41,635 nucleotides of DNA. Origin: an uncultured Eubacteriales bacterium (GTDB taxonomy: Bacteria > Bacillota > Clostridia > Christensenellales > CAG-138). This document shows positions 1 to 41,635 of this stretch, one piece after another. Position numbers and translations under genes: made by a program. Each line of letters opens with the position of its first letter. Position 1 is the first letter of the stretch. The notes below the pieces were generated by a model. That model was not told the DNA's origin, ran no database searches, and was given only the letters and a program-made list of their open reading frames with translations. Location: the NCBI GenBank assembly GCA_902765005.1, contig CACWYB010000012.1, positions 19,399 through 61,033 of the forward strand, given 5' to 3'.

Positions 1-1017
1 AATGAGTTCACGTACGTTGTTGATCACGCGAATCAGTACAAGACGATCACGAAGGAAGTCGGCAAGCTGAGCATTACGCCGGCGACGTTGACGATCACGG
101 CGGACAGCAACAGCAAGGTCTACGACGGCAAGGCTTTGACGGACAACGGATGGCAGGATACTGCGCCTGTGGGTCTGAAGGGCACGGATGCAGTCGAGAG
201 CGTGACGGTGACCGGTTCTCAGACGTTGGTTGGCGCTAGCGACAATATCGCAAGCGATGCTATTGTTAAGAACGGCGACGCAAACGTAACGGCGAACTAC
301 GAGATTACATATGTCAAGGGTACTCTCACAGTGACCGACGGCACACCTGAAGAGCCTGTTGAGCCTTCACTGGTGGTAACGAAGGCGGACAAGAACGCCG
401 GCACGATCTACCACGTAGGCGACACGGTGACGTTCACGATCACTGCGAAGAACATCTATGATAAAGCGCAGACGATCACGCTGAGCGAGATCGATGGCGT
501 GACGCTGGCTGAGAGCGAATTCAAGAACGTGGCAGGCGGTGATACGGTAACGACCACTGCGACGTATGTGATCAAAGTGGCAGACGTGACCGCAAAGAGC
601 TTCACGAACACAGTGACTGCCAAGATGGGCAACATCACGAAGACGGCAGACGCGACCGTGAAGACGGAGCAGGTTAAGATCACGATCACGGCTGATTCGG
701 ACAGCAAGGTGTACGACGGCACGGCGCTGACGAATGACAGCTGGAAGAAGACCGCAGGCGAGTTGGTGAATGGCGACACGATCGAGAGCGTGACGGTAAC
801 CGGCAGCCAGACTTTGGTTGGCAGCAGCGCGAACAAGGCGAGCGACGCGAAGATCGTGGATGCCGAAGGCAAGGATGTGACCGGTGGTTACACCATCACC
901 ACAAGGTCGTTACGAAGACTGACGGCGAGGAGAACGACGAGACCAAGTATCATGTTGGTGATACGGTCGAGTGGACGGTCTGGGTCAAGAACATCTATGA
1001 TGAAGAAAAGGCCCTGA
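1..1017 (+). CDS. Surface repeat protein, fragment A (5' end outside window)
   Basis: The frame is open from base 1, so the N-terminus lies to the left of the window. Fragment A carries an MBG-like beta domain (about bases 70-350; motifs SKVYDG, GSQTLVG, NYEITYVKGTLTV), then a DUF11-like domain (about 365-660; GDTVTFTI, AKNIYD), then a second MBG-like unit (about 680-900). The residues are rich in Thr, Val, Asp and Lys, as in secreted adhesin or stalk proteins of Gram-positive bacteria. Coding character is convincing only to about base 900. The last 39 codons are Arg/Ser-rich and match nothing in the other units, so they are an out-of-frame tail. The true reading continues in another frame from about 903. 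The function is probably structural on the cell surface, inferred from domain type only. Confidence 0.75.
   Translation, partial: NEFTYVVDHANQYKTITKEVGKLSITPATLTITADSNSKVYDGKALTDNGWQDTAPVGLKGTDAVESVTVTGSQTLVGASDNIASDAIVKNGDANVTANYEITYVKGTLTVTDGTPEEPVEPSLVVTKADKNAGTIYHVGDTVTFTITAKNIYDKAQTITLSEIDGVTLAESEFKNVAGGDTVTTTATYVIKVADVTAKSFTNTVTAKMGNITKTADATVKTEQVKITITADSDSKVYDGTALTNDSWKKTAGELVNGDTIESVTVTGSQTLVGSSANKASDAKIVDAEGKDVTGGYTITTRSLRRLTARRTTRPSIMLVIRSSGRSGSRTSMMKKRP
802..900 (+). repeat. 99-bp exact repeat, copy 1
   Basis: This is identical base for base to 1341-1439. It encodes the end of an MBG-like unit (GSQTLVGSSANK ... VTGGYTIT). The reading frame of the surface-protein gene breaks immediately after its last base. 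Confidence 0.95.
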
Positions 1018-1574
1018 CTGTGACCGAAGCGGAAGGCATGACCATCGTATCGGATGTGCCTGAAACGCTGAAGGCTGGCGAAGAGATCGAGATCAAGGTG
1101 CAGCACATTGTGACGGTTGCTGACATCGAGGCGGGCAAGATCACGAACAATGTCACCGTAAAGCTCGGCGATCTGGAGAAGCCCGGTACTGACGAAGTCG
1201 AGACCGAACCGATCGCGATTGAGATCACGGCAGCCAGCGACCAGAAGGTCTACGATGCTGAAGCGCTGACCAATGACGGCTATGAGCTGACTAAGGGCGA
1301 GCTTGCTGAAGGCAACAAGATCGATTCTGTGAAGGTTGAAGGCAGCCAGACTTTGGTTGGCAGCAGCGCGAACAAGGCGAGCGACGCGAAGATCGTGGAT
1401 GCCGAAGGCAAGGATGTGACCGGTGGTTACACCATCACCCTGACGATCCCAAGCCTGTCGACGATGACAAGGTCGTCAAGAAGGAGAGCGCTGAGGGCGT
1501 CGAGTACAAACTCGGAGACACCATTACCTGGACGATCACCGTTACGAACATCTACGATGAGAACAAGACGCTGA
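903..1574 (+). CDS. Surface repeat protein, fragment B (frame-shifted continuation)
   Basis: From base 903 this frame resumes the repeat pattern with KVVTKTDGEEN and then a DUF11-like domain (GDTVEWTV, VKNIYDEEKALTV, ITNNVTVKLGDLEK) to about 1205. A third MBG-like unit follows (about 1215-1439; QKVYDAEALTNDGY, GSQTLVGSS, VTGGYTIT). The first start codon in this frame is GTG 1020, but coding similarity to the other units begins well before it and no ribosome-binding site is seen. It is therefore a continuation of fragment A rather than a separate gene. The piece after 1439 again turns into Arg/Ser-rich nonsense. Both transitions shift the frame by the same amount (one base lost, modulo 3) and both fall at the end of an identical 99-bp repeat. 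Confidence 0.65.
   Translation, partial: KVVTKTDGEENDETKYHVGDTVEWTVWVKNIYDEEKALTVTEAEGMTIVSDVPETLKAGEEIEIKVQHIVTVADIEAGKITNNVTVKLGDLEKPGTDEVETEPIAIEITAASDQKVYDAEALTNDGYELTKGELAEGNKIDSVKVEGSQTLVGSSANKASDAKIVDAEGKDVTGGYTITLTIPSLSTMTRSSRRRALRASSTNSETPLPGRSPLRTSTMRTRR
1341..1439 (+). repeat. 99-bp exact repeat, copy 2
   Basis: This is identical to 802-900, at an offset of 539 bp, which is not a multiple of three. It encodes the same peptide in a different frame. The frame breaks again immediately downstream. After copy 1 the sequence ACAAGGTCGT follows at once; after copy 2 the same word appears 27 bp later, so the frame error is the same in both. Confidence 0.95.
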
Positions 1575-3538
1575 CCGTTACTGAGAAGGCGGGTGTCACC
1601 CTCGGCAACTACCCGACAACGTTGACGCCTGGCCAGACTGTCACGATCACGGCGACCCATGTGGTCACCGAGGCGGACATTCTCGCCGGTGAATACAAGA
1701 ACGAAGTTACGGCGAAGCTCGGCGACCTGGAGAAGCAGGGCGACGACACGGTGCCCACGGAAGAGAAGAACAGCCATCTGACCATCGTCAAGACGACGAC
1801 CTCTACGCCCACCAAGGCGGAAGGGTACATGCCGGATGAGACGATCACCTATCAGATCACTGTGACCAACGACGGCAACGTGACGATCACGGGCATCACC
1901 GTGACGGATGAACTGACCGGCGACGAGTGGCCCATCGACTCTCTGGTGCCCGGTGCAAGCTGGACCAACACAGCAGAGTACACGGTGACAGCCGAGGATG
2001 TGATTGCCGGTTCCGTCAGGAATGAAGCAACCGCTACCGGCGTCGATCCGGAGGGTGAGGAGCCCGATGTGGTGCCTGGTGTGAAGGAAGACCCGACCAC
2101 GCCTGGCGACGACAACACCGTCACGCCGCAGCCTGAGGATGACACCGAGACCATGAATGTGGCAGCCAGGAGCATCACCGCTAAGTACGACGGCAATGCC
2201 CATACGGTGACTGCTACGGCGAGCAAGGCCGGTTCCACCATCACCTACAGTGTGGACGGTGGTACGACCTGGACGGCAACGGCGCCCAGCCTGACGGATG
2301 TGGGCAGCGTGCAGTTCCTGGTGAAGGCCGAGAATCCTGCCTATGAGGATGCTATCTCTGCCGTGTACACCTTGGTTGTCACGCCGCGCGAAGTCGTCCT
2401 GACCAGCGCATCCGGTGCCAAGTACTTCGATGGCACGCCCATCCGGCGGAACAATCCGGCCACGCACGTCACCGTGTCTGGCGACGGCTTCGTCACAGGT
2501 GAAGGCGCCACCTATACCATCACCGGTGTGCAGACCGACATCGGTGCCAGCAATAACACGTTCACCTACGCGCTGAACGAGGGCACCAAGGCGGAGAACT
2601 ACACGATCACCCAGGTGCTTGGCCGGTTGATGATCATGCCTGAGGAAGTGCCTCTGGGTATCATCGGAAGCGTCTCCCTGCTCTTCACCTCCGACACGGA
2701 CCTGACGGCGGAAGGCAAGAAGGCGGATGCGTACAAGGATATGTACGCCTGGATCAAGGAGAACAACCCGAGACTGGGTGCTCTCGCCCTGATCGGCACC
2801 GGTAACGCGGTGGCGGATCGGAACGACGAGGAAGCCTGGAAGCTCATCAAGGATGAGCTGGATAAGCTGGAGCGGGCGCCTGGCTACCTGCCGTACTACA
2901 ACATCGCGGGCCGGAACGAAGTGAACGGCGACGAGCTGGATTACGAGTCCTACATCGCCCACAAGCTCTGCGAGGTCAACGAGTGGAACGAGTACGAGAA
3001 CGGCCAGATCTGGTACCAGCCCTTCAACGAGCAGCAGCTGCTGCTGGTGGGTATCGGCTACCAGAAGACGCTGGATCCCGACACGGCCACGGACGAGGAG
3101 CTGGAGGCTCAGGAGCGCTGGCTGCGGTACGTGAACAACGTGATCGCCCGGTATCCGGACTACACGGTGGTGCTGTTGGTGAACGACTTCATCGAGCACG
3201 ATCCTGACAGTCAGCGGGACGATGGCCGGCTGACCAAGTTCGGCGAGCTGCTGGAGAGCGAAATCGTGGCGGCGAACGAAAACGTGGCCCTGGTGCTGTG
3301 CGGCAACGCGGAAGGCACGGCCCGTTGGAACAAGACCTACGGTGAGCGCAACGTGAACGCGATCATGTACAACTACTCCAACGACGAGGAGAACGGTCTG
3401 GGCTTCTTCCGGATCGTGACCCTGAACGGCGAGGCCCGCACCATCACGGTGACGACCTACTCGCCCACGCTGGATAAGGACTCCTACGATGAGGACCATC
3501 CGGAGTACGACTTCTTCGTGATCGAGAACGCGTTCTAA
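1442..3538 (+). CDS. Surface repeat protein, fragment C, with degenerate metallophosphoesterase C-terminus
   Basis: The frame resumes at about 1442 (DDPKPVDDDKVVKK); the first start codon in frame is TTG 1622, with no SD, so this is a continuation. Domains in order: DUF11-like (to about 1770), a second DUF11-like domain with TYQITVTNDGNVTITGITV (1774-2150), two MBG-type units (KYDGNAHTVTA; ASGAKYFDGTPI) to about 2645, then a roughly 295-residue C-terminal domain (2650-3535). That last domain aligns along its length with the lipoprotein phosphoesterase at 15050-16150: SDTD for ADTQ, GTGNAV for HSGDVV, AGRNEV for SGNHDI, LLVNDF for AVLHAG, CGNAEGTA for CGHMRGTA, then GLGFFRIV and TTYSP. All recognisable metal-binding positions except the first Asp are changed, so it is probably catalytically dead. 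No LPXTG signal or C-terminal membrane segment is present. A terminator follows directly. Confidence 0.8.
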   Translation, partial: DDPKPVDDDKVVKKESAEGVEYKLGDTITWTITVTNIYDENKTLTVTEKAGVTLGNYPTTLTPGQTVTITATHVVTEADILAGEYKNEVTAKLGDLEKQGDDTVPTEEKNSHLTIVKTTTSTPTKAEGYMPDETITYQITVTNDGNVTITGITVTDELTGDEWPIDSLVPGASWTNTAEYTVTAEDVIAGSVRNEATATGVDPEGEEPDVVPGVKEDPTTPGDDNTVTPQPEDDTETMNVAARSITAKYDGNAHTVTATASKAGSTITYSVDGGTTWTATAPSLTDVGSVQFLVKAENPAYEDAISAVYTLVVTPREVVLTSASGAKYFDGTPIRRNNPATHVTVSGDGFVTGEGATYTITGVQTDIGASNNTFTYALNEGTKAENYTITQVLGRLMIMPEEVPLGIIGSVSLLFTSDTDLTAEGKKADAYKDMYAWIKENNPRLGALALIGTGNAVADRNDEEAWKLIKDELDKLERAPGYLPYYNIAGRNEVNGDELDYESYIAHKLCEVNEWNEYENGQIWYQPFNEQQLLLVGIGYQKTLDPDTATDEELEAQERWLRYVNNVIARYPDYTVVLLVNDFIEHDPDSQRDDGRLTKFGELLESEIVAANENVALVLCGNAEGTARWNKTYGERNVNAIMYNYSNDEENGLGFFRIVTLNGEARTITVTTYSPTLDKDSYDEDHPEYDFFVIENAF

Positions 3539-3553
3539 CCAAACTGGACCTGA

Positions 3554-3586
3554 GGACAGCCTCCCAAGCGGAGGCTGTCCTTTTCC
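3554..3586 (+). terminator. Terminator of the surface-protein gene
   Basis: An 11-bp perfect stem (GGACAGCCTCC with GGAGGCTGTCC), a 5-nt loop and then TTTTCC, 16 bp after the stop codon. Confidence 0.9.
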
Positions 3587-3641
3587 ATGCAAAAGAATCC
3601 GGTATGTGGCGCAAAATGGATGGGTAGACCGTTTCTTTTTG

Positions 3642-3670
3642 TTGCAATTTCATGGATGAGTCTTTATAAT
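3642..3670 (+). promoter_or_regulatory. Sigma-A promoter of the transglutaminase/pilus-like operon
   Basis: TTGCAA, a 17-bp spacer, then a perfect TATAAT at 3665-3670. The expected transcript start, near 3677, lies downstream of the ATG at 3669. That rules out this ATG as the start of the next gene and supports TTG 3723. Confidence 0.85.
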
Positions 3671-3722
3671 GAAAAACAGAAAAAACGTGTTCTTTCGGGA
3701 GAAACCTGGGAAAGGAGCACCC

Positions 3723-4820
3723 TTGCAGTTCTGTTGGAAGCGAAGCCTATCATTGGCCCTGTTCGGCGTGACGCTTCTGTTCGCCGCTGTTCCGCTCCCC
3801 CGAGCCGAAGCGGCGGTTCAGCCTGCTGAATCGGAGCTTGCCCGGGCCGCCTCCGTGGGGGCTCTGCCCCGCGGCGCAGCATCCTCCCGGCTGTTCGAAG
3901 CAAATCCTATGGCCCTGTCTGGCGCCCTTCGGTTGAATGATACCGATGAGCCGCCTCGGGAGCTCCCCCGTGAGACCCCTGAGCCGGAGGCCACGGAGGA
4001 AGAGCCCCCGGCCGATCCCTTCACGATCCTCGTTCCGGAGCATCCCGGCGAGCAGGAGAAGCGGAACGACAAGGTGGTCATCGACTATTCCCGCATAGCG
4101 GACGGCTATTTCATGGTCCAACGGATCGTGGAAACGGACCATCGCTTCAAGGTCCTGGTCAAGATCAAGGGCATCACCTACAACTACAACCTGGATTCCG
4201 GCGATTGGGCCGCCTTCCCTCTGTCTGAAGGGGATGGCTCCTATCAGGTTTCTATCCACGAGAATATCTATGGCACCAAGTACGCCAACGTGATCTCTGC
4301 CTCCTTCCAGGCCAAGATCACGGACCCTTTCGCGCCGTTTCTGCGGCCCAACCTCCATGTGAACTACCTGAACGCTCCTAAGACCATGACCAAGGGCGCA
4401 GAGCTTACGGAGGACTGTGAAGGACCGCTGCAGATCGTGGATTCCGTCTTCAGCTTCATCACGGAGAACATACACTACGACTACCTACTGGCTGCCACGG
4501 TGGAACCCGGGTATCTTCCGGATCTGGATCGGATCCTGTCTCGGAAGCGGGGCATCTGCTACGACTATTCCTCCCTCATGACGGCCATGCTCCGCAGCCA
4601 AAACGTGCCCTGCAAGCTGGTGTTCGGCTACGTGGGCAAGATCTACCACGCTTGGATCAGCGTTTGGGTGGAGGAGGAGGGCTGGGTCCAGGTGATCCAC
4701 TTTGATGGTAAGAGCTGGCAGCGCATGGACCCCACCTTCACGGCGGCGGGGACCAGCGATGACGCGGTCAAGAAATATATAGGCAACGGGAAAAACTATT
4801 CGGTGAAATTCTGTTTTTGA
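3723..4820 (+). CDS. Secreted transglutaminase-like (Cys-His-Asp) domain protein
   Basis: About 365 aa. The start chosen is TTG 3723, six bases after a strong SD (AAAGGAG). An upstream in-frame ATG at 3669 overlaps the -10 box and cannot be in the mRNA. The N-terminus is a signal peptide (WKRSLSLALFGVTLLFAA ... AEA), followed by a Pro/Glu-rich linker to about residue 110. The C-terminal half holds a transglutaminase-core domain with the triad Cys279 (RGICYDYSS), His309 (YHAWISVW) and Asp336 (RMDPTF). Members of this superfamily act as proteases, amidases or cross-linkers, and the substrate here is unknown. The stop codon is 11 nt before the GspF-like gene, so it is the first gene of that operon and its product probably acts outside the cell together with the pilus-like machine (inference). 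The family assignment is firm; the activity is not. Confidence 0.87.
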   Translation: MQFCWKRSLSLALFGVTLLFAAVPLPRAEAAVQPAESELARAASVGALPRGAASSRLFEANPMALSGALRLNDTDEPPRELPRETPEPEATEEEPPADPFTILVPEHPGEQEKRNDKVVIDYSRIADGYFMVQRIVETDHRFKVLVKIKGITYNYNLDSGDWAAFPLSEGDGSYQVSIHENIYGTKYANVISASFQAKITDPFAPFLRPNLHVNYLNAPKTMTKGAELTEDCEGPLQIVDSVFSFITENIHYDYLLAATVEPGYLPDLDRILSRKRGICYDYSSLMTAMLRSQNVPCKLVFGYVGKIYHAWISVWVEEEGWVQVIHFDGKSWQRMDPTFTAAGTSDDAVKKYIGNGKNYSVKFCF

Positions 4821-4831
4821 GAGGAAGCCTT

Positions 4832-5866
4832 ATGAAACAACTGTCCAACGATGAGATCAGCACCCTCTTTCGAGAGCTCGCCTATCTGATCCACGCCGGC
4901 ATGGGCCATGCGGACGCCCTGTCCATGATGGCGGAGGAAGCGGATCAGAACAAGGCGCTGCTTCAGCAGATGGCGACCGCCATCGACGACGGCGCCTCCC
5001 TGAGCGAGGCCTGCGGGGCCACCAAGCAGTTTCCGGCCTACGCCTCCAAACTCCTGCTGGTGGGGGAGCAGTCCGGCCGCACGGAGGAGACCCTCAACGC
5101 CCTGGCGGACAACTACGCCGGCCAGGCGCGGCTGAACCGGCAGCTGCGTACCAGCCTGCTGTATCCGGCCATCCTGCTGCTCATCATGCTGGTGGTCATC
5201 GTGGTGCTGCTGGTCTATGTGCTGCCCATCTTCGATCGGGTCTATGCCCAGTTCGGCGTGACCATGACGGGCGTTGCCGGGGGCCTGCTGTCCTTCGGCC
5301 GGATCATGAGCCGGAGCATGCCCGTGCTCTGCGGCCTGCTGGGGGTGGCGGTGCTGTTCTGCCTGCTGCTGGCGGTCTCCCAAAAGGTGCGCACGGGACT
5401 TTTGTCCTTCTGGCGTCGGAAGCGGGGCGACAAGGGCGTTTCCCGCCAGATCAACGACGCCCGCTTTGCCATGGCCCTGTCCATGGGCCTGCACAGCGGC
5501 ATGCCCATTGAGGAAGCGCTTTCCCTGGCCGGCCAGGTGCTGGAGGATGTGCCCTCCGCCAAGGGCCGGGTGGATAGCTGCATCGCTGCCGTGGAATCCG
5601 GCACCTCCCTTTCCAAAGCCTTGGAGGAGGCGGACCTGATGCCCAAGACCGAGTGCCAGCTTTTGGCGGCCGGCCTGCGCAGCGGCGTAGGCGATCTGGC
5701 CACCGAGCAGATCACCGCCCGCATGAGCGAGCGCAGCGAGCTGGCTATCAACGAGAAGATGAGCCGGGTGGAGCCTACTCTGGTCATCGTCACCTCCCTG
5801 CTGGTGGGCATGATCCTGCTGGCGGTTATGCTGCCCCTCATGAACATCATGGCTACCATTGGGTAA
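4832..5866 (+). CDS. PilC/GspF-type inner-membrane platform protein
   Basis: 344 aa, starting at ATG 4832 behind GAGGAAG. It has two GspF (T2SSF) repeats. The first has a soluble four-helix part (LFRELAYLIHAGMGHADAL, LLVGEQSGRTEETL) and then membrane segments around residues 112-140 (LLYPAILLLIMLVVIVVLL) and 165-185. The second repeat (ALSMGLHSGMPIEEALSLA) ends in a C-terminal membrane segment (VTSLLVGMILLAVMLPLMN). These proteins form the membrane platform on which the cytoplasmic ATPase of type IV pili, type II secretion and Com pseudopili acts. The length is typical of ComGB/PilC proteins. It is followed after 6 nt by the first of four pilin-like genes and, after those, by the ATPase gene, as expected for one machine. 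Confidence 0.92.
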   Translation: MKQLSNDEISTLFRELAYLIHAGMGHADALSMMAEEADQNKALLQQMATAIDDGASLSEACGATKQFPAYASKLLLVGEQSGRTEETLNALADNYAGQARLNRQLRTSLLYPAILLLIMLVVIVVLLVYVLPIFDRVYAQFGVTMTGVAGGLLSFGRIMSRSMPVLCGLLGVAVLFCLLLAVSQKVRTGLLSFWRRKRGDKGVSRQINDARFAMALSMGLHSGMPIEEALSLAGQVLEDVPSAKGRVDSCIAAVESGTSLSKALEEADLMPKTECQLLAAGLRSGVGDLATEQITARMSERSELAINEKMSRVEPTLVIVTSLLVGMILLAVMLPLMNIMATIG

Positions 5867-5872
5867 ACGGCC

Positions 5873-6193
5873 ATGAAGCGCAAACGCCTCACAAAAACCA
5901 TAGGTAGGCTGGTCCTTTGGACCGTTGTCCTTGTCGCCGCCTTTGCCTGGTTCTTCACCGGCATCCGCCAGGTGAGCCGGGAGCTGGCGGAGCAGGGGAA
6001 GATCAAGCTGGAGAATGCCATCCGCCGGTCCGCTGTGGCCTGCTACGCGGCGGAAGGGGCCTATCCGCCGGATGTGGACTATCTTATCGAGCATTACGGC
6101 CTGAGTGTGGATGAGTCCCGGTATATCGTCCATTACGACATCTTCGCGGAAAACCTCATGCCCGACATCACCGTTTTGGATAACGTGCAATGA
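5873..6193 (+). CDS. Small pilin-like membrane protein 1
   Basis: 106 aa. A basic N-terminus (MKRKRLTKTIG) precedes one hydrophobic helix (residues 12-30) and a small extracytoplasmic domain (KLENAIRRSAVACYAAEG, then YPPDVDYLIEHYGL). The topology and the pattern 'long helix, then A-I-R-R-S-A, then Y-P' resemble pilins and pseudopilins. The prepilin leader is atypical: Gly11 sits directly before the hydrophobic stretch, but there is no Phe+1 or Glu+5. I recognise no named family. Position between the GspF-like gene and the DUF4860 gene, with a 4-bp ATGA overlap to the latter, indicates a structural part of the same machine (inference). Confidence 0.75.
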   Translation: MKRKRLTKTIGRLVLWTVVLVAAFAWFFTGIRQVSRELAEQGKIKLENAIRRSAVACYAAEGAYPPDVDYLIEHYGLSVDESRYIVHYDIFAENLMPDITVLDNVQ

Positions 6194-6684
6194 ACGAGTC
6201 AAGATCATCCCAAAAACAGAATCTGAGCGGGCTCATGGTGCTGCTGCTGTTCGGCGTGTTCGCGGTGTGCATCCTGGCGGTGCTCCTGTCCGGCACCGGC
6301 ATCTACGACCGGCTCACCCGGCGGGACGCCCAGGCCTTCGATGCCCGTTCCGCCGCCCAGTATCTTTCTACCCGGGTCCACCAGGCGGAGGGGGCCGAGA
6401 GCCTTAGCCTGCGCCCCGGCCCGGAGGGAGGCCATATGCTCTGCATCACCCAATCCTATGGGTTCGACGCGTATGAAACCCTGCTCTACTGCCACGACGG
6501 CTGGCTCTGCGAGCTGTTCATGGAAGCCGGGGGAGAGATCGACCCGGAGGCGGGGGAGCGGATCCTGGAGGTGTCCAGCCTGGAGGGCGCCATGGAAAAG
6601 GGCCTGCTCACCCTGTCCATCACCGATAAAAACGGCCAGCAAACCATCCGCCTGCTGCTGCGGGGAGGGGAGGCGCATCCATGA
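6190..6684 (+). CDS. DUF4860-type pilin-like protein
   Basis: 164 aa. The N-terminus is MNESRSSQKQNLSG, then a hydrophobic helix (LMVLLLFGVFAVCILAVL) and a soluble domain of about 125 residues (ARSAAQYLSTRVHQAEG; HMLCITQSYGFDAYETLLYC). It fits DUF4860, a domain of unknown function found in clostridia. Like its neighbours it has Gly at the end of a polar leader and no Glu+5. It starts within the stop codon of the previous gene and ends with a 4-bp overlap to the next, so translation of the block is probably coupled. It is likely a minor pseudopilin. The domain name is from memory of the pattern and was not searched. Confidence 0.78.
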   Translation: MNESRSSQKQNLSGLMVLLLFGVFAVCILAVLLSGTGIYDRLTRRDAQAFDARSAAQYLSTRVHQAEGAESLSLRPGPEGGHMLCITQSYGFDAYETLLYCHDGWLCELFMEAGGEIDPEAGERILEVSSLEGAMEKGLLTLSITDKNGQQTIRLLLRGGEAHP

Positions 6685-7094
6685 ACCGAAGCAAAGCGCC
6701 TCTGGCCCTCATGGGTCAGCTGCTCATGGTCCTCTTTTTCGCCCTGACGGCGGCCATCTGTCTGCAGGCCTTCGCTAAGTCTGAAATCATCTCCCAGAAC
6801 AGCGCCGACCGGGACGCGGCGTCTCTACTGGCCCAAAACGCCGCCGAGACCATCAAGGCCCTCCATGGGGACCTGGAGGCCGCCAAAGCCGCTCTGAGCG
6901 GGGAGATCCAAGACGGCTGCCTGCTCCTGCAGGGAGATGCCAACGGCCGGTTCGCCCCGGATGGCGCCTACCATCTTAGAATCGAGCCACAGCCGGCGGA
7001 AAGGGGCCCGGGCAGGGCAATGATCATGGTGACAGATCAGGCGCAAAGGGAATGGTTTTCCCTGACCTGTTCCTGGCAGGAGGACATCCAATGA
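6681..7094 (+). CDS. Small pilin-like membrane protein 3
   Basis: 137 aa. The leader MNRSKAPLALMG is followed by a hydrophobic helix (QLLMVLFFALTAAICLQAF), a helical stretch rich in Ala/Asp (SADRDAASLLAQNAAETIKAL) and a beta-rich C-terminal part that ends in a Trp-rich tail (WFSLTCSWQEDIQ). No named family is recognised. The layout is that of a minor pseudopilin, again with Gly just before the helix and no Glu at +5. ATGA overlaps on both sides tie it to its neighbours. Confidence 0.75.
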   Translation: MNRSKAPLALMGQLLMVLFFALTAAICLQAFAKSEIISQNSADRDAASLLAQNAAETIKALHGDLEAAKAALSGEIQDGCLLLQGDANGRFAPDGAYHLRIEPQPAERGPGRAMIMVTDQAQREWFSLTCSWQEDIQ

Positions 7095-7495
7095 AAGAAG
7101 ATTTTTCCATTTCCACATTGGGCGGCACGTCCCTGATGATGATCTTCGCCGTGCTGTGCTTGACCGTGTTTGCGGTCCTGTCCCTGTCCACGGCCAAGGC
7201 GGGGGATCAGCTGTCCGCCAGCGCCCAGGAGGCCGTGCAGGCCTATTACGCCGCGGACAACGAGGCGGAGGAGATCCTCTGTGCCCTGCGCCGGGGGGAG
7301 TACCGGGCGGAAGTGGAGGCGGAGGGGGATGTGTATTCCTTCCGCTGCCCCATCAACGACCGTCTCAGCCTCTATGTTTCGGTAGAGCTACAGGGCGACA
7401 GCTACCGGGTGCTTCGGTGGCAGGCGTCCGTGGATGAAAGCATGATCGACGAGACCCAGGAGCTTTGGGATGGGGCGTTCCTGCCCGGCATGTAA
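7091..7495 (+). CDS. Small pilin-like membrane protein 4 (PilX/GspK-like N-terminus)
   Basis: 134 aa, starting at ATG 7091 in an ATGA overlap; a longer in-frame reading begins at 7052 but lacks an SD. The leader MKEDFSISTLGG precedes a hydrophobic helix (TSLMMIFAVLCLTVFAVLSL), then AVQAYYAADNEAEEILCALR. That segment resembles the FYAAEAGLEEA pattern of PilX/GspK-type minor pilins, which also lack Glu+5. A compact beta-rich C-terminal domain follows. The next gene, the ATPase, starts 15 nt after the stop. The role as a minor pilin is inferred. Confidence 0.75.
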   Translation: MKEDFSISTLGGTSLMMIFAVLCLTVFAVLSLSTAKAGDQLSASAQEAVQAYYAADNEAEEILCALRRGEYRAEVEAEGDVYSFRCPINDRLSLYVSVELQGDSYRVLRWQASVDESMIDETQELWDGAFLPGM

Positions 7496-7510
7496 GGAGG
7501 TTTGCAGCAT

Positions 7511-8566
7511 ATGGAACTCATCAGTTTTCTCACCACGGTCACCCAGCAGCGCGGCGCGGACCTGTTTATCATCGCCGGCGCGCCCTGCTGCATGCGAGTG
7601 GATAAAACCCTGCAGCCCCTGAGCGAAAGCAAGCTCCTGCCCAACGACACCGAGACCCTGGTGAGGGAGGTCTATCGCCTGGCCAACCGGGACATGGATA
7701 AATTCTATCAGACCTGGGACGACGATTTCTCCTTTGCCGTGCCGGGCCTGGCCCGCTTCCGGGTGAACACCTATCGGCAGCGCGGCTCCCTGGCGGCGGT
7801 CATCCGGGTGGTGTCATTCACCATCCCCGACTGGAAGGAGATGCATATCCTGCCCCAGATCATGGACCTGGCACGGCTGCGCAGCGGCATGGTCCTGGTC
7901 ACCGGCGCGGCGGACAGCGGCAAATCCACCACCTTGGCCTGCCTGGTGGACCAGATCAACAAGACCCGCTCCTGCCACATCATCACCCTGGAGGACCCCA
8001 TCGAATACCTCCATCGCGACCAGAAGAGCATCGTCAGCCAGCGGGAGATGACCATCGACACCGCCACCTTCCCCACGGCCCTGCGGGCCTGTCTGCGCCA
8101 GAGCCCGGACGTGATCCAGCTGGGGGAGATGCGGGACATGGAGACTATCCGGGCCGCCATGACCGCGGCGGAGACCGGTCATCTGCTGCTGACCACCCTG
8201 CACACCCGGGGCGCCGTCAGCACCATCGACCGCATCATCGACACTTTCCCCGCCGAGCAGCAGGAGCAGATCCGCATCCAGCTCTGCTCCGTGCTCCACA
8301 CGGTCATCTCCCAGCAGCTCCTGCCCAACAAACAGGGGAAACTGGTGCCGGCCTTTGAAATCATGCACATGAACAAGGCCATCGCTAGCCTGATTCGGGA
8401 TCGGAAGATTCACCAGATCGACAACACCATCGCCACCGCCGGGGCGGAGGGCATGATCTCCATGGACCAGTATATCCTCAACCTCTACCAGGCCGGCCAG
8501 ATCGACCGGGACACCGCCATCCGCTTCGCCCGCAACCAGGACCAGCTCCTGCGCAAGCTGGGCTGA
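7511..8566 (+). CDS. PilT-like type IV pilus ATPase
   Basis: 351 aa. ATG 7511 is preferred, 10 nt after AAGGAGG; TTG 7502 would abut the SD. An N-terminal PAS-like domain (RGADLFIIAGAPCCMRVD) precedes a RecA-like ATPase core: Walker A GAADSGKST at about residues 132-140 (usual GPTGSGKST), the Asp box TLEDPIEY, Walker B with DVIQLGEMRD at about 200-209, and the His box LLLTTLHTRGA. LGEMRD and the overall length fit the PilT/PilU retraction family better than PilB or GspE. It is the only pilus ATPase in the operon, last after the platform and four pilin-like genes, so it may power the whole machine (inference). Walker A deviates at the second to fourth positions but keeps GK[S/T]. Confidence 0.92.
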   Translation: MELISFLTTVTQQRGADLFIIAGAPCCMRVDKTLQPLSESKLLPNDTETLVREVYRLANRDMDKFYQTWDDDFSFAVPGLARFRVNTYRQRGSLAAVIRVVSFTIPDWKEMHILPQIMDLARLRSGMVLVTGAADSGKSTTLACLVDQINKTRSCHIITLEDPIEYLHRDQKSIVSQREMTIDTATFPTALRACLRQSPDVIQLGEMRDMETIRAAMTAAETGHLLLTTLHTRGAVSTIDRIIDTFPAEQQEQIRIQLCSVLHTVISQQLLPNKQGKLVPAFEIMHMNKAIASLIRDRKIHQIDNTIATAGAEGMISMDQYILNLYQAGQIDRDTAIRFARNQDQLLRKLG

Positions 8567-8637
8567 TGATCAGAGATTTTATTCCTACCTTTTTCAAGTA
8601 GGTGAGCCTATATAGTATCGAACAAAGGTACAGAAAA

Positions 8638-8664
8638 AGCCTCTCGCGTACGCGAGGGGCTTTT
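8638..8664. terminator. Bidirectional terminator between converging operons
   Basis: The hairpin pairs AGCCTCTCGCG with CGCGAGGGGCT (one G-T pair), with TTTTAT on the right and AAAAA on the left. It can stop both the pilus-like operon (+) and the P-loop kinase operon (-), which converge here. Confidence 0.85.
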
Positions 8665-8682
8665 ATCGTTTTAGCATACAGG

Positions 8683-9234
8683 TTACAGGTCGAATCGATC
8701 CTTGATCATCTGCGCCGCCGCGGCGGCGGAAAGGTCGGCGTTTTCGATGCGCAGATAGTTTTCAAAGGGGATCTCCCCCTCGTAGCTGACACAGCGATGG
8801 TTGGCGTCGTCCCGGAGGAGCCGCCGGTCGGAGGTCTCCACGTCCCGCTTGGAGGGCTTGTGCAGGAGGCGGTTCTCTGTTCTGTTCCGCTGCAGGCGGA
8901 CGGCCTGGGGCGCGATGAGCTCCACATAGTAGAACTCCGTGCCGTAGGGGGCGAAGATGCTCTTTACATGCTCCAGATAGTCCCATTCGCTCTGCCTGTC
9001 GAAGTCCATCATATAGGTGAAGATCATGCCGTAGTTGTCGGAAGCAGCAAAATGCCGGAAGATCAGCTCCCGCATGTCGTCCCTCAATTTCCCGTCAAAA
9101 TGGCCCATGATCTCAATGGTGGGCTCGATGGTCATGTGGTTGTGGAACAGCCGCAGGTCCGTGATCTTCATCAACTCCTGCCCCACGGTCATCTTGCCCA
9201 CGGCAGCGTCACCGATGATAAACACCAGCTTCAT
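8683..9234 (-). CDS. Small P-loop kinase-like NTPase
   Basis: 183 aa. Walker A is IGDAAVGKMTVGQEL at residues 7-21, followed by TDLRLFHNHMTIEP, a substrate-binding pattern of small shikimate-kinase or adenylate-kinase-like proteins. The C-terminal half is charged and contains NRTENRLLHKPSKRD, a possible Arg-rich lid. The family is annotated only as AAA-type or shikimate-kinase-like, and the phosphoacceptor is unknown. Its ATG overlaps the stop of the Nudix/fRMsr gene by 4 bp, so it is the last gene of the LysR-headed operon. It ends at the bidirectional terminator. Confidence 0.82.
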   Translation of the reverse strand: MKLVFIIGDAAVGKMTVGQELMKITDLRLFHNHMTIEPTIEIMGHFDGKLRDDMRELIFRHFAASDNYGMIFTYMMDFDRQSEWDYLEHVKSIFAPYGTEFYYVELIAPQAVRLQRNRTENRLLHKPSKRDVETSDRRLLRDDANHRCVSYEGEIPFENYLRIENADLSAAAAAQMIKDRFDL

Positions 9235-10268
9235 AGTGCTTTCTCCAAAATGCGGGCGAAGGCCTCCAGCCCCACCCTGTCCGCCTCGCTGAACCGATGG
9301 AGCAGGGGGGAGTCGATGTCCAACACGCCGAAGACTTGACCGTCCCTGCGCAGGGGCACCACGATCTCCGACCGGGAGGCGGCGTCGCAGGCGATGTGGC
9401 CCGGGAAGGCGTGCACATCCGGCACCAGCTGGGTCTTATTTTGGCGAGCCGCGGCCCCGCAAACGCCCTTCGTCAGCGGGATCTCGATGCAGGCGGGCTT
9501 GCCCATAAAAGGCCCCAGGACCAGTTTGTCCCCTTCCAGCCGGTAGAACCCGGCCCAGTTGATGCCCCCCAGGCTCTCCCACAGCAGCGCGGCGGCGTTG
9601 GACAGGTTGCTGAGAGGATGGGGGATCCCCTCCACCAGGGCGGCAAGCTGGGCGTTCACCGTGCCGTAGTCCGCGGGCTCCGGCTGCAGCAGGCCCATTT
9701 TTTCCATGGCCCGGGCGATGATATGGGCGTGGTCGAAGGCCAGGCCGCCGGCGTTTCGGATGGCAAAGGCATAGGCGCCGTCCCGGACGAGCTCAGCTTC
9801 CAGCCTTTCCGGCCCCGTGAGCAGCAGGTGCAGGGTGCCTTCGTCCCAGCGGCTGTCCACCTGAAAATAGGCCGCCTCCCGGGCGTCGTCCCCGGCCACA
9901 GGGGCCGGGCCTTCCGCCGGCAGCACCGCCCCAAAGGCTTCGGACATGACCCAGGTCCGCTTGTCCCGCCCCGGAGCGGAAAAGAGGCCCACGGGGGTCA
10001 AAGGCAGGCCCGTCACCCCGGTCTCCTCCCGAAGCTCCCGGGCCGCGGCCGCCTCCACGGTCTCCCCGCTTTCCACAAAGCCTCCCGGCAAAGCCCACAT
10101 GCCCAGGCAGGGGTGGCCGCCCCGCCGGATGAGCAGCAGCTCCATGCCGCTCTCTGTCTCCCGAAACACCGCTATATCCGCCGTCACGGAGGGCCGCTCA
10201 TAGTCCCCCGGTCGGTAGGCGGCCAGAAATTCACTTTCGGTCAAACCGTTTCGATCCAAAAGCTCCAT
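9231..10268 (-). CDS. Nudix hydrolase fused to free methionine-(R)-sulfoxide reductase (GAF) domain
   Basis: 345 aa, ATG 10268 with AAGGAG. Residues 1 to about 200 are an ADP-ribose-type Nudix domain whose box has the pattern G-x5-E-x7-REx2EExG, seen as GGFVESGET and then RELREETGV. Residues from about 205 form a GAF domain of the fRMsr (YebR/MsrC) family: NWAGFYRLEGDKLVLGPF, KPACIEIP, GVCGAAA, VHAFPGHIACDAASRSEIVV, GVLDID. All three conserved cysteines of fRMsr are present (ACIEI, GVCG, ACDAAS). The second half should reduce free L-methionine-(R)-sulfoxide with thioredoxin; the first half should hydrolyse a nucleoside diphosphate derivative. The joined gene has no internal stop or start signal, so it is a true fusion in this sequence. 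Confidence 0.92.
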   Translation of the reverse strand: MELLDRNGLTESEFLAAYRPGDYERPSVTADIAVFRETESGMELLLIRRGGHPCLGMWALPGGFVESGETVEAAAARELREETGVTGLPLTPVGLFSAPGRDKRTWVMSEAFGAVLPAEGPAPVAGDDAREAAYFQVDSRWDEGTLHLLLTGPERLEAELVRDGAYAFAIRNAGGLAFDHAHIIARAMEKMGLLQPEPADYGTVNAQLAALVEGIPHPLSNLSNAAALLWESLGGINWAGFYRLEGDKLVLGPFMGKPACIEIPLTKGVCGAAARQNKTQLVPDVHAFPGHIACDAASRSEIVVPLRRDGQVFGVLDIDSPLLHRFSEADRVGLEAFARILEKAL

Positions 10269-10281
10269 GTTGTCTCCTTGT

Positions 10282-10527
10282 CTATCGCTTCACCCGGGGC
10301 AGCACCTCGGTCCGAAAGAAGGCCTCGGTGGTCTCGGGGGAGAGGGAGTAGTAGTTGTCGTCCAGGGTCACGCTGACCCCCGTTTTGCAGTGGCCCATGC
10401 AAAAGGTGCCCCCCAGGTCGATCTCATCCTTCAAATCGTTCTCCGCGATGAGCCGCTGCAGGGTTTGAGCCACCTGCCGGGTCCCCTTCAGATGGCAGGA
10501 ATCTCCCAAACAAACCGTAATCCTCAT
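10282..10527 (-). CDS. Thioredoxin-like [2Fe-2S] ferredoxin
   Basis: 81 aa, SD AAGGAGGG. The pattern C-x4-C (VCLGDSCHLKG) followed by C-x3-C (GTFCMGHCKTGVSV) is the [2Fe-2S] ligand set of thioredoxin-like ferredoxins and of the NuoE/HndA subunits. Alone, at this size, it is a small electron carrier. It lies 13 nt upstream of the Nudix/fRMsr gene and 13 nt downstream of the kinase gene, so it is in the same operon. A supply of electrons for redox repair is an inference from position only. Confidence 0.88.
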   Translation of the reverse strand: MRITVCLGDSCHLKGTRQVAQTLQRLIAENDLKDEIDLGGTFCMGHCKTGVSVTLDDNYYSLSPETTEAFFRTEVLPRVKR

Positions 10528-10540
10528 GGCAGCGCCCTCC

Positions 10541-11293
10541 TTATGGCATGTATTGGTTCAGCTTTTCCAAATAGAAGCTTCGCTCGCTGGGCCGGCACAG
10601 GGCCAGCAGGGCCACCGCCGCAGAGGCCATCCAGGCGAACACGTCCGCCCGCCGGGCTTCGCTCTTGCTCAGGTACAGGGCCAGATACCGCTCCGCCGTG
10701 CTCTCGCCGAACCGGCGCAGCAGCTGAAGATAGGTCCGGGCCACGTCCTCGTTGGCGTTTCCCTCGGTCACGTGAGTCCAGTCCAGCACGCAGTGGCCGC
10801 CCCCGGGCAGCAGCACCAGGTTGGAGGGGATGAAATCTCCGTGGAGGGTGGCGTTCCCATCGGGCAGGCTGAAGAGGGCCTGCAGCAGCACCTCCCGCTG
10901 CTCCTCCGAGATGGGCGCGCGGGAGATGCGCTGGGCCAGCTTGTATTTCTGCCGGTTCAGCTGCTTGGCCTTCAGGGAGAAGATATCCCGCTGCACGTCC
11001 GTGAACAGGTCCAAATAGCTCTCCCGGCTCTCCGGCTTCTCCTGCATGAGCCGCTGGAGGGTGATCCCCTCAGCGTACTCCCGGCGAATGGCCCACTTGC
11101 CGTCCAGCTTCAGTATCTCCATGATCTTGGGCACGGGAAAGCCGGTCTCCTCGATCCTTGCCTGGTTCAATGCTTCGTTAAAGATGTCCGCCGTGGAGTA
11201 GGAGGGGTCAAAAACCTTCAAAACCGTGTTTCCGTCCCGGTACACGATCTTGTCCGTCCGTATGGCGATGATCCGATCCGCGTCGATGCTCAT
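10541..11293 (-). CDS. Aminoglycoside-phosphotransferase-family kinase
   Basis: 250 aa, SD GGGAGGAAG before ATG 11293. The kinase fold shows a Gly/Lys start region (TDKIVYRDGNTVLKVF), the catalytic loop LHGDFIPSNLVL and the metal-binding LDWTHV. The APH/choline-kinase superfamily includes antibiotic kinases, but also many small-molecule and protein kinases. The sequence resembles the generic clostridial group rather than a known resistance enzyme, so a resistance role should not be assumed. It lies 18 nt after the LysR gene and is probably cotranscribed with it. Confidence 0.87.
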   Translation of the reverse strand: MSIDADRIIAIRTDKIVYRDGNTVLKVFDPSYSTADIFNEALNQARIEETGFPVPKIMEILKLDGKWAIRREYAEGITLQRLMQEKPESRESYLDLFTDVQRDIFSLKAKQLNRQKYKLAQRISRAPISEEQREVLLQALFSLPDGNATLHGDFIPSNLVLLPGGGHCVLDWTHVTEGNANEDVARTYLQLLRRFGESTAERYLALYLSKSEARRADVFAWMASAAVALLALCRPSERSFYLEKLNQYMP

Positions 11294-11311
11294 ATCGCTT
11301 TGGCTTCCTCC

Positions 11312-12244
11312 CTATTCCTCAGCGCCCAGCGCCCGCTTCACGGCCACCAGCTCGTCGATAAAGGCCTTGTCCAGGGAGGTGAGGGAGTAGCCCTTCTTGT
11401 AGATGAGCATATCCCGATAGGTCCGGTCGTTCTCCGGGCAGGTCCGCTGCACCAGGCCGAACTGGTCCAGCATCCGCTGGGGCACCGGAGAGGCCCACAG
11501 GAAGGTGTTGGGGTTTAGGGACAGCAGATCCATCTGGCTGCCCCGCTCGAACACGTAGATGTGCTTGTTCACCCTGTCGTCCAAATTGTTCTTCTGCCCC
11601 ATGCTCAGCGGCAGGGTGGGGGCGAAGGGGTCCGCGTGGGCGATCTCCGTCAGCGGCGACAGATCCCCCAGCTGCACCTGGGTCTTGGCGGCCAGGGGGC
11701 TCTTGGCGGACATGAGCAAAACATAGTTGAACTCATAGAGCAGCTCGAAGGTCAGGCCCTTTTCTTTCAGCAGGCCCTTGAAGCTGGCATCGTGGGCGGA
11801 GGGGTAGCGGAGAATGCCCAGCCGGTAGTCCGCGTCCGCCACGTTGGTGATGACCCGGCTGGGGCTGGTCTCATTGTAGAAGATCTCCTGGCTGGTGGGT
11901 GACTCCAAATGCTGCACGAAGGCCGTGAAGGCACAGGCAATGTAGCAGGCGTGGGGGCCGCAAACGGAGAACTTTCGGGGCTCCCGGCCGCCGTGCTGGT
12001 ACATGTGCTCGATCTCGTCCACCTGAGTCAGGATCAACCGGGCGTAGTTCAAAAATTCCTCCCCCTGGGGGGTGGGGAAGATGCCCTTGCTGGTCCGGCG
12101 GAAGATGGGGATGCCCAGGGTGCTCTCCAGCTCCTTCACGGCCCGGCTCAGGTTGGGCTGGGCGGTGTAGAGCCGTTCGGCGGCCTTGGTCATGGAGTTG
12201 GTCTCGGCAATCTCCACCGCGTATTTTAGATGCAGCAGGTTCAT
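11312..12244 (-). CDS. LysR-family transcriptional regulator
   Basis: 310 aa, SD AAGGAGG. The N-terminal winged helix-turn-helix (MNLLHLKYAVEIAETNSMTKAAERLYTAQPNLSRAVKELE, given here only as residues 1-40) is typical. The effector domain fills residues 90-300. It heads a minus-strand operon with APH-type kinase, ferredoxin, Nudix/fRMsr and P-loop kinase, an unusual place for a LysR protein, which often faces its target gene. The promoter carries an inverted repeat next to the start site, consistent with autoregulation. The co-inducer is unknown. Confidence 0.93.
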   Translation of the reverse strand: MNLLHLKYAVEIAETNSMTKAAERLYTAQPNLSRAVKELESTLGIPIFRRTSKGIFPTPQGEEFLNYARLILTQVDEIEHMYQHGGREPRKFSVCGPHACYIACAFTAFVQHLESPTSQEIFYNETSPSRVITNVADADYRLGILRYPSAHDASFKGLLKEKGLTFELLYEFNYVLLMSAKSPLAAKTQVQLGDLSPLTEIAHADPFAPTLPLSMGQKNNLDDRVNKHIYVFERGSQMDLLSLNPNTFLWASPVPQRMLDQFGLVQRTCPENDRTYRDMLIYKKGYSLTSLDKAFIDELVAVKRALGAEE

Positions 12245-12295
12245 ATATGCCTCCTTGCCGTAAGGCCGGCGGGCTCGAGGACCCGACCGGGCTTT

Positions 12296-12343
12296 ATATC
12301 ACAGTTGATATGGCATTCTATCACAGACAGGCCACCCATTCAA
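12296..12343 (-). promoter_or_regulatory. LysR-operon promoter with inverted repeat
   Basis: On the minus strand TTGAAT (12338-12343), a 17-bp spacer and TAGAAT (12315-12320). Just downstream is ATATCA-CAGT-TGATAT (12296-12311), a LysR-box-like palindrome near the start of transcription. A second perfect palindrome, CCCATT-C-AATGGG (12335-12347), covers the -35. The TATCACAG word occurs twice in the region. Confidence 0.65.
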
Positions 12344-12374
12344 TGGGGTAGCTTACAAAAATGCGCAAATACGC

Positions 12375-12406
12375 AAAAAAAGACTGCCGCAACCTGCGCG
12401 GCAGTC
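12375..12406 (-). terminator. Terminator of the GlsB-like gene
   Basis: A 9-bp stem (GACTGCCGC with GCGGCAGTC), a 7-nt loop, and a run of seven T on the minus strand. Confidence 0.88.
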
Positions 12407-12424
12407 CAGGAGAGAGGTGTATGG

Positions 12425-12667
12425 TTACTTACGGATCTTGCGCATGAGCCAAATGAGCAGGCAGGAGCCGCCGATACCCAGCAGGATGCTGGAGACCCAG
12501 CCCGTGGCGTTCACCCCAATGAGGCTGCCCAGCCAGCCGCCCAGGATGCCGCCCACAATGCCCAGCAGCATGTTCCGCCCCAGGGAGCCCCTGCTATTCA
12601 TGATCTTTCCGGCCAGCCAGCCCACCAGCGCGCCGATCACCAGCGAAACGATAATGTGCCACAGCAT
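12425..12667 (-). CDS. GlsB/YeaQ/YmgE-family stress membrane protein
   Basis: 80 aa. Three hydrophobic segments are rich in Gly (VSLVIGALVGWLAGKIM, LLGIVGGILGGWLGSLIG, ILLGIGGSCLLIWLM) with the family motif GLGRN-like SLGRNMLLGI. These small membrane proteins are often called transglycosylase-associated, although no enzyme activity is established; several are induced by stress. The gene has its own promoter and terminator and is monocistronic. SD AAGGAGG, ATG 12667. Confidence 0.92.
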   Translation of the reverse strand: MLWHIIVSLVIGALVGWLAGKIMNSRGSLGRNMLLGIVGGILGGWLGSLIGVNATGWVSSILLGIGGSCLLIWLMRKIRK

Positions 12668-12697
12668 GTTCTTCTACCTCCTTCTTTTGTTTGCCAC

Positions 12698-12726
12698 ATT
12701 GTAGACCCGCGGAATGGCCCTGTCAA
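12698..12726 (-). promoter_or_regulatory. Sigma-A promoter of the GlsB-like gene
   Basis: Minus strand TTGACA (12721-12726), 17-bp spacer, TACAAT (12698-12703), followed by a leader with AAGGAGG. Confidence 0.88.
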
Positions 12727-12777
12727 TCGGTGCACAAAAATGTCACATCCTTGTCTCAGTAGGGTAATAATTTCCAA

Positions 12778-13422
12778 TCAGGACGTCTGCTTTTTGTAGT
12801 AATGGTAAGAGGCCCAGATCCCCGCCGCGGCCCACAGGAGGATCAGGATCATGGAGGCCGTGAGAGGCCAGTGGCTGGGCAGGATCAGGGCGCAGAAGAC
12901 GATCAGCAGCCCCGTGACCACCCCGCTGATGCCCCCGAACCGCTGGCTCTTCTGCCAGAGGGCGTCGTTCATCATGCTCCACTTGGTCCTCAGCCCGAAG
13001 GCGCCGTTGCGGGTGGCCTTGGGCATCAGGTTCGCCAGGAACAACAGGGGAACCCCAACGCACAGGGCGCTAACCTTTAGGATCAGCTCATGGGTCCCCG
13101 GCAGGGAGGCGCCGCCCCGGCGGAGGGCCGTCCCCATGAGGAAGAGGAAGATGGCGGCGAGGGGCAGCAGGCCGATGAACAGACTGGTCATGATCACCTT
13201 CCCGTTGGGCACGTCCTTTTTGACCCCCAGCATCACCAGCCCTCCGAACAGCCACAGGATGGCGGAGAAGAGCAGGTATTCATACTTGCTGCCCATCCGG
13301 TCCACCTCGCCCCGGGCGTTGTAGTGAGCGGGGATGACGTCCGGCGCCAGGAGCAAAAAGAGCCCGGTGAGCAGGGTGAACACGATCAGCAGGATCAGTA
13401 TGGCGCGGCGGGGATGCTTCAT
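12778..13422 (-). CDS. SdpI-family membrane protein (immunity/signal-transducer type)
   Basis: 214 aa with about six membrane segments. The N-terminal part has the DUF1648 pattern (PDVIPAHYNARGEVDRMGSK), and the C-terminal part has the SdpI pattern (RNGAFGLRTKWSMMNDALW, then WQKSQRFGG). In Bacillus subtilis SdpI protects against the SdpC toxin and also sequesters the repressor SdpR at the membrane. Here it is translationally coupled (ATGA, 13419-13422) to an SdpR-like ArsR repressor, matching that arrangement. No sdpA, sdpB or sdpC homologue is in the window, so it may guard against toxins of other strains or act in general envelope sensing (inference). Confidence 0.9.
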   Translation of the reverse strand: MKHPRRAILILLIVFTLLTGLFLLLAPDVIPAHYNARGEVDRMGSKYEYLLFSAILWLFGGLVMLGVKKDVPNGKVIMTSLFIGLLPLAAIFLFLMGTALRRGGASLPGTHELILKVSALCVGVPLLFLANLMPKATRNGAFGLRTKWSMMNDALWQKSQRFGGISGVVTGLLIVFCALILPSHWPLTASMILILLWAAAGIWASYHYYKKQTS

Positions 13423-13688
13423 TTTTCCTCTCCTTTCAAGGCGGTGAGCCAGAGCAGCACCTCCTCCAGCACGGAGGCGTTCAGCTCATAGCGGATGAAT
13501 TTGCCCTCCCGGCGATCCCGGATGAGGTCAGCTTCCTTCAGTACGTTCAGGTGCTTGGATAGGGCCGGGGGAGAGATGGGGAAGTGCGCCCCGAGCTCTC
13601 CGGCGGTGCGGGAACCCTCCTTCAGCAGGTTCAATATCTCCCGCCGGGTGGGGTCCCCCAGGGCCCGCAGGGTGGATTGGATGGCCAT
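13419..13688 (-). CDS. ArsR-family repressor, SdpR-like
   Basis: 89 aa. ATG 13688 is chosen because it lies 6 nt after GAAGGAG; the longer GTG 13694 reading would abut the SD. The winged helix (LGDPTRREILNLLKEG, then SPPALSKHLNVLKEADLI) is the SdpR/ArsR type, without the metal-binding Cys box of ArsR/CadC. Together with the SdpI-like gene it should form an autoregulated pair. The promoter carries a perfect 22-bp inverted repeat at the start site that is the likely binding site. Confidence 0.92.
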   Translation of the reverse strand: MAIQSTLRALGDPTRREILNLLKEGSRTAGELGAHFPISPPALSKHLNVLKEADLIRDRREGKFIRYELNASVLEEVLLWLTALKGEEK

Positions 13689-13699
13689 AGGCACTCCTT

Positions 13700-13751
13700 C
13701 AATTAACCGTTTGGTTAATTGATTCTAACATGGCGAAAGGGTTTCTGTCAA
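13700..13751 (-). promoter_or_regulatory. sdpRI-like promoter with perfect operator
   Basis: Minus strand TTGACA (13746-13751), 18-bp spacer, TAGAAT (13722-13727). Directly after the -10 lies CAATTAACC-N4-GGTTAATTG (13700-13721), a perfect 9-bp inverted repeat that would cover +1. A repressor bound there would block its own operon. Confidence 0.85.
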
Positions 13752-13752
13752 C

Positions 13753-13783
13753 CGAAAAAGCGCCGCCGGAGCGACGCTTCCTA
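13753..13783 (-). terminator. Terminator of the cotJ operon
   Basis: On the minus strand, an 8-bp stem (AGCGTCGC with GCGGCGCT, one G-T pair), a 4-nt loop and TTTTT. Confidence 0.8.
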
Positions 13784-13792
13784 AGGGGCAGG

Positions 13793-14395
13793 TCAGGGCC
13801 TTCTTCTGCGGGCGTTGCGGCAGGAGCAGGAGCTGCGGCCGTTCTGGATGTCCTGGATGATCTCCAAACACTCCCCGAACCGCTGGAAGTGGACCACCTC
13901 CCGCTCCCGCAGGAAGTAGAGGGGCTCCAGGATCTGCTCGTTGCCCGTCATGTTCATCAGGTGCTCATAGGTGGCCCGGGCCTTCTGCTCGGCGCCCATA
14001 TCCTCGGTGATGTCCGCAATGGGGTCCCCGGTGCACTGGATGTAGGCTGTGGTGAAGGGCACCCCGTTGGGGTCCACGGGGAACACGCCGTGGTCGTGCA
14101 TGGTATAATACCCACTGAGGCCCGCCTGGTCCAGCTCTGCGCAGGTGGCGCCCTGCATGCACTGACGGATCATGGCGCCGATCATCTCATAATGGGCCAG
14201 CTCCTCCGTGCCGATATCGGTCAGGGTGGCCTTCACCCGATCGTCGGGCATGGAGTAGCGCTGGGTCAAATAGCGCAGCGCCGCCCCCAGCTCCGAATCC
14301 GGGCCGCCGTACTGGGCCATGAGGAGCTTCGCCATCCTCAGATCCGGCCGGGTGATGTTCACGGGGTATTCCAGTCTCTTTTCATAGATCCACAT
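13793..14395 (-). CDS. cotJC: Spore coat protein CotJC (manganese-catalase family)
   Basis: 200 aa. Two E-x2-H pairs of the di-manganese catalase fold are visible (TEELAHYEMIGAMI and REREVVHFQRFGE), along with YEKRLEYPVNI and YGGPDSELGAALRYL, which are typical of CotJC. The protein is a component of the spore coat or its inner layer in spore formers and may detoxify peroxide. It ends in a short Cys/Arg tail (SCSCRNARRRR). It is the third gene of cotJA-cotJB-cotJC, with SD AAAGGAG. The operon implies a sporulating organism. Confidence 0.95.
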   Translation of the reverse strand: MWIYEKRLEYPVNITRPDLRMAKLLMAQYGGPDSELGAALRYLTQRYSMPDDRVKATLTDIGTEELAHYEMIGAMIRQCMQGATCAELDQAGLSGYYTMHDHGVFPVDPNGVPFTTAYIQCTGDPIADITEDMGAEQKARATYEHLMNMTGNEQILEPLYFLREREVVHFQRFGECLEIIQDIQNGRSSCSCRNARRRRP

Positions 14396-14413
14396 AGCTT
14401 TCTCCTTTCCCCC

Positions 14414-14665
14414 TTACATGAGCTCCCAGGGCCAGGGGGAGCGGACGTAGCTGCCCGTGTCCAGAGCGCACTGGCCGAAGTTCATCAGGGGACCGTAGGT
14501 GTTGGCGTAGGTCTCCAGCAGCGCCTGGAGCTTGTCGCTGTAGCTGTTGAAATCCGCCCGGGCCGCCGCGTCCTCCGGATGGGTGTCCAAATAGAGGTTC
14601 AGCTCCACGCAGGTGAAGCGCGCCTCCCCGATCTTCTTCAAAAGAGCCATCTGTTCCTGATCCAT
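14414..14665 (-). CDS. cotJB: Spore coat protein CotJB
   Basis: 83 aa, SD GGAGG. The motifs FTCVELNLYLDTHPED, YSDKLQALLETY, YGPLMNFG and the C-terminal SPWPWE are diagnostic of CotJB, a small protein needed for CotJC assembly in Bacillus. It starts 3 nt after cotJA and lies 18 nt before cotJC. Confidence 0.95.
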   Translation of the reverse strand: MDQEQMALLKKIGEARFTCVELNLYLDTHPEDAAARADFNSYSDKLQALLETYANTYGPLMNFGQCALDTGSYVRSPWPWELM

Positions 14666-14668
14666 GCT

Positions 14669-14938
14669 TCACACCTCCTCCGGCATCACCCGCTCAAAGA
14701 CAAGCTCCGGGAACAGCGTCCCCTTGCATAGGGCCTCCGAGGGGCAATAGCCTGCCCGATAGGTTTGATTGGGGAAATACACCGTGGCCAGAGGGCAGCC
14801 GCCGCCCGGGGCAAAGCCGCAGCTGCCGCCGCTGGACACCTCTCCCGCCATGACCACGTTGTCCTCGGCGGTGGGGTCCATGCCGGGGCCTTTGCCCGTA
14901 AAGCAGCAGGCGTCGCCGCTTTGATAGTTTTGCTGCAT
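14669..14938 (-). CDS. cotJA: CotJA-like spore coat associated protein
   Basis: 89 aa. The C-terminal part LATVYFPNQTYRAGYCPSEALCKGTLFPELV is described here by its key words: VYFPNQTY, PSEAL and GTLFPEL, as in CotJA. The N-terminal half is Gly/Ser/Cys-rich and not conserved in my memory of the family. It is the first gene of the operon, with GGGAGG 11 nt before the ATG. Confidence 0.9.
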   Translation of the reverse strand: MQQNYQSGDACCFTGKGPGMDPTAEDNVVMAGEVSSGGSCGFAPGGGCPLATVYFPNQTYRAGYCPSEALCKGTLFPELVFERVMPEEV

Positions 14939-14972
14939 GTGTGTTTCTACCTCCCTTTTTCGAAAGATGCTC

Positions 14973-14981
14973 TATACTATG
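14973..14981 (-). promoter_or_regulatory. Possible mother-cell sigma (SigK/SigE) -10 element for cotJ
   Basis: The minus strand reads CATAGTATA, which fits the CATA-N3-TA core of sigma-K and partly that of sigma-E. It lies 34 bp before cotJA. No convincing -35 is visible, so this is tentative. Confidence 0.4.
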
Positions 14982-15010
14982 CGCCCATCCGCCCCGGGCG
15001 TGAACAGCAA

Positions 15011-15034
15011 AAAAGCCGCCCCGAAAGGCGGCTT
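15011..15034 (-). terminator. Terminator of the lipoprotein phosphoesterase gene
   Basis: An 8-bp stem (AAGCCGCC with GGCGGCTT), a 6-nt loop, and a T run on the minus strand. Confidence 0.85.
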
Positions 15035-15049
15035 GCAATGATTTGATCC

Positions 15050-16150
15050 TTACCAGGCGTTTTCCAGAAGGAAATGGTTCTCCTCTTCTGTGGCGTGAGG
15101 GTACCCCCACTTGTCGAACCAGGGGGAGTAGGTCTCCACCTCGATGCTCCGGGTCGCCGGGTCGAAGCGCAGCAGCCGCATAAAGCCCAGGCCGTCCACC
15201 CGATCTTCCTGGAAGTTGAACATCATGGAGGTCACGGAGCGCTCCTTCTCTCCGTCGTTGTCGTCGTCAAACCAATCCACCCGGGTGGCGGTGCCCCGCA
15301 TGTGCCCGCAGACCATGAGCCGCAGCCCCGGCGCTTCCGGAGCCACCCGCTCCAAAATGGCCTTCATGGGGCCCTGAATGTCCCCACTTTCCTGGAGCCC
15401 GGCGTGGAGCACGGCGATCACCACATGATCCGGGTGCCGGGCGATGACCTGCCGCATCCAACCCGGGCAGGAGATGCCGAACCCGATGCCGAACACCAGA
15501 AAGTCCGTGCCCCCGGCCCGGAAGGTCACATAGCAGGCGTCTTCCTCCCCGTAGGTCTGCCCCTCCTTTCGGATCAGCTGGGCATAGGGGCTCTGCACAA
15601 AATACCAGTGGCTGCCGCTGCGGGGGATGTCGTGATTGCCGCTGACGATCATGCCTGGGAGCGCCTCAAAGAGGGGCACCAGGGCGGCTTCCGCATTGGC
15701 TTTCATGCCGGTGGTTTGGCCGTCCACCACATCCCCGGAGTGGATCACGAACTGGATATTCTCCTTTTCCCGGTTCTCCAAGATCCAGTCCCGCATGGAA
15801 AAGAACACCTCCGGGTTGTCCCGGGGCAGGTTCTGGGTGTCGGCCATCCACACGATGGTGAAGGGCGTCTCCGCGGGAACGGGCGCAGCGGTGGGCGCAG
15901 GGGTCAAGGCGGGGGAGGAGGTTGGCGCGGGGATGGCAGGGGCCGTGGCCCTGGGGGTCTGGGTTGGCGCCTGGGTGGGGGTGGGGGCAGCCGTTGCCGT
16001 CGGCGCGGCGCTGATGGGCGGCGCGCTGGTTTCCGGCGCCGCCGCGGCTCCCTCTCGGGCGCTGTGGCAGCCCCCCAGCAGGCATAGGAGCAGAAGAATG
16101 GGCAGGAGCTTCTTCACAAAACGCGACCTCGCAGTGAGATGATGATCCAT
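15050..16150 (-). CDS. Lipoprotein metallophosphoesterase (calcineurin-like)
   Basis: 366 aa from ATG 16150; GTG 16117 (KKLLPILLLLCLLGGC) is an alternative with GCGAGG upstream, and both give the same lipoprotein signal (lipobox LLGGC, Cys28). Residues 30-95 are an Ala/Pro/Thr linker. The catalytic domain from about 96 shows ADTQ (D-x-Q for the usual D-x-H), HSGDVVDG, VSGNHD, AVLHAG and CGHMRG. These are the calcineurin-like metal ligands, with the last His of GHxH replaced by Arg. It should be a surface-anchored phosphatase or phosphodiesterase; the substrate is unknown. The C-terminal domain of the surface protein at 2650-3535 is its close but ligand-less relative. Confidence 0.9.
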   Translation of the reverse strand: MDHHLTARSRFVKKLLPILLLLCLLGGCHSAREGAAAAPETSAPPISAAPTATAAPTPTQAPTQTPRATAPAIPAPTSSPALTPAPTAAPVPAETPFTIVWMADTQNLPRDNPEVFFSMRDWILENREKENIQFVIHSGDVVDGQTTGMKANAEAALVPLFEALPGMIVSGNHDIPRSGSHWYFVQSPYAQLIRKEGQTYGEEDACYVTFRAGGTDFLVFGIGFGISCPGWMRQVIARHPDHVVIAVLHAGLQESGDIQGPMKAILERVAPEAPGLRLMVCGHMRGTATRVDWFDDDNDGEKERSVTSMMFNFQEDRVDGLGFMRLLRFDPATRSIEVETYSPWFDKWGYPHATEEENHFLLENAW

Positions 16151-16228
16151 TTTACTCGTTCGCCGCCCCTTCGTCAAGTTCTGCCCTTGCCTCCCTCGGC
16201 ATAGACTAAGGGGGAAAGGGAGGGGCCT

Positions 16229-16483
16229 ATGGAGCTTAGAACGACGTTTTCGGACCTGAAGTGCAAGGAGGTCATCAACGTGTGCGACGGCGGCAGGCTG
16301 GGCTGCGTGACGGATCTGGAGCTGGATCTGTGCACGGGGAGCATTTTGTCTATCATCGTGCCCGGGGAGAAGAGCATGCTGGGCCTCATCCGGGCCAGGG
16401 ACGGGGTGGTGATCCCCTTCTGCCGCATCCAGAAGATCGGAGAGGACGTGATATTGGTGGATTTGAGGGAGTACCCGGCCTGA
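16229..16483 (+). CDS. YlmC/YmxH-family sporulation protein (PRC-barrel-like)
   Basis: 84 aa, SD GGGAGGG. The sequence (LKCKEVINVCDGGRLGCVTDLE, in part; then GSILSIIVPG and IPFCRIQKIGEDVILVD) fits the YlmC/YmxH family of small beta-barrel proteins found in spore formers. The exact role is not known. It lies directly upstream of nrdR, which has its own promoter. Confidence 0.92.
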   Translation: MELRTTFSDLKCKEVINVCDGGRLGCVTDLELDLCTGSILSIIVPGEKSMLGLIRARDGVVIPFCRIQKIGEDVILVDLREYPA

Positions 16484-16539
16484 AGAATTGTTAATAGCAT
16501 GTTTACAGAAAAACCTGTGATGGCCCGGGCAGAAAATGG

Positions 16540-16545
16540 TATACT
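16540..16545 (+). promoter_or_regulatory. Extended -10 promoter of nrdR-pgeF
   Basis: TG-G-TATACT gives an extended -10; the -35 at the 17-bp distance is poor. The transcript would start near 16552, leaving room for GGGAGGG before ATG 16587. Confidence 0.6.
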
Positions 16546-16586
16546 TGTATATCACAAAAATACTGGGCCATGGGAGGGACAAGCCA

Positions 16587-17051
16587 ATGAAGTGTCGTTA
16601 CTGCGGCAGCATGGAGAGCAAGGTCATCGACAGCCGCCCCAACGAGGACAGCACCGCCATCCGTCGCCGCCGGGAGTGCATCCAGTGCGGGCGCCGGTTC
16701 ACCACCTTTGAGCGGATCGAGGAGAACCCCATCATGGTGGTCAAGCGGGACGGCCGCCGGGAGCTGTTTGAGCGGGAAAAGATCGCGACGGGCATCCGCA
16801 AGGCCTGCGAGAAGCGGCCCATTTCCACGGACGTGCAGAACCAGATGGTGGACAGGATCGTCCGGGAGGTGAACAACTCCCTGGATTCCGAGGTGTCCAC
16901 GGCGGCTCTGGGCGAGATGGTCATGAAGCAGCTCAAGCAGGTGGACGAGGTGGCCTATGTGCGCTTCGCCTCCGTGTACAAGGAGTTCAAGGACACCCAA
17001 ACCTTCATGGAGGAGCTCCAGCGGCTCCTGGACGAAAACGCCGGCGCATGA
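16587..17051 (+). CDS. nrdR: NrdR transcriptional repressor of ribonucleotide reductase
   Basis: 154 aa, the family's usual length. ATG 16587 is chosen for MKCRYCG and the SD GGGAGGG; an in-frame extension to 16536 lies in the promoter. The zinc ribbon (CRYCGSMESKVIDSRP; RRRRECIQCGRRFTTFE) is followed by an ATP-cone domain (VVKRDGRRELFEREKIATGI). NrdR senses ATP/dATP and represses nrd genes. Its stop overlaps the start of pgeF (ATGA). Confidence 0.97.
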   Translation: MKCRYCGSMESKVIDSRPNEDSTAIRRRRECIQCGRRFTTFERIEENPIMVVKRDGRRELFEREKIATGIRKACEKRPISTDVQNQMVDRIVREVNNSLDSEVSTAALGEMVMKQLKQVDEVAYVRFASVYKEFKDTQTFMEELQRLLDENAGA

Positions 17052-17890
17052 TGGACAAGGCATCCTTTCTGGCGGCGTTCCAAACCATTCAGCCGAATTT
17101 TGCCTATACAGAACAGGCTGGCGTGGGCATCTACACCCTGCCGGCCTTTTCCGCCTGTCCTGACATCGACCACGGCTTCTCCGCCCGCCTGGGAGGGGTG
17201 AGCAAGGCCCCCTTCACCGGGCTGAATCTGAGCTTCACCCACGACGACCGGGCCGACGTCATGGAGAACTATCGCCGCTTTGCTCGCGGCGCCGGGTTCC
17301 CGGAGGATTCCATGGTCATGGACAGCTATGAGCACGGCATCACGGTCCTGCGGGTGGACAAAAAGGACAGGGGCCGGGGCTACACCCGGGAAAGCCTGCC
17401 CCCCTGCGACGGCCTCATCACCAACGATCCGGACGTGACCCTCATCACCGGCCACGCGGACTGCATGGCCTTCTACTTCTTCGACCCTGTGCAAAAGGCC
17501 ATCGGCCTCTGCCACGCTGGCTGGCGGGGCGCCCTGGGGCGCATCGGCGGCAACGTCATCGCCCAGATGAAGAAGGCCTTCGGCTCCGACCCACGGGACA
17601 TGCTCTGCGGCGTGGGCCCCTCCATCTGCCCCAAGTGCTTTGAGGTGGGGGAGGACGTGTGCCAGAGCTTCGAAGCCGCCTTTCCCATCTGCCCTCTGCG
17701 CGGCGTCAACGAAAAGGGCAACCCCACGGTGGACCTGTGGCAGGTGGCCGCCTGCCAGTTCATGGAGCAGGGGGTCAGGGTGGAGAACATCTCCCTCATG
17801 GGCGTCTGCACCATGGAAACCATGAACCTCTACTCCTACCGTCGGGAGGGCCGCACCGGAGGTATGGCCGCCTTTTTGCGGCTCAAATAG
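17048..17890 (+). CDS. pgeF: Peptidoglycan editing factor PgeF (YfiH/multi-copper-oxidase-like)
   Basis: 280 aa. Signature motifs are HGFSARLGGVS, TGHADCM, GLCHAGWRG (metal/catalytic Cys-His), GPSICPKCFEVG and YSYRREG. The family was first called a laccase but is now linked to removal of mis-incorporated amino acids from peptidoglycan precursors, and to purine nucleoside phosphorylase activity in homologues. It overlaps nrdR by 4 bp and is cotranscribed. A terminator follows at 17921. Confidence 0.94.
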   Translation: MMDKASFLAAFQTIQPNFAYTEQAGVGIYTLPAFSACPDIDHGFSARLGGVSKAPFTGLNLSFTHDDRADVMENYRRFARGAGFPEDSMVMDSYEHGITVLRVDKKDRGRGYTRESLPPCDGLITNDPDVTLITGHADCMAFYFFDPVQKAIGLCHAGWRGALGRIGGNVIAQMKKAFGSDPRDMLCGVGPSICPKCFEVGEDVCQSFEAAFPICPLRGVNEKGNPTVDLWQVAACQFMEQGVRVENISLMGVCTMETMNLYSYRREGRTGGMAAFLRLK

Positions 17891-17920
17891 GGGCAGAAAC
17901 GTGAAAAATGACCTGAGCGC

Positions 17921-17950
17921 ACCGCCTTTGAATTGACAAGGGCGGTCTTT
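17921..17950 (+). terminator. Terminator of nrdR-pgeF, overlapping the next promoter
   Basis: ACCGCC pairs with GGCGGT, extended by T-G and two T-A pairs, around an 8-nt loop and followed by CTTTTAT. The loop contains most of the -35 (TTGACA, 17933-17938) of the next gene. Confidence 0.65.
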
Positions 17951-17961
17951 TATACTATAAT
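17933..17961 (+). promoter_or_regulatory. Consensus sigma-A promoter of the SurA/PrsA-like gene
   Basis: TTGACA, a 17-bp spacer, TATAAT: a perfect match, with AGGAG and ATG 17999 downstream. It is embedded in the terminator of the preceding operon. Confidence 0.92.
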
Positions 17962-17998
17962 TCAAAAGATTGCTTTGAGTATAACAGGAGAACATATC

Positions 17999-19222
17999 AT
18001 GAAACGTCAGACCAAAAAGATTCTGCTTATCGCCACGGTGGCCCTGGTCGTCATCGTGCTGGTCGCCAGCCTCATCATGCTGCTTCGGAAGGATTCCTTC
18101 GGGGACAACCACTTCACCCGCAGCAAGGCCGTGGCCACGGTGAACGGCGTCAAGATCACCCGGAACGAGTACGCCGCTTCCCTCTCCAACTATTACAACA
18201 ACCTGTCCACCTACAACATGTATGCCCTGTACTACGGCTACGGCCAGTATTACGACACCTCCACCGAGGCGGGCATGCAGAGCCTGAAGAACGATATCCT
18301 CAACAACCTCATCGACGCCGAGGTCTACATCCAGATGGCCAAGGATCTGGGCATCACGCTCACCGATGAGGAGATGGCCGCCACGGTCCAGTCCGGCAAG
18401 GATGCCTTGGCCAACCTGAAGCAGCAGGTGCTGGAGAGCGCCCAGTCCTCCGGCGCCCAAAGCCCGGAGACCTATGCCGATACCATGCTGGCCAACTACT
18501 TCTCCAACATCGGCATCAACCAGAAGACCTTTGTGGCCCGCAGCCAGCATGCGGCCCTGGCCGAGGCCTATGCCCAGAAGCTCCAGGAGCATTTCGCCGC
18601 CGAGCGGAACGTGGCCGACAGCGAGCTCAAGGACATCTACGCCGAGTATGCCAAGGCCTACTACCAGGACGCGTATGAAGCCGGCGCTTACGCCCAGGCC
18701 GTGTCCTACCTGGCCTCCGGCTACACCGACATCCCCTATCTGTACATCCCCGAGGACTTTATTTTCGTGCAGGTGCTCCAGACCGCCGACGCGGACAAGG
18801 TCCAAGCCCTCATGACCCGGCTCAACGAGGGCGAGGACATGGCAGCCCTCCTTGCTTCCGACGACAACGAGAACGGCTCCAGCAAGGCCCTGCCCGAGGG
18901 CATCGCCATCGGTGAGAACGACAGCGTCTTTGACGATGCCGTCTACGCCCTGGCCAAGAATATGAACGTGGGCGACGTGGACTCGGTCATGGCCGTGACC
19001 AAGGACGCCGACGGCAACGACACCAACACCTACTTTATCGTCAAGCGGGTGGAGGGGACCACCGGCCTTGTGGCCTATGAGGATGTGAAGGAGAAGGTGG
19101 ACAGCCTCCTCAAGAGCTACGCCGAAAACAACTACTACACCGAGCAGGTGGATGCCTGGCGGGAGAAGGCCGACATCGTCATCGATGACGAAGCCATTCA
19201 GGCCTTCGACCCCGCGGCCTAA
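17999..19222 (+). CDS. Membrane-anchored SurA/PrsA-like foldase
   Basis: 407 aa from ATG 17999 (AGGAG). It has a basic N-terminus and one membrane segment (residues 8-30) but no lipobox Cys, so it is a signal anchor rather than a PrsA-type lipoprotein. A SurA-N-like helical domain (AVATVNGVKITRNEYAASL; LIDAEVYIQMAKDLGITLTDEEM, described by its parts VNGVKIT and LGITLTDEE) runs to about residue 240. A parvulin-like segment follows (VQVLQTADADKVQALMTRLNEG, in part LNEGEDMAALLAS), with YFIVKRVEG near the end. It should help fold secreted proteins outside the membrane. Parvulin catalytic residues are poorly preserved, so a pure chaperone is possible. Confidence 0.87.
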   Translation: MKRQTKKILLIATVALVVIVLVASLIMLLRKDSFGDNHFTRSKAVATVNGVKITRNEYAASLSNYYNNLSTYNMYALYYGYGQYYDTSTEAGMQSLKNDILNNLIDAEVYIQMAKDLGITLTDEEMAATVQSGKDALANLKQQVLESAQSSGAQSPETYADTMLANYFSNIGINQKTFVARSQHAALAEAYAQKLQEHFAAERNVADSELKDIYAEYAKAYYQDAYEAGAYAQAVSYLASGYTDIPYLYIPEDFIFVQVLQTADADKVQALMTRLNEGEDMAALLASDDNENGSSKALPEGIAIGENDSVFDDAVYALAKNMNVGDVDSVMAVTKDADGNDTNTYFIVKRVEGTTGLVAYEDVKEKVDSLLKSYAENNYYTEQVDAWREKADIVIDDEAIQAFDPAA

Positions 19223-19231
19223 GGAGACAGC

Positions 19232-19330
19232 ATGCGCAGCAGATTCGTTCGTTGGATGTGCATCTTCATGGCCTTGCTCATGGTCATAGGTCTCATCTTC
19301 ACCATCGTGGCCAGCATCGCTTCCCTGTGA
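19232..19330 (+). CDS. 32-aa membrane protein
   Basis: A short gene: ATG 19232 follows AAGGAGACAGC, an excellent SD at good spacing, 9 nt after the foldase stop, and ends at TGA 19330 just before a terminator. The product is MRSRFVRWMCIFMALLMVIG and then LIFTIVASIASL: a basic start and one membrane helix. It resembles tiny DUF4044-like membrane proteins in layout, but that is a guess. Placement in the operon and the SD are the main evidence. Confidence 0.75.
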   Translation: MRSRFVRWMCIFMALLMVIGLIFTIVASIASL

Positions 19331-19338
19331 GCACGTAA

Positions 19339-19362
19339 GGAGCCGAAATCGGCTCCTTTTTT
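19339..19362 (+). terminator. Terminator of the foldase operon
   Basis: GGAGCCG-AAAT-CGGCTCC followed by six T. Confidence 0.93.
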
Positions 19363-19366
19363 AATT

Positions 19367-19400
19367 CCGCTTTTTCTTTTCATGTGAAAAGAAAAGGCGG
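19367..19400. repeat. Intergenic long hairpin, element 1
   Basis: A 16-bp stem with one G-T pair and a 2-nt loop. The arms begin CCGC and contain TTTTCTTTTCA and TGAAAAGAAAA. Similar hairpins are at 28190-28225 and 28298-28323. Confidence 0.85.
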
Positions 19401-19402
19401 TG

Positions 19403-19453
19403 TAAAAAGAAAAGCTCAGGAAGGGTCCAATGCCCTGTATCCTAAGCCTTTTA
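19403..19453 (-). terminator. Probable terminator of dnaD-dnaI-rsmI
   Basis: On the minus strand, AAAAGGCTTAGGA pairs imperfectly with TCCTGAGCTTTT around an inner AGGG/CCCT pair, followed by CTTTTT. It lies 18 bp after the rsmI stop. Confidence 0.65.
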
Positions 19454-19470
19454 GTATAAATCAATTTTTT

Positions 19471-20286
19471 TTATTCCTTTAATTCCAACGCCCGCGCGTA
19501 CACCTGCTTCTTGGGGAGCTTCAGCGTATCAGCGGCCTCTCGGGCCGCGTCCTTCAGGCTCATGTGGGGCATGAGGCTGAGCAGCAGTGCATCCAGCTCA
19601 TCCGCCGTGGGCGCCGCCTCCGCCTTCTTAGGCACACAGAAGAGCAGCACGCATTCGCCCTTTACCTCCTCCGGCAGGCCGGACAGAACCTCTGAGATAG
19701 TGCCCCGCAGGCAGCTTTCGTGGATCTTGGTCAGTTCCCGCACCAGGGCGCAGGGGCAGTCCCCCACGGCGCTCAGAACGTCCTGCAGGGTGTCCTTCAC
19801 CCGATGGGGGCTCTCATAGAGGATGGCTGTGCAGCCGCAGGCGGCCAGGTCAGAAAGGGCCTGCTTCCGTTCCGCTCCCTCCCGGGGGAGGAACCCGAAG
19901 AAGGTGAACCGACCGATGGACAGCCCGGAGAGCACCGCCGCCGTCAGCACCGCCGAGGCCCCGGGCAGCACCGTGTAAGGAAGCCCCGCTTCCCTGCAGG
20001 CCGCAAGGAGCACCGCCCCCGGGTCCGAGATGCCGGGCATGCCCGCGTCGGACACATAGGCGATGGAAAGCCCCGCGCGGAGCTTTTCCAAAAGCTGGGG
20101 CGCTTTCTCCTTTTGGGTGTATTCGTGGCAGCTGATGAGGGGCTTTTTGATGCCCAGGTGGTTGAGAAGCTTGGCGGTCTGCCGGGTGTCCTCGCACCAG
20201 ACTTCGTCGCAGCCGTTCAGCGTCTCCACAGCCCGATAGGTGATGTCCCCCAGATTGCCGATGGGGGTGGCGATGAGATACAGCAT
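19471..20286 (-). CDS. rsmI: RsmI, 16S rRNA (cytidine-1402-2'-O)-methyltransferase
   Basis: 271 aa. The TP-methylase fold has MLYLIATPIGNLGDIT at the start, EDTRQTAKLL, VSDAGMPGISDPG, LPGASAVLTA, FGFLPREG and YESPHR, all diagnostic of RsmI. It methylates C1402 in the ribosomal P site with S-adenosylmethionine. Its ATG overlaps the stop of the dnaI-like gene, and it is the last gene of the operon. Confidence 0.97.
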   Translation of the reverse strand: MLYLIATPIGNLGDITYRAVETLNGCDEVWCEDTRQTAKLLNHLGIKKPLISCHEYTQKEKAPQLLEKLRAGLSIAYVSDAGMPGISDPGAVLLAACREAGLPYTVLPGASAVLTAAVLSGLSIGRFTFFGFLPREGAERKQALSDLAACGCTAILYESPHRVKDTLQDVLSAVGDCPCALVRELTKIHESCLRGTISEVLSGLPEEVKGECVLLFCVPKKAEAAPTADELDALLLSLMPHMSLKDAAREAADTLKLPKKQVYARALELKE

Positions 20287-21194
20287 CAGCGGCCGTCCTC
20301 GATCCGGCTCCGCAAGCTGGCGCCGGCAAAGCAGATCTCCTTGGTGATGGCGGCGTCGGTAATCCGGGAGGCGATCCTGTCCCCGTATCGGTCCCGCAGC
20401 TCCTCCCGCGTCAGGTTGGAGATATAGACCGTGGCCAGCCTGGCGCTGCTCCGCTGGTCGGCAATGGCGAACAGGCTCTCCGCCGTCACGTTGGGGATCA
20501 TGGGCTCCGTGCCCAGATCGTCCAGCACCAGCAGGGGCACCTGGGTGAACCGGGGCAGGGGAGAGGCGTTGCCGGAAAAGCCGGCCATGACCTCCTCGGT
20601 CATCCGATAGGCCGTGAGCCGCAGGCTGTCGATGCCCCGCTCGATGGCCCGGGCGGCGATGGCGTTGCCCATGAAGCTCTTGCCCCGGCCCGCCTGGCCG
20701 TAGAGAAACAGCTGGGGGATCTTGGGGCTGGGCAGGGTGTCCGCGTATTTTTGGCAGAAGGCCATGATCTTTCGCCCGTTCTGCAGGGAAACGTCGTCAG
20801 GATAGATGTCCGGCCGAAAACCTTCAAAGGTCTCCCGGTCGTTTATACGGGCCGCCTCCGCCCGAAATTGCTGCTCCAGCTTCAGCCGGCAGGCGCACTT
20901 GCGCTGCACCGGCTCGCCCACCAGCCCCGTGTCCCGGCAGAGGGGGCAGACGTAGGCGGGCTGCAGATAATCCCGGGGCAGGCCGTGCTTTTTAAGGAGG
21001 GCTTCCTCCTCCAGCCGGATGGTGGACAGCGTCAGCTTCGCCCCCTGTGCGGGCATGAACAGCACCCGGCTCCGCTTGGTCTGCAGGGCGGAGAAAGCCG
21101 GGTCCAGGGCGGCGCATTCCCGCTGGCGCGCTTCCAGCTGCCGGAGGCTCCGGCGGCGCAGCTCCGCATAATAGGCGTTCAGATCATGTTTCAT
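20286..21194 (-). CDS. DnaI/DnaC-like helicase-loader ATPase
   Basis: 302 aa. The N-terminal helical region and a zinc-type Cys cluster (VCPLCRDTG, then RKCACR) precede an AAA+ domain: Walker A LYGQAGRGKSFMGNAIA, Walker B PLLVLDDLGTE, sensor region VYISNLTREEL and Arg finger DRIASRI. This matches the DnaI/DnaC loaders that place the replicative helicase on DNA. Its ATG overlaps the stop of the DnaD-like gene by 4 bp (ATGA). The pair dnaD-dnaI acts in primosome assembly in Firmicutes. Confidence 0.92.
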   Translation of the reverse strand: MKHDLNAYYAELRRRSLRQLEARQRECAALDPAFSALQTKRSRVLFMPAQGAKLTLSTIRLEEEALLKKHGLPRDYLQPAYVCPLCRDTGLVGEPVQRKCACRLKLEQQFRAEAARINDRETFEGFRPDIYPDDVSLQNGRKIMAFCQKYADTLPSPKIPQLFLYGQAGRGKSFMGNAIAARAIERGIDSLRLTAYRMTEEVMAGFSGNASPLPRFTQVPLLVLDDLGTEPMIPNVTAESLFAIADQRSSARLATVYISNLTREELRDRYGDRIASRITDAAITKEICFAGASLRSRIEDGR

Positions 21195-22387
21195 AGCTCA
21201 TCCAGATCCAGGGAGATATCCGCCACGTTGGCCTTGGCGTTGTTCTCCGCGTAGTTCAGCAGGGTATTCTTCCGGCGGCTGCGCCCTTCCTGGGGCCGGG
21301 CAAAGGTCCTGTGCTCCGCCAGGGCTCGCTGGGCTTCCTCAACCGTACCGATCTTCTTTTCCGTCCAATCCTTCAAAATGGCCTTCAGCTTGCCGAAGGG
21401 CCGTTCTGCGTCAGCGCATTCCTCCGCGGCCAGGAGCACCACCTCCCGGCTCAGCCCCTCCGGCCCGTCCATGAACGCGGACAGCTGCCGGACGTCGCCC
21501 ATGGTGGGGGAGGCCACCTTCCCCATGCGGGCAAAGACCATGCGGGCAAACTCCTTCTCGTCGCTGATGGTGTCGCTGTCCGCCCGGATGTCCGCGGCCT
21601 TCACCTTGTTCTGCTCATACAGCTCCCGGAGCCTGTCCCCCAACGCCTCAAAGGAGGGGCTGGCGGTGTTGGTGAGCCGGGGGCACACGGCCAAAATGGC
21701 CTCGTCGTCAAAGCCCCATTCGCTGACCCACCGATCGTACATGGCCATCTCGTCCAAAGTGGGGGGGCGTCGTTTGTTCCACCGGCGCAGCACAGCCGTG
21801 GCCCCATGCTTGCGAACGGTGGCGTTGGCAATATAGGCCCGGGCCTGCTCGTAGGTCACGATGCCTGCGTCCGCCCAGCTCTTGGCCACGGTGACGATGT
21901 ACTGGATGCGCACGTTCCTGCCCTTCTCCTCCATGCAGTGGCTCACCAGCTCCAGCACCGTCTTTTCCTCCAGGCGGAAGGTCTCGATGCAGTCGTAAAT
22001 GTGGCCCATCTCGTTCATGTTGAACCGGCGGGGGGCGATGAGCTCGTTAAGGGTGCGCACAAAGGACCTGTACTTTAGCGGCACCGCCGTGGTCAGGGCG
22101 GGCTGCTCCACGGTCAGGTACTCCACCTCCATGGGCTCGTCCTTCAGGATGCGGACCAGGCCCTTGCTCTGCCAGTAGACGAAGGCGGTGCGCACCGCCC
22201 CCTCGGGCAGGGACAAGGCTTCTCCAATGGACACATCCCCCATGGAGGGGTAGCGGCACTGCATGAGCCCGTACAGGTACACCTTCACCGCATCCCCTTC
22301 GGCATCGGGCATGAATTCGCTGAAAAACAGGTTGTCCACCGGGGTTTGTTCCCTTTTCTGGGCCTCGGTTGAAAAATGTATGTTCAT
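21191..22387 (-). CDS. DnaD-like primosome/replication initiation protein
   Basis: 398 aa from ATG 22387 (MNIHFSTEAQ). The N-terminal winged-helix part (VDNLFFSEFMPDAEG, VKVYLYGLMQCRYPS) is followed by two DnaD/DnaB_2-type domains (about residues 110-200 and 205-290, with YIVTVAKSWADAGI and WGFDDEAILAVCPR). DnaD-type proteins remodel DNA and link DnaA to helicase loading. The gene has no SD; its -10 box ends 7 nt before the ATG, so the mRNA may be leaderless. GTG at the 17th codon behind AAAAGGGA is an alternative start. Confidence 0.88.
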   Translation of the reverse strand: MNIHFSTEAQKREQTPVDNLFFSEFMPDAEGDAVKVYLYGLMQCRYPSMGDVSIGEALSLPEGAVRTAFVYWQSKGLVRILKDEPMEVEYLTVEQPALTTAVPLKYRSFVRTLNELIAPRRFNMNEMGHIYDCIETFRLEEKTVLELVSHCMEEKGRNVRIQYIVTVAKSWADAGIVTYEQARAYIANATVRKHGATAVLRRWNKRRPPTLDEMAMYDRWVSEWGFDDEAILAVCPRLTNTASPSFEALGDRLRELYEQNKVKAADIRADSDTISDEKEFARMVFARMGKVASPTMGDVRQLSAFMDGPEGLSREVVLLAAEECADAERPFGKLKAILKDWTEKKIGTVEEAQRALAEHRTFARPQEGRSRRKNTLLNYAENNAKANVADISLDLDEL

Positions 22388-22394
22388 ATAAGGA

Positions 22395-22423
22395 AGTATA
22401 GCATAGGGCGAATCAAGTTGCAA
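22395..22423 (-). promoter_or_regulatory. Promoter of dnaD-dnaI-rsmI
   Basis: Minus strand TTGCAA (22418-22423), 17-bp spacer, TATACT (22395-22400). The expected start of transcription falls on or next to ATG 22387. Confidence 0.8.
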
Positions 22424-22438
22424 GGCGGCAGGCCGGGG

Positions 22439-22479
22439 AGAAAAAAGAAGAAAGTTTACCGCTTGTTCGTCTTTTTTCT
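22439..22479. repeat. Inverted repeat between divergent dnaD and spoIID promoters
   Basis: AGAAAAAAGA (22439-22448) and TCTTTTTTCT (22470-22479) are a perfect 10-bp inverted repeat with a 21-nt loop. The role is unknown. Confidence 0.6.
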
Positions 22480-22501
22480 ATTTATTCTGTAATAATTTTC
22501 G

Positions 22502-22509
22502 CATATAAT
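22502..22509 (+). promoter_or_regulatory. -10 element of spoIID (SigE-like CATATAAT)
   Basis: CATATAAT resembles the sigma-E -10 (CATACAAT) and also contains TATAAT. The -35 is unclear. It ends 7 nt before ATG 22517. Confidence 0.5.
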
Positions 22510-22516
22510 AGGTACC

Positions 22517-23605
22517 ATGAGTACGAAGAAGAAGCGATCCCATGGCAATCAGAAGGTCTACACCGTACACTGGCCCATTCTCATGGGCCTGACGGCGCTG
22601 CTGGTGGCACTCACGCTCCTGGTGGTGGGCGTCATCCGGGCCTGCGCTTTGCCCGAGGGAGACGCTCTTTCCGTGGAGGAGACGCCGGCGCCCATCATCC
22701 CCGCGCCCACCCGCTCGCCCATCCCCGTGGACATCGACTTCACCAAGGTCCACAGCACCTACATCAAGGTGTTCTTCCCCGAGGACGGGGAGATCCGGGA
22801 GATGCTCCTGGAGGAATACCTCATGGGCGTGGTGGCCGGCGAGATGCCCGCATCCTACGGTCTGGAGGCGGTGAAGGCCCAGGCCGTGGCCGCCCGGACC
22901 TACTCCCTCTACTCCATCCAGCGTCACGGCTGCAAGACCAACCCCAACGCGGACATCTGCACCTCCAGCAGCTGCTGCCAGACCTACAACTCCGAAGCCA
23001 AGATGCGCAGCAAGTGGGGGGACCAGTACGAATACTACCACTCCGTCATCGCCAAGGCCGTCATGGACACGGCGGGGGAGGTCATGCTCTATAACGGCAA
23101 GGTTATCGACGCCATGTACCACGGCGCTTCCGGCGGCTGGACCGAGGACAGCGAGAACGTTTACGGCAACGTGATCCCCTACCTGCGCTCCGTGGAGAGC
23201 GCCCATGAGATCGGCAGCCGGCAGACCGGCGAGGTCACCTTCGGCCGGGAGGAGTTCGCCAACCGGGTCAACGGCGCCCGGCCCAACGCCCACATGGACC
23301 CGGACAAGCTGGAGGAACAGCTCAAGATTCTTTCCATCTATCCCAGCGGCCGGGTTAACCAGCTCCAGCTGGCGGAGGATACCATCACCGGCAAGACCGC
23401 CCGGAAGATCTTCGGCCTGGACAGCTCCCTGTTCACCGTGGAGATCGGGGAGCGGCAGGTCACCTTCCACACCAAGGGCTTCGGCCACGGGGTGGGCATG
23501 AGCCAGGCCGGGGCCAACGGCATGGCCGCCGACGGGGCGGACTATAGGACCATCCTGACCCACTACTATTCCGGCGTTTCCATCGGCCTCATCGGTCAGT
23601 ATTGA
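22517..23605 (+). CDS. spoIID: Stage II sporulation protein D (SpoIID), peptidoglycan hydrolase
   Basis: 362 aa. A cytoplasmic start and one membrane anchor (residues 20-45) are followed by a Pro-rich linker and the SpoIID/LytB catalytic domain: LLEEYLMGVVAGEMPASYG with the catalytic Glu, LEAVKAQAVAARTYSLY, the Cys/His-rich insert CTSSSCCQTY, YHGASGGWTEDSENV, and GFGHGVGMSQAGANGMA near the end. SpoIID is a lytic transglycosylase of the SpoIIDMP engulfment complex. The SD is weak (AGG). It is followed 1 nt after the stop by the methyltransferase gene. Confidence 0.96.
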   Translation: MSTKKKRSHGNQKVYTVHWPILMGLTALLVALTLLVVGVIRACALPEGDALSVEETPAPIIPAPTRSPIPVDIDFTKVHSTYIKVFFPEDGEIREMLLEEYLMGVVAGEMPASYGLEAVKAQAVAARTYSLYSIQRHGCKTNPNADICTSSSCCQTYNSEAKMRSKWGDQYEYYHSVIAKAVMDTAGEVMLYNGKVIDAMYHGASGGWTEDSENVYGNVIPYLRSVESAHEIGSRQTGEVTFGREEFANRVNGARPNAHMDPDKLEEQLKILSIYPSGRVNQLQLAEDTITGKTARKIFGLDSSLFTVEIGERQVTFHTKGFGHGVGMSQAGANGMAADGADYRTILTHYYSGVSIGLIGQY

Positions 23606-23606
23606 T

Positions 23607-24245
23607 ATGCGCTGGGAGAGCCTCCAATACAAGCATTTCGGCATCTATCAGGACGAGACCCTGGGCCGGTTCACCGAGGACCCGGTCCATTTGGTCCATT
23701 TTCTCGAGGCGAAAGCCGCCGAGCGGGCCGTGGATTTGGGCACCGGCAACGGCATCATCCCCCTGTACGCCAACGCCCTCTACGGCTGCCCCTTCGCAGG
23801 CGTGGATGTGGACGAGGGGCAGCTTGCCCTGGCCCGCCTGTCCGCGGAGCGAAACGGCCAGTTCATCCGCTTCCATTGTCTGGATGTGTCCGCCGCCGCC
23901 CGGGAGCTGGGCTACGGGCAATTCGACCTGGTCACCATGAACCCACCCTACTTTTCCGCCGCCTCTGCCGGGGAAGACCCCCAGCGGGCCCGCCAGCGCC
24001 ATTCGGATCGGCTGGGGGACTTCGTCCAGGCCGCCTTCGACCTGCTGAACAACGGCGGCCGCCTGTGCCTCTGCTACCGGGCCGACGGGCTCACGGACCT
24101 ATTGTCCCTCCTGCGGCAAAAGCGGCTGGAGCCCAAGCGGATGGAGCTGCTGATGCGCCGGCAGAAGGTGAAGCTGGCGCTGATCGAAGCCAAAAAATTG
24201 GCAAAACCCGGCATGGATATTTTCGTTTCCGCGGAAGCAGAATAA
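23607..24245 (+). CDS. TrmN6-like tRNA/N6-adenine methyltransferase
   Basis: 212 aa. A Rossmann methylase with motif I VDLGTGNGIIPL, an acidic loop GVDVDEGQLALA, and motif IV MNPPYFSA, the NPPY of N6-adenine methylases. The N-terminal KHFGIYQDETLGRFTEDPVHL matches the TrmN6/YfiC group, which methylates A37 of tRNA1(Val). The target here is inferred. The gene starts immediately after spoIID; no separate SD is seen, so translation is probably coupled. Confidence 0.9.
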   Translation: MRWESLQYKHFGIYQDETLGRFTEDPVHLVHFLEAKAAERAVDLGTGNGIIPLYANALYGCPFAGVDVDEGQLALARLSAERNGQFIRFHCLDVSAAARELGYGQFDLVTMNPPYFSAASAGEDPQRARQRHSDRLGDFVQAAFDLLNNGGRLCLCYRADGLTDLLSLLRQKRLEPKRMELLMRRQKVKLALIEAKKLAKPGMDIFVSAEAE

Positions 24246-24275
24246 GGGCATCACTTGAAGAAGGAGGTATGCCCC

Positions 24276-24530
24276 TTGAAACGAAATAAGATCCGGATCT
24301 TGCTCGGAACGGTGCTGACGGTCGTCACCTTGCTCAGCGGCTGTACCTGCCGCGCCAGCGTGAAGCCCACCGCCACCGCGGCGCCCACCCGGACGGCGAC
24401 CCTGGCCCCGACGGCCACATCCATCGTCACCGTCATCCCGGCGCCCAGCGGCACGCCCATGGCTTCCGTGTCGGCGGTCCCCTCGACCAGCCCCATGACG
24501 ACGAACGCAGCGGGCAGCGGCAACCCGTGA
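24276..24530 (+). CDS. Short lipoprotein consisting of a linker only
   Basis: 84 aa from TTG 24276, 8 nt after AAGGAGG; an in-frame TTG at 24255 has no SD. The signal peptide has a clear lipobox (VVTLLSGC). The mature chain of about 60 residues is almost all Ala, Thr, Pro, Ser and Val (TATAAPTRTATLAPTATS), like the linkers of the two other lipoproteins in this window, but no folded domain follows. It ends before a strong terminator. It could be a relic of a longer lipoprotein or a genuine short surface tether. Confidence 0.75.
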   Translation: MKRNKIRILLGTVLTVVTLLSGCTCRASVKPTATAAPTRTATLAPTATSIVTVIPAPSGTPMASVSAVPSTSPMTTNAAGSGNP

Positions 24531-24558
24531 AAAGGACCGAGAAAAAAGGTTCAAGTGA

Positions 24559-24587
24559 AACAGGACGAAATACCGTCCTGTTTTTGC
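24559..24587 (+). terminator. Terminator after the short lipoprotein gene
   Basis: A 9-bp stem AACAGGACG/CGTCCTGTT, a 6-nt loop, then TTTTT. Confidence 0.92.
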
Positions 24588-24628
24588 CTTTTGGCCTCGA
24601 ACGGTGAAAAATGCTGTGAAAAAAGTGC

Positions 24629-24657
24629 TTGACATGCCTTTCACTCTGTACTATAAT
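24629..24657 (+). promoter_or_regulatory. carD promoter P1 (consensus sigma-A)
   Basis: TTGACA, a 17-bp spacer, TATAAT: a perfect match. Confidence 0.92.
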
Positions 24658-24683
24658 ATCAAATTTTTGTATTTAATTTTTCT

Positions 24684-24713
24684 TTGACAAATGGCCACCC
24701 AATATGCTATACT
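24684..24713 (+). promoter_or_regulatory. carD promoter P2
   Basis: TTGACA, an 18-bp spacer, TATACT, 55 bp downstream of P1. A short hairpin (CTGAC/GTCAG) begins at the end of this -10. Confidence 0.85.
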
Positions 24714-24749
24714 GACTACAAGGTCAGTGAGAAAGGAGGCGGGCTGCGC

Positions 24750-25223
24750 GTGTTTCAGGTGGGCGATTTGGTTTGCTATCCCATGCATGGCGTGGGGCAG
24801 GTCGAAGCGATCCAGGAGCAGAGCATCCTGGGGGAAATCAATCAATATTATTTGCTGCGTTTCCTTATGGGCCGCATGACGGCTCTGGTGCCTGTGAAGA
24901 ACGCGCAGAGCGTGGGCCTGCGTCCTCTGATCGACAAGGGCACCTGCGGCAAGGTGGTCGAATACCTCAAGTCCGGGGATTGCTCTATGGAGAGCGAGAA
25001 CTGGAACCAGCGCTACCGGGAGAACCTGGATAAGCTCAAGCAAGGCGACGCTCTCGTGGTGGCGGACGTGGTCAAATGCCTCATGAAGCGGGACAAGGAA
25101 CGGGGCCTTTCCGCCGGGGAGCGGAAAATGTATCTCACCGCCCGGCAGGTGCTGGTGGCGGAGCTCTCCGCGTCCAGCGGCAGGGGGGAGGAGGAGTTTT
25201 TGCCCCTGGTGGGCGGAGCCTGA
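24750..25223 (+). CDS. CarD-family transcriptional regulator
   Basis: 157 aa from GTG 24750 with AAAGGAGG 10 nt upstream; the in-frame region before it is promoter P2. The N-terminal CarD/TRCF RNA-polymerase-interacting domain has VGDLVCYPMHGVGQVEAI, ILGEINQYYLLRF and ALVPVKNAQSVGLRPL; the C-terminal part is helical and DNA-binding (KCLMKRDKERGLSAGERKM, with RGLSAGERKM as the key word). CarD proteins bind the RNA polymerase beta subunit and tune open-complex formation. Two strong promoters suit such a housekeeping factor. Confidence 0.93.
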   Translation: MFQVGDLVCYPMHGVGQVEAIQEQSILGEINQYYLLRFLMGRMTALVPVKNAQSVGLRPLIDKGTCGKVVEYLKSGDCSMESENWNQRYRENLDKLKQGDALVVADVVKCLMKRDKERGLSAGERKMYLTARQVLVAELSASSGRGEEEFLPLVGGA

Positions 25224-25257
25224 GGCGCGGGCTTCCTTTCTTTTGATGTTGCTTGCG

Positions 25258-25284
25258 TGCGGCCACAGCGCCGCATTTTCTTTT
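25258..25284 (+). terminator. carD terminator
   Basis: TGCGGC/GCCGCA stem with a 6-nt loop, then TTTTCTTTT. Confidence 0.85.
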
Positions 25285-25294
25285 GAAATTTATC

Positions 25295-25323
25295 TTGACA
25301 GGACCGGGCCTTTCCCGTATAAT
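25295..25323 (+). promoter_or_regulatory. rpmH promoter (consensus sigma-A)
   Basis: TTGACA, a 17-bp spacer, TATAAT, 79 bp before rpmH. It is directly downstream of the carD terminator and probably drives rpmH-rnpA-yidD-yidC-jag. Confidence 0.93.
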
Positions 25324-25401
25324 GTAGCAGGTTCATTTTGGAGGATAGCGCGTCGAGCGCTTTTTCCATGAAGATATTCTAAACTAAGTGAGGTGTATGG
25401 C

Positions 25402-25536
25402 ATGAAACGCACTTTCCAGCCGAAGAAACGGCAGCGGAGCATGGTCCATGGTTTCCGTAAACGCATGGCCACCAGCGATGGCCGCAATGTGTTGAAGCGC
25501 AGGCGCGCCAAAGGCCGCAAGAAGCTGAGCGCCTGA
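25402..25536 (+). CDS. rpmH: Ribosomal protein bL34
   Basis: 44 aa, the family's length. It begins [18 protein letters not shown] and ends [12 protein letters not shown], the invariant bL34 pattern: very basic, with FQPxxRxRxxxHGFRxRM. The protein lies in the large ribosomal subunit. The rpmH-rnpA order is near universal. Only GTGAGG-like sequence precedes the ATG, a modest SD. It is too short for many gene callers but certain. Confidence 0.98.
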
Positions 25537-25567
25537 GTCTCTTTGGGCATCATCCGAAGGCGGGATA

Positions 25568-25638
25568 CGGAAGCGCGGCTTCCGCAACGCGGCATACGCC
25601 GCAATCTTTGTAGCGCTGCGGCAGGCTCTGGTCTGCCG
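25568..25638 (+). other. Three consecutive hairpins between rpmH and rnpA
   Basis: In the 138-nt gap: CGGAAGC/GCTTCCG (25568-25584, 3-nt loop), GCGGC/GCCGC (25589-25602, 4-nt loop) and CGGCAG/CTGCCG (25619-25638, 8-nt loop). None has a proper T run. They may slow or process the transcript before rnpA. Confidence 0.65.
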
Positions 25639-25674
25639 TGCGTTGCTATTTAGGGAAAGTTATTTGATCGGCCT

Positions 25675-26037
25675 TTGAATCGGACATATTCCCTGAAACG
25701 TCATAAGGAGTTTCGGTTTACCTATCGCACCGGCCGTCAGGTCGGCGGCGGAAGCTTCGTGTTGGTGACGGCCCGGAACCGGAGGGACAAGGTCCAGGTC
25801 GGTTTTTCTGTGTCCAAAAAGATCGGCAACAGCGTCATGCGCAACCGGGCCAAGCGGCGGCTGAAGGCTGCCTTTTCGCCCCTGGTCACAAAGGTGAAGC
25901 CGGGATACAATCTCATCTTCATCGCCCGTTCCTCCGCCCTCACGGCGCCCTTTTTGTCCATGCGCAGCAGCATGGTCAGCGCCCTTAAGCGCGCCGGCGT
26001 CTATTTGGAGGCGGCAGGGGAGGAGAACCCCGCATGA
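25675..26037 (+). CDS. rnpA: RNase P protein component
   Basis: 120 aa from TTG 25675 ([17 protein letters not shown]). The RNR signature reads [18 protein letters not shown], and [12 protein letters not shown] precedes it. The protein assists RNase P RNA in tRNA 5' maturation. TTG is chosen because family members begin just here. The SD is weak (AGGGAAAG about 20 nt upstream), which may keep RnpA low relative to L34. It overlaps yidD by 4 bp. Confidence 0.96.
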
Positions 26038-26243
26038 AAAAGGTGCTCCTTGCCCTGATCCGGTTCTACCAGAAGCAGATCTCTCCCTGTTTTCCCGCAC
26101 ACTGCCGCTTCACGCCCACCTGCTCCCAGTATGCCTGGGAGGCGATCACGAAATACGGTGCCATCAAGGGCACGGGCCTGGCCATCTGGCGGATCCTCCG
26201 CTGCAACCCCTTCTGCAAGGGCGGCTATGACCCCGTTCCCTGA
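26034..26243 (+). CDS. yidD: Membrane protein insertion efficiency factor YidD
   Basis: 69 aa. The pattern [47 protein letters not shown] and GGYDPVP is diagnostic. It is an amphipathic membrane-associated protein that aids YidC-dependent insertion. ATGA overlap with rnpA; yidC follows after 29 nt. Confidence 0.97.
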
Positions 26244-26272
26244 CAGGGGCACATCATAAAGGAGACCCTACA

Positions 26273-27346
26273 TTGATTAAATCGTTCTTTCTCACCAAAT
26301 GGCTGCTGACCGCCATGCGCTGGCTGTACGAGACCATCCTCAACGGATCGGGGATGCAGGCCTCCTACGCCATCGTGCTCACCATCTTCGTCTTCACCCT
26401 GGCCATCCGCTGCCTCACGGTCTTCGGTGATATCAAATCCCGTAAGTCCTCCCTGCAGATGGCGGAGATCCAGCCCGATCTGGACCGGATCATGAAAAAG
26501 TACGCCAACGATCCTCAGCGCATGAACAAGGAGCGCTCCAAGCTCATGAAGGAGAAGGGCGTGAGCACCCTGTCCGGCTGCCTGCCCCTGCTCATCATGA
26601 TGCCCCTGTTCTTCATGTTCATCAACGCCTTCCGTGCCTGGTCCAACGAGCAGATGCTCTCCCTTCTGCTCACCATGGATCAGGACCCCACCAAGGGCAT
26701 CGAGCTCTTCAGCCAGTATAAGTTCTTCTGGATCCTCAACATCTGGCGGCCCGACAACCTGAGCAGCTCCGCCGTGCTCACCGGCGAGCAGTTCTGGCGG
26801 ACCTTCGCCCTGACCAAGAGCACCACGGTGGATAAGTTCATCTTCTACGCCGAGCACCAGCAGGTGCTGGACGAGCTCCTTCTGCGAATGGGCTTCTTTG
26901 TGAAGGACGCCGCCGGCGTGCTCTCCATCGCCGAGGACAACGCCGCCTTCCTCGCCTCCTATGAGACCATCATGGGCCCCTGCATCGACGCCTACAAGGG
27001 CTATGTGAACGGCTACGCCATACTGCCCATCCTGGCCGGCGCCACCTCTTTCCTGCTCTCCTGGGTGTCCATGCAGCAGCAAAACAAGGCCCAGCAGCAG
27101 AAGCCTGAGGCGGATAAGAACAACCCCGCGTCCCAGGCGGCCGGCATGGGCAAGAGCATGATGTATATCATGCCCATTATGTCCGTGTTCTTCTGCTGGC
27201 AGTATGACGCCACGTTCTCCATCTACTGGATCGTCAGCAACATCATTGCCGTGTGCATCAACTTCATTCTGAACAAAACGCTTCCGGCCGCTGTGGAACG
27301 TGACAAGCAGAAGCGGGAAGCTAAGCTGATAAAGGAGAGGAACTGA
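26273..27346 (+). CDS. yidC: YidC/Oxa1-family membrane insertase
   Basis: 357 aa from TTG 26273, 8 nt after AAAGGAG. Membrane segments are SYAIVLTIFVFTLAIRCL (about 30-48), LSGCLPLLIMMPLFFMF (about 100-117), YAILPILAGATSFLLSW (near 245) and MYIMPIMSVFFCWQ and YWIVSNIIAVCINF (about 300-335). The cytoplasmic loop MAEIQPDLDRIMKKY ... MNKERSKLMKEKG is typical. A stretch of about 100 residues between the second and third segments (WSNEQM ... YETIMG) is longer than in many homologues. It has no lipobox, unlike SpoIIIJ. It inserts membrane proteins with or without SecYEG. Confidence 0.95.
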   Translation: MIKSFFLTKWLLTAMRWLYETILNGSGMQASYAIVLTIFVFTLAIRCLTVFGDIKSRKSSLQMAEIQPDLDRIMKKYANDPQRMNKERSKLMKEKGVSTLSGCLPLLIMMPLFFMFINAFRAWSNEQMLSLLLTMDQDPTKGIELFSQYKFFWILNIWRPDNLSSSAVLTGEQFWRTFALTKSTTVDKFIFYAEHQQVLDELLLRMGFFVKDAAGVLSIAEDNAAFLASYETIMGPCIDAYKGYVNGYAILPILAGATSFLLSWVSMQQQNKAQQQKPEADKNNPASQAAGMGKSMMYIMPIMSVFFCWQYDATFSIYWIVSNIIAVCINFILNKTLPAAVERDKQKREAKLIKERN

Positions 27347-27349
27347 CCC

Positions 27350-28165
27350 ATGAGAAGTATGGAATTTTCCGGCAGGACCGTGGATGAGGCCATTTTCCAC
27401 GGCCTTCAAGAGATGGGTGTCACCATCGACCAGGTAGATATCATCACCGTGCAGAGCGAATCCAAGGGCATCTTCGGCTTCGGCGCCCGCAACGCCATCG
27501 TGCGCCTGGTGGAGCGGGAGACCCCGGTGGTCCCCGATTTCACCGCGATCAACGAGGAGCGGCGGGAGGAGCGCCAGGAGCGGCGGGAGCGCCGGGATCG
27601 GAAGGACGATCGTCGGGGCGGCCGCGGCGAGCGGAGCGAACGCAGGCGGGAGCAGCCTCGGGAGGAGCGGGAAGCCGCGCCCGTGGAGGAGATCCCCTAC
27701 TCCAAGGAGCTGGCAGAGGAGATGGATTCCGCCAAGTTCCTTCAGGAGCTGTTGAACAAGATGAAGGTCAACGGCACCGTGTCCGCCTTTGAAAACGAGG
27801 AGGGCATCAAGCTCAAGATCGATTCCGACACGGATGGCCTGCTCATCGGCCGCCGGGGCGAGACGCTGGACGCCCTGCAGTACATCGTGTCCCTTTATGA
27901 GAACCGGGATCGGAAGGAGAACGGGTATCGCCGCATCTCCATCGACACCGAGGGGTATCGGTCCCGCCGGGAGGAGACGCTGCGGCGCCTGGCCCGCCGG
28001 AACGCCCTGAAGGTGGCCAAGACAGGCCGTTCCTTCGCCATGGAGCCCATGAACCCCTACGAGCGCCGGGTCATCCATTCCGCGCTCCAGGGCTTCCGTG
28101 GCGTCGCCACCCACTCGGAAGGCGAGGAGCCCAACCGCCGGGTCATCATCACGCCCGAGGAGTGA
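27350..28165 (+). CDS. khpB: Jag/KhpB RNA-binding protein (Jag-N, KH, R3H)
   Basis: 271 aa. The Jag N-terminal domain (MRSMEFSGRTVDEAIFHGL; KGIFGFGARNAIVRL) is followed by a highly charged Arg/Glu linker (residues 65-120) and a KH domain with LLIGRRGETLDALQYIVSL. The R3H domain closes with SFAMEPMNPYERRVIHSAL and GVATHSEGEEPNRRV. KhpB binds RNA with KhpA and affects cell division and elongation in Gram-positive bacteria. It directly follows yidC (3 nt), as usual. The charged linker is probably disordered. Confidence 0.95.
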   Translation: MRSMEFSGRTVDEAIFHGLQEMGVTIDQVDIITVQSESKGIFGFGARNAIVRLVERETPVVPDFTAINEERREERQERRERRDRKDDRRGGRGERSERRREQPREEREAAPVEEIPYSKELAEEMDSAKFLQELLNKMKVNGTVSAFENEEGIKLKIDSDTDGLLIGRRGETLDALQYIVSLYENRDRKENGYRRISIDTEGYRSRREETLRRLARRNALKVAKTGRSFAMEPMNPYERRVIHSALQGFRGVATHSEGEEPNRRVIITPEE

Positions 28166-28189
28166 GATAGGATACGAGAGGTTTCTTTC

Positions 28190-28225
28190 GCGACTTTTTC
28201 TCTTTCGATAAAGGGAAAAAGTCGC
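28190..28225. repeat. Intergenic long hairpin, element 2
   Basis: A 16-bp stem with one G-T pair and a 4-nt loop (CGAT); the arms begin GCGAC and contain TTTTTCTCTTT/AAAGGGAAAAA. It may end the jag transcript, though no clean T run follows. Confidence 0.8.
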
Positions 28226-28234
28226 CTCAAATGA

Positions 28235-28292
28235 GAAACTTAGGAACACAAATCAACATGGCGGGGGAAAGCCTTTTCCTTCCTAAAGTTCT
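28235..28292. repeat. Imperfect inverted repeat between elements 2 and 3
   Basis: AACTTAGGAA (28237-28246) faces TTCCTAAAGTT (about 28280-28290), with one unpaired base. A similar TTAGGA/TCCT pair sits beside element 1 at 19414-19445. The two sites share the plan 'long hairpin, then TTAGGA pair'. Confidence 0.5.
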
Positions 28293-28297
28293 TTTGG

Positions 28298-28323
28298 GCC
28301 GCTTTTCTTTCAAGAAAAGCGGC
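28298..28323. repeat. Intergenic hairpin, element 3
   Basis: A perfect 12-bp stem, GCCGCTTTTCTT with AAGAAAAGCGGC, and a 2-nt loop, 36 bp before mnmE. Confidence 0.85.
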
Positions 28324-28359
28324 TTGCTTTAAATCAGTCCTCATAAAAAGGAGAAAGCC

Positions 28360-29661
28360 ATGATTACCGATACCATCTACGCCCCCTCCACCGCCATCGG
28401 CGGAGCCATCGCTCTGATCCGGGTGTCCGGGCCGGAGTGCCGCCGGATCGCCGGGGAGATCCTGAGCCGGGATGTGGCCGAGACGCCCCGGATGCAGCGG
28501 TTCGTTCGCGTGCTGGACGCGGATCGGGTGCTGGACGACGCCATGGCCTGCTTTCTGCCCGGCCCCATGACCTACACCGGAGAGGACATGCTGGAGATCG
28601 GCTGCCACGGCGGCAGCCGCACGGTGGCGCGGATCCTGTCCCGGCTCGCCAAAACAGGCGCAAGGCCCGCGGAGCCCGGCGAATTCACTAAGCGTGCTTT
28701 TCTCAACGGAAAGATGGACCTTTCCGAAGCCGAGGCGGTCATGGACGTGGTCAGCGCCCGGGCGGAGGAGAGCCTGAAGGCCGCCCTCGACCAGCTGCAT
28801 GGCAGCCTGTCCCGCCGGGTGAACCAGATCGAAGAGCTCCTCCTGGACGCCCTCTCCGCCATCGACGCCGCCGTGGACTACCCGGACGAGGTGGAGGAGG
28901 ACGTGACCCTCGCCCTGCCCGAGAGCCTGCTGGCGGCGCGCCGGCAGATCGACGCCCTCATCGAGGAGGGCCGGGGCGGCCGTCCTTTGCGGGAAGGGGT
29001 CTATGTGGCCCTGGTGGGCCGGCCCAACGTGGGGAAGAGCTCCCTGCTGAACGCCTTGCTGGGCACGGACCGGGCCATCGTCACCGACTTGCCCGGCACC
29101 ACGCGGGACACCCTGGACGAGGAGACCGCCTTCTTCGGCGTGCCCGTCCGGCTGGTGGACACGGCGGGGATTCGGGAGAGCGGGGACCTGGTGGAAAAAA
29201 TCGGCATCGACCGGGCCCGGGCCGCCCTTGACCGGGCGGACGTGGTGGCGGTGCTGCTGGACGGCACGGCGCCCCTCACCCAGGAGGATGAACGGCTCCT
29301 CTTGCTCACCGCCCAGCGGCCTCGGTTGGTCCTGCGCAGCAAGGGCGACCTGATTCAGTGCGCCGACGCCTTTGGAGAGCTGACCGTCAGCGCCAAAACG
29401 GGGGATGGCCTGGAGGAATTGAAGCGCCGGATCGTGACCCTGGCCGGGGTCCGGGAGGGGGCGGCCATCACCAACGAGCGCCACATCAAGGCTCTGGAGA
29501 ACGCCCGCGACGCCCTTATCCATGCGGACGCAGCCGCGGAGCTGACCCTATCTGCCACGGACATCCGGGAAGCCCTTCATCAGTTGGGCGCCATCACCGG
29601 CCGGGATGTGGACGCCAGCGTCATCGACCGTATCTTCTCACGGTTCTGCGTAGGCAAATAG
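28360..29661 (+). CDS. mnmE: MnmE, tRNA uridine-5-carboxymethylaminomethyl modification GTPase
   Basis: 433 aa, SD AAAAAGGAG. The N-terminal tetrahydrofolate-binding domain (TIYAPSTAIGGAIALIRVSG, in part; PGPMTYTGEDMLEIGCHGG; PGEFTKRAFLNGKMDLSEAEAV by parts) is followed by helices and a G domain: G1 GRPNVGKSSLLN, G2 GTTRDT, G3 DTAGIRES and G4 as SKGD instead of the usual NKxD. The C-terminus is FCVGK, the catalytic Cys motif CxGK. With MnmG it modifies U34 of tRNAs. mnmG, normally next, is not in the window. Confidence 0.97.
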   Translation: MITDTIYAPSTAIGGAIALIRVSGPECRRIAGEILSRDVAETPRMQRFVRVLDADRVLDDAMACFLPGPMTYTGEDMLEIGCHGGSRTVARILSRLAKTGARPAEPGEFTKRAFLNGKMDLSEAEAVMDVVSARAEESLKAALDQLHGSLSRRVNQIEELLLDALSAIDAAVDYPDEVEEDVTLALPESLLAARRQIDALIEEGRGGRPLREGVYVALVGRPNVGKSSLLNALLGTDRAIVTDLPGTTRDTLDEETAFFGVPVRLVDTAGIRESGDLVEKIGIDRARAALDRADVVAVLLDGTAPLTQEDERLLLLTAQRPRLVLRSKGDLIQCADAFGELTVSAKTGDGLEELKRRIVTLAGVREGAAITNERHIKALENARDALIHADAAAELTLSATDIREALHQLGAITGRDVDASVIDRIFSRFCVGK

Positions 29662-29698
29662 AAGAAAAGGGCGGGGCCTTTCGGGCCTCACTTTCTTG

Positions 29699-29728
29699 TT
29701 GCGCCGCCTGCCCCGATGGTGGTATACT
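29699..29728 (+). promoter_or_regulatory. Promoter of the small membrane protein gene
   Basis: TTGCGC, an 18-bp spacer and an extended -10 TG-G-TATACT; AAAGGAGGGG and ATG 29752 follow. Confidence 0.75.
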
Positions 29729-29751
29729 AAAACGCAAAAGGAGGGGATGGC

Positions 29752-30075
29752 ATGGAGCGGTATCTGTTTGTGATGATCGTGGTTCCCGTGGCGCTGCTGT
29801 TCACAGGCCTGGGCATCTTTGCCTGGCGGCGGAAAAAGCCCATGTGGTTCTACTCGGGCTCCGAGGTGAAACCCTGGCAGATTCGGGACATCCCCGCTTA
29901 CAACCGGGCCAACGGCATCATGTGGCTGGTGTTCTCCCTTGTGTTCTGGGTGGGCGCCGGCCTGAGCCTTCGTTCCGTGGAAGCGGCGGGGCTGGTGACG
30001 GCGGTGGGGTGCCTCGCGGGCATCCCGATCCTGGTGGTTGTGTATCAGCGGATCTATAAAAAATACCGGGCCTGA
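29752..30075 (+). CDS. Membrane protein of unknown function
   Basis: 107 aa with an excellent SD. Three membrane segments: VMIVVPVALLFTGLGIFAW, IMWLVFSLVFWVGAGLSL and AGLVTAVGCLAGIPILVVVY. A conserved-looking cytoplasmic or external loop, KPMWFYSGSEVKPWQIRDIP, links the first two, followed by AYNRANG. I have seen this arrangement in small clostridial membrane proteins without known function. It has its own promoter and is not part of the mnmE operon. Confidence 0.82.
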   Translation: MERYLFVMIVVPVALLFTGLGIFAWRRKKPMWFYSGSEVKPWQIRDIPAYNRANGIMWLVFSLVFWVGAGLSLRSVEAAGLVTAVGCLAGIPILVVVYQRIYKKYRA

Positions 30076-30112
30076 TGGGCTCGGTTTTTTTGTTTATGTT
30101 AAGGGCTTTGCC

Positions 30113-30358
30113 TTAGTCTTCGTATTCCTCCGGCTTCATGGGCCCGTGGAAGGGGTCGGCGTAGCCGTCCTCCTGATCGGCGAGGAACTGCCGGGACAGG
30201 AACACCTGCCTCAGCTCCCCGGGGCTCAGGGGCTTGCCTCCCTCCGGCGTGACGCAGGCGGTGCAGGTGGCGAAGCATTCGGGGCACACGCACCCGCTTT
30301 CCACGCCCTGCTCCCGCTGGATCATGTAGGTGCCGCACACCCGACAGCTGCAACGCAT
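30113..30358 (-). CDS. Cys-rich putative zinc-ribbon protein
   Basis: 81 aa from ATG 30358, which lies 8 nt after GGAGG; the open frame runs upstream to 30430 but through the promoter. Eight Cys are grouped as CSCRVC and CVCPECFATCTAC in the first 40 residues, a likely double zinc knuckle. The C-terminal half is acidic and ends DPFHGPMKPEEYED. No family recognised. Its promoter overlaps that of the divergent peptidoglycan-binding gene. Confidence 0.75.
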   Translation of the reverse strand: MRCSCRVCGTYMIQREQGVESGCVCPECFATCTACVTPEGGKPLSPGELRQVFLSRQFLADQEDGYADPFHGPMKPEEYED

Positions 30359-30394
30359 ACCCTTCGCCTCCATTTGCATATCTTTTGTAAATTC

Positions 30395-30423
30395 AGTATA
30401 CCACACCCTTTTCCCCAACACAA
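30395..30423 (-). promoter_or_regulatory. Promoter of the Cys-rich protein gene
   Basis: Minus strand TTGTGT, a 17-bp spacer, extended -10 TG-G-TATACT (30395-30400). Confidence 0.6.
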
Positions 30424-30429
30424 GAAACA

Positions 30430-30438
30430 TGATATACT
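30430..30438 (+). promoter_or_regulatory. Extended -10 of the peptidoglycan-binding protein gene
   Basis: TG-A-TATACT ends 6 nt before ATG 30445. No clear -35 and no SD. Transcription should start at or next to the ATG. Confidence 0.65.
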
Positions 30439-30444
30439 GCCCCC

Positions 30445-31161
30445 ATGAAACGAGCAGCGGCGTTCCTGCTGATTCTTGTCTGCCTGCTGATGGGCAGCCA
30501 GGCTTTGGCGGAGGAAAAGGAAAGAGAGACCCTTACCCTTGGCAGCAAGGGCGAGCTGGTGGTGCGCGTCCAGCAGCGGCTCATGGACCTGGGCTACTAT
30601 GCCTACAAGCCCACGGGCAGCTACCAGGCCGTCACCCGCCGGGCCGTCTTGGCCTATGAGCGGGCCGCCAACGCCCGGGAGGACGGCCGCCTCACCCCCG
30701 AGGAGCAGGACGAGCTCTTTTCCGGCGCCGCGGCCCGGGCCCCCTTCGCCGCCACCGTCCCCCTCAGCTTCACCGCCCAAACCACGCCCTTTGCCGTCAC
30801 CGGCGAGCTCTGGCCCTGGGCGGACGTAAAAAAGCAGCTGGTCCGGGAGGCGCCCTACACCGTGACCAACTGCGCCACCGGCGAAAGCTGCACCCTCCTT
30901 TTCGTGGGCGGCGACAACCACGCCCACCTGCTTTCCGACGGCCAGCCTGCCACCGCCCAGCGGCTTTCAGCCTGGCTGGGGGAGAGCAACAGTTTCTATA
31001 AAATTGCCGTGGTCGTGACCATCGAAGGCCGGCCCGTGGCCGCCTCCCTGCAATATGACAACACCGTGGCCCACGTGTACTTCCAGGGCAGCACTTCATC
31101 CGTGCTGAGCCTGCCCGACGCGGAGCACGACAGCCTCATCCTGAGGGCCGCCGGCCGGTAG
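30445..31161 (+). CDS. Secreted peptidoglycan-binding-domain protein
   Basis: 238 aa. A signal peptide (MKRAAAFLLILVCLLMGSQ, cut after ALA) is followed by a PG_binding_1 domain (LTLGSKGELVVRVQQRLMDL, by parts LGSKGELV and QQRLMDLGYY; GSYQAVTRRAVLAYERA). The C-terminal domain (YTVTNCATGESCTLLFVGGD, NHAHLL, RPVAASLQYDN, HVYFQGS) resembles the domain that follows such repeats in other clostridial wall proteins, with GTNHAD-like and AAS-like words. Its activity is unknown. The signal peptide fixes the start firmly, yet there is no SD. It probably acts in or on the cell wall. Confidence 0.85.
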   Translation: MKRAAAFLLILVCLLMGSQALAEEKERETLTLGSKGELVVRVQQRLMDLGYYAYKPTGSYQAVTRRAVLAYERAANAREDGRLTPEEQDELFSGAAARAPFAATVPLSFTAQTTPFAVTGELWPWADVKKQLVREAPYTVTNCATGESCTLLFVGGDNHAHLLSDGQPATAQRLSAWLGESNSFYKIAVVVTIEGRPVAASLQYDNTVAHVYFQGSTSSVLSLPDAEHDSLILRAAGR

Positions 31162-31992
31162 CTATTGGGGCCGCCCGGCCAAAATGTGCAAGTGAATCGT
31201 GACGGACCGAAGGGCAGCCACATCCAGCTGCTCTTTTTCTATGCCCTGGGTGAGGGGCGTCATGGCGATAAGGTCCGCCGCCTGGGCCTCGGTCAGGGGG
31301 AATGTCTCCCGGATCTCCCGGCGCTCCAGCACCCGGAATCGGTCCTCAAACAGCTTTACCACCCGCTCGTTGCTGTAGCTCTCCCGCCGCAGCCTGTCCC
31401 TCGCCAGGGCGCGGACCTCCTGCAGATACCCTTCCCCGGGCACCACCTTCAGCACCGCGCCGGCGGGGGAGAGGACCCGGGCAAACTCCGGGTAGTTGGC
31501 GGGGGAGAGGATGTTCAAAATAGCGCCGGCGGCCCCGGTTTGTACGGGGAGCTTAGCCAAATCCCCCACGGCCCACAGCCAGCCGCCTCCGCCGCGGCTC
31601 GCCCGCCGGATCCCGGGCCGGGACAGGTCGAGCCCCAGCCCGATCCGGATCGCCGGGTCCGGCAAAATCACCTTCAAAAAGCTGCCCTCCCCGCAGCCCG
31701 CGTCCAACAGGGGCCCTTCCGGGGCCAGGCGTTGGAGCATATCGCAGATATGGGCGAGCATGCTCTCGTAGAACCCGCCGGTAATGAACCGCTCCCGGCT
31801 CTCGAACAGGGATTCGTCGTAGGCACCCGCCTTCGCGGCAGGGCAGAAATCCACATACCCTTTTCTGGAAAGGGCAAAGTCGTGCCCAGCTTCGCAGCGC
31901 AGGGAGGTTTCCCCGGCCCGAAGTCGGCCCTGACAGATGGGGCAGCGGAACAGGTCCGCCTGCCGCAGGATGGCGTTCATTCTCTCATGCAT
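31162..31992 (-). CDS. RlmA-like 23S rRNA (guanine-N1) methyltransferase
   Basis: 276 aa. An N-terminal zinc ribbon (FRCPICQGRL, then LRCEAGHDF) and SRKGYVDFCPA are followed by a Rossmann methylase with motif I LLDAGCGEGSFL and LGLDLSRPGIR. The layout matches the RlmA(I)/RlmA(II)/TlrB group, which methylates G745 or G748 in domain II of 23S rRNA. RlmA(II)-type enzymes influence macrolide and ketolide response, so both housekeeping and tolerance are possible. The -10 ends 6 nt before ATG 31992 and no SD is present. Confidence 0.88.
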   Translation of the reverse strand: MHERMNAILRQADLFRCPICQGRLRAGETSLRCEAGHDFALSRKGYVDFCPAAKAGAYDESLFESRERFITGGFYESMLAHICDMLQRLAPEGPLLDAGCGEGSFLKVILPDPAIRIGLGLDLSRPGIRRASRGGGGWLWAVGDLAKLPVQTGAAGAILNILSPANYPEFARVLSPAGAVLKVVPGEGYLQEVRALARDRLRRESYSNERVVKLFEDRFRVLERREIRETFPLTEAQAADLIAMTPLTQGIEKEQLDVAALRSVTIHLHILAGRPQ

Positions 31993-31998
31993 GGGTCC

Positions 31999-32004
31999 AG
32001 TATA
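31999..32004 (-). promoter_or_regulatory. -10 box of the rlmA-like gene
   Basis: Minus strand TATACT, 6 nt before the ATG; the -35 region (TGGATT) is weak. Confidence 0.55.
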
Positions 32005-32036
32005 CTATGCTCCGCGGCAAAAATCCACCCCGGTCA

Positions 32037-32066
32037 TTGACAAAAACCGTCCCCTCCGGCCATAAT
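32037..32066 (+). promoter_or_regulatory. cca promoter
   Basis: TTGACA, an 18-bp spacer, CATAAT (32061-32066), which ends 6 nt before ATG 32073. The AGGGG between the -10 and the ATG would lie upstream of the transcript start. Confidence 0.75.
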
Positions 32067-32072
32067 AGGGGC

Positions 32073-33395
32073 ATGATACCGGAACACGTCAGTTTCATAT
32101 TGGATCGCCTTCGCCGGGCGGGCCACAGGGCCTACCCGGTGGGCGGCTGCGTCCGTGACAGCCTCCGGGGCGTGACGCCCCACGACTGGGACGTGTGCAC
32201 CTCCGCCCGGCCGGAGCAGATCGAGCAGGTGTTCTCTGAACGGCCTCAAATCGATGCCGGCAGGAAGCACGGCACCATCGCCGTGATTGTGGACCACACA
32301 CCGGTGGAGATCACCACCTTCCGGGCCGACGGAGCGTATCTGGACAACCGGCACCCCACCCAGGTCACTTTCCTCACAGAGCTGGAGGGGGACCTGTCTC
32401 GCCGGGACTTCACCATCAACGCCATGGCCCTGGATGAGGACGAAAGGCCCATCGACCTGTTCGGTGGCCGACAGGACCTGGAAAACCGCCTCATCCGCAC
32501 CGTGGGCGACCCCAACACCCGGTTTGCGGAGGATGGGCTGCGGATCCTCCGGGGCCTACGCTTCGCCTCTCAGCTGGATTTCACCATCGAACCCATCACC
32601 GCCCGGGCCATGAGGGAGGGGCGGGCTCTCCTTCAAAATATCAGCGCCGAGCGGGTCTTTTCCGAGCTCAAGGGCATTTTGGTGGGCCCGGCCGCGGCCC
32701 GCATCCTGCGGGACTATTCCTCCGTTTTCTTCACCATATTGCCGGAACTGGCCCCCATGGAGGGCTTTTGGCAGCATTCCCCCTACCACGACAGCGACGT
32801 GTGGGAGCACACGTTGCGGTCCGTCGCGGCCAGCCCTGAGGAACTGGTCTACCGCCTGGCCCTGCTCTTTCACGACTGTGGCAAGCCCGCCTGTTTTTTC
32901 CGGGATGAGAAGGGCATCGGCCATTTTTACGGCCACCCCCAAAGGAGCCGGGAGATGGCGGAAACTGCCCTGCGTCGCCTCAAATGCGACAGCGACACCC
33001 GGGAGCGGGTCCTCTATCTGGTGGAGAAGCACGACACCTGGCTGCCCGACACCGAGAAGGGCATGGCCCGTCTCCTCCTCAAAGAGGGGGCAGATCGGCT
33101 CAAAGACCTACTGATCATCGAGCGGTGCGACGCCCTGGCCCATGCCCCCGCCGCCCGGGGGTCGGCCCTCGCTAACGTGGAGCGGTGGGCGGCCCTTCTC
33201 AATTCTCTTCTGCAAAAGCAGCCCTGCCTGTCCCTCCATGATCTTGCCGTCTCCGGGAAGGACCTTCTTGCCCTGGGCATGGCCCCCGGTCCCCAGGTGG
33301 GCGCCCTCCTAAACCAAATGCTGGAGCTGACGGCGGAGGGCGCTCTGCCCAACGAGCGGGATACCCTCCTTGCCTTTGCCCGCACACAAATCTAA
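32073..33395 (+). CDS. cca: CCA tRNA nucleotidyltransferase with HD domain
   Basis: 440 aa from ATG 32073. Head motifs: YPVGGCVRDSLRG, the DxD pair in HDWDVCTSA, and DLSRRDFTINAMALD with the RRDFTINA word; neck motif EDGLRILRGLRFASQL, by parts. The C-terminal half holds an HD domain (DVWEHTLRSV; LALLFHDCGKP). The enzyme adds or repairs the 3' CCA of tRNA. An HD domain is usual in several bacterial class II enzymes. Confidence 0.95.
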   Translation: MIPEHVSFILDRLRRAGHRAYPVGGCVRDSLRGVTPHDWDVCTSARPEQIEQVFSERPQIDAGRKHGTIAVIVDHTPVEITTFRADGAYLDNRHPTQVTFLTELEGDLSRRDFTINAMALDEDERPIDLFGGRQDLENRLIRTVGDPNTRFAEDGLRILRGLRFASQLDFTIEPITARAMREGRALLQNISAERVFSELKGILVGPAAARILRDYSSVFFTILPELAPMEGFWQHSPYHDSDVWEHTLRSVAASPEELVYRLALLFHDCGKPACFFRDEKGIGHFYGHPQRSREMAETALRRLKCDSDTRERVLYLVEKHDTWLPDTEKGMARLLLKEGADRLKDLLIIERCDALAHAPAARGSALANVERWAALLNSLLQKQPCLSLHDLAVSGKDLLALGMAPGPQVGALLNQMLELTAEGALPNERDTLLAFARTQI

Positions 33396-33402
33396 CCCCC
33401 AA

Positions 33403-33429
33403 TGCAACAATTCCGCCCCTTCTGCCGTC
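33403..33429 (+). promoter_or_regulatory. ECF-type autoregulated promoter
   Basis: TGCAAC (33403-33408) with AAC core, 17 bp, then CGTC (33426-33429). This is the AAC...CGTC pattern of ECF sigma promoters, and it lies in front of an ECF sigma gene. Confidence 0.65.
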
Positions 33430-33436
33430 TAATCAG

Positions 33437-33450
33437 TAGATGATCATCTA
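33437..33450 (+). promoter_or_regulatory. Perfect 14-bp palindrome in the sigma gene leader
   Basis: TAGATGATCATCTA, at or just after the expected transcript start and before the SD AAAGGAG (about 33457-33463). A possible operator. Confidence 0.55.
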
Positions 33451-33468
33451 TACAGAAAGGAGCGCGTC

Positions 33469-33957
33469 ATGAGCAGCCACGAAAACGACGCCTGGTTCTC
33501 CCGTGAGATCGAGACCCTGGGGCCGACCCTGTTTCGCGTTGCCTTTGCCATTTTGCGCAACCGAACCGATTGTGAGGACGCCGCCCAAAACGCGGTGCTC
33601 AAGGCGTACAGAAGCCTGCCCACCCTCAAGCAGCGAAAGTATTTCAAAACCTGGCTCATTCAAATTCTGAAGAACGAATGCTTCGACATGCTCCGTCGCC
33701 GCCGCCCCACCGTGGATGTGGAGGGGCAGGGGGAGCCCAGCTATGAGATGGCTGTGCCGGATTTGGACCTAAATAGGGCCTTTGACCGGCTCACCCCGGA
33801 GGAGCGCCTCACCATCACCCTCTTTTACTATGAAGGCTATGACACCCGGGAGATCGCCCAGCTTACGGAGGTGAGCGACGGCACGGTCCGCAGCCGCCTG
33901 TCCCGGGCCCGCAAAACTCTTCGCGCCCTGCTGCAGGGAAAGGAGGCAGCCAAATGA
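33469..33957 (+). CDS. ECF RNA polymerase sigma factor
   Basis: 162 aa, SD AAAGGAG. Region 2 (LGPTLFRVAFAILRNRTDCEDAAQNAVLKAYRSL, of which the key words are NRTDCEDAAQNA and FKTWLIQILKN) and region 4 (LTPEERLTITLFYYEGYDTREIAQL, then VRSRLSRARKTLR) are clear, with no regions 1 or 3. It is coupled by ATGA (33954-33957) to a membrane protein, the usual sigma/anti-sigma arrangement. It likely drives its own operon from the AAC...CGTC promoter. The signal is unknown. Confidence 0.95.
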   Translation: MSSHENDAWFSREIETLGPTLFRVAFAILRNRTDCEDAAQNAVLKAYRSLPTLKQRKYFKTWLIQILKNECFDMLRRRRPTVDVEGQGEPSYEMAVPDLDLNRAFDRLTPEERLTITLFYYEGYDTREIAQLTEVSDGTVRSRLSRARKTLRALLQGKEAAK

Positions 33958-36900
33958 AAAAGAATGATTTTGAAAATAGATTGCAGAACGACCTGTTCCC
34001 CCAGATGCCCGCGTCCTTCGGGCGGAAACTGACCGAAGCCCTGGGAAGCGAAGGCGTCCAGGTGAAAAAGCGCCCCACCGCGAAGGGCCTCCTGGCTGGC
34101 GCCTTAGGCGTGGTGGCGGCCGCCGCCTGCCTGGTCATGGTGCTGGTGAGCGTGCTGGGGGGCGGAAAGAGCAAGCTGAACGCCGCCGCCCCCGGGGATG
34201 CCACAGCCACGTCCCAGACGGTCCAGCCCACACCCGAACAGACCACCCTTTGGAATTGGGACACCAAGGTGATCCCCCTGTCCGCCGGCTTTGAGTTTGA
34301 GAATCAGGAGAAATACGAGGCCCTGTACACGGGTATCCTGCGTTTTTTGATGATCCGGGGCGAAACGGAACCCGACGAGCTGTGGCTCTGCGTCATCCAG
34401 AACCAATATGTGAAGGAGGACACCGGGTATCGCTCCGACGGGTATCTGAGCGGGTACTACGTCCTCGCCCAGCACGCTTTCGGCCCCGGAGACGGGCCTG
34501 AGCTCTACTGCTTGGGGGATGATTTTGAGGTCCTCTGGGCCACGGAAGGCAGCAGCCCCGGCCCCAACCACGCCGTGAATCCCGAGCAAGATAGCTATGC
34601 CGCCGCCTATCAGGGCCACTTCGTCTATGGCATGGCCCCCACCGACGCCCACGTGACCCGGGGCGCACTGGTGGGCACGAACCCCAAGGAGAAGACGGAC
34701 ATCGAGTTCTCCATGCGGGCCTGGTTCCCCAATCTGAGTGAACGGCTGAAGGAGAGCCAACACGCGGACGTGGCCCGGGAGTATTTCCTGGTGACCGTCC
34801 CTGCCAGCAGCTGGGACAGCGTGATGCAGAACCCCATCCTGCGCTTTGAAACGGAGGAGGGGAACGTGGACGTGAACATGGAGACGGACCTGCCGCTTGC
34901 CAATGTGGTCCTGGCGCCTCGGCTCAGCCTGGATTCGAACCAATGGTCCCCCGATGCGCAGCCGGATGAAAGCGGCCTGCCCATGGCAGAAACGGTCGTT
35001 CTGGACCTGACCGACGATCGCTATGGGCCGGAAGCGGTGCAGACCTATGGCGAGGCCATTGCCCGAGCATTGCGGGTCAGCGGAGAGCATATCTCCGCGG
35101 GCGGGATCTGGATCTGCGGCATCACCCACGATTGGGAAGGCACGGAGATTGTTGCGGACTATGTGCTGGCCCTGAACGCGGGGGACGGGAACCCCAGCCC
35201 AGAGCTGTTCTGTTATCAGAATGGACGGATCACGTGGCGGACCGTGGGCGCCGATACGGCGCGGATCAACGTGGTCCATCACAACGGGAACACCATCGTC
35301 TTCGGCAGATCCCCGGCATTTGATGGTGAGCCTCTACCCATGGACTACGGTAAGCTGGAGCTGGAAAATGGGGAGGATGAACTCGTGCCGGTCCTGTCCC
35401 TTGATAAGATACGGGAGCGCGTCACGGGAGGTCCCCACTATTACTCGGCCCGGGAGTGCTACCTCTGGAAGGACGTCGAGGAGCATGAGGTCAAGAAGCT
35501 GACCGTTACTGCGGAAACGAACGGAAAGAGTCGAGAATACACCCTCACCAAGGTCAACGTCCTTACACCCCAGTCTGTCCCCGCCATGGCTGTGGAGATT
35601 GGCGGCTCTGTCTACACGAGCACCGTGACCCACTTGTATCAGAGTTTGAATGCAGACGGTGTTGTCGCTGAGGGCACGCCCATTCAAGAGACGCTGGAGG
35701 GAGCTACCTTTGAAACGGTGCAGATTGACCAGTCGGCCCTCGATACTGTGTCCTGGCAAGTCATCACCTCATCGGACAAGGTGAGCGTGCACGGGGTGGA
35801 CATCTATTCTGCTACCTACGAGAAACTATATAACAACGCCGAAATCAGCGCCATCAACGGCCTTGACCCAGGGACCTACTACCTCTGCTTCCGCACAATC
35901 ATTCAGACCGGCTACTCCACGTCCCTTGACGGATATACATACAACACGGTGTATTTCATTTACAAGGCCACGATCCAACGTCCCTCATCCGCCGCCGCTT
36001 TGAGTCCTGTCCTTGTGAAGGAAAAGCTGGGCGTTCCGGATGCCTATCAGTTCAGCACGACAGAGGCGGACGGGCGGTTGAAGATCATAGTGGACGCCCA
36101 GGTGCGTGTTCCCGATGTGGAGCGGCTGCCCATGGTACAGGTGCGGAAAAGCCGTTTTTCCCAGGAGCGCATCAATCAGGTTGCGCAGATTCTGTTCGCC
36201 GGCGATCCCATGTATGATTACGACCAGGACGGGGAGCCTCTTTTTGACGGGCAGCTTCGTCCATTCCAGGACGTATATGGGGTCCATCCGGAAGTTTTGC
36301 ACCTGGACATTCGGAACAAGCCAGCGTCGGAATGGGAGCAAAGCGAAAACAGAAAGCAGATGATTGCCTGGGTCTCCGTCACAGAGGAGGAGCTCAGGGC
36401 AGGGGACGGGGAGCACATCAGCTTCACCACCTGGCCGGACAGGGAGGAAGCGTCTGAACGCTACGATGAAACCGTGCCTGTGGACCTGAACGCCCCTGCG
36501 TTTCAAGCGGCCAAAGCCCACACGGATGCCTTTTTCCAGACCCTGGGCCTCGGCGACGCCTATTGCTTTGCCTACGGGAGCCAGGTCAGGGATGGCTCGG
36601 GCTATCATCTCTACTACACCGCCAGTATTCAGGGGGTGGAGGCCTATGTGAGCAAGAATGATCGAAGCGACGGCGAAGAAGGCCATACCATTCTGTGGGG
36701 GCAGGAATCCATCCTGTTTGTGGCCGACGAAGATGGCATCCAATCCCTGAGCTGGATGCACCCAGTGGAGATGTTGGAGACGGCGAGCGAAGCGCCCACC
36801 CTGCTTCCATTCTCGGATATTCAGGCGCGCTTTGAGACGGAGGTCCGGAATAAATACGCCATTCTGCTGAATCGGTACGCCTGGTCAAAAGGGATCATGG

Positions 36901-37136
36901 AAGTATCCGTGGATGATATTCGGCTTTGCCTTATGCGGCTGCCCATACAGGATGGAAATGAGTTGGAGAGCACCATGATCCCTGTCTGGGCTTTCTATGG
37001 CCACAACCAGGTGGAGCGTACGGATGGGACGATCAGGTATGACCTGCAAACCAGCCTGGGGAACGATGCCCCCATTGATTCCATTTCTATCTTGGTTTTG
37101 AACGCAATGGACGGGTCGATCATCACCCTTTGGTAA
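33954..37136 (+). CDS. Giant putative anti-sigma factor with DUF6034-like ectodomain
   Basis: 1060 aa. A cytoplasmic part of about 45 residues (ENRLQNDLFPQMPASFGRKL) with no zinc-binding H-x3-C-x2-C is followed by one membrane segment (residues 46-66, LAGALGVVAAAACLVMVLV) and about 990 extracytoplasmic residues. Two related modules occur at about 90-330 and 345-520 (DELWLCVIQNQY versus AGGIWICGITHDW; GDGPELYCLGDDFEVLW versus GNPSPELFCYQNGRITW). A central region has TYYLCFRTI. The last 380 residues (KIIVDAQVRVPDVERLPMV; FSQERINQVAQILF; ILVLNAMDGSII) resemble DUF6034, usually a separate clostridial lipoprotein. Coupling to the sigma gene suggests an anti-sigma sensor (inference). The size is unusual for this role. 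Confidence 0.82.
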   Translation: MKKNDFENRLQNDLFPQMPASFGRKLTEALGSEGVQVKKRPTAKGLLAGALGVVAAAACLVMVLVSVLGGGKSKLNAAAPGDATATSQTVQPTPEQTTLWNWDTKVIPLSAGFEFENQEKYEALYTGILRFLMIRGETEPDELWLCVIQNQYVKEDTGYRSDGYLSGYYVLAQHAFGPGDGPELYCLGDDFEVLWATEGSSPGPNHAVNPEQDSYAAAYQGHFVYGMAPTDAHVTRGALVGTNPKEKTDIEFSMRAWFPNLSERLKESQHADVAREYFLVTVPASSWDSVMQNPILRFETEEGNVDVNMETDLPLANVVLAPRLSLDSNQWSPDAQPDESGLPMAETVVLDLTDDRYGPEAVQTYGEAIARALRVSGEHISAGGIWICGITHDWEGTEIVADYVLALNAGDGNPSPELFCYQNGRITWRTVGADTARINVVHHNGNTIVFGRSPAFDGEPLPMDYGKLELENGEDELVPVLSLDKIRERVTGGPHYYSARECYLWKDVEEHEVKKLTVTAETNGKSREYTLTKVNVLTPQSVPAMAVEIGGSVYTSTVTHLYQSLNADGVVAEGTPIQETLEGATFETVQIDQSALDTVSWQVITSSDKVSVHGVDIYSATYEKLYNNAEISAINGLDPGTYYLCFRTIIQTGYSTSLDGYTYNTVYFIYKATIQRPSSAAALSPVLVKEKLGVPDAYQFSTTEADGRLKIIVDAQVRVPDVERLPMVQVRKSRFSQERINQVAQILFAGDPMYDYDQDGEPLFDGQLRPFQDVYGVHPEVLHLDIRNKPASEWEQSENRKQMIAWVSVTEEELRAGDGEHISFTTWPDREEASERYDETVPVDLNAPAFQAAKAHTDAFFQTLGLGDAYCFAYGSQVRDGSGYHLYYTASIQGVEAYVSKNDRSDGEEGHTILWGQESILFVADEDGIQSLSWMHPVEMLETASEAPTLLPFSDIQARFETEVRNKYAILLNRYAWSKGIMEVSVDDIRLCLMRLPIQDGNELESTMIPVWAFYGHNQVERTDGTIRYDLQTSLGNDAPIDSISILVLNAMDGSIITLW

Positions 37137-37156
37137 TGTCCGATTCCACGGCGGCG

Positions 37157-37187
37157 GGGCCCTGCCAGGTTCTGGCGGGGCCCTTCA
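37157..37187 (+). terminator. Terminator after the sigma/anti-sigma operon
   Basis: A 12-bp stem (GGGCCCTGCCAG with CTGGCGGGGCCC, one G-T pair) and a 3-nt loop; the following tract is short (TTCACT). Confidence 0.7.
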
Positions 37188-37280
37188 CTATTTACGACTT
37201 GTTCATATCTTATCCGTGTTTTTGTTGCACATATCCTGTACAATAGCATACAGTACTATGCCGAAAGGTGGAACCCTTCG

Positions 37281-38366
37281 TTGAAGTCCAAAACCATGAT
37301 CCTTTGCGTCCTGTGCCTGCTGCTCCTTTTGGGCTGCAAGGCTGGGGACGCTGTTTCCGCCGAGCCCACGGCGGCCCCTGTGGAGGTGATGGAAGCCCCC
37401 ACCGCGGCGCCCACGGCCCAGCAGCCGACCGAGATCATCATCGATATCCCCACGCAAGCGAGGGAAGAAGCCCCTGCCGCCACGGCCCTGTCCACGCCGG
37501 AGCCCACCGCCGAGCCTACGGCGGAGCCCACTCCCGAGCCCACGGCCACCCCGGTGCCCAAGCTGGGCATCCTCGACGGCCGGTTCGCGGATAAGTTCGT
37601 GGAGGGGGAGCCCGTGCTCACGGAAAACAGCTATCAGTCCGAAACCGTGGCCATCTTCATCAACCGGGTGGTGGACGAGAGCAAGAGCATCACCAGCCAC
37701 ACCTTCGTCTACTATATGGCGGATGTGTATTTCAAGGATATGGAAGCCCTGCGCAGCGGCGCCGCCAAATCCTGGAAACAGCGCTGGGACAACGACATGC
37801 TGGTGGACGTGGCCAAGAAGTATGACGCCGTCTTCGCCGTGTCAGGGGACTTCACCCTGACCCGGAAGAAGGGCCTGGTCACCCGCAACGGGGAGGTGCT
37901 CCAGAGCAACCACGACACGGCCCGGGACGTGGGCGTCATCTACAAGGACGGCCGCATGGAGACCTTCACCGCCCTGAACACCCCCGCCGAGCAGATCATG
38001 TCCGACCCCGAGGTGTGGCAGATCCTGGGCTTCGGGCCGGAGCTTCTGGACGAAAACGGCCAGCCTAAGACCGCCTTCAACGACCCCAACAAGGTGGGGC
38101 GGGCCAACATCCGCAATGCCGTGGGCTACTTTGAACCCGGGCATTTCTGCTTCGTCTACGTTCAGCCCTACAAGACCCGCCGGGACGACACCTGCCTGGA
38201 TATGGCGAGCCTCTCCCAGCTCATGTATTCCCTGGGCTGCGTGCGGGCCTACAACCTGGACGGCGGCGGCACCGCCGGCATGTATTTCAACGGCAAACTG
38301 GTCAGCGACAAGGGCCTGGGGCCCACCAGAAAGCTCCACGATATCTATTATATCCCCAAAGTATAA
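37281..38366 (+). CDS. Lipoprotein with phosphodiester glycosidase (NAGPA) domain
   Basis: 361 aa from TTG 37281, about 9 nt after AAAGGTGG. The lipobox is LLLLLGC (Cys19). An Ala/Pro/Thr/Glu linker runs to about residue 95 (EPTAEPTAEPTPEPTATP). The NAGPA domain covers about 130-360: VFAVSGDFTLTR, DVGVIYKDGRMETF, NAVGYFEPGHFCFVYVQ, DMASLSQLMYSLGCVRAYNL with DGGGTAGMYFNG, the family's hallmark DGGGS/T. Bacterial members are thought to hydrolyse phosphodiester-linked sugars in wall polymers or exopolysaccharides. It stands alone between two terminators. Confidence 0.92.
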   Translation: MKSKTMILCVLCLLLLLGCKAGDAVSAEPTAAPVEVMEAPTAAPTAQQPTEIIIDIPTQAREEAPAATALSTPEPTAEPTAEPTPEPTATPVPKLGILDGRFADKFVEGEPVLTENSYQSETVAIFINRVVDESKSITSHTFVYYMADVYFKDMEALRSGAAKSWKQRWDNDMLVDVAKKYDAVFAVSGDFTLTRKKGLVTRNGEVLQSNHDTARDVGVIYKDGRMETFTALNTPAEQIMSDPEVWQILGFGPELLDENGQPKTAFNDPNKVGRANIRNAVGYFEPGHFCFVYVQPYKTRRDDTCLDMASLSQLMYSLGCVRAYNLDGGGTAGMYFNGKLVSDKGLGPTRKLHDIYYIPKV

Positions 38367-38381
38367 CCTATGATCCCCATC

Positions 38382-38406
38382 AGCCGGGCCCTGCCCCGGC
38401 TTTTTT
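38382..38406 (+). terminator. Terminator of the NAGPA lipoprotein gene
   Basis: AGCCGGG/CCCGGCT with a 6-nt loop and six T. Confidence 0.92.
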
Positions 38407-38451
38407 GTTTCCGGCTCCGGGCGGGAAATTGTTACATTTTGGGGCAAAAAT

Positions 38452-38485
38452 CCGAAAAGGGAAAAGGAAAAAAGGAAAAATTGGC
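38452..38485 (+). other. Purine-rich tract upstream of dgt
   Basis: A run of almost only A and G (such as GAAAAGGGAAAAGG) in the 197-nt gap before dgt. No promoter could be assigned with confidence; TATAGG near 38495 is a weak -10 candidate. Confidence 0.45.
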
Positions 38486-38563
38486 GTATTCTTTATAGGT
38501 ACGCACCCCGGGCCGTTCGCTCCGGGGAAGATCCGCAGATAATTGCACCGCAGGGAGGCTGCC

Positions 38564-39571
38564 ATGGCAGAAGAATCCATTCGTTCCCGCTGGGAAGCCT
38601 GGGAGGAGCAGACTCTCTCTCCCTATGCCACCCTGTCGAAAAACAGCCGGGGCCGGGCGAAGGACATTGAACCTTGCCAGATCCGCACCTGCTTTATGCG
38701 GGATCGGGACCGGATCCTTCACTGCAAGGCCTTCCGCCGGCTCAAGCACAAGACCCAGGTCTTCCTGGCCCCCCTGGGGGACCATTACCGCACCCGGCTC
38801 ACCCATACCCTGGAGGTTTCCCAGATCGCCCGGACCATTGCCCGAGCCATGGGCCTCAACGAGGATCTGACCGAGGCCATCGCCCTGGGCCACGACCTGG
38901 GCCACACCCCCTTTGGCCACACCGGCGAGGGCGTGCTGGACCGTTTGGTCCCCGGCGGCTTCAGCCACAACGAGGAGGGCGTCCGGGTGGTGGACAAGCT
39001 GGAGAACAACGGCCAGGGCCTGAATCTGACCTTTGAGGTCCGGGACGGCATCCTGAACCATCCCAAGAAGTGCACCCCCGCCACCATGGAGGGAAAGGTG
39101 GTCTCCCTGTCCGATCGGATCGCCTACGTGAACCACGACATCGACGACGCCGTCCGCGCCGGGGTCCTGAAGAGCTCCGACGTGCCCGAGAGCTGCCGGA
39201 GCCGCTTTGGCAACACCCACAGCGAGCGGATCAACAGCATGATCCTGGACGTGCTGCGGGAGAGCATGGGCCAGCCCTATGTGGCCTTCACCCCGGAGGC
39301 CGCCCGGGAATTCAACGTCCTGCGGGATTTCATGTACGAAAACGTTTACTTCAACCCCATCGCCAAGCGGGAGGACGAGAAGGCCCGGGGGGTGGTGGAG
39401 GCCCTGTACAGCTACTATCTGGACCATATCGACCTGCTGCCGGAGGAGTTTTTGCTCCACCTCGGGGAGGACGGGGCCCAGCGCATCACGGCGGATTACA
39501 TCGCCTGCATGACGGACACCTACGCCATCAACGAGTACCAGCGACTGTTCGTGCCCGCGGCCTGGAGTTAG
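38564..39571 (+). CDS. dgt: Deoxynucleoside triphosphate triphosphohydrolase (dGTPase-like)
   Basis: 335 aa from ATG 38564, SD GGGAGG. The HD-domain metal ligands are visible: RLTHTLEVSQ (His), IALGHDLGHTPFGHTGE (His-Asp), SFSHNEEGVRVVDKLE as GFSHNEEG, and LSDRIAYVNHDIDDA (distal Asp). This is the dGTPase-like family common upstream of dnaG in clostridia. It hydrolyses dNTPs to nucleoside and triphosphate and helps balance dNTP pools. It precedes dnaG by 24 nt and is probably cotranscribed with dnaG-rpoD. Confidence 0.95.
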   Translation: MAEESIRSRWEAWEEQTLSPYATLSKNSRGRAKDIEPCQIRTCFMRDRDRILHCKAFRRLKHKTQVFLAPLGDHYRTRLTHTLEVSQIARTIARAMGLNEDLTEAIALGHDLGHTPFGHTGEGVLDRLVPGGFSHNEEGVRVVDKLENNGQGLNLTFEVRDGILNHPKKCTPATMEGKVVSLSDRIAYVNHDIDDAVRAGVLKSSDVPESCRSRFGNTHSERINSMILDVLRESMGQPYVAFTPEAAREFNVLRDFMYENVYFNPIAKREDEKARGVVEALYSYYLDHIDLLPEEFLLHLGEDGAQRITADYIACMTDTYAINEYQRLFVPAAWS

Positions 39572-39595
39572 GCCATAGAATTCGGAGGCAAAGGA

Positions 39596-41338
39596 TTGGC
39601 ATTCTCCCAGGAATGGATGGACGAGCTTCTGTCCAAGAATGAGATAACGGAGGTGATCTCCTCCTACGTGGCGCTCAAGCCCAAGGGCCGTAAGCTCTGG
39701 GCCTGCTGTCCGCTGCATGGGGAGAAGACGCCTTCCTTTTCCGTGTCTCCGGACAAGCAGCTCTTCTACTGTTTCGGCTGCCACGCCGGAGGTTCCGTGA
39801 TCCAGTTCATCATGGACATGGAGCATCTGACCTTCATCGAGGCGGTAAAGCTCCTGGCGGAGCGGGCGCACATGGAGCTCCCCGAGGAGAAGAACGACCG
39901 GGAGCTCATGCGCCAGCGGGCCTATCGGGAGCGGCTCTACGCCGTGAACAAGGCCGCCGCCCGGTTTTACTGCGAGCAGTTTTTGGGACCCAACGGCCAG
40001 CCCGGCCGGGACTACGCCCAGAAGCGGGGCCTGGTCAAGGACATCATCCTGCGCTTCGGCATCGGATATGCCCCCGAGGGCTGGGACAACCTAAAGAAAC
40101 ACCTGGAAGCCCAGGGCTACTCCGAAAAGGAGCTGCTGGACGCGGGCTTGCTGGTGAAGAACCCCACCTCCGGCCGGGTCTACGACGCCTATCGGAATCG
40201 GCTCATCTATCCCATCCTGGGCGTGGGGGGCCAGGTGCTGGGCTTTGGCGGCCGGGTGCTGGACGATTCCAAGCCCAAGTATATCAACACCGGCGACACC
40301 CCCATCTACAACAAGCGGAACAACCTCTACGGCCTGTATCTGCAGAAGGGGGCAAAGCTTTCGGACCTCATCATGGTGGAGGGCTACATGGACGTGATCG
40401 GCCTGTATAAGGCCGGGGTCACCAACGCCGTGGCCAGCCTGGGCACCGCCCTCACCGAGCAGCAGGCCCGCCTCCTCAAGCGCTATGTGGATACGGTCTA
40501 CATCGCCTACGACGGGGACGCCGCCGGCCAGAACGCCACCATCCGGGGCCTGGAGATCCTGACGCACGAGGGGCTGTCCGTTCGGGTCATCGTGTTCCCG
40601 GACGATCTGGACCCGGACGAGTACGTCCAAATCTACGGCAAAGCTGGCTTCGACGCCCTGAAGGCCAACGCCTACGCCCTCAACGCCTTCAAGCTGGAGG
40701 CCATGGCCCGGAGCTTCGATTTGGCTGACGAAAACGGCCGGGAGCAGTTTGCGGTGAAGGCCTGCGCCTTCGTGGGCACGTTGCAGCCCGTGGAGCAGGA
40801 GCGCTATTACAAGCTCATCGCCCAGAAGACCGGCTATGAGATCGAATCCCTGCGGGAGCAGGGCAAGCGGGGGGAGGGCTACGCCTCCAAGCCCGTCACC
40901 TTCAAGCGGGGCACCTATCGCCGTCCCGGCGGCCGGGAGGAGGATCAAAAGGAGCTGCTGCTCCGCTCCATGCTCACCTGCGCCGTGAAGGACAAAGGCG
41001 CCTACCGGGCCCTCAAAAGCGCAGGGGCGGGGGAGATATTGGATGGCGCGTATCAAAGCCTCTTTCAGGCCCTGGATACCCCCGGCTTTTCCTTCGCCGC
41101 CTATGTGGCCGCCCAGGAGCGCCAGGAAGCGGAAAAACTCTCCGCCCTCATACGGGATGAGCAGAACATGGTGGAGCCGGAAAAAACGGCGCTGGATTGC
41201 TTAAAACGGCTGCGGCAGCTGGAGCAGGAGGACAGGCTCAACGAGCTGCAGCATCGATTGAAACGGACCGACCTCAGCGAAGGGGAGCGCGCCGCGCTTC
41301 TCAAGCAGATCACAGAACTGATACGGGCAAAAAAGTAA
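39596..41338 (+). CDS. dnaG: DNA primase
   Basis: 580 aa from TTG 39596, 8 nt after GGAGG. The zinc-binding domain CHC2 uses Cys38, His41, Cys59 and Cys62 (CCPLHGEKTPSFSV; YCFGCHAGG). The core has the TOPRIM Glu motif LIMVEGYMDVIGL and Asp motif AYDGDAAGQ. The C-terminal helicase-binding domain (from about residue 445) is divergent but of normal length. It makes RNA primers for replication. Order dgt-dnaG-rpoD is the clostridial form of the macromolecular-synthesis operon. Confidence 0.97.
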   Translation: MAFSQEWMDELLSKNEITEVISSYVALKPKGRKLWACCPLHGEKTPSFSVSPDKQLFYCFGCHAGGSVIQFIMDMEHLTFIEAVKLLAERAHMELPEEKNDRELMRQRAYRERLYAVNKAAARFYCEQFLGPNGQPGRDYAQKRGLVKDIILRFGIGYAPEGWDNLKKHLEAQGYSEKELLDAGLLVKNPTSGRVYDAYRNRLIYPILGVGGQVLGFGGRVLDDSKPKYINTGDTPIYNKRNNLYGLYLQKGAKLSDLIMVEGYMDVIGLYKAGVTNAVASLGTALTEQQARLLKRYVDTVYIAYDGDAAGQNATIRGLEILTHEGLSVRVIVFPDDLDPDEYVQIYGKAGFDALKANAYALNAFKLEAMARSFDLADENGREQFAVKACAFVGTLQPVEQERYYKLIAQKTGYEIESLREQGKRGEGYASKPVTFKRGTYRRPGGREEDQKELLLRSMLTCAVKDKGAYRALKSAGAGEILDGAYQSLFQALDTPGFSFAAYVAAQERQEAEKLSALIRDEQNMVEPEKTALDCLKRLRQLEQEDRLNELQHRLKRTDLSEGERAALLKQITELIRAKK

Positions 41339-41348
41339 GGAGACGAAC

Positions 41349-41635
41349 ATGAGCGAAACCAATAAGAAGACCACCCAGAACAAGGACCCCAAGGCACGCA
41401 TCAACGAGCTGCTGGAGGTGGGCAAACAAAAAGGCGTCCTGAGCTACAAGGAGATCATGGATGCCCTCCAGGAGCTGGAGCTGGACCAGGAGGCCGTGGA
41501 GAAGCTCTACGAGGCCATCGAGGAGCAGAACATCGACGTGGTGGAGGAGGTGGAGGTCCCCGAGGATATCAACGAGGAGATCGCCGAGGTGGAGACCATC
41601 CTCTCCGTCACCGAGGGCATCAACATCGACGACCC
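41349..41635 (+). CDS. rpoD: RNA polymerase primary sigma factor (partial, 3' end outside window)
   Basis: 95 codons are present from ATG 41349 (SD AAGGAG), 10 nt after the dnaG stop. The start MSETNKKTTQNKDPKARINE is followed by region 1.1: LLEVGKQKGVLSYKEIMDAL, LDQEAVEKLYEAIEEQNIDV. This acidic N-terminal domain keeps free sigma from binding DNA. The frame is open to the window's end. Position after dnaG confirms sigma-A (RpoD). Confidence 0.95.
   Translation, partial: MSETNKKTTQNKDPKARINELLEVGKQKGVLSYKEIMDALQELELDQEAVEKLYEAIEEQNIDVVEEVEVPEDINEEIAEVETILSVTEGINIDD

Follow-up and report, generated by a model that had tools for sequence, protein, structure and literature searches.

The C-terminal domain of a secreted-looking repeat protein from an uncultured Eubacteriales bacterium belongs to the calcineurin-like phosphoesterase superfamily by end-to-end profile similarity, has lost all but one of its metal ligands, and is best read as representing a new pseudo-phosphoesterase family with a putative role as a binding module. 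It is a pseudoenzyme in the sense that its catalytic residues are lost while the domain is under purifying selection. The gene lies in a stretch of 41,635 nt, referred to here as the window, and unlabelled coordinates are those of the window. Family members that retain only the first ligand Asp are called dead below, and those with the full ligand set of the family are called intact.

Stalk gene and relationship to phosphoesterases

A 732-codon open frame on the forward strand (1340-3538) terminates in the phosphoesterase-like domain (Table 1). The stalk part of this frame gave a DUF7507 match in Pfam (E 4.3e-27) and weak matches to DUF11 and MBG. Further upstream, the stalk gene changes frame at about 901 and about 1440 (from frame 1 to 3 to 2), both sites being outside the reported domain and directly after one of two copies of an exact 99-nt repeat (802-900 and 1341-1439). 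This repeat length is a common assembly k-mer size, and the frame shifts are probably assembly artefacts and not a real break. The protein's own N-terminus falls outside the window. The genome bin that carries it (2.38 Mb, 45 contigs) is 77% complete, and its close relatives are metagenome-assembled genomes, mostly titled Clostridia/Clostridiales, with several from the ruminant gut (omasum, reticulum, jejunum).

Table 1. Features of the stalk gene, its terminal domain and the neighbouring paralogue (window coordinates).
Feature	Position	Strand	Remarks
More stalk repeats, same gene, other frames	1..1339	+	Two frame shifts, each after an exact 99-nt repeat (802-900, 1341-1439)
Repeat stalk ahead of the domain, same open frame	1340..2641	+	DUF7507; weak DUF11 and MBG matches; Pfam scan of 1622-3538
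Calcineurin-like phosphoesterase domain without metal ligands	2642..3535	+	298 residues, residue 1 = codon 2642; C-terminal end of stalk protein; hhalign of dead against intact set
Asp18, first metal-ligand Asp	2693..2695	+	Kept in 19/19 dead domains; among the slowest of 293 sites
Asp20, Gln (DTQ) in intact relatives	2699..2701	+	Varies in dead group: Leu 8, Asn 4, Asp 2 of 19
Asn55, replaces second Asp	2804..2806	+	Asn in 16/19 dead
Arg91-Asn92, replace Asn-His of GNHD	2912..2917	+	Vary freely in dead group
Acidic insert specific to dead group, TDEE-type motif	3068..3118	+	Residues 143-159; columns 143-144 and 152-159 filled in >80% of dead, <30% of intact
Asn181, replaces ligand His of VHS/LHA motif	3182..3184	+	Asn in 19/19 dead, His in 42/42 intact; one of the two slowest among 293 sites
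Asn222, replaces first His of GHx	3305..3307	+	Asn in 14/19 dead
Stop codon of stalk gene	3536-3538	+	
Lipoprotein-like phosphoesterase paralogue	15050..16150	-	Keeps D, Q, D, N, H, H, H (DTQ, HSGD, GNHD, LH, GHMR); Pfam PF00149, E 3.7e-11

The first-pass annotation had aligned the last 295 or so residues with the lipoprotein phosphoesterase at 15050-16150, and this alignment is borne out by a search of the genome with the domain, which matched that protein at 36% identity over 135 residues (E 2e-14), and by a profile-profile comparison (hhalign) of 16 dead with 15 intact domains (probability 100, E 8.9e-65, 267 aligned columns). All of the motif pairs it named are present (SDTD/ADTQ, GTGNAV/HSGDVV, AGRNEV/SGNHDI, VND/LHA and GNAEGTA/GHMRGTA), as are the GLGF and TYSP landmarks. 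The genome search returned five places, the domain itself and four others. A closer intact paralogue is a lipoprotein-like protein on contig C10 (L002; 38% identity, E 9.2e-44), and two further matches were found at E 1.7e-12 and 1.2e-6. These E-values, together with that of the profile-profile comparison, rule out chance similarity to phosphoesterases.

A comparison with the Metallophos profile, which had been put forward as a check, went the other way, since PF00149 did not match the window's own domain even at E 1, and neither Pfam nor NCBIfam recognises a phosphoesterase in it; PF00149 does match 6 of 16 dead relatives (best E 3.1e-4). Against solved structures, the intact set matched metallophosphoesterases (best PDB 2dxl, E 4.6e-5), the dead set alone matched none at E <= 1, and pooling one intact row with 16 dead ones gave weak Mre11 matches only (E 0.058 and above). 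The entry text of 2dxl and 2zo9 says phosphohydrolase, and we take both to be the glycerophosphodiesterase GpdQ, which is then the best solved-structure match of the intact relatives. From this homology we infer a calcineurin-like fold for the window domain. The solved GpdQ reads GHNH, unlike the intact relatives, 22 of 42 of which read GHxD.

The canonical metallophosphoesterase motifs are DxH and GHxH, within a ligand motif list of DxH/Q, GD, GNH, H and GH. The 42 intact family domains read Asp, Gln, Asp, Asn, His, His, His, with one having Gln for the His of GNH, and just one of them has His at the second GHxH position. That His is kept in 9 of 29 intact rows of later loci, eight of the nine coming from outside the family. 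Relatives at class and order level (L121-L126, L103, L106) keep GHxH, and intact members of the window's family mostly read GHxD or GHxR. The intact family members, presumably active enzymes, thus appear to have a metal site already simplified in part and, since they are DxQ and rarely GHxH, the site seems to have been simplified stepwise before its complete loss. The description of the neighbour at 15050-16150 as the intact relative 12 kb away is correct in that it keeps the ligand set of its own family, but it is an atypical (DTQ, GHMR) and distant paralogue that sits in a different, more distant tree group than L002, the closer intact relative on another contig. An ORF adjoining it (16536-17051) is presumably an NrdR transcriptional regulator.

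Ligand state and distribution

Ligand residues were read in loci L001-L054, L059 and L073-L092, where removal of 19 duplicates and one short piece from 81 HMM hits left 61 distinct domains. Nineteen are dead and 42 intact, and no half-dead state was found among the 61. The survival of only the first Asp, stated in the first-pass annotation for the window, holds in the alignment for all 19 dead domains, which therefore lack the ligand residues of an active metallophosphoesterase. The second Asp has become Asn in 16, Ser in two and Gly in one, and the His of GH has become Asn (14), Gly (2), Cys (2) or Ala (1), while the Asn and His of GNH are replaced by varied residues. It had also been noted that the ligands were lost without damage to the frame; this extends to all 19 distinct dead loci, in which the frame is open across the domain (L013 lacks the first residues at a contig edge), and frame damage is ruled out. 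Other residues that would restore a complete transition-metal site form no constant feature of the 19 dead domains, the exceptions being Asp at the Gln position in two (including the window), Glu at the Asn of GNH in one and Cys at the His of GH in two. Among 60 further loci from the matches listed, 57 have a full ligand set, and the remaining three, broken or running off a contig end, contain no substituted ligand. The 36 rows of later loci that were read comprise seven dead (re-fetches) and 29 intact domains (some also re-fetches).

Of 103 genomes of the family, 64 gave some match, and the dead domain was read in 17 among the matches listed: four in the window's genus (G000, G039, G040, G045), one in a second genus (G006) and 12 in a third. 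The dead domains in these genomes answer the question, raised with the annotation, of whether the same domain occurs on surface proteins of related organisms. Within the window's genus it was read in 4 of 12 genomes among the matches listed, some of these genomes being incomplete. In samples of 396 order-level and 391 class-level genomes, the dead domains among the sequences read all came from the same family (seven genomes and one genome, respectively). One further copy (L059) comes from a bin labelled Chloroflexi in a named genome collection, which may be misbinned. The dead copies form the C-terminus of repeat-stalk frames or are cut by a contig edge (L013), and L014 ends a few residues later; stalks were judged by eye, apart from the window's and those run through Pfam. 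L023 has a single DUF11-like repeat with no visible signal peptide and may be truncated. A stalk protein in a genome placed in another genus (L006/L039 in G065) is 84% identical to that of the window in the dead domain, which reflects either misbinning or a recent transfer. In G074, the same stalk-domain region is present on two contigs (L051 and L052), apparently a duplicated contig end in the bin.

In a maximum-likelihood tree of the 61 domains, unrooted and with ten ligand-site columns removed, the dead domains occupy one side of a branch with support of 100/99 that is found in all 200 bootstrap trees. Ligand state changes once on this tree, compared with 16 times in shuffles. A single origin of the dead group is the simplest reading, and repeated independent loss is disfavoured by the tree without ligand columns and by the 60 further loci without a substituted ligand.

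Constraint on the domain and its former pocket

Pairwise dN/dS was estimated for 12 dead domains, with ten intact pairs for comparison. Compared with one another (six pairs), the four closest dead domains (window, L055, L056, L058) gave values of 0.119-0.169, and pairs of these four with L061 gave 0.181-0.221. The least saturated pair, L067-L069, gave 0.285 and L064-L062 gave 0.310, while deeper dead pairs are near saturation and little informative (0.16-0.67, several undefined). The ten intact pairs range from 0.145 to 0.409, and from these ranges the constraint on the dead domain is comparable to that on intact ones. Recent decay of the domain is disfavoured by the same values.

The constraint is not spread evenly. 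In the dead group, conservation within two columns of the six former ligand columns averages 0.767 vs 0.661 elsewhere (circular-shift p 0.008), and an excess is also seen when the distance is widened to four columns (p 0.043). With only the six ligand columns counted it is not significant (p 0.19), and the excess therefore rests on flanking loop residues, many being Gly, Ala or Val with a possible structural role. Fixed or nearly fixed residues of the dead group include Asn181 and Asn212 (19/19), Lys142 (18/19) and Asp182 (17/19). Positions 18, 55, 181 and 222, which were chosen post hoc after the alignment had been seen, have a mean rate of 0.35 vs 1.01 overall (random-four p 0.0028), and the other former ligand positions (20, 91 and 92) have a mean rate of 1.22. 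The loop conservation and the invariant Asp18 and Asn181 suggest a kept or new binding site (putative), and the pattern fits a pocket that may still be doing something more than serving as a bare scaffold. The proposal that selection has acted on the fold and not on catalysis can be upheld to the extent that the metal site is lost and the domain is selected, with 19 dead domains in one group at low dN/dS, but 'fold only' is probably too weak a description of a domain with extra conservation in its old pocket loops and two residues invariant in 19/19.

On balance, the somewhat more probable case is that the domain is a pseudo-phosphoesterase retained as a binding module, with no catalysis and with the old pocket as the site of binding. 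Its ancestor would have been a DTQ-type surface phosphoesterase domain, like that of the lipoprotein-like proteins still found in the same genomes. This ancestral domain would have been fused to the end of a repeat stalk that is secreted, with a single loss of the metal site, and retained for binding ever since. The floor of the old active site (Asp18, Asn55, Asn181 and Asn222 in the window) would most likely hold a ligand by hydrogen bonds, with no cutting, and the likeliest ligand would be a phosphate- or sugar-bearing polymer of the cell's own wall, of a neighbouring cell or of the gut content. The stalk would serve to space or present the ligand-binding domain. A more specific form is rather unlikely as it stands: that the metallophosphoesterase site was converted in place to a conserved all-oxygen pocket of one Asp and mostly three Asn, binding such a polymer, possibly via calcium, and that the enzyme has thereby become an adhesive head or wall anchor on a stalk of gut Clostridia. 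Several observations count against binding by the pocket. Asn is missing at position 55 in 3 of 19 dead domains and at 222 in five, His-to-Asn and Asp-to-Asn are mild substitutions, dN/dS is higher in the other dead pairs (L067-L069 and L064-L062), the deep pairs are near saturation, and the conservation excess at the ligand columns themselves is not significant.

Cellular location and alternative roles

The N-terminus is readable in three stalk proteins, those of G006 (1191 residues), G072 (about 774) and G074 (2586), and in each a signal peptide-like start is followed by repeat modules, among them Cna_B, Flg_new and MBG, and by the dead domain at the end. Pfam found Cna_B, Flg_new, MBG and DUF7507/DUF11 among the five stalk proteins that were run. 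With a predicted signal peptide and repeat modules, these three would be secreted, adhesin-like repeat proteins. Sortase anchoring is not supported: a scan of 11 stalk frames, the majority truncated on their N-terminal side, turned up neither an LPxTG-like motif nor a second hydrophobic segment. A sortase match is present in 15 of 17 dead-bearing genomes, with none in G045 (97% complete) or G040 (90%). Anchoring by SLH domains is likewise not supported, as SLH occurs in 1 of the 17 genomes and in none of the five stalk proteins run through Pfam, most stalk N-termini being cut by contig ends. The first-pass annotation had placed the domain at the tip of a surface stalk. Its C-terminal position and the signal peptide-like start of three proteins agree with this, but the tip is not established, and the domain could be a distal tip, a wall-retention module or part of a released protein. 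Because an LPxTG motif or second hydrophobic segment was not found in the frames scanned, SLH is confined to one genome and sortase is absent from two, either the domain itself may retain the protein, or the protein may be released or held in some other way.

These observations bear on an unlikely alternative, in which the domain serves structurally, as an end-cap or for retention in the wall: a folded body that stabilises the stalk end or, through its surface, keeps it in the wall, with the old pocket irrelevant. The missing anchor signals and the sortase-free genomes are in keeping with it, as are the non-significant conservation at the ligand columns alone and the hydrophobic C-terminus present in three out-of-family surface proteins with an intact domain (L103, L106 and L122; a fourth, L121, has none in the available part). 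Conservation of the pocket loops above that of the rest of the domain argues against it, as does copy number: general anchor modules are usually many per genome, and a single dead copy was read in 16 of the 17 genomes (two in G074) among the matches listed.

Downstream of the stalk gene (3669-8566) lies a set of pilus-like genes with a transglutaminase at its head: the gene for a transglutaminase-like protein (PF01841) with a secretion-like start, a T2SSF gene that overlaps it, small ORFs (DUF4860 in one) and the gene for a T2SSE ATPase. G045, G039 and G065 likewise have the transglutaminase-T2SSF pair 3' of the stalk, as does G040, where a large ORF of 943 residues with a signal peptide-like start (L036, 2979-5807) separates the stalk gene from the transglutaminase gene. 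What lies 3' of the stalk in G006 (L037, 5844-9416) is a gene related to one that G045 and G039 carry on the far side of the transglutaminase-pilus genes, a pattern that insertion or loss of the latter, between it and the stalk gene, would produce. A functional link between the stalk and the transglutaminase and pilus-like genes was set aside, since a different gene follows the stalk in G006 and the transglutaminase ORF has a promoter-like site at its start. A hairpin is visible after the stalk gene but falls below the scanner's terminator rule.

An improbable alternative is that the domain is a regulatory pseudoenzyme, which would bind or shield the substrate or the body of the same cell's active phosphoesterase, by analogy with the degenerate LytM domains of EnvC and NlpD, through which amidases are controlled. 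Those domains are described in PMC5533458 as envelope domains of bacteria that have lost their Zn ligands and are kept for regulation. The dead domain resembles them as a bacterial envelope domain (putatively so here) without its metal ligands, and differs in fold and pathway and in that its regulated partner is only hypothetical (the LytM side of this comparison being taken from the same source). Partners would be at hand, in that a near-type intact paralogue was matched at E <= 2e-38 in at least 15 of the 17 dead-bearing genomes, with its ligands intact in 13 of those 15 (G069 and G056 left out). Against this, G006 and G062 have the dead domain with no near-type paralogue among the matches listed, and 47 of the 64 matching family genomes have no dead copy read among those matches. 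We also know of no physical link between the dead domain and an intact phosphoesterase.

It is equally doubtful that the site was rebuilt, such that Asp18, Asn55, Asn181 and Asn222, together with nearby acids (Asp20 of the window and the acid two residues after 222), would form an all-oxygen Ca/Mg site for metal-dependent binding or a changed activity. Asn does replace ligands at three positions, one of them invariantly, 14 of 19 dead domains have Asp or Glu two residues past 222, and the median pI is 4.47 in dead vs 4.86 in intact domains. Neither 55 nor 222 is Asn in the deep members L020, L051 and L023, position 20 is Asp in two domains and Leu in eight, and the acid near 222 evolves slightly faster than average (rate 1.14), all of which speak against a rebuilt site. 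A decaying leftover of gene fusion with no present role, which the loss of all ligands but one and the patchy occurrence within the genus might suggest, is very improbable given the open frame at 19 distinct loci, the dN/dS of 0.12-0.31 in the closest pairs and the invariant residues.

The preferred reading of a pseudo-phosphoesterase kept for binding has a parallel in VPS29, a retromer subunit described in PMC3101248 as having the fold of a metallophosphatase without being an active one, as serving instead as a rigid scaffold, and as still binding divalent metals with very low affinity. Like VPS29 as portrayed there, the window domain would be a non-catalytic phosphoesterase fold used for binding (putatively, in the window domain), but VPS29 is eukaryotic and intracellular, whereas the window domain is the terminal module of a predicted secreted bacterial stalk and has lost nearly all its ligands. 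Closer to home, the DTQ-type phosphoesterases of the same family (PF00149; 15050-16150 and L002), whose N-termini are lipoprotein-like by eye, share the domain from end to end, including the C-terminal landmarks GLG and TYSP; unlike them (Asp, Asp, Asn, His, His and His kept), the dead group keeps the first Asp only and has an acidic insert. Two order-level surface proteins, L103 and L106, also join a phosphoesterase of the broad family to other modules, lectin-like or Ig-like in their case, but there the ligands are intact and the domain is internal and followed by a hydrophobic end, whereas the dead domain is terminal and has no such end.

A search of the open-licence literature found no paper on inactive or stalk-linked phosphoesterase domains that describes one ending a bacterial stalk, which does not prove absence. 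Dead enzymes of the phosphoesterase fold and dead envelope metalloenzyme domains are already known, and a dead phosphoesterase at the end of a bacterial stalk is a variant on that theme. As an example of how a domain that was once an extracellular enzyme probably took on a non-enzymatic role it is a clean one, and since most of the genomes concerned also hold intact relatives, the steps leading from enzyme to putative binder can be compared directly. Little is known of how uncultured gut bacteria hold fibre, their hosts and each other, and the analysis adds to their surface proteins a domain that Pfam misses in the window's protein; if the preferred reading is true, this would be a family of binding domains.
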